A stretch of 20,064 bases of DNA. It comes from a virus. The stretch is taken from IMG/VR virus record IMGVR_UViG_3300042516_000920, positions 1 through 20,064 of that record. The stretch is one strand, 5' to 3'. Positions within the stretch are counted from its first letter, which is position 1, and each line of letters starts with the position of its first letter. Shown piece by piece: positions 1 to 20,064 of the stretch. The translations under genes and the position numbers were made by a program. The notes under the pieces are model-generated. The model was given only the letters and a program-made list of their open reading frames with translations. It was not told where the DNA came from and searched no databases.

Positions 1-286
1 AAACGTTTGATGTTGCACCGTTAGCAATTGCTCCAATACCCATATCTTCTAAGTTGATCGTGTGGTTCTTATTCAACTCCAGAACAAGTGTTCCTGTTGC
101 ATCATTACCACGATAAACTTTCCATGTGCCATCACTGCTTGATGAAACGTGTGCGATTGCTGCTGCTGATACGGTTTCAAGCTGTGTGTTAGATGACAAT
201 TGTGCCAACGTAACCAACGTGTTTGTATTTCCCGTTACACGGATCGTAGACTTCGATCTTAGTGTGTTAGTAATTTCTTGTGGCAT
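1..286 (-). CDS. probable virion structural protein, 3' part outside window
   Basis: An open frame begins with ATG at 286, directly after the TAA stop (289-287) of the gp68-like gene, and stays open to the window edge, giving the first 95 residues. The protein starts MPQEITNTLRSKSTIRV and continues with Ser/Thr/Asn-rich, beta-prone sequence including WKVYRGN and the stretch LEDMGIGAIANGATSNV. It has no signal peptide or membrane segment. In T4 the protease gene 21 follows gene 68, so this gene is inserted at that point. Small beta-rich proteins of this style occur beside the head genes of aquatic T4-like phages, which suggests a capsid or head-associated structural role. That role is inference; the family is not firmly recognised. 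Expression probably depends on coupling to the gene immediately upstream. Confidence 0.7.
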   Translation of the reverse strand, partial: MPQEITNTLRSKSTIRVTGNTNTLVTLAQLSSNTQLETVSAAAIAHVSSSSDGTWKVYRGNDATGTLVLELNKNHTINLEDMGIGAIANGATSNV

Positions 287-718
287 TTATCGTATTCCCA
301 TTGATTTGCGGCGGCGCATTGACATTTTTCTTTTCAGCAATGTTCTATTCATTCTAGCGCGACCTTTTGTTTTCCAGTATCTCTTTAGCTTTCTAGCTTT
401 TTGAATTCTTGCTGTTGCTGGTATTCTCTTAACAGTGTTGCCTGATATTCTAAAGCCTTTGATTGCAGAACGTCTAACGTTTCGTTGTACAACGATTCTT
501 CCTTTAGCGTTTCTACGAATTCTTCTGCGAATCTTTTGGATTCTGCCCTGCTTTACAATATTAGCTTCCAATAAATCTTCAGCAACATCATATATATCTA
601 CCGCAATTGCCCGCTTTTCTTCCTCAAGCCTTTTTGCAACAACAGAGTTCATGTGAGCAAAGATAACATCTCTTGCTTCACTAAGTTTATTCTGTGATAT
701 GAGTTCTATGAAGTTCAT
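287..718 (-). CDS. gp67/gp68-like prohead core protein with a very basic C-terminal half
   Basis: A 143-aa protein of two unlike halves. Residues 1 to about 55 form an amphipathic helical region (NKLSEARDVIFAHMNS, then EEEKRAIAVDIYD) that resembles the pattern of T4 prohead core protein gp67. From about residue 58 the chain is packed with Arg and Lys, ending KRKMSMRRRKSMGIR. Such a tail could bind DNA or the acidic scaffold. The gene sits where T4 has gene 68, in the prohead core cluster between portal and protease. Its ATG (718-716) overlaps the TGA of the upstream gene as ATGA, so translation is probably coupled. The assignment rests on position and the N-terminal pattern. I cannot tell whether it is the true gp68 counterpart or a duplicated gp67. 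Confidence 0.7.
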   Translation of the reverse strand: MNFIELISQNKLSEARDVIFAHMNSVVAKRLEEEKRAIAVDIYDVAEDLLEANIVKQGRIQKIRRRIRRNAKGRIVVQRNVRRSAIKGFRISGNTVKRIPATARIQKARKLKRYWKTKGRARMNRTLLKRKMSMRRRKSMGIR

Positions 719-1419
719 TGTACTTTACTAAGTGCAAATTCTTTAGCTTGCTCAAATGTTTCTGGTGATGTATGAATCAAATCCACAAACTTTTGTTGAT
801 TCTCTTCCGTTAAACTATGATACACTGATTGAAATGCTTCTAGCGTTTGTTCATCAAGCTCAACAATATCACCAGTATCAAGTTCGATTTGCTCAGATTG
901 AATCGGACCGGCATCATCTTGTGTGAATGGAATCGCAAAATCTTTACCTAATCTTTCGTTATGGTAAACAGCAACTTTCATGCCACCAGGAATCAATCTG
1001 ATTGCTTTCCTTTTCAATATCAGGATGAAAGGAGGTTCTTTTGCCAAACTTTCGTCCAGCACAATCTCTTCTTTGACTTCTTTATCAAATTCAATACGAT
1101 GTGCTCGGACTTTTTTACCTGAAGCTGACAGTTTGAAATCACTGGTGTCAACAACAGATTCCTTTACAGACTTACGTACTTGACGATGAATTTGTGGATT
1201 GTTTGTGATTAGATCAACCATCTTAACAAAAATATTTTGTATGATTGATCTATCAGCTTGGGTAAAAGTTGGTCGATCTTCTTCCATCTTTGCAAGAATC
1301 TGGTGCATACGTTGAATCTGTGCTTTGTTGCCTAGACCGGCACGAACCAAAGCATCGAACTTTGAAAAGTCCTGCTTTTCTTCCTCAACTACACTCTTGA
1401 ATTCTTGCAACGACTTCAT
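715..1419 (-). CDS. conserved T4-like phage protein of the prohead core cluster, function unknown
   Basis: A 234-aa soluble protein without signal or membrane segments. The N-terminal part is helical and charged (FDALVRAGLGNKAQIQRMHQ, later IIQNIFVKMVDLITNN). The middle has a beta-like segment PPFILILKRKAIRLIPGG followed by KVAVYHNERLGKDFAIPF. The C-terminus is acidic and helical and contains two L-x-E tripeptides (both LDE), the type of site cut by the T4 prohead protease gp21. Its start overlaps the upstream stop by one base (TAATG) and its own stop overlaps the next start (ATGA), so it belongs to the gp20-gp67-gp68 transcription unit. Similar proteins lie between portal and protease genes in aquatic T4-like phages. 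A head-assembly role is inferred from that context; T4 has no obvious counterpart that I recognise. Confidence 0.72.
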   Translation of the reverse strand: MKSLQEFKSVVEEEKQDFSKFDALVRAGLGNKAQIQRMHQILAKMEEDRPTFTQADRSIIQNIFVKMVDLITNNPQIHRQVRKSVKESVVDTSDFKLSASGKKVRAHRIEFDKEVKEEIVLDESLAKEPPFILILKRKAIRLIPGGMKVAVYHNERLGKDFAIPFTQDDAGPIQSEQIELDTGDIVELDEQTLEAFQSVYHSLTEENQQKFVDLIHTSPETFEQAKEFALSKVQ

Positions 1420-1625
1420 TATTCGCCTTGTGTTTCTTCAGCTTCAATTTGTTCTTCAGCTTCAGGTTGATCTTCGGTTCTGCCGTTAAACAATGTTGAA
1501 GCAACGTCTTGCTTTTTAGCTTCTAGTGCATCAAATGCTTTTGCAGATAGTAACTCTTCTAGAGCACTCTTAGCTTCTGAATTTTGACCTGCACCTAACA
1601 TGTCAATTACTTGTCTTGCATCCAT
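1419..1625 (-). CDS. 67: gp67-like prohead core protein
   Basis: A 68-aa protein directly after the portal gene, the position of T4 gene 67. The first ~48 residues are helical (MDARQVIDMLGAGQNSEAKS, then ALEAKKQDVASTLFNG). The last 20 are strongly acidic (EDQPEAEEQIEAEETQGE), like the acidic tail of T4 gp67. Gp67 is an essential minor component of the prohead core scaffold and is degraded by gp21 during maturation. The ATG at 1625 has a strong ribosome binding site (AAGGAG) that overlaps the portal stop codon. It shares its helical pattern with the N-terminus of the 143-aa protein two genes downstream. The match is by position, size and composition, since sequence identity in this family is low. 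Confidence 0.72.
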   Translation of the reverse strand: MDARQVIDMLGAGQNSEAKSALEELLSAKAFDALEAKKQDVASTLFNGRTEDQPEAEEQIEAEETQGE

Positions 1626-1631
1626 AATTAT

Positions 1632-1638
1632 CTCCTTA
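1632..1638 (-). promoter_or_regulatory. ribosome binding site fused to the portal stop codon
   Basis: On the minus strand the sequence TAAGGAG holds the TAA stop of the portal gene (1638-1636) and the GGAG Shine-Dalgarno core for the gp67-like start at 1625. Ribosomes ending on gp20 are therefore placed at the next initiation site, which points to coupled translation. Confidence 0.75.
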
Positions 1639-3315
1639 TTTTCTATTTAGCACTCTACTGAATCTTGATACTACCGCATCATGTTCTGGTGTATCTGACT
1701 CGTTTGAACCACGATCTGATATATTGTCTTCGGGTGGAAAGTCTGCTGGATCCACTTGCTCTTGTTCCTGATCTTGTCCTTGATCAGGTGGAAGTGGTCT
1801 TCCATCTGGTCCAAGTGGAGTTGGCTCAGGCTCTTTAGAGATTTGTTTATCCATCATTTTGATATCATCGTCAGTCAACTGCAAGATATTTTTCTTTACC
1901 CACTCTTGTGAGAAATATCTTCCTACATATGGATCAACCATACCCAACATTTGCAATCTATTTTGCCACAATTCAGCATCACGCAACTCAGTAAAGTTGT
2001 TGTCTTTCTTGTAGTCATAATAAATCTTATCCCTAAACTCGTCCCACTCTTCTGAAGTACAGATTCCTTTTAGAACCAACTGTGTCTTCAGTGCGTGATC
2101 GAAAATTTGTGAGAACTTGTTACGAATCTTTGTGATGAACTTGTTGAATTTTAATTCATCTCTGGTGACTTCAGTTGATCTACCAAGACCAACCATACCA
2201 CCGCTTTGTTGCTCCATACGTGAGTATGGTACGTTCATCGACTGTAGTAGTTTCTTTTGGAAATACTGTACGTCTTCCATCTGACCTAAGTTTTGACCAG
2301 CAGGAAGTGTTGTGATTTCTGTACCTTTACCGCCTTCGCGTCTAGGCAACCAGAAGTCTTCAAGCATAGACATGTGCTTACGATCATCGCGCAACTCACC
2401 TGTGTTTGCGTCATAGACCATTTTGTTCTTATACTTGACCATCACATCGCGCAGATACTGTTCAGCTTTACCTTTTGGCAAATTACCAACGTCAATGTAG
2501 AAAATTCTACGTTCTGGTGCACGACTAATTCTGTAGATAACCACAGCATCTTCAATCATGCGCAACTGGTTCAGTGGCTTGATTGCTTTGTGTAGGTGCG
2601 AAATAACAAATGTGTTCTTTGCATCCATCATGCCTGAGTTGACGTTGATGATGGATTCTGGTGCAATTCTCAGTCCAGCATTAGCTGCTGCTGTGAATGC
2701 TTGTGTGGTTGTACCACGATCATTGTAAAGATAGTATTCAGCAACAGACTTGATAATGTCTGCGCCAGTTTTCAGATCGCGCCCCTTCTGGACTTCACGA
2801 ACTTTTCTAATTTTTCGTGGATCAACGTATCTCAGTTCCTGAATACCCTCTTTGGGGTTTTGTTCATTGACGATGACATGATAGTAAATTCTACCATCGA
2901 TGTACCATCTGCGGAAAATATCGTCAGCAAGATTGGAAAAGTTCAACATCTTAACGATTGTTTCAAACTCTTCTGTGATTTTCTTCTTAATGGACTCTGG
3001 TTGTTTCAAATCATCTAGTATGATATCTACAACTCTACCATCTTTATCGTGTGTAATGGCTTCATCAACAATCTCAGTGATTGCTTGGTCACACTCAGGA
3101 TGATTGGACATTTCACGATATCTTGTGATCAACTCTAGTTCATTACGAACTGAGCCTTCCAAGTCTACGTATGTGCCGTAGTGTGCGTTTTGTGTTATCG
3201 TTACTGCGCCATCATCCAACGCTTCTGTTGGAAGCGCAAACGAGGACTGCTTAGGGTCCTCTTTTTTGATGATATCTTTATCACCTAGCGTGAAACCGAA
3301 TAATTTTATTGCCAT
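1636..3315 (-). CDS. 20: portal vertex protein of the head (gp20)
   Basis: A 559-aa protein recognisable as the T4-family portal (T4 gp20 is 524 aa). It forms the dodecameric ring at one capsid vertex through which DNA is packaged and to which the neck attaches. Diagnostic segments include RNELELITRYREMSNHPECD and AITEIVDEAITHD near the N-terminus, YRISRAPERRIFYIDVGNLP in the middle, and VPYSRMEQQSGG followed by LGRSTEVTRDELKF. The last ~80 residues are low complexity, rich in Pro, Gln, Asp and Glu, and probably disordered. The ATG at 3315 follows a purine-rich but weak ribosome site (GGAAAGAAAG). No late promoter match is visible between it and the terminator after gp19, so its promoter is unclear. 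Gene order gp19-gp20-gp67 matches T4. Confidence 0.95.
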   Translation of the reverse strand: MAIKLFGFTLGDKDIIKKEDPKQSSFALPTEALDDGAVTITQNAHYGTYVDLEGSVRNELELITRYREMSNHPECDQAITEIVDEAITHDKDGRVVDIILDDLKQPESIKKKITEEFETIVKMLNFSNLADDIFRRWYIDGRIYYHVIVNEQNPKEGIQELRYVDPRKIRKVREVQKGRDLKTGADIIKSVAEYYLYNDRGTTTQAFTAAANAGLRIAPESIINVNSGMMDAKNTFVISHLHKAIKPLNQLRMIEDAVVIYRISRAPERRIFYIDVGNLPKGKAEQYLRDVMVKYKNKMVYDANTGELRDDRKHMSMLEDFWLPRREGGKGTEITTLPAGQNLGQMEDVQYFQKKLLQSMNVPYSRMEQQSGGMVGLGRSTEVTRDELKFNKFITKIRNKFSQIFDHALKTQLVLKGICTSEEWDEFRDKIYYDYKKDNNFTELRDAELWQNRLQMLGMVDPYVGRYFSQEWVKKNILQLTDDDIKMMDKQISKEPEPTPLGPDGRPLPPDQGQDQEQEQVDPADFPPEDNISDRGSNESDTPEHDAVVSRFSRVLNRK

Positions 3316-3335
3316 CCGTACTTTCTTTCCATTAT

Positions 3336-3360
3336 GAAAAGGAGGGGAGAATTTCTCCCC
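3336..3360 (-). terminator. Rho-independent terminator after the tail tube gene
   Basis: Read on the minus strand, a perfect 7-bp stem GGGGAGA / TCTCCCC (3360-3344) with a 3-base loop is followed by TCCTTTTC. It lies six bases after the gp19 stop and before the portal start, so it separates the tail genes from the head genes. Confidence 0.82.
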
Positions 3361-3366
3361 GTCCTA

Positions 3367-3912
3367 TTAAGCCACCAAATCTTCGGCGGATTCCCACCAT
3401 TGATACGACAAGTTTACAGTAAACTCTTCAATTGTGTCGTTGGAACCCCAATCAACATCAATTGGTGCAACATCAGTTGGGAATAGACCAATGAATTTGT
3501 ATTTCTTCAGGATGTCACCAGTTTTACCATACTGTCTAACTTCACCATCAACGGTGTAGCTAGATGGTGTAGTAGCTGCTGGATTACGCAAGTTCAATGA
3601 GTGGCTGTTCATGCCATTCATCCAACGTTCGAACGCATTACGAATGATGAAATCTTCATCGTTAATAACGGTAATTGTCCAGTCTGCGAAAGTTCTGTTT
3701 CCTGCAAATTTAAGCTCACGTCCAAAGTACTGTACAGGTACTGTGTTCACTGTGGAACCTGGTAGCTGTGCGGTTTTGCACATGAAGCTCAATTTTGTCA
3801 GTGCTGTTCCTGGCAAAGCAAAAGCTGGAAATGGTAGTGTCACCTCAAATAAATTTGGGCGGGCACCATCTCCCTGCATTTGAGAGCGGAATTCGTTAAT
3901 ATTGAATGCCAT
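3367..3912 (-). CDS. 19: tail tube protein (gp19)
   Basis: A 181-aa protein, close to the 163 aa of T4 gp19. Gp19 hexamers stack into the inner tube of the contractile tail, through which DNA passes. Typical family segments are MAFNINEFRSQMQGDGARPN and LFEVTLPFP at the N-terminus, PGSTVNTVPVQYFGRELKFA, WTITVINDEDFIIRNAFERW, and the C-terminal VNLSYQWWE. The ATG at 3912 is preceded by AGGAG at good spacing and by a late-promoter match (AATAAATA) 22 bases upstream. The gene lies directly after the sheath gene, as in all T4-like phages, and is followed by a strong terminator. High copy demand fits the separate promoter. Confidence 0.96.
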   Translation of the reverse strand: MAFNINEFRSQMQGDGARPNLFEVTLPFPAFALPGTALTKLSFMCKTAQLPGSTVNTVPVQYFGRELKFAGNRTFADWTITVINDEDFIIRNAFERWMNGMNSHSLNLRNPAATTPSSYTVDGEVRQYGKTGDILKKYKFIGLFPTDVAPIDVDWGSNDTIEEFTVNLSYQWWESAEDLVA

Positions 3913-3934
3913 TTAGTATTCTCCTATTCTCTCT

Positions 3935-3942
3935 TATTTATT
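3935..3942 (-). promoter_or_regulatory. late promoter for gp19 overlapping the sheath stop codon
   Basis: The minus strand reads AATAAATA, matching the T4-like late consensus NATAAATA. It ends 22 bases before the gp19 ATG. The TAA stop of gp18 (3943-3941) shares bases with it. The assignment rests on motif and placement. Confidence 0.68.
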
Positions 3943-5611
3943 ACGCTTGGCTACCAACAATTTCGTAGAAGTTCACACCAGTGCGAACCGCAACAAAGTT
4001 AAGTTGGATGTAGTTGATGGAACGAGCAGGCTTAATGTAGATATCACCAACGAATTGATTTTGATCAATTACTTCACCTGTGTTGTTGGTAGAATCACAC
4101 ACAACACGGAAGTCGTAAATACCACGGCGACCTTGAACGTTACGTAGGTATGGCTCAACCAAGTTTACAAACGCAGCGCGAGTAAATTCATCATTGAATT
4201 CAAATAGAGATGAACGTGCAGCTTTTGCAATAGATTTTTCTAGAACGATGAACAAGCGGCGAACGTTAATACGATCAAAAGCACTTGGACGATTCAGTAG
4301 AGTCTTATCGCCATACAGAATAGTTCCTTCACCTGGGAAAGTAACAACAGAGTTTACACCCTTCTTGTAGATTGCATCACGCTCGGCTTGTGTTGGATTC
4401 CATGCTAGACGAACTACGTTTTTGATCACACCGCGATTTAGACCGGCTGGTGAGAACCATGGATCTCTCTCGTTGTCTGTACGAACACATAGACCGGCGA
4501 TATCACCGTTCAATGGTACCCAACGGTATACATCGTTGTACTTGTCATATTGATATTTCCATCCAGAATCCATAACAGCGAAACTAGATTTTGTGTATGA
4601 ATCTGCTGTTGCTGCAATATCAGTAGCTTCGCTTCCCGAGTTGTCAACCACATCAGCAAACTCTGGTGATACAAAGACTAAACAGTCTTTACGTGTTTCA
4701 GCGATAGAAATTAGATGGTTTGGAATTGTTGTTCCTGTTGTTTCACCTGCCATGATCAGTGAAATGTCAACTGAATCTGCATTTGCAAACAAATCATATG
4801 ATGAATTGATGTTTCCTGCAGTTGCAACATGATCTACACCACCAGATAGTGTTGCAGTAAGTGCAGTAGCCATTGAAGTATATGCAACTGCTCCGGTTGC
4901 CGCTGTACCCCAATTAGCTGCTAGGTGACCGCCCCACCACAAGTACTTCGAACGTGTGTTGATTGCTTCTTTATAGTAGTTGCTTGAACCGTCTGAGTTT
5001 TTAGCATCTGATGCTTTGGAAACAAATGGATATTTCTCCAAAATTGTTCCTGCGACACCACTAATTGCTCCATTACTGTCTAGAACAATAACGTGCAACT
5101 CATCATTGCTTGAGTTTCTGTCTGATGCCCACTCAGATGTTGCTGGTGCAGAATCAAATTCACCTGCATATGTCCAACTTGTGAATGTGTTTGAGTCTGC
5201 AACCGATACTCTGATTGAGTTGCCTAAAGCACCTGCATATTTTGCATTGAATGCGGATGATGTATTTGAGCTATGAGATTGCTCATAATCAATTCTGTTT
5301 TCTATCAAAACTGTTGTTGCGTTAGCGTTTGCTGTAGCATTTTTTGCATTAGCGCCAACAGAACGAACAACTCTCAAGTCACTTCCATATGCCAAGAAGT
5401 TTGCTGCTGTGTAAAATGTTGCGTAAGTATTTGCATCAGGTTTGCCGAATCTATCAACCAATTGTATTTCATTGTTGACGATAGTGATTTCGTTAGCTGG
5501 TCCCCAAGCAAAATTGCCTGCGACTGCGCCAATGGTAGTGGCAACTGATGGAACAACTGTTGTTAAATCTACTTCTGAGATATTAACACCAGGTGATAAT
5601 TGAAAAGCCAT
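3941..5611 (-). CDS. 18: tail sheath protein (gp18)
   Basis: A 556-aa contractile sheath subunit, shorter than T4 gp18 (659 aa) but of ordinary size for aquatic T4-like phages. The N-terminus is typical (MAFQLSPGVNISEVDLTT, then AGNFAWGPANEITIVNNE). The conserved C-terminal domain is clear: FEFNDEFTRAAFVNLVEPYL, RNVQGRRGIYDFRVVCD and GDIYIKPARSINYIQLNFVA. These C-terminal strands form the inter-subunit mesh that drives contraction around the gp19 tube. The central part is Ser/Thr/Asn/Ala-rich and probably forms the surface-exposed variable domains. The ATG at 5611 has an AAGGAG ribosome site, and a late promoter match lies 45 bases upstream. The position between terminase and tube genes is as in T4. 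Confidence 0.96.
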   Translation of the reverse strand: MAFQLSPGVNISEVDLTTVVPSVATTIGAVAGNFAWGPANEITIVNNEIQLVDRFGKPDANTYATFYTAANFLAYGSDLRVVRSVGANAKNATANANATTVLIENRIDYEQSHSSNTSSAFNAKYAGALGNSIRVSVADSNTFTSWTYAGEFDSAPATSEWASDRNSSNDELHVIVLDSNGAISGVAGTILEKYPFVSKASDAKNSDGSSNYYKEAINTRSKYLWWGGHLAANWGTAATGAVAYTSMATALTATLSGGVDHVATAGNINSSYDLFANADSVDISLIMAGETTGTTIPNHLISIAETRKDCLVFVSPEFADVVDNSGSEATDIAATADSYTKSSFAVMDSGWKYQYDKYNDVYRWVPLNGDIAGLCVRTDNERDPWFSPAGLNRGVIKNVVRLAWNPTQAERDAIYKKGVNSVVTFPGEGTILYGDKTLLNRPSAFDRINVRRLFIVLEKSIAKAARSSLFEFNDEFTRAAFVNLVEPYLRNVQGRRGIYDFRVVCDSTNNTGEVIDQNQFVGDIYIKPARSINYIQLNFVAVRTGVNFYEIVGSQA

Positions 5612-5656
5612 ATTTTGTTCTCCTTATTATTTTTATAGAACTGAATCGTATTATTC

Positions 5657-5664
5657 TATTTATC
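5657..5664 (-). promoter_or_regulatory. late promoter for gp18
   Basis: The minus strand reads GATAAATA, a match to NATAAATA. It lies three bases after the terminase stop and 45 bases before the sheath ATG. It would allow high sheath expression independent of the terminase transcript. Confidence 0.62.
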
Positions 5665-5667
5665 ATT

Positions 5668-7305
5668 TTATAAACTTGAGGCCATGTAGCCTCGCTGACC
5701 TAGGTTTGTCCACAGATCGGTGCCATCAAACTCTTTTTGTTCTTGTAGACCATCATCAAGCTCACCCACAGGCAACATCTCATCATCCATCTGTAGGCTT
5801 CTTTCGTCCAACAATCTCTGTCTAACGTCAGAATCTGTGATTTCCTTGAAGTATGACTGTGCTGTCAGCCAAGAAAACAACACCAGAGTCATCACAATGT
5901 CGTCATTATTACCTTCTTCAGCTTCATAAGACTCCTTTACTCTGACAAATGTGTTCAGTTCTGCGATAGCATCAAAGTCATTTGTTATGAGTTTGTCTGT
6001 TTCAATCAGAGTTTTCAAGTTAGCACAACCAATTTTTTTGACTGTTTTGGATGTTTTTACACCATATGCAGCACCTTTTTTGAAGCCTGATGATATATGC
6101 TGGCCCTTTATCTCATGATGCTCGATCCTGAATATGTTCTCATACTCAAGATCGTAGTGTAGGATGTCCACAACTTGTTGACCAACGCTGTTCGTTTCAA
6201 CCAGAACCCAAGCTCTGTTATATCTATTAGCTAAGTTATAAACATATGTTGGAAATAACATAGGAGACAGTTTGTTGTCTCTGAATTTAGCCACATGTTT
6301 GTACGGTAACTCAGTAACATCAATAACTGAGCATACTGAATAGTCTAGACCAACGCCTTCGGCACAATCAACCACAGCAATGTATGTGTGACCCGCTTTG
6401 GGTGCCTCGAAAATTTGTAGATACTCTTCTGTGGATATTGGATAGTTGAATGTCAGTGTCTTTAATTTTGATCCTGGAATCAACGTTGCAGATGACCCTA
6501 AGAATTCACATTCAAATTCCTGCCTGAACTGCTCTTCACTTGTGTTTCGTATCGTTTCATCTCGCCACTTAGCATCTCTACCTGGCACCATAGACCAGTG
6601 AACTTCAAACGGAACATACAGAGAACGCTTTTCAACCGCATCTGTCCACATCTTGTAGAACATGTTCAGTCCATGTGGCGTTGAAACGATGATAACTTTG
6701 GTAGTTTTACCAGAAGAGATAACTGGATAGGTCGAGGTAAAGAACTCAACAGCCATATTCTGTGGAACGAAAGCGAATTCGTCCAAGAATACTAAGTTGT
6801 ATGATCCACCACGAACACCAGCCGCACTTGTTGCATATGCTGATATTTCTGATCCGTTTTCAAGAACAATGTTTCCTTTGTTCCATTCAACAATGCCTTG
6901 TTGCATCCAAAGTGGAAGATATTCAAACGCATATTTGATTCTACCGAGAATGTCTCTTGCTAGATCACCCTTGTTGGCTAGAATGGCGATCTTATAGTCA
7001 TCCGTAAACAGTACACACCACAACATGTAGCCTGCGGCTGTGGTTGTCTTACCGACCTGTCGTGGCATTTTTGCGATGGAGAATCTATTCGCATGAAAGC
7101 CTTTGACCATTTCCTCCTGGAAAGGCCACATGTTAAATGGCATTAAGCCATGATCAACGTTAACAATCTTGACGTACTTCTTAATGAAGTATACAGGATC
7201 CTTAATGCATTTGGTAATCTCAATTAGCTGATCGTGGGTGTATTCAATTTCAACACCGGCACGTTTCAGACTTGAGTTACCGTTATATCCACCAGCATAT
7301 GCCAT
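5668..7305 (-). CDS. 17: terminase large subunit (gp17), packaging ATPase and nuclease
   Basis: A 545-aa DNA-packaging motor (T4 gp17 is 610 aa). The N-terminal ATPase shows Walker A at residues 81-88 (PRQVGKTT), Walker B with catalytic acid at 171-176 (LVFLDE), and the coupling motif STPHG at 208-212. The C-terminal RNase H-like nuclease shows its acidic residues in VVDCAEGVGLDYS (first Asp near 313), VLVETNSVG (Glu370) and a later Asp within EGNNDDIVMTLVLF. It docks on the gp20 portal, pumps DNA into the prohead and cuts concatemers. The ATG at 7305 overlaps the gp16 stop as TAATG, so the two terminase subunits are translationally coupled. Confidence 0.97.
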   Translation of the reverse strand: MAYAGGYNGNSSLKRAGVEIEYTHDQLIEITKCIKDPVYFIKKYVKIVNVDHGLMPFNMWPFQEEMVKGFHANRFSIAKMPRQVGKTTTAAGYMLWCVLFTDDYKIAILANKGDLARDILGRIKYAFEYLPLWMQQGIVEWNKGNIVLENGSEISAYATSAAGVRGGSYNLVFLDEFAFVPQNMAVEFFTSTYPVISSGKTTKVIIVSTPHGLNMFYKMWTDAVEKRSLYVPFEVHWSMVPGRDAKWRDETIRNTSEEQFRQEFECEFLGSSATLIPGSKLKTLTFNYPISTEEYLQIFEAPKAGHTYIAVVDCAEGVGLDYSVCSVIDVTELPYKHVAKFRDNKLSPMLFPTYVYNLANRYNRAWVLVETNSVGQQVVDILHYDLEYENIFRIEHHEIKGQHISSGFKKGAAYGVKTSKTVKKIGCANLKTLIETDKLITNDFDAIAELNTFVRVKESYEAEEGNNDDIVMTLVLFSWLTAQSYFKEITDSDVRQRLLDERSLQMDDEMLPVGELDDGLQEQKEFDGTDLWTNLGQRGYMASSL

Positions 7306-7688
7306 TAGTTAATCTGCTTTATTTGTTTGATCAAGTCTGAAGTTGAACCAACAAACACAGCTTTATCCACTGTAATTTGTGGCTGGTCTTTTTGTGGCGT
7401 CAGATCACGCTTCTTCTTTTGCAACTCAATCAAGTCTTTGTTGATATCGGCCATACTCTTTAATAAGTTTGCTGCGACCTCATATGCTCTTGGGTGATCA
7501 GTTGCTGATGCAACTTGTAGTATGTTATCTACTGCAACTTTGCCCTTCTCAGCGAGTTCACGAATATTTTTTCTAGCAAACTCAAAATCAGAATCAATAT
7601 CACTCTGAACAATAATGGGTGCAGGAAGGCTTTGTGTTCCTATAGGATTAATATCAAAGATATCTGCTAATGATTTATCTGTTTTCAT
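7305..7688 (-). CDS. 16: terminase small subunit (gp16)
   Basis: A 127-aa protein, shorter than T4 gp16 (164 aa) but matching it in two places. The central helical hairpin reads SATDHPRAYEVAANLLKSM followed by ADINKDLIELQKKKRDL, the oligomerisation coiled coil of gp16. Near the C-terminus KAVFVGSTSDLIKQI corresponds to the VFMGSPTELM-type segment of gp16, which contacts the large subunit. Small terminase recognises phage DNA and stimulates gp17 ATPase. The N-terminal ~40 residues are poorly conserved. Its start overlaps the gp15 stop (ATGA) and its stop overlaps the gp17 start, so it is tightly coupled on both sides. Confidence 0.9.
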   Translation of the reverse strand: MKTDKSLADIFDINPIGTQSLPAPIIVQSDIDSDFEFARKNIRELAEKGKVAVDNILQVASATDHPRAYEVAANLLKSMADINKDLIELQKKKRDLTPQKDQPQITVDKAVFVGSTSDLIKQIKQIN

Positions 7689-8689
7689 AATGTGTTTGGA
7701 AATTCAGTTATTGTTGTTGTGAAACCATAATCATCGTCTGCATTGGCTGTTGGTGGATTTGGTTTTACCACAATTGAAACTGTCTTGATAGGATTCAAAT
7801 CTACAGTGTCGATTGTGTACGTTGCATTTGAGTAGTCTCCAACAACGGTATCATTTTCTTGCAGGGGTGTAGACATGTCAGATACAACCAATGTGCCTAA
7901 ACTATTGTTTGCAAAGTATGCGACTGATCCTGTTTTACCTGATCCGACTGTGCGAATTGTTTCACCTGTTGTGTAGACACCATTACCTGATGCCATGTCA
8001 ACATAAACTCTCTGTGGATCACTCGATAATCTGCTGTCAACAAAGATGTTTGTATTTGCTTGTCGAATTAGCCCACCAATAATTGATGTTGCTGGAAATA
8101 TATAGCCCTTAACTGTGAACGTTAAGTTCCAAATGATCAAACGAGTTGTGGACATGTCTCCTTCATAGTCTATCTGTGGTGTCACAGAATTCAACATGAT
8201 AGGAATATCATATTTTCTACCTAGGGTTGGTATTAAGTCTACTGTAATCGTGAAGTCTGGAGTAAATAGTGGTAAAATCTGCTCAAGAATTTGTGTGCCA
8301 TCCTCTTGATTTCTGACATAGATGTTCAGATCAAATTCGAAATTGTATGGCACTGGTGCATGTTGTGCAGAGTATTTACCTGTGGCAGAATCAACAGCAA
8401 AGTTTCTATTCAGTGTGTTAACTTTTCTGCTGGAATCATAGGTCAATCCTACCAAATCAAAAGATATCCTAGGCACATATGTATTGATCGACTTTGTTAG
8501 ATTTGGATCGCTTGTCAGTCGTGTTAGATATTTCTCTTTAGCTCCGAATGACAGTGGTACTCTCATTCGCTCAAACTCCTGGTCACCCGATGTACTGTAT
8601 CTAACGAGTATGAGGTCATTGAAAAGTGTGCCGAATGCGACAACCATCTTTCTTATTGTTCTATTGTAGAAGTGATCGTTCTTTAGCAT
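7685..8689 (-). CDS. 15: proximal tail sheath stabilisation protein (gp15)
   Basis: A 334-aa protein matching T4 gp15 (272 aa), the hexameric tail terminator that caps sheath and tube and joins the tail to the neck. Family segments include FYNRTIRKMVVAFGTLFNDL, EKYLTRLTSD, DGTQILEQILPLFTPDF and IIWNLTFTVKGYIFP. I place the start at the ATG at 8689 rather than the TTG one codon earlier; this ATG overlaps the gp14 stop as TGATG. After the conserved gp15 core (about residue 210) comes an added ~100-residue beta-rich tail containing GETIRTVGSGKTGSVAYFAN and VVGDYSNATYTID. It looks like the extra module in gp14. The stop overlaps the gp16 start. Confidence 0.93.
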   Translation of the reverse strand: MLKNDHFYNRTIRKMVVAFGTLFNDLILVRYSTSGDQEFERMRVPLSFGAKEKYLTRLTSDPNLTKSINTYVPRISFDLVGLTYDSSRKVNTLNRNFAVDSATGKYSAQHAPVPYNFEFDLNIYVRNQEDGTQILEQILPLFTPDFTITVDLIPTLGRKYDIPIMLNSVTPQIDYEGDMSTTRLIIWNLTFTVKGYIFPATSIIGGLIRQANTNIFVDSRLSSDPQRVYVDMASGNGVYTTGETIRTVGSGKTGSVAYFANNSLGTLVVSDMSTPLQENDTVVGDYSNATYTIDTVDLNPIKTVSIVVKPNPPTANADDDYGFTTTITEFPNTL

Positions 8690-9594
8690 CAAAATTCACC
8701 AAATGGGTTACGTTCTGTGAAGTCAATAATACCGTCTGCTTCAGACTGTATCCTCAAGTTATCGTTTATATCCTCGAAAACATTATTTCCGACTTGAGTA
8801 TCTGTGTTTGTCGCAATAGCACTTCTATTTGCGTTACTGGTTTCACCACGTACTGTTCCTGAACCAAATGTTCCCTGCACACGAATGACAGTAATTGTTG
8901 AGTGTGGTGTGTAAGAGTAAACGACAGCTTGCGCATTAGCAGTTGCAACTGAACTGCCTTGGTATATGACTTCGCCAGGAACAAAAGAACCTGAACCAGC
9001 TGGATAAACAGTGGTGTTGGCCAACGCAATATCTGTTCTCTTATATTCTGCAAATGCTTGGGTGTCAATCTCTTCTACGCCTGTAGATATGATTTCTTCA
9101 CTGAACACAAATTGTTTCATCTTCAGTGCATACACGTATACGTTTCCGCCACGCCCTCTACCTAGTGTATAGAACATAGCTTGATCGTTTTCGTTCTCAA
9201 CGAACGTAATTTCAAAGAAGTTCTGCACCAGAGGAATATAGATCAGGTCGCCTTCTCGCGCTCTAGGTAAGTTTGCAGTCATTGCAAATCTACGTCTTGA
9301 AACTAATAGAGTTACCTCATCACGAATCTCAAGTCCAAATTTAGAAATGAAGTCGCCTTCGCCATCCATACCGGTGACGTTTTCCATGTACATTTCAATA
9401 GCATGTGCGGTGCGATATTGTTTCAGGGTGTCTTCACCATAAAGCATATCAACTTCATCACGGCTTGTGCGAGGAAGATAGTATACATCCATGCCATTGA
9501 TTTGCATGGCCTCAATCACCAAATCTTCTACAAGTAATTGCTCACTTGTTATTTGGTGCTGAGGAAAATTGTTGAAATAGAAATTCGTGGACAT
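8689..9594 (-). CDS. 14: neck protein (gp14)
   Basis: A 301-aa protein matching T4 gp14 (256 aa), which with gp13 completes the head neck and seals packaged DNA before the tail joins. Conserved segments are QLLVEDLVIEAMQINGMDVY followed by YLPR, the acidic MLYGEDTLKQY, KFGLEIRDEVTLLVSRRRF and REGDLIYIPLVQNFFEITFV. The short end NPFGEF corresponds to the SPFDND-type end of T4 gp14. Between about residues 195 and 280 an inserted Gly/Ser/Thr-rich beta module (PGEVIYQGSS through VRGETSNANRS) accounts for the extra length. The ATG at 9594 lies five bases after the gp13 stop. No strong Shine-Dalgarno is visible, so coupling to gp13 is likely. Confidence 0.93.
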   Translation of the reverse strand: MSTNFYFNNFPQHQITSEQLLVEDLVIEAMQINGMDVYYLPRTSRDEVDMLYGEDTLKQYRTAHAIEMYMENVTGMDGEGDFISKFGLEIRDEVTLLVSRRRFAMTANLPRAREGDLIYIPLVQNFFEITFVENENDQAMFYTLGRGRGGNVYVYALKMKQFVFSEEIISTGVEEIDTQAFAEYKRTDIALANTTVYPAGSGSFVPGEVIYQGSSVATANAQAVVYSYTPHSTITVIRVQGTFGSGTVRGETSNANRSAIATNTDTQVGNNVFEDINDNLRIQSEADGIIDFTERNPFGEF

Positions 9595-9599
9595 CTATT

Positions 9600-10553
9600 T
9601 TAGCCCATCATTATCTCGCCAGGAAGTACGTTTGTGCTTATCAAACCATCTTCTAATTCTTTCATCTCTTCAGCCGCCTCTTGCATTATTCTGACACCAT
9701 CAAGTGTAACACCACCGGGCATTTGAATACCTGCGAATTTACTGAGATTGCTTCCCCACTGATATTTGATCTTTGCTGTTGCGTATTGCTTCAGGAATCT
9801 ATCGTTCCATACGTCTGAGAAACCTGGGCGTGTCAGTGTGGCACCTGTTGTTGTAGATGCAAACTGCGGAGTCACGTTTAGTGATGCTGGTCCTGCAATC
9901 GAGACAATTTTCTTGAATTCACCATTGATGATAATTTCATCATCGACAGACAACTCACTATTGAAAGATGTGCCTGTTCCAATTACGGTGTTGGATGTGG
10001 CAGTAACGGATACTGTGCCTGTGGATATTCTGGAATCTGGTTCTATTCTGCGATAGCACTCAACGATGACCCAGCTTCCAACAGAAACATCTCTTGTCCA
10101 ATCAATATCAAGATACAATCTATTCATCTTCCTATTGAATCTGACTTGTGGTGTTCCTGAGAACAACAGATTCAATGTTCGGATGTGTTGCATCGTTATT
10201 TCATATGAAACATACGATACCGATGTGAAGTCATAAAGGTCATGCAATCTCAGTTGGTATCTCAAGTCAAACATGTTGACTGAGGAGTTTGACTGGTCAA
10301 ATGGTAAAATGCCAGTAACAAAATTGACTGCATCAGGACAGAATATGTATCTCCTGTCCATATCTTCCTGAGTGATTTGATATTTCAAATACATCTGTTC
10401 CATACCATCATAATGATAGTCATGGTAGAATGCCAATGCATCATCAACACGATCATCCAGCTGATCTTCATCTACGTTTATTTGAATGACCGGATGTCCA
10501 AGTCTGCGTAAGCAGTATTCTTTGAATTCTGATCTTGTTCTAGGAGTTGCCAT
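9600..10553 (-). CDS. 13: neck protein (gp13)
   Basis: A 317-aa protein close in length to T4 gp13 (309 aa). With gp14 it forms the connector between the portal and the tail. Typical segments are FKEYCLRRLGHPVIQINVDE followed by QLDDRVDDALAFYHDYHYDG near the N-terminus, VRFNRKMNRLYLDIDW, and the C-terminal WNDRFLKQYATAKIKYQWGS and KFAGIQMPGG. About residues 178-243 hold an inserted beta module (VSVTATSNTVIGTGTSFNSE, VDDEIIINGEF) of the kind found in many phage virion proteins. The ATG at 10553 has a modest GGA ribosome site, and a perfect TATAAATA lies 24 bases upstream. It is the first gene of the neck-terminase run. Confidence 0.94.
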   Translation of the reverse strand: MATPRTRSEFKEYCLRRLGHPVIQINVDEDQLDDRVDDALAFYHDYHYDGMEQMYLKYQITQEDMDRRYIFCPDAVNFVTGILPFDQSNSSVNMFDLRYQLRLHDLYDFTSVSYVSYEITMQHIRTLNLLFSGTPQVRFNRKMNRLYLDIDWTRDVSVGSWVIVECYRRIEPDSRISTGTVSVTATSNTVIGTGTSFNSELSVDDEIIINGEFKKIVSIAGPASLNVTPQFASTTTGATLTRPGFSDVWNDRFLKQYATAKIKYQWGSNLSKFAGIQMPGGVTLDGVRIMQEAAEEMKELEDGLISTNVLPGEIMMG

Positions 10554-10577
10554 GTGTTTTATCCAATCGTTATTACC

Positions 10578-10585
10578 TATTTATA
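10578..10585 (-). promoter_or_regulatory. late promoter driving the gp13-gp17 run
   Basis: The minus strand carries TATAAATA, a perfect T4 late-promoter match, 24 bases before the gp13 ATG. It follows the terminator of the lipoprotein gene by only five bases, forming a terminator-promoter boundary. Confidence 0.85.
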
Positions 10586-10590
10586 AAGGT

Positions 10591-10613
10591 AAAACGCCCC
10601 ATTAAAGGGGCGT
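10591..10613 (-). terminator. Rho-independent terminator after the lipoprotein gene
   Basis: On the minus strand ACGCCCC and GGGGCGT form a perfect 7-bp GC-rich stem (10613-10594) around a 6-base loop, followed by TTTA. It lies 22 bases after the lipoprotein stop and directly before the gp13 promoter. Confidence 0.86.
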
Positions 10614-10635
10614 GATATTGTCAATTGAAGTTAAA

Positions 10636-11388
10636 TTATACGCAACTGCCAGCGACAAGCGTTTGGCCAGCAGGACATGAATAAGACGTATTGTTTGAGT
10701 TTGTGGTTGTCACATTAGGCTGAATGTTTTCCATGGCATCGGCAATAGCTTTGATAGAATCACTCGCATCTTTTGAAATACTAGCTGAAGCTGCACTTCC
10801 TTGACCACTGACTGTTGTGGTTGCGGTTAAACCAGCTTTAGCAACATCAACTGTGGCTGCCAGCCCAGCACCTGCTGTTGTAGTAACTGCTGTTAGACCA
10901 GCACCTGCTGTTGTAGTAACTGCTGTTAGACCAGCACCTGCAATGTTTGCAAACGTGTTGTTTGTGTTAGTGGTTGTAGCCACTTGGTTATCACTCTGTT
11001 TGATACCCAATGCAGTTGCGTTATTGCTTTGTGTGATAGCAACTTGACGGTTCGCATTGATTGAATAGAACTGTGTCAAGTTAGGCAACAGCAATGAAGT
11101 CCATTGCAGTGCAATATCACCAGCAGATTTTGGTGGCAAGATTTGTTGTTGTTGATTGCGGGTGTTGTTTGAGGCAGCAAAGTTGATGCTCATAACAGCC
11201 GCTACCTTAGCTGTAGCATCACCTGTTCTTGCAATCTCAGCAAGAGCCGCATATTTTGCACTTTCTGCGGTTGCATTTGCTGATGCAATGGCTCTTTGGG
11301 CGTCTGCGTACATCTTATAATCTTGGCTAGCACATCCAGTAAGAAGTGCTACAGACAATAAAGCCGCTATGGATAAAAATCGTTTCAT
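10636..11388 (-). CDS. phage lipoprotein with internal repeats, function unknown
   Basis: A 250-aa protein beginning MKRFLSIAALLSVALLTGCA. This is a short positive N-region, a hydrophobic core and the lipobox LTGC with Cys19, so it should be lipidated and placed in a host membrane, probably the outer one. The next ~80 residues are Ala-rich and helical. The middle has two perfect copies of the 11-residue unit GAGLTAVTTTA plus a diverged one. The end, SYSCPAGQTLVAGSCV, has a Cys pair that could form a disulfide loop. I choose the ATG at 11388 because AGGAG precedes it and a promoter-like site lies upstream; an earlier in-frame TTG would start inside that site. Related Ala-rich lipoproteins occur in other myophages without known function. 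A role in lysis or in excluding other phages is possible but unproven. Confidence 0.82.
   Translation of the reverse strand: MKRFLSIAALLSVALLTGCASQDYKMYADAQRAIASANATAESAKYAALAEIARTGDATAKVAAVMSINFAASNNTRNQQQQILPPKSAGDIALQWTSLLLPNLTQFYSINANRQVAITQSNNATALGIKQSDNQVATTTNTNNTFANIAGAGLTAVTTTAGAGLTAVTTTAGAGLAATVDVAKAGLTATTTVSGQGSAASASISKDASDSIKAIADAMENIQPNVTTTNSNNTSYSCPAGQTLVAGSCV
10865..10941 (-). repeat. tandem 33-bp repeat inside the lipoprotein gene
   Basis: Two perfect 33-base copies (10865-10897 and 10898-10930) are followed by an 11-base partial third copy to 10941. They encode the unit GAGLTAVTTTA. Perfect identity at the DNA level suggests a recent duplication, and the copy number may vary between isolates. 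Confidence 0.9.
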
Positions 11389-11413
11389 TTTAAGCTCCTG
11401 GTAAGGGTATATG

Positions 11414-11421
11414 TACTTATA
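11414..11421 (-). promoter_or_regulatory. probable late promoter for the lipoprotein gene
   Basis: The minus strand reads TATAAGTA, one mismatch from TATAAATA. It ends 25 bases before the lipoprotein ATG at 11388, nearly the same spacing as at gp13. Confidence 0.55.
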
Positions 11422-11445
11422 TATCAAAAATCAACCGCTAGGATA

Positions 11446-12240
11446 TCACTTGATTCCCATAGACTTTCTGATCTTTGTAGCACTTATTGCATGTGTCGCG
11501 TCATCAAATACTTCCTGCTCAATCTTATATCCAACATCTCGCCCATAGGTAATGTTCACGATGTTAGGAACAACCTGAATTTCATATTGTCCTTGATATA
11601 GAGTGTCAAGATCGCGTTTAATATAGCTTTTGACTTGTTCAATGGCAAATGGATTTGATCCTTGCCAGCCTTGACAGTCTCGGATTTGTATGACAACCTG
11701 GCCAGTCTTGCTGATAGCTCTCTCAAACAAAGCTCTGTGACCTTGGTGCCATGGCTGCCATCTTCCTAGCATCTGAACAGTCTCTTTTTGCCAATCAAAT
11801 GTGGGTCTGCGTCTATTATCCAGAATATGAGCCGCAATAAACTCACCCCATTTTTCACCATGCTGTTCGGTAATCCTGAAGTCGTAAACTTCTGGTGGAG
11901 TGAAAATCTTATTGGTGTCTTCAAAGCGACCTTTATCAATGGTATCTACCCATACTGTCCAGTCTGCTTTGAAGTTATTTCGCATTTCCTGAAGAGGAGC
12001 AACGAAATCACAAATTACAAAATCCATGTCACCATATTGAGTCTCAGCAAGTTCTGCCATTCGTTTACTTTGGCGAATACGACCCTCATGACTAAAGTCC
12101 CAATCGTTGAACTTTTTTCGTACATCATCCGCATTCAACCAGCCAACACGTTTTCTATCAGCTTGTAAATGATCCAAAATGTGTTGAGCTAGATAAGTCT
12201 TCCCGGCACCTGGTAGACCCATAATAAGAATTTTCTGCAT
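11446..12240 (-). CDS. APS-kinase-like P-loop kinase fused to an HxGH nucleotidyltransferase
   Basis: A 264-aa two-domain protein. Residues 1 to ~145 resemble adenylylsulfate kinase: P-loop GLPGAGKT (8-15), the ADDVR motif (37-41, compare DGDxVR), then FSHEGRIRQSKRMAELA (49-65), like the APS-binding segment. APS kinase converts APS and ATP to PAPS. Residues ~155-264 form a nucleotidyltransferase with GRWQPWHQGH (159-168; HxGH) and the C-terminal ISATKIR (252-258; compare ISSTxIR), as in NMN or cytidylyl transferases. I use the ATG at 12240, preceded by GGAG at 12250-12247; an upstream in-frame ATG at 12321 lies inside the 56-aa gene. Two genes separate it from a sulfotransferase, which would use PAPS. 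The substrate of the second domain is unknown. The kinase call is fairly secure, its exact substrate less so. Confidence 0.8.
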   Translation of the reverse strand: MQKILIMGLPGAGKTYLAQHILDHLQADRKRVGWLNADDVRKKFNDWDFSHEGRIRQSKRMAELAETQYGDMDFVICDFVAPLQEMRNNFKADWTVWVDTIDKGRFEDTNKIFTPPEVYDFRITEQHGEKWGEFIAAHILDNRRRPTFDWQKETVQMLGRWQPWHQGHRALFERAISKTGQVVIQIRDCQGWQGSNPFAIEQVKSYIKRDLDTLYQGQYEIQVVPNIVNITYGRDVGYKIEQEVFDDATHAISATKIRKSMGIK

Positions 12241-12256
12241 AATATACTCCGTTAGA

Positions 12257-12427
12257 TTACTCTGCGGCTTGTTCTGTTTGTTCTGCTGGCTGTTCTGGCA
12301 CTTGTGGTTGAACTTGTTCATGGATCAAGCTGACCAATTGCGCTGCACCTGTTTTAACTGGTAGTTCACCCAATGCATAGATGATACCGTTGACTTGTTC
12401 TAATGATAGTTTCAATGTAATTTCCAT
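12257..12427 (-). CDS. small conserved phage protein, 56 aa
   Basis: A short gene starting at the ATG at 12427 and ending with TAA at 12259-12257. It has an AAGGAG ribosome site (12439-12434) at ideal spacing and lies one base after the stop of the 93-aa gene. The first ~38 residues (MEITLKLSLEQVNGIIYALG, then ELPVKTGAAQLVSLIHEQ) match a pattern I know from many small phage proteins, with the core ALGELPTKTG. The last ~18 residues are a Pro/Gln/Glu-rich tail (PQVPEQPAEQTEQAAE). The function is unknown. Small size, helical character and pairing with the 93-aa gene suggest a virion assembly or chaperone-like accessory protein, but that is only inference from context. Confidence 0.85.
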   Translation of the reverse strand: MEITLKLSLEQVNGIIYALGELPVKTGAAQLVSLIHEQVQPQVPEQPAEQTEQAAE

Positions 12428-12428
12428 T

Positions 12429-12710
12429 TTATTCTCCTTGTGTTATCCAAATGTTTTCGGCTAGTTTTGCTTCGCCTGTTGTAATAGCTGCTAGTAGATC
12501 CGTGATATCTTCTCCTGAATCAACAATTGCTTGATCAGAAACAACAATTTTCAGATGCGCAACGTTGCGTTCAATATTGCCTTTTCTTTCATTGTTTGCC
12601 TGTGATCCAGCAGCCAATTTTGCAATCTCATCACCAATAACCCACACACTGTCCCGTGCAGCTTTGATGGTTCCCTTGATATCGTCTAATGTTCTTACTC
12701 GTTCTTCCAT
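12429..12710 (-). CDS. small conserved phage protein, 93 aa, helical
   Basis: A 93-aa soluble and almost fully helical protein (VRTLDDIKGTIKAARDSVWV, then ERKGNIERNVAHLKIVVSD and SGEDITDLLAAITTGEAKL). Heptad-like spacing of hydrophobic residues suggests a helical bundle or coiled coil. The ATG at 12710 has AAGGAG at good spacing. The stop is followed after one base by the 56-aa gene, so the two probably work or are regulated together. It has no catalytic motif, signal peptide or membrane segment. Similar short proteins occur among the accessory genes of other T4-like phages, but I know no assigned function. Confidence 0.8.
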   Translation of the reverse strand: MEERVRTLDDIKGTIKAARDSVWVIGDEIAKLAAGSQANNERKGNIERNVAHLKIVVSDQAIVDSGEDITDLLAAITTGEAKLAENIWITQGE

Positions 12711-12722
12711 GATAGAATCTCC

Positions 12723-13640
12723 TTAAATAAATCTTGTGTCTTCTTGGTCTATTACTTCGCCAAAGAAGCTAGTCTTCTTTTCTGGCTTATCATCAACCGT
12801 TTCGTTTGTTAATGGCACATCATCAAGTTCTCGCCAAAACTCCGCACCAACAACTGCATCCAAAATAACTTTTGGTAATACATCTTCGGGCATTTGAGCA
12901 GTTGACTTCAATTCTTTGCGGACCTCGTGCATGTCAGTGAATCCATAAATTTTAGCATCATCTTCTTGATGCTGGTTTATCAGGTTCTTAAAATCATGAT
13001 TGTATTCTGATTCTCCTAGAAACTTATATATCTGTCTCATAGTTTCTTTTGGATTACTTACAAGATCCTTGTACTCAACAAAGTGAATACTTGTTCTATA
13101 TCCCTCAGAAAGAGCTTTCTTTAGTCCATCAAACGATTGACCAAGAATGCCTGGACCAGCAATAGCGCGGCAACGATTTTCATCAGTCAATGGAATGCCT
13201 TGCTGCACAAGCGATTGGTCGATGAAGTTTAACCTGTCGTTGACGATGTGTGGGTTGCGTTTAATCATTGAGATGAATGATGCTAGAATCTCAGCTACAT
13301 CACGCACCGGATAGATGATCTTTGGATGTTCAATACCAAAGTATCCTTGAATATAATCCATTCTGTTTACCCAACTGCGATTCTTTTCAAATACCACTGG
13401 CTTGTCTGTATCTGCATAGTATTGATCAATGACTGATGTAACTAGATTCTTACCAAATTCCATCTTTGGATATGCAAGAAACAGTTCATCTTGGCTCAGT
13501 GATTGTTCCAAAGTTAACATGGTAGAAACCACCGGCGAACTAGGACCAGAGTAGAATCTTGGATTTTGGTTTAGGATAGCCGATAGCATTGTGCTGCCGC
13601 TACGTGGCAAACCTGCCATAAAATAGTATTTTTTCTTCAT
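12723..13640 (-). CDS. PAPS-dependent sulfotransferase
   Basis: A 305-aa protein of the sulfotransferase fold. The 5'-phosphosulfate loop is at residues 10-18 (GLPRSGSTM). The 3'-phosphate site is visible as YPVRDVAEILAS with Arg113 and Ser121, the eight-residue spacing seen in well-studied sulfotransferases. FEKNRSW (84-90) lies between them. Such enzymes move a sulfuryl group from PAPS to a hydroxyl or amine of a sugar, protein or small molecule. The acceptor cannot be read from the sequence. The ATG at 13640 has AAGGA upstream and lies nine bases after the stop of the GT9-like gene, so both are transcribed from the late promoter at 14579. The C-terminal ~25 residues are charged and may be flexible. 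A PAPS-making candidate lies two genes downstream. Confidence 0.9.
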   Translation of the reverse strand: MKKKYYFMAGLPRSGSTMLSAILNQNPRFYSGPSSPVVSTMLTLEQSLSQDELFLAYPKMEFGKNLVTSVIDQYYADTDKPVVFEKNRSWVNRMDYIQGYFGIEHPKIIYPVRDVAEILASFISMIKRNPHIVNDRLNFIDQSLVQQGIPLTDENRCRAIAGPGILGQSFDGLKKALSEGYRTSIHFVEYKDLVSNPKETMRQIYKFLGESEYNHDFKNLINQHQEDDAKIYGFTDMHEVRKELKSTAQMPEDVLPKVILDAVVGAEFWRELDDVPLTNETVDDKPEKKTSFFGEVIDQEDTRFI

Positions 13641-13649
13641 AATAAATCC

Positions 13650-14549
13650 TTACTGTTTGTCCACTGATGCAATGATATCATCAATATTGAAAAGCTCCTG
13701 ATCGTCCGTGAATGGATATTCAACCTCGTTGCCATTGAAATCAAAGTCAAACAGATAACTTCCCGGCAACTTGAAATCGTATGGAATCTTTGTCGTTATA
13801 TTAGTATGTATGTCATATCCAAACACAGTCGGGCTGGTGCCATTCCACAAAACCGTTGATGGTTTGTTTGTTGCAGCGGCCGCGTGTTGAAGTGAGGAAT
13901 CAATAAGAATACGCTTATCGCTGTGCAATAAGATACTGAAAAATTCCATCAATGATAGAGTTTGTTGCTGACTTGCAAAGATGTGATTTGCGCCCTTGAG
14001 CTTGATTGAATTTATCTTTGTTATCTGATAGATTGTGTAATCTTTTTTGTAATGATCTACCAAATCTTGAGCTAGTTTCTCGGGCATGTCGCGGGTCCAT
14101 GCGTATGGCTTTGCATCAGTTGTCATCATTCCACCATTGGTATGAATGACCATGATTGGCTTGCTGCCCTTTACCCAAAACTTTCTAGATAAATCGTATT
14201 GCAACTTGTTGAACTTAATCACAGGTTGTTCATTGTTATACTCCAATCCATATAACTTACACCAGTTCTGAATTAGTGGTAATTTTTTATGAATGTGATC
14301 TGTAGTGTAATACGGCTCATGGTGAAAGATGATTGAATCTTTTCCTTGAATGTAATTCTGGTAAAAGTATGATGTTGTCCCAATGGTGTATACACGATCA
14401 ACAAAACTCAAATTGTTGAAAATTTCTGCGTATGCACAGACAACAATAAGTTTGCGGTCTGGATGGTTGTTCTTGATGGCTTGTGCAACTGCTGTTGCTG
14501 CGACATGTTTACCAATGCCACCCTGAACGTGGAAAATACTATATTTCAT
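13650..14549 (-). CDS. GT9/heptosyltransferase-like glycosyltransferase (GT-B fold)
   Basis: A 299-aa protein with the outline of the ADP-heptose:LPS heptosyltransferase (GT9) family. The N-terminal Rossmann-like start is HVQGGIGKHVAATAVAQAIK (7-26), followed by DRKLIVVCAY. The C-terminal nucleotide-sugar site is LIDSSLQHAAAATNKPSTVL (215-234), then WNGTSP. GT9 enzymes add heptose or related sugars to lipopolysaccharide cores. Here the donor and acceptor are unknown, and one possibility is a sugar on the host surface or on a phage protein. The ATG at 14549 has a weak GAGA ribosome site and a perfect TATAAATA 29 bases upstream. It is the first gene of a unit that continues into the sulfotransferase, so expression late in infection is likely. 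Confidence 0.82.
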   Translation of the reverse strand: MKYSIFHVQGGIGKHVAATAVAQAIKNNHPDRKLIVVCAYAEIFNNLSFVDRVYTIGTTSYFYQNYIQGKDSIIFHHEPYYTTDHIHKKLPLIQNWCKLYGLEYNNEQPVIKFNKLQYDLSRKFWVKGSKPIMVIHTNGGMMTTDAKPYAWTRDMPEKLAQDLVDHYKKDYTIYQITKINSIKLKGANHIFASQQQTLSLMEFFSILLHSDKRILIDSSLQHAAAATNKPSTVLWNGTSPTVFGYDIHTNITTKIPYDFKLPGSYLFDFDFNGNEVEYPFTDDQELFNIDDIIASVDKQ

Positions 14550-14578
14550 ATGTGTCTCATGATATGTTTCGGATGTAC

Positions 14579-14586
14579 TATTTATA
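14579..14586 (-). promoter_or_regulatory. late promoter for the GT9-sulfotransferase unit, overlapping a stop codon
   Basis: The minus strand reads TATAAATA, a perfect match, 29 bases before the GT9-like ATG. The TAA inside it (14584-14582) is the stop codon of the upstream GT2-methyltransferase gene. Confidence 0.8.
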
Positions 14587-15850
14587 CTCGTTCCAGAATA
14601 GTAAAACCATTGTTGTTCGTTTTGTGTGTCTTAAATTTCCAGTGTGGATTTTGTATCATAAACTCAATGATTGCTGTCATGAGTCCTTTTCTGTCATTGC
14701 CAACTTCACCCGTTAATCCAAATGTGTATGTATCATGGAAAGCTAGATATTTCTTGGCTTTGTTGCCATGTAATTTTAACTCTTTTGATAGTTGACTGTA
14801 AGTATGTAGTGTGTCAATAAACAGTAAGTCTGTTTCAGCAATCTCAATATTCAGTACATCTGCTTTTATATATTGGGCATTTTTGCCTTCCATTCTAGCC
14901 ATTTCAAATAATGTAGCAACTTCTTTGTCTAAGGAGATATCATAAGAAATTAGTTTGGTGTTGGTGTTCAGAAATGCCCGTGTGCTTACGCCAGTTCTAA
15001 CACCCATTTCCACTACAGTTTCACATTGTTGGGCTAACTCATATAGCAGATGGACGTTCTCGTTGATATCGCTAAGTGTTTTTGTTGCTCGTTCATATTC
15101 TAATTGAAATGTGTTCTTCACAGCTTGTTCTTTACTAATCATCTGGTATGGTATATCCCAATTCTTTCCATCTTCAAAGTGACCAAAGCTAATGAAGTTC
15201 TTTGAATCTAATTGAATTCGTTTAGATATCTCACTATTTGGATCATTAAAGTGCTTCAATGTTTCTGATATTTTGCCTTTGATTTTGTTTGAATTTATAG
15301 CATACACATTCTTAGCTCGTTGTGCAAGATAGTCATCGCCATACCAAACCTGATACAAACTAGGAATCTTGTTATATGATGCTCTTGTCATAAACATACA
15401 GATACCAAATGCCCATGCTTGACCACCAATTGGTTTTGTTTTGTTGTAGTTGAGATTAACAATTTCCTCTTTGGTATTGATGTGATCGTCTATCTTATAG
15501 TTATTCTGATATCCTCGGAGATTGACCCCTATCAAATCACCATGTTTCAAATCAAAGTTGAAAACCATATCAAAAACATCATGTGACACTTTGATATCAT
15601 CGTTGATGATTGCAATGATATCTGATGTTGTGCGTTTGTGACCTTCGTTCCATGCAGGATTTACATAGATGTTTCTACCGTAACTAATCAACTCAACCTT
15701 GTTGTGTCTCAATATAGTTGCGTTAGGTCTTTTGCTCTTGTTGTTATCAACAATGATAACCTTTTTGACATTTGGATGTGAAACATAAGATTCAATACAT
15801 GATTCTATACCCTGTGCCATCCACATTGTGGGAATAATGATATCAATCAT
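14582..15850 (-). CDS. GT2 glycosyltransferase fused to a SAM-dependent methyltransferase
   Basis: A 422-aa fusion. Residues 1 to ~215 form a GT-A glycosyltransferase of family-2 type: MIDIIIPTMW start, KVIIVDNN, the metal-binding acidic motif INDD (82-85), and VWYGDDYLAQRA (168-179) in the position of the catalytic acid. Residues ~265-422 look like a class I methyltransferase: SAM motif I VVEMGVRTGVSTRAFL (279-294), then YD at 303-304, DLLFIDTLHTY (341-351), and AFHDTYTFG (370-378). A sugar could be transferred and then O-methylated by the same chain. The methyltransferase half resembles a group common in phages near surface-glycan genes. The start overlaps the upstream gene as ATGA. Substrates are unknown. 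The fold calls rest on motifs and I regard them as good. Confidence 0.82.
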   Translation of the reverse strand: MIDIIIPTMWMAQGIESCIESYVSHPNVKKVIIVDNNKSKRPNATILRHNKVELISYGRNIYVNPAWNEGHKRTTSDIIAIINDDIKVSHDVFDMVFNFDLKHGDLIGVNLRGYQNNYKIDDHINTKEEIVNLNYNKTKPIGGQAWAFGICMFMTRASYNKIPSLYQVWYGDDYLAQRAKNVYAINSNKIKGKISETLKHFNDPNSEISKRIQLDSKNFISFGHFEDGKNWDIPYQMISKEQAVKNTFQLEYERATKTLSDINENVHLLYELAQQCETVVEMGVRTGVSTRAFLNTNTKLISYDISLDKEVATLFEMARMEGKNAQYIKADVLNIEIAETDLLFIDTLHTYSQLSKELKLHGNKAKKYLAFHDTYTFGLTGEVGNDRKGLMTAIIEFMIQNPHWKFKTHKTNNNGFTILERV

Positions 15851-16491
15851 AATTTATTGGCTTGCTTGAAATCACCTTTGTACATCTTGTTTCCAATGTG
15901 GGAAACTGTATGGTGTGGATTGCACCAGATTGTATAACCTAGTTCGGTAATCTTGTTGGACAAAGTGATATCTTCACCAACAAAGTCACCATTTTCGTAG
16001 GTGTATTCACAGATGTTTTTCAGCTTCTTATTTCTGAATACCAACTCAGTGTTTGAATCCCATAGGTCAACAATTACTTTGCGAGATAGCTTTAGAAATC
16101 CTGTGCCACTCTTTTGCACATTAATATAACCATCAGTTTCGTCAGTGACTGAATTCTTTGGAATCCATATGTTGAATGATATATTTTTATCACCTTTGTT
16201 AACCACAGGAATAGTGATCACATCTTTTTCTGATTGAATTATATCTATCAGTGCCTGAGCATCCCAATATTCATCATCGTCAATGAATACCATAATTTCA
16301 TAATCTTCTAGATAAGCAAGCGCAAAAAGCTCATTCCGAGCCATGGGCAGGATACTTTCATTCGCAAGGAACACACACTTAATATCAATGTTATTCTTGA
16401 TACCTAGTTTAGTGGATTCACACAGACTATGTACAAAATATGCATCAACCTTCTGGTCAAGGCATGGGGTAGCAATCAAAACTTTTTTCAT
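15847..16491 (-). CDS. GT-A fold glycosyltransferase
   Basis: A 214-aa protein starting MKKVLIATPCLDQKVDAYFV. The sequence around residues 67-74 (MVFIDDDE) is the nucleotide-sugar and metal site of GT-A enzymes. FVGEDITLSNKITELGYTIW and the C-terminal TVSHIG supply the probable catalytic acid and a metal-binding His. I choose the ATG at 16491, which begins the core strand and has a GAG ribosome site. An earlier TTG at 16539 would add 16 hydrophobic residues and run through a terminator hairpin. Its stop overlaps the start of the GT2-methyltransferase gene by four bases, so they are co-translated. Small GT-A proteins like this occur in large DNA phages; donor and acceptor are unknown. No clear promoter is seen in the short gap upstream. 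Confidence 0.78.
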   Translation of the reverse strand: MKKVLIATPCLDQKVDAYFVHSLCESTKLGIKNNIDIKCVFLANESILPMARNELFALAYLEDYEIMVFIDDDEYWDAQALIDIIQSEKDVITIPVVNKGDKNISFNIWIPKNSVTDETDGYINVQKSGTGFLKLSRKVIVDLWDSNTELVFRNKKLKNICEYTYENGDFVGEDITLSNKITELGYTIWCNPHHTVSHIGNKMYKGDFKQANKL

Positions 16492-16498
16492 AAAAAAC

Positions 16499-16536
16499 TC
16501 AAAATAAGTGAACAGACATAGTATATATGCCTGTTC
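16499..16536 (-). terminator. probable Rho-independent terminator after the fibre gene
   Basis: On the minus strand an 11-bp stem (16536-16526 with 16520-16510; one G-T pair) has a 5-base loop and is followed by the T-rich ACTTATTTTGA. It lies 14 bases after the fibre stop. The T-run is not immediate, so the call is moderate. Confidence 0.62.
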
Positions 16537-16550
16537 CAATCACCTGAAAA

Positions 16551-19500
16551 TTATTTTGCTTCCAGTGATGATAATCTAGCCTTCAACTCATCAACTTCCC
16601 TTGATAGTTCGTTCACAGCATTGACTAAAATTGGTATTAAGTGATCCGTTGTTAGTTGTAGCTTTTCAGAATCATCAACAGATACTACAACAGGATGATC
16701 TCCTTCAGCTTCAAGGAAGTTCTGAGCAGTGAAACCATACCTGCGTTTACCCTCTATGTCAGTGATGCAACCAGTTTCTCTATCTTTGAATGCAAATTCA
16801 ACAGGTTCAATGTTCTGCAAGAATCCGCGACCATGCGGCACACTACCAAAGATAAACTTATCACGACAATCAGAAACCGTAGTCCAACCAATCTGAATCT
16901 GGGCACATGTGTGAGTTGCATTACCCATAACAATGCGGTTAGATTCTGTTGTAAGATTTACCAAACCACCCGGAGTAAACCCGGTGGTACCAGCTCTAAT
17001 ACCAAACAATAAGTTGTTGCAACCTGTTGTGACTGCTACGCCGGTGCCGAAGCCTAAGAATAAGTTATTACATCCAAATGTGTTGTTGAAACCAGCATAT
17101 GATCCAATGAATATGTTGCAGTTACCTGTTGTGTTTTTCTGACCTGTGCAATTACCGGAAAAGAAATTATTATTACCGAATGTGTTATAACGACCGGCTT
17201 GGTTGCCGATAAAGTTGTTGTGGTTGCCTGTGGTGTTAAAGCGACCAGCATAAAAACCGAAGAAGTTGTTGTAACTACCTGTTGTGTTGGGACGACCCGC
17301 CTGATTACCCATAAAGGTGTTATGATTGCCTGTTGTATTGCTGCGCCCAGCATAAAAACCAAAAAAGTTGTTACTGCTGCCTGTTGTAGTGTAACGACCA
17401 GCATCTCGTCCAAAAAAGTTGTTGTGACATGCGGTTGAGTTAGTACATCCAGTATATAACCCAACAAAGAAGTTATGACAGCCAAATGTGTTGAGGCGCC
17501 CAGAGGATTGACCGATAAATGTGTTGTAACAACCTGTTGTGTTGAAGCATCCAGCTCGTAGGCCAATAAAGGTGTTGCTGCATCCAAATGTGTTGCAACT
17601 ACCAGCATTGCAACCAATAAATGTATTGAAGCCGCCGGTTGTGTTTGAGCGACCAGCATAAGCACCAAAGAAGTTGTTATTGCAGCCTGTTGTATTGTAA
17701 CGACCAGCATCTCGTCCAAAAATGTTGTTGTTGCACCCGGTTGTGGTATTAAAACCAGCACTTCGGCCAATGAATGTATTGAAGCAACTGGTTGTGTTAC
17801 AATACCCGGCACAACGACCAGCAAAGAAGTTGTCACAACCGAATGTGTTACGCTGCCCAGCATTAAACCCAATAAATGTGTTGAAGCTACCTGTTGTGTT
17901 GTAACGACCAGCGTTAGTGCCAAAGAAGTTATTATAACAACCAAATGTGTTAAATTGGCCAGCACTAGAGCCAATGAAGTTGTTGAAACTTCCTGTGGTA
18001 TTGCAGAGACCAACAGAGGTGCCCATGAAGTTGTTACTGTTACCCTCCGTGTTCTTGCGACCAGCGCCATTACCAAAGAAGTTGTTGGCGCTGCCAGTTG
18101 TGTTGCAGCATCCAGCATAATAACCAAAGAAGTTGTTGCAGCTACCTGTTGTGCTGTATCGACCCGCACGAAAGCCGAAGAAATTATTATATTGACCAGT
18201 TGTGTTGCTGCACCCAGTATAATTACCAAAAAAGTTGTTGTCTCTGCCTGTTGTGTTTGAGCGACCAGTTTGATTACCAAAGAATGTGTTGTTGCTGCCA
18301 GTGGTGTTGCAGTAACCAGCACATTGACCAGCAAAGAAATTGTTGCTGCCAAATGTGTTGCAACGCCCAGCATAATAACCAATGAATGTGTTGAAGCTAC
18401 CTGTTGTGTTATTGTAACCAGCACAACGACCAGCAAAGAAGTTGTCACATCCGAATGTGTTACTGCGACCAGCATAAGAACCAATGAAGGTGTTGAAGCT
18501 ACCAGTTGTGTTATTGCGACCAGCACATGCTCCAAAGAAGTTGTTGTTACTACCAGTAGTATTAAACCTTCCGCTTGCAAAACCAAAGAAGTTGTTGCAA
18601 TTGCCTGTGGTGTTGTTTCCGCCAGCATAACTACCAATAAAATTGTTGTTGGTGCCGGTAGTGTTATATCGACCAGCACTAGATCCAACAAAGATGTTAT
18701 TACAACCTATTGTATTACAGTAGCCAGCTTGTCGACCAAAGAAGTTGTTGTTGAAGCCAGTAGTGTTTCTCCATCCGGCACATTGACCAAAGAAGTTGTT
18801 GTAGCTGCCAGTGGTGTTACAAGAACCAGCAAAGACACCAAAGAAGGTGTTGTTGGTGCCAGTGGTGTTATTTAAGCCAGCATTTGATCCAATGAATGTG
18901 TTGAAGCTGCCGGTTGTGTTACAATATCCTCCACAGTGACCAGCAAAGAAGTTATTGCATCCAAATGTGTTACTGCGCCCAGCATTTAATCCAATGAATG
19001 TGTTGAAGCTGCCAGTCGTGTTGAGGCAACCAGTATTGTAACCAGCGAAGAAGTTGTTGCAGCCTGTTGAGTTGCGTTCCCCAGCAGAGCGACCAAAGAA
19101 GTTGTTGTAATTACCTGTTGTGGTACAAAGTCCGGCAAATGCTCCAATGAAGTTGTTGGCACGACTAATGGTGCTCTGGGAGCCTGCACGGATTCCAGCA
19201 AAAAAGTTGTATTTGCCAGTCGTGTTGCATAGTCCGGCGCACCGACCAATGAATGTGTTGTAGCTGCCCGCGCCGAATGTGCCCCCCACGTTACTAAAAC
19301 CCGCACATAAGCCAATGAATGTGTTGTAGCTGCCACCGCCGTATGCGCCTCCTATGTTGTTATACCCCGCACAACGCCCAGCAAAGAAGTTGTTGCATCC
19401 AAATGTGTTACTGAAGCCAGCGCCGTTACCAATAAATGTGTTGAAGTTACCTGTCGTGTTGCAAAAGCCAGCACAACGACCAGCAAAGAAGTTGTCGCAT

Positions 19501-20064
19501 CCGAATGTGTTACTGCGCCCAGCATTTGATCCAATGAAGGTGTTGAAGCTACCTGTTGTGTTGCACAAACCAGCACAGAAACCAGCGAAGAAGTTATAGG
19601 TGCCAGTACCGCCTGTGCCACCAATGCAACTTACAATGTTTGTCGTGTTACAAACATTGAATGCACTTGGTGCGCTAAATGGTGAACCATTGATACTTAA
19701 ACCAGTAGCATCAACTTTTAATCTTTCACATGTGCCTGCGGCTAATATAACTGTATCACATAAGCCAGCAGAGCCAACTATCGAACCGATGATTAAGTTA
19801 TTAGAACCAGTTGTCACTGCACATCCTGCATTGCATCCAAAGAATGTGTTGTTGCTGCCGGTTGTGTTTAACCGACCAGCACAACGACCAGCAAAGAAGT
19901 TGTCGCCTCCAAATGTGTTGCAATAACCTGCTCTTGTTCCAATGAATGTGTTATAACTGCCTGTTGTGTTGAGTATACCAGCACATCTGCCAAAGAAGTT
20001 GTTGTAGCCACCTGTTGTGTTGTAAGCTCCGGCACATTGACCTATAAAGTTGTTGTGGTTAGCT
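16551..20064 (-). CDS. giant repeat tail-fibre-like protein with C-terminal S74 chaperone domain, 5' end outside window
   Basis: The frame is open from the window edge to the stop at 16553-16551, at least 1,170 residues. A GTG at 19817 lies inside a repeat and is not the start. Nearly the whole chain is ~20-residue repeats of the pattern NTTGSxNTFIGxxAGxx, alternating with NTFGCxNFFAGRCAGxC, which suggests a beta-solenoid as in trimeric adhesins. Cys is unusually frequent (roughly one in ten in the alternate units). The last 107 residues are an endosialidase-type S74 intramolecular chaperone: SDCRDK (16874-16857) near the self-cleavage site, RRYGFTAQNFLEA, and a terminal coiled coil VNELSREVDELKARLSSLEA. 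This domain trimerises fibres and is then cut off. A receptor-binding fibre is likely. The adjacent genes encode sugar-modifying enzymes. Confidence 0.88.
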   Translation of the reverse strand, partial: ANHNNFIGQCAGAYNTTGGYNNFFGRCAGILNTTGSYNTFIGTRAGYCNTFGGDNFFAGRCAGRLNTTGSNNTFFGCNAGCAVTTGSNNLIIGSIVGSAGLCDTVILAAGTCERLKVDATGLSINGSPFSAPSAFNVCNTTNIVSCIGGTGGTGTYNFFAGFCAGLCNTTGSFNTFIGSNAGRSNTFGCDNFFAGRCAGFCNTTGNFNTFIGNGAGFSNTFGCNNFFAGRCAGYNNIGGAYGGGSYNTFIGLCAGFSNVGGTFGAGSYNTFIGRCAGLCNTTGKYNFFAGIRAGSQSTISRANNFIGAFAGLCTTTGNYNNFFGRSAGERNSTGCNNFFAGYNTGCLNTTGSFNTFIGLNAGRSNTFGCNNFFAGHCGGYCNTTGSFNTFIGSNAGLNNTTGTNNTFFGVFAGSCNTTGSYNNFFGQCAGWRNTTGFNNNFFGRQAGYCNTIGCNNIFVGSSAGRYNTTGTNNNFIGSYAGGNNTTGNCNNFFGFASGRFNTTGSNNNFFGACAGRNNTTGSFNTFIGSYAGRSNTFGCDNFFAGRCAGYNNTTGSFNTFIGYYAGRCNTFGSNNFFAGQCAGYCNTTGSNNTFFGNQTGRSNTTGRDNNFFGNYTGCSNTTGQYNNFFGFRAGRYSTTGSCNNFFGYYAGCCNTTGSANNFFGNGAGRKNTEGNSNNFMGTSVGLCNTTGSFNNFIGSSAGQFNTFGCYNNFFGTNAGRYNTTGSFNTFIGFNAGQRNTFGCDNFFAGRCAGYCNTTSCFNTFIGRSAGFNTTTGCNNNIFGRDAGRYNTTGCNNNFFGAYAGRSNTTGGFNTFIGCNAGSCNTFGCSNTFIGLRAGCFNTTGCYNTFIGQSSGRLNTFGCHNFFVGLYTGCTNSTACHNNFFGRDAGRYTTTGSSNNFFGFYAGRSNTTGNHNTFMGNQAGRPNTTGSYNNFFGFYAGRFNTTGNHNNFIGNQAGRYNTFGNNNFFSGNCTGQKNTTGNCNIFIGSYAGFNNTFGCNNLFLGFGTGVAVTTGCNNLLFGIRAGTTGFTPGGLVNLTTESNRIVMGNATHTCAQIQIGWTTVSDCRDKFIFGSVPHGRGFLQNIEPVEFAFKDRETGCITDIEGKRRYGFTAQNFLEAEGDHPVVVSVDDSEKLQLTTDHLIPILVNAVNELSREVDELKARLSSLEAK
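16554..16874 (-). other. S74 (endosialidase-type) intramolecular chaperone domain
   Basis: This codes for the 107 C-terminal residues of the fibre, starting at the Ser of SDCRDK. The family hallmarks are the SDxRxK start, the central IEPVEFAFKD and YGFTAQ segments, and a C-terminal coiled coil. In known members this part folds the trimer and is released by self-cleavage at the Ser-Asp region. Confidence 0.85.
16985..20064 (-). repeat. array of ~60-bp coding repeats in the fibre gene
   Basis: Roughly fifty units of about 57-60 bases encode the Gly/Asn-rich solenoid repeats. Two unit types alternate to form a ~120-base super-repeat. Blocks 18421-18503 and 19471-19553 differ at only five of 83 positions. 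The array is interrupted by slightly longer units near 19260-19370. Copy number could change by recombination. Confidence 0.93.

Follow-up and report, generated by a model that had tools for sequence, protein, structure and literature searches.

The window analyzed here is the whole stretch of 20,064 nucleotides, and the cassette within it comes from a virus of bacteria. The genes and domains considered are as follows.

16551..19817, minus strand: giant repeat protein, tail-fibre-like, with 26 NTTG repeats; adjoins the cassette with an 11-bp gap
15847..16539, minus strand: putative glycosyltransferase (PHROG 1574), cassette member; phrog_1574 at 3.2e-17, 73–79% identical in cassette relatives
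14582..15850, minus strand: GT2 glycosyltransferase fused to a methyltransferase, cassette member; PF00535 at 7.1e-9, PF13578 at 1.6e-5
13650..14549, minus strand: GT9-like (heptosyltransferase-like) protein, cassette member; weak PF01075 match, E 0.018, below the cut-off
12723..13640, minus strand: ST, sulfotransferase, 305 aa; PF13469, PF00685 and PAPS-contact residues
12429..12710, minus strand: p93, 93 aa, between ST and KN and kept there in cassette relatives
12257..12427, minus strand: protein of 56 aa, lying between ST and KN; a 35-aa stretch is 51% identical in L252
11446..12240, minus strand: KN, two-domain kinase-nucleotidyltransferase, 264 aa, probable PAPS synthase; AF2 model and PDB profile search
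11809..12240, minus strand: KN residues 1–144, APS-kinase-fold P-loop domain (GLPGAGKT, NADDVR, DFSHEGR); VIA, PF01583
11449..11808, minus strand: KN residues 145–264, NadM/CoaD-like nucleotidyltransferase (NTase) domain with a proposed ATP-sulfurylase function; AF2, VIA and alignment

Every gene from the fibre gene through p263 is read from the minus strand, and neighbors are 1–32 bp apart or overlap by 4 bp, a layout consistent with a single transcription unit. The two ORFs of the original prediction (ST 13640–12723, KN 12240–11446) were confirmed; the ATG at 12240 was taken as the KN start, and a longer ORF start at 12321 would overlap the upstream gene. Between them, the 56-aa protein gave no match in family searches, and p93 showed 59–69% identity in contigs L252–L254, with a similar gene in L188. 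Three glycosyltransferases and a methyltransferase had also been proposed. Pfam supported the GT2 domain and the methyltransferase, but the GT9-like protein (82–85% identical among cassette relatives) scored below the cut-off and the third protein, at 15847..16539, had no Pfam match. The giant repeat protein was likewise without a match in the Pfam search; in L252 and L253, though not in L254, L009 and L010, the cassette comes after an NTTG-rich homologue. It is a possible acceptor or carrier of the sulfate. Gene position suggests the earlier ideas of "late" production and a "glycan" product.

ST carried GLPRSGSTM (5'-PSB loop) at residues 10–18 and the 3'-PB residues Arg113 and Ser121 within VRDVAEILAS, so that both PAPS-binding motifs were present where they had been predicted. 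Arg13–Thr17, Arg113 and Ser121 were invariant across 15 aligned STs, whose other members were 28–79% identical to the window protein. Sulfotransfer_3 (PF13469) matched with E 2.2e-16 (61.2 bits, cut-off 27) and Sulfotransfer_1 (PF00685) with E 4.9e-14, also above its cut-off. The best PDB sequence match was the tyrosylprotein sulfotransferase 9wp1 (E 3.7e-5). By family score and motifs, ST is assigned to the PAPS-dependent sulfotransferases.

Inside the first half of KN, APS_kinase (PF01583) matched with E 4e-12 and 46.9 bits against a cut-off of 21.1, and the profile search against PDB aligned residues 6–88 with APS kinase (2.8e-13). The AF2 model of KN (pLDDT 90.7) gave VIA Z values of 15.7–18.6 to 30 APS kinase/PAPS synthase entries, the next family being gluconate kinase (14.9); the best fit of the kinase half was 4fxp (Z 18.6, rmsd 2.3 over 144 residues). 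Asp38, Arg41 and Arg54, corresponding to the Asp/Arg substrate residues of APS kinases, were at least 90% conserved in an alignment including haloarchaeal apsK-level members. Sequence and model together make APS kinase activity of this half likely. The APS-kinase-like domain of the original prediction thus held up in both Pfam and closest fold, but the second domain of KN had been overlooked. A plain APS kinase was rejected because the C-terminal ~120 residues form that second conserved domain, and the claim shifts to a probable complete PAPS synthase.

The second domain contains the motifs GRWQPWHQGH, IRD, NPF, YGRDVGY and ISATKIR, and its catalytic motifs were invariant in 35 aligned sequences, in phages, SAR11/SAR86 and haloarchaea alike. 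Modeled by itself (AF2 pLDDT 87.3), it gave VIA Z values of 9.8–10.9 to PPAT and NMNAT, which filled the matches listed, so the missing Sat among them excludes nothing. The PDB profile search placed residues 151–216 on NMNAT (2e-8). Motifs and model indicate that residues ~145–264 are a catalytic-looking domain of the NMN/pantetheine-phosphate adenylyltransferase superfamily. The ATP-sulfurylase domain PF01747 was absent among the 25 Pfam matches listed. ATP-sulfurylase activity is inferred for this domain.

The metazoan PAPS synthases (PAPSS1/2) have a comparable arrangement: a single chain with the APS kinase domain first, followed by an HxGH-superfamily domain of the adenylyl-transfer type, serving sulfotransferases as is proposed for KN. 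In the Foldseek/VIA comparison KN could be aligned over its full length with 1x6v and with 1xnj, but the chains did not superpose as a single rigid unit (rmsd 17–21 Å). The second domain of KN is ~120 aa and NadM/CoaD-like, whereas that of PAPSS1/2 is a large PF01747 ATP sulfurylase, and KN has 264 aa against a PAPSS1 chain of 630 in 1x6v. Donor synthesis and sulfotransferase are also encoded together in the rhizobial NodPQ/CysDN-CysC systems with NodH, as here, but in those systems the CysD/CysN pair, which has no relation to the KN NTase domain, serves as ATP sulfurylase. A literature search, with subscription papers mostly outside its reach, returned no described APS-kinase/NMNAT-like fusion or phage PAPS module.

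KN is probably a compact bifunctional PAPS synthase feeding ST in a phage-borne sulfation cassette. Its C-terminal domain would make APS by joining sulfate to the AMP moiety of ATP; its N-terminal domain would phosphorylate APS at the 3'-OH to yield PAPS; and the sulfotransferase encoded with it would pass the sulfate from PAPS to an acceptor. That acceptor would most likely be a sugar set by the neighboring glycosyltransferases on the virion fibre or on a surface glycan. A virion glycan is a plausible target, because glycosyltransferase and fibre genes adjoin.

The pairing of ST and KN was also observed in cells. ST adjoined KN in all five haloarchaeal loci, and ST and a KN-type gene overlapped by 4 bp in a prophage-like plasmid region of Rhodoferax. 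Linkage was further present in Rhodospirillaceae and in one SAR11 polysaccharide locus; the two halves of KN are separate genes in SAR11, mostly not adjoining ST, which counts against the PAPS synthase reading. The Microvirga nod cluster held KN with ST, NodP and a NodQ without APS kinase domain. Fourteen marine proteobacterial genomes (SAR11, SAR86 and others, including the complete SAR86 genome CP097973.1) had both ST and KN; no Sat or CysD match was found in them, and the KN kinase was their sole PF01583 protein above the cut-off.

These cellular loci bear on a less probable explanation, in which the kinase half makes PAPS from APS of the host's ATP sulfurylase and the NTase half performs some other activation, regulates, or has no catalytic role. 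Many proteobacterial hosts produce APS. Rhodoferax and Rhizobium sp. 007 retain the kinase half alone beside ST, and in Microvirga, beside NodP/NodQ, the NTase motifs are degenerate (HESH, GLDLGY, SPTAVQ), an observation that also favors the PAPS synthase reading. Against the alternative, the invariance of the NTase catalytic motifs across phages, SAR11/SAR86 and haloarchaea argues that the domain is under selection, and the 14 genomes show no other source of APS. Among 117 SAR11-family genomes, 33 had NTase and ST, 28 NTase only, 16 ST only and 40 neither (p 0.008), a weak contingency because the genomes are incomplete. No NTase was found in 16 of the 49 ST-bearing genomes, which counts against the PAPS synthase reading. 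Replacement by Sat in such genomes was considered and not borne out, as Sat occurred in 5/117 genomes and in 0/16 of these.

Returning to KN as a PAPS synthase, we put at about even chances a broader proposal: that its NTase domain represents a third class of ATP sulfurylase, which uses a small NadM/CoaD-like fold and differs from both Sat (PF01747) and CysD/CysN. Together with an APS kinase, in one chain or as a neighboring gene, the domain would make up a minimal PAPS synthase. Phages, haloarchaea and those marine bacteria that have no known ATP sulfurylase (SAR11, SAR86) would use this synthase for sulfation rather than cysteine synthesis. If true, this would add a new enzyme class, a sulfurylase with a NadM-like fold, and would give SAR11 and SAR86 cells that have neither Sat nor CysDN a way to make sulfated compounds.

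The kinase of the phage type departs from canonical APS kinases at its lid. The canonical segment (KARxGxIxxFTG) was absent from phage, SAR11 and Microvirga KN; haloarchaeal members have it, where it reads KARKGEIEGFTG. At a substrate-side position, phage-type KN has Gln57 where haloarchaeal members have Asn; this Asn is likewise absent from SAR11 and Microvirga KN. On the curated apsK equivalog TIGR00455 the window KN scored 36.5 bits, below the cut-off of 138.7, whereas haloarchaeal KN kinases, which carry the same NTase domain, scored 156–160 bits. The short lid, the changed residue and the low apsK score weigh against the PAPS synthase reading. The lid and the residue would suit an improbable alternative, that KN makes another 3'-phosphorylated nucleotide donor (one carrying a group different from sulfate, or built on a nucleotide that is not ATP), whose group is then transferred by the protein with the sulfotransferase fold. 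The Campylobacter phosphoramidate pathway, in which an APS-kinase-like enzyme makes 3'-phospho-CDP-phosphoramidate, is a model for it. The NTase domain is nearer to NadM than to ATP sulfurylase, and KN of some phages sits among other small-molecule genes: in about a dozen phage loci it belongs to a group with FolE, QueD and QueE, and no ST turned up at a distance of up to 4 kb. Both points count against the PAPS synthase reading as well. The curated-level haloarchaeal kinase domain, the linkage to NodP/NodQ in Microvirga and the intact PAPS contacts of ST all speak against another donor.

NadM-type NMN adenylyltransferase shares the GRxQPxHxGH, NPF and SxTxxR motifs and the fold with the KN NTase domain, in which the superfamily HxGH and SxTxxR are present. 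The domain nevertheless stayed below the curated NadM scores (PRK01153 27.6 against 127 bits; TIGR01527 25.0 against 181 bits). Unlike NadM, it has an extra invariant arginine (Arg187), the YGRxVGY motif, the APS kinase fusion and the ST linkage. An NAD-salvage enzyme of the NadR type (nucleoside kinase plus NMN adenylyltransferase), with ST nearby by chance, would agree with this closeness to NadM and with the NADAR gene in Casjensviridae, a second phage family with the order ST(PF17784)-NADAR-KN. We consider it very unlikely: it is disfavored by the fold ranking, with APS kinases far ahead of other families for the kinase half, and by an ST linkage that recurs in phages, bacteria and archaea.

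In phages, ST (PF13469) was found in 19/43 KN-positive records, or 20/44 with the KN-positive L188, and in 0/24 KN-negative records that share their TerL lineage (Fisher's test, p 4e-5), many of the compared contigs being fragments and mutually related. In 41/80 loci STs of several types lay no more than 4 kb from KN, frequently with a 4-bp overlap, counting Pfam-supported ST classes only and leaving out "ST3" and "ST4". The neighbor protein "ST3" had moderate profile support as ST (64%); "ST4" (CLPRTGSQL, adjoining KN in 5 loci) had little, with 12.6% probability against the ST alignment. Stenotrophomonas phage Suzuki, a phage in culture, has the pair. ST also occurs without KN, in L255–L259, a point against the main reading. 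That the adjacency is chance shuffling in a cargo hot spot beside tail-fibre genes is the least credible explanation, for although phage cargo regions are mosaic and the contigs related, KN is flanked on one side or the other by STs of different families, some of the genes overlap by 4 bp, the linkage extends to haloarchaea and bacteria, and the L252 cassette proteins are 51–84% identical to those of the window while the flanking gp13–gp15 are 38–46%. The ST-KN coupling is real, and the original idea of donor synthesis and use in one module was borne out, since the two genes occur together in phages, related and unrelated ones, as well as in cells.

The literature counts viral cysC among the auxiliary genes of assimilatory sulfate reduction (PMC12713726, where it is not validated; PMC12766990; PMC8066274), and KN would be annotated alike. 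What differs here is that KN joins a kinase to an NTase and is linked with sulfotransferases, and this speaks for sulfation, not cysteine synthesis. Because the two genes turn up together in phages that are not related, in bacteria and in archaea, many of the viral "cysC" genes placed under sulfate reduction may serve sulfation. If KN makes up a large share of them, their role would be to supply PAPS for sulfotransferases modifying virion or host-surface molecules.

The Sulfotransfer_3 genes of cyanophages S-SKS1 and S-SRM01 and of OM43 phages belong to the same family as the window ST, which is 35% identical to the S-SKS1 protein and 31% to the S-SRM01 protein. PMC10580990 calls the function of phage Sulfotransfer_3 unclear, and the passages covered point out no donor-making partner such as KN here; if our reading is true, phage sulfotransferases would have a source of donor and a pathway open to testing. 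Also in favor of the PAPS synthase reading, a DUF2061 gene overlaps KN in phage contig L047, and DUF2061 is fused to NodQ in Microvirga.

The window is a single contig of 20,064 bases in the database record, and its minus strand holds all the main genes. The large terminase (TerL) showed a Pfam match to PF03237 and a gp13-like neck protein matched PHROG 211; the portal, tube and sheath genes were named by reading the sequences and are presumed identities. Together, these genes make up a T4-like myovirus structural region. A cargo block sits upstream of gp13, its genes either 1-32 bp apart or overlapping by 4 bp:

19817-16551, minus strand, giant repeat fibre
16539-15847, minus strand, putative glycosyltransferase (GT)
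15850-14582, minus strand, GT2-methyltransferase fusion
14549-13650, minus strand, GT9-like protein
13640-12723, minus strand, sulfotransferase (ST)
between ST and KN, minus strand, 93-aa (p93) and 56-aa proteins
12240-11446, minus strand, kinase-nucleotidyltransferase (KN)
after KN, minus strand, 263-aa protein

The fibre protein (16551-19817, 1088 aa) is built of NTTG-type repeats, with 58 Cys and 44 N-x-S/T sequons, and a Pfam search with it gave no match. In the gp13-like protein (9600-10553), residues ~176-240 resemble a stretch in several phage tail/fibre families (PHROGs 34307, 2712, 1980) and are perhaps an inserted domain.

ST had been described as a sulfotransferase with both binding motifs for the sulfate donor PAPS, and this was borne out. 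GLPRSGSTM occupies residues 10-18, R113 and S121 are present, and the protein scored above the cut-off of two Pfam sulfotransferase families. R13-T17, R113 and S121 were invariant across 15 aligned phage STs, which were 28-79% identical to the window ST. Its best PDB sequence match was tyrosylprotein sulfotransferase (E 3.7e-5).

For KN, the original prediction was right about the APS-kinase-like half (Pfam APS_kinase, 4e-12) and missed a second domain. In profile searches against the PDB, residues 6-88 matched APS kinases (2yvu, 2.8e-13) and the bifunctional SAT/APS kinase 2gks (1.8e-12), and residues 151-216 matched NMN adenylyltransferases (2qjt, 2e-8; 1f9a, 1.8e-7). AlphaFold2 models were confident for KN (pLDDT 90.7) and for the nucleotidyltransferase (NTase) domain alone (87.3). 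In the KN model, the kinase half aligned best with APS kinases, reaching Z 18.6 across 144 residues; the 30 APS-kinase/PAPS-synthase entries scored at least 15.7, and the next family, gluconate kinase, 14.9. The NTase half of the predicted model matched PPAT and NMNAT (Z 9.8-10.9), and GR-QP-H-GH, R187, N196-P197, YGR-VGY and SAT-I-R were invariant in 35 aligned NTase sequences. Unlike classical PAPS synthase, KN has no PF01747 domain and is therefore not a member of that family.

KN relatives are encoded by at least 594 IMG/VR stretches, the best 80 of which were 82-100% identical, and by cultured Stenotrophomonas, Xanthomonas and Clavibacter phages (35-38% identity). Cellular relatives were found in SAR11, SAR86 and other marine Proteobacteria, usually as two adjacent, often overlapping kinase and NTase genes, and on haloarchaeal and rhizobial plasmids. 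At five SAR11 loci (L099:7995-11127, L126, L127, L160, L124) a 2-4 kb insertion splits the two genes; the L099 insert encodes an autotransporter-domain protein (PF03797).

The expected co-occurrence of ST and KN in related phages was also found. Pfam-supported ST classes lay within 4 kb of KN at 41 of 80 loci (29 classical, 12 second class), downstream in L022 and upstream in L039, with 4-bp overlaps in L039, L066 and L078-L081. Whole-record searches detected PF13469 in 19 of 43 KN-bearing records. In a set of 25 records from around the TerL lineage of the window, ST was present in 0/24 without KN and in the one with it. Pooling the two sets, ST accompanied KN in 20/44 records against 0/24 without KN (Fisher p 4e-5, a test limited by the records' relatedness and fragment length). 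The cassette of three GT genes, ST, p93 and KN recurred in L252-L254, and in L009/L010 with p93 undetected. In L252 the cassette proteins were 51-84% identical, compared with 38-46% for gp13-gp15 and 58% for TerL, which indicates that the cassette moves as a unit. In the Casjensviridae phages Suzuki and Clavibacter 33, three successive genes encode ST (PF17784, scoring above cut-off), NADAR and KN; the NADAR-domain gene (PF08719, about 1e-25) lies at L082:5559-6002 and L084:5559-6002.

Linkage extended beyond these phages. ST lies just upstream of KN in 5/5 haloarchaeal plasmid loci read, overlaps the KN kinase by 4 bp in a Rhodoferax plasmid region (NTase truncated, tail-fibre-assembly gene present), and occurs within 4 kb of KN in one Rhodospirillaceae genome and one SAR11 polysaccharide locus. 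The Microvirga lotononidis KN locus holds ST (PF13469), NodP/CysD (PF01507) and a NodQ/CysN with DUF2061 fused to it and without an APS kinase domain, among ORFs we take to be nodC-, nodI- and nodJ-like. Its KN has degenerate NTase motifs, as expected if NodPQ supplies APS, the PAPS precursor. In a phage contig (L047:8728-8985), a DUF2061 gene overlaps the KN 3' end; this domain is also fused to NodQ/CysN in Microvirga (L085), which hints at a sulfate-linked role.

ST and KN are thus a real, recurrent sulfation module, which would work like a PAPS synthase plus a sulfotransferase. The donor made by KN is probably PAPS. The haloarchaeal kinase half, fused to the same NTase as in phage KN, exceeded the curated apsK equivalog cut-off. 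In 32 cell genomes checked, the ATP sulfurylases Sat and CysD were found in 3 and 1, respectively, and PF13469 in 24. Both sulfurylases were absent in 14 of 18 ST-bearing genomes examined further, one a complete SAR86 chromosome (CP097973.1) and the rest single-cell or metagenome assemblies, whose absences weigh less. There the KN kinase was the only PF01583 protein above cut-off, and wherever coordinates were compared they agreed with the KN loci. If their STs use PAPS, KN is the sole candidate found for both PAPS steps, which is the main argument for KN ATP-sulfurylase activity and falls short of proof.

Several observations do not fit. In alignments, the lid segment that canonical APS kinases carry is missing from the phage kinase, and Gln stands in for a substrate-side Asn. 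In many phages (L004, L006, L008, L017, L027, L029, L034, L042, L044, L051, L054), KN is grouped with a TagD-like cytidylyltransferase and with presumed FolE, QueD and QueE (7-deazaguanine pathway), named by reading sequences. Mostly no ST was found within 4 kb of KN at these loci, which does not fit the sulfation reading. SAR11 KN genes presumably lie mostly beside C1/betaine-type genes, judging from their sequences, and neither NTase nor Sat was detected in 16 SAR11-family genomes with ST. ST also occurs without KN (L255-L259); these STs are 56-59% identical to the window ST, with no KN within 8 kb.

Viral cysC from viromes has been listed, as not validated, among genes of assimilatory sulfate reduction (PMC12713726), and was also reported elsewhere (PMC8066274, PMC12766990). 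Phage sulfotransferase function is called unclear (PMC10580990). Our partial literature search found no description of an APS-kinase/NMNAT-like fusion.

As to the acceptor, virion decoration by the sulfation cassette is plausible. The fibre and GT genes precede ST in the window, and in L252 and L253 the cassette likewise comes after an NTTG-rich fibre. Other virion-like genes take this position in L254 and L009/L010, so an NTTG fibre need not accompany the cassette. In the haloarchaeal ST-KN operon, a YqcI/YcgG family gene follows KN at 4/5 loci (L087, L263, L264, L265), and in L088 such a gene lies nearby on the opposite strand; it may hint at which product is sulfated.
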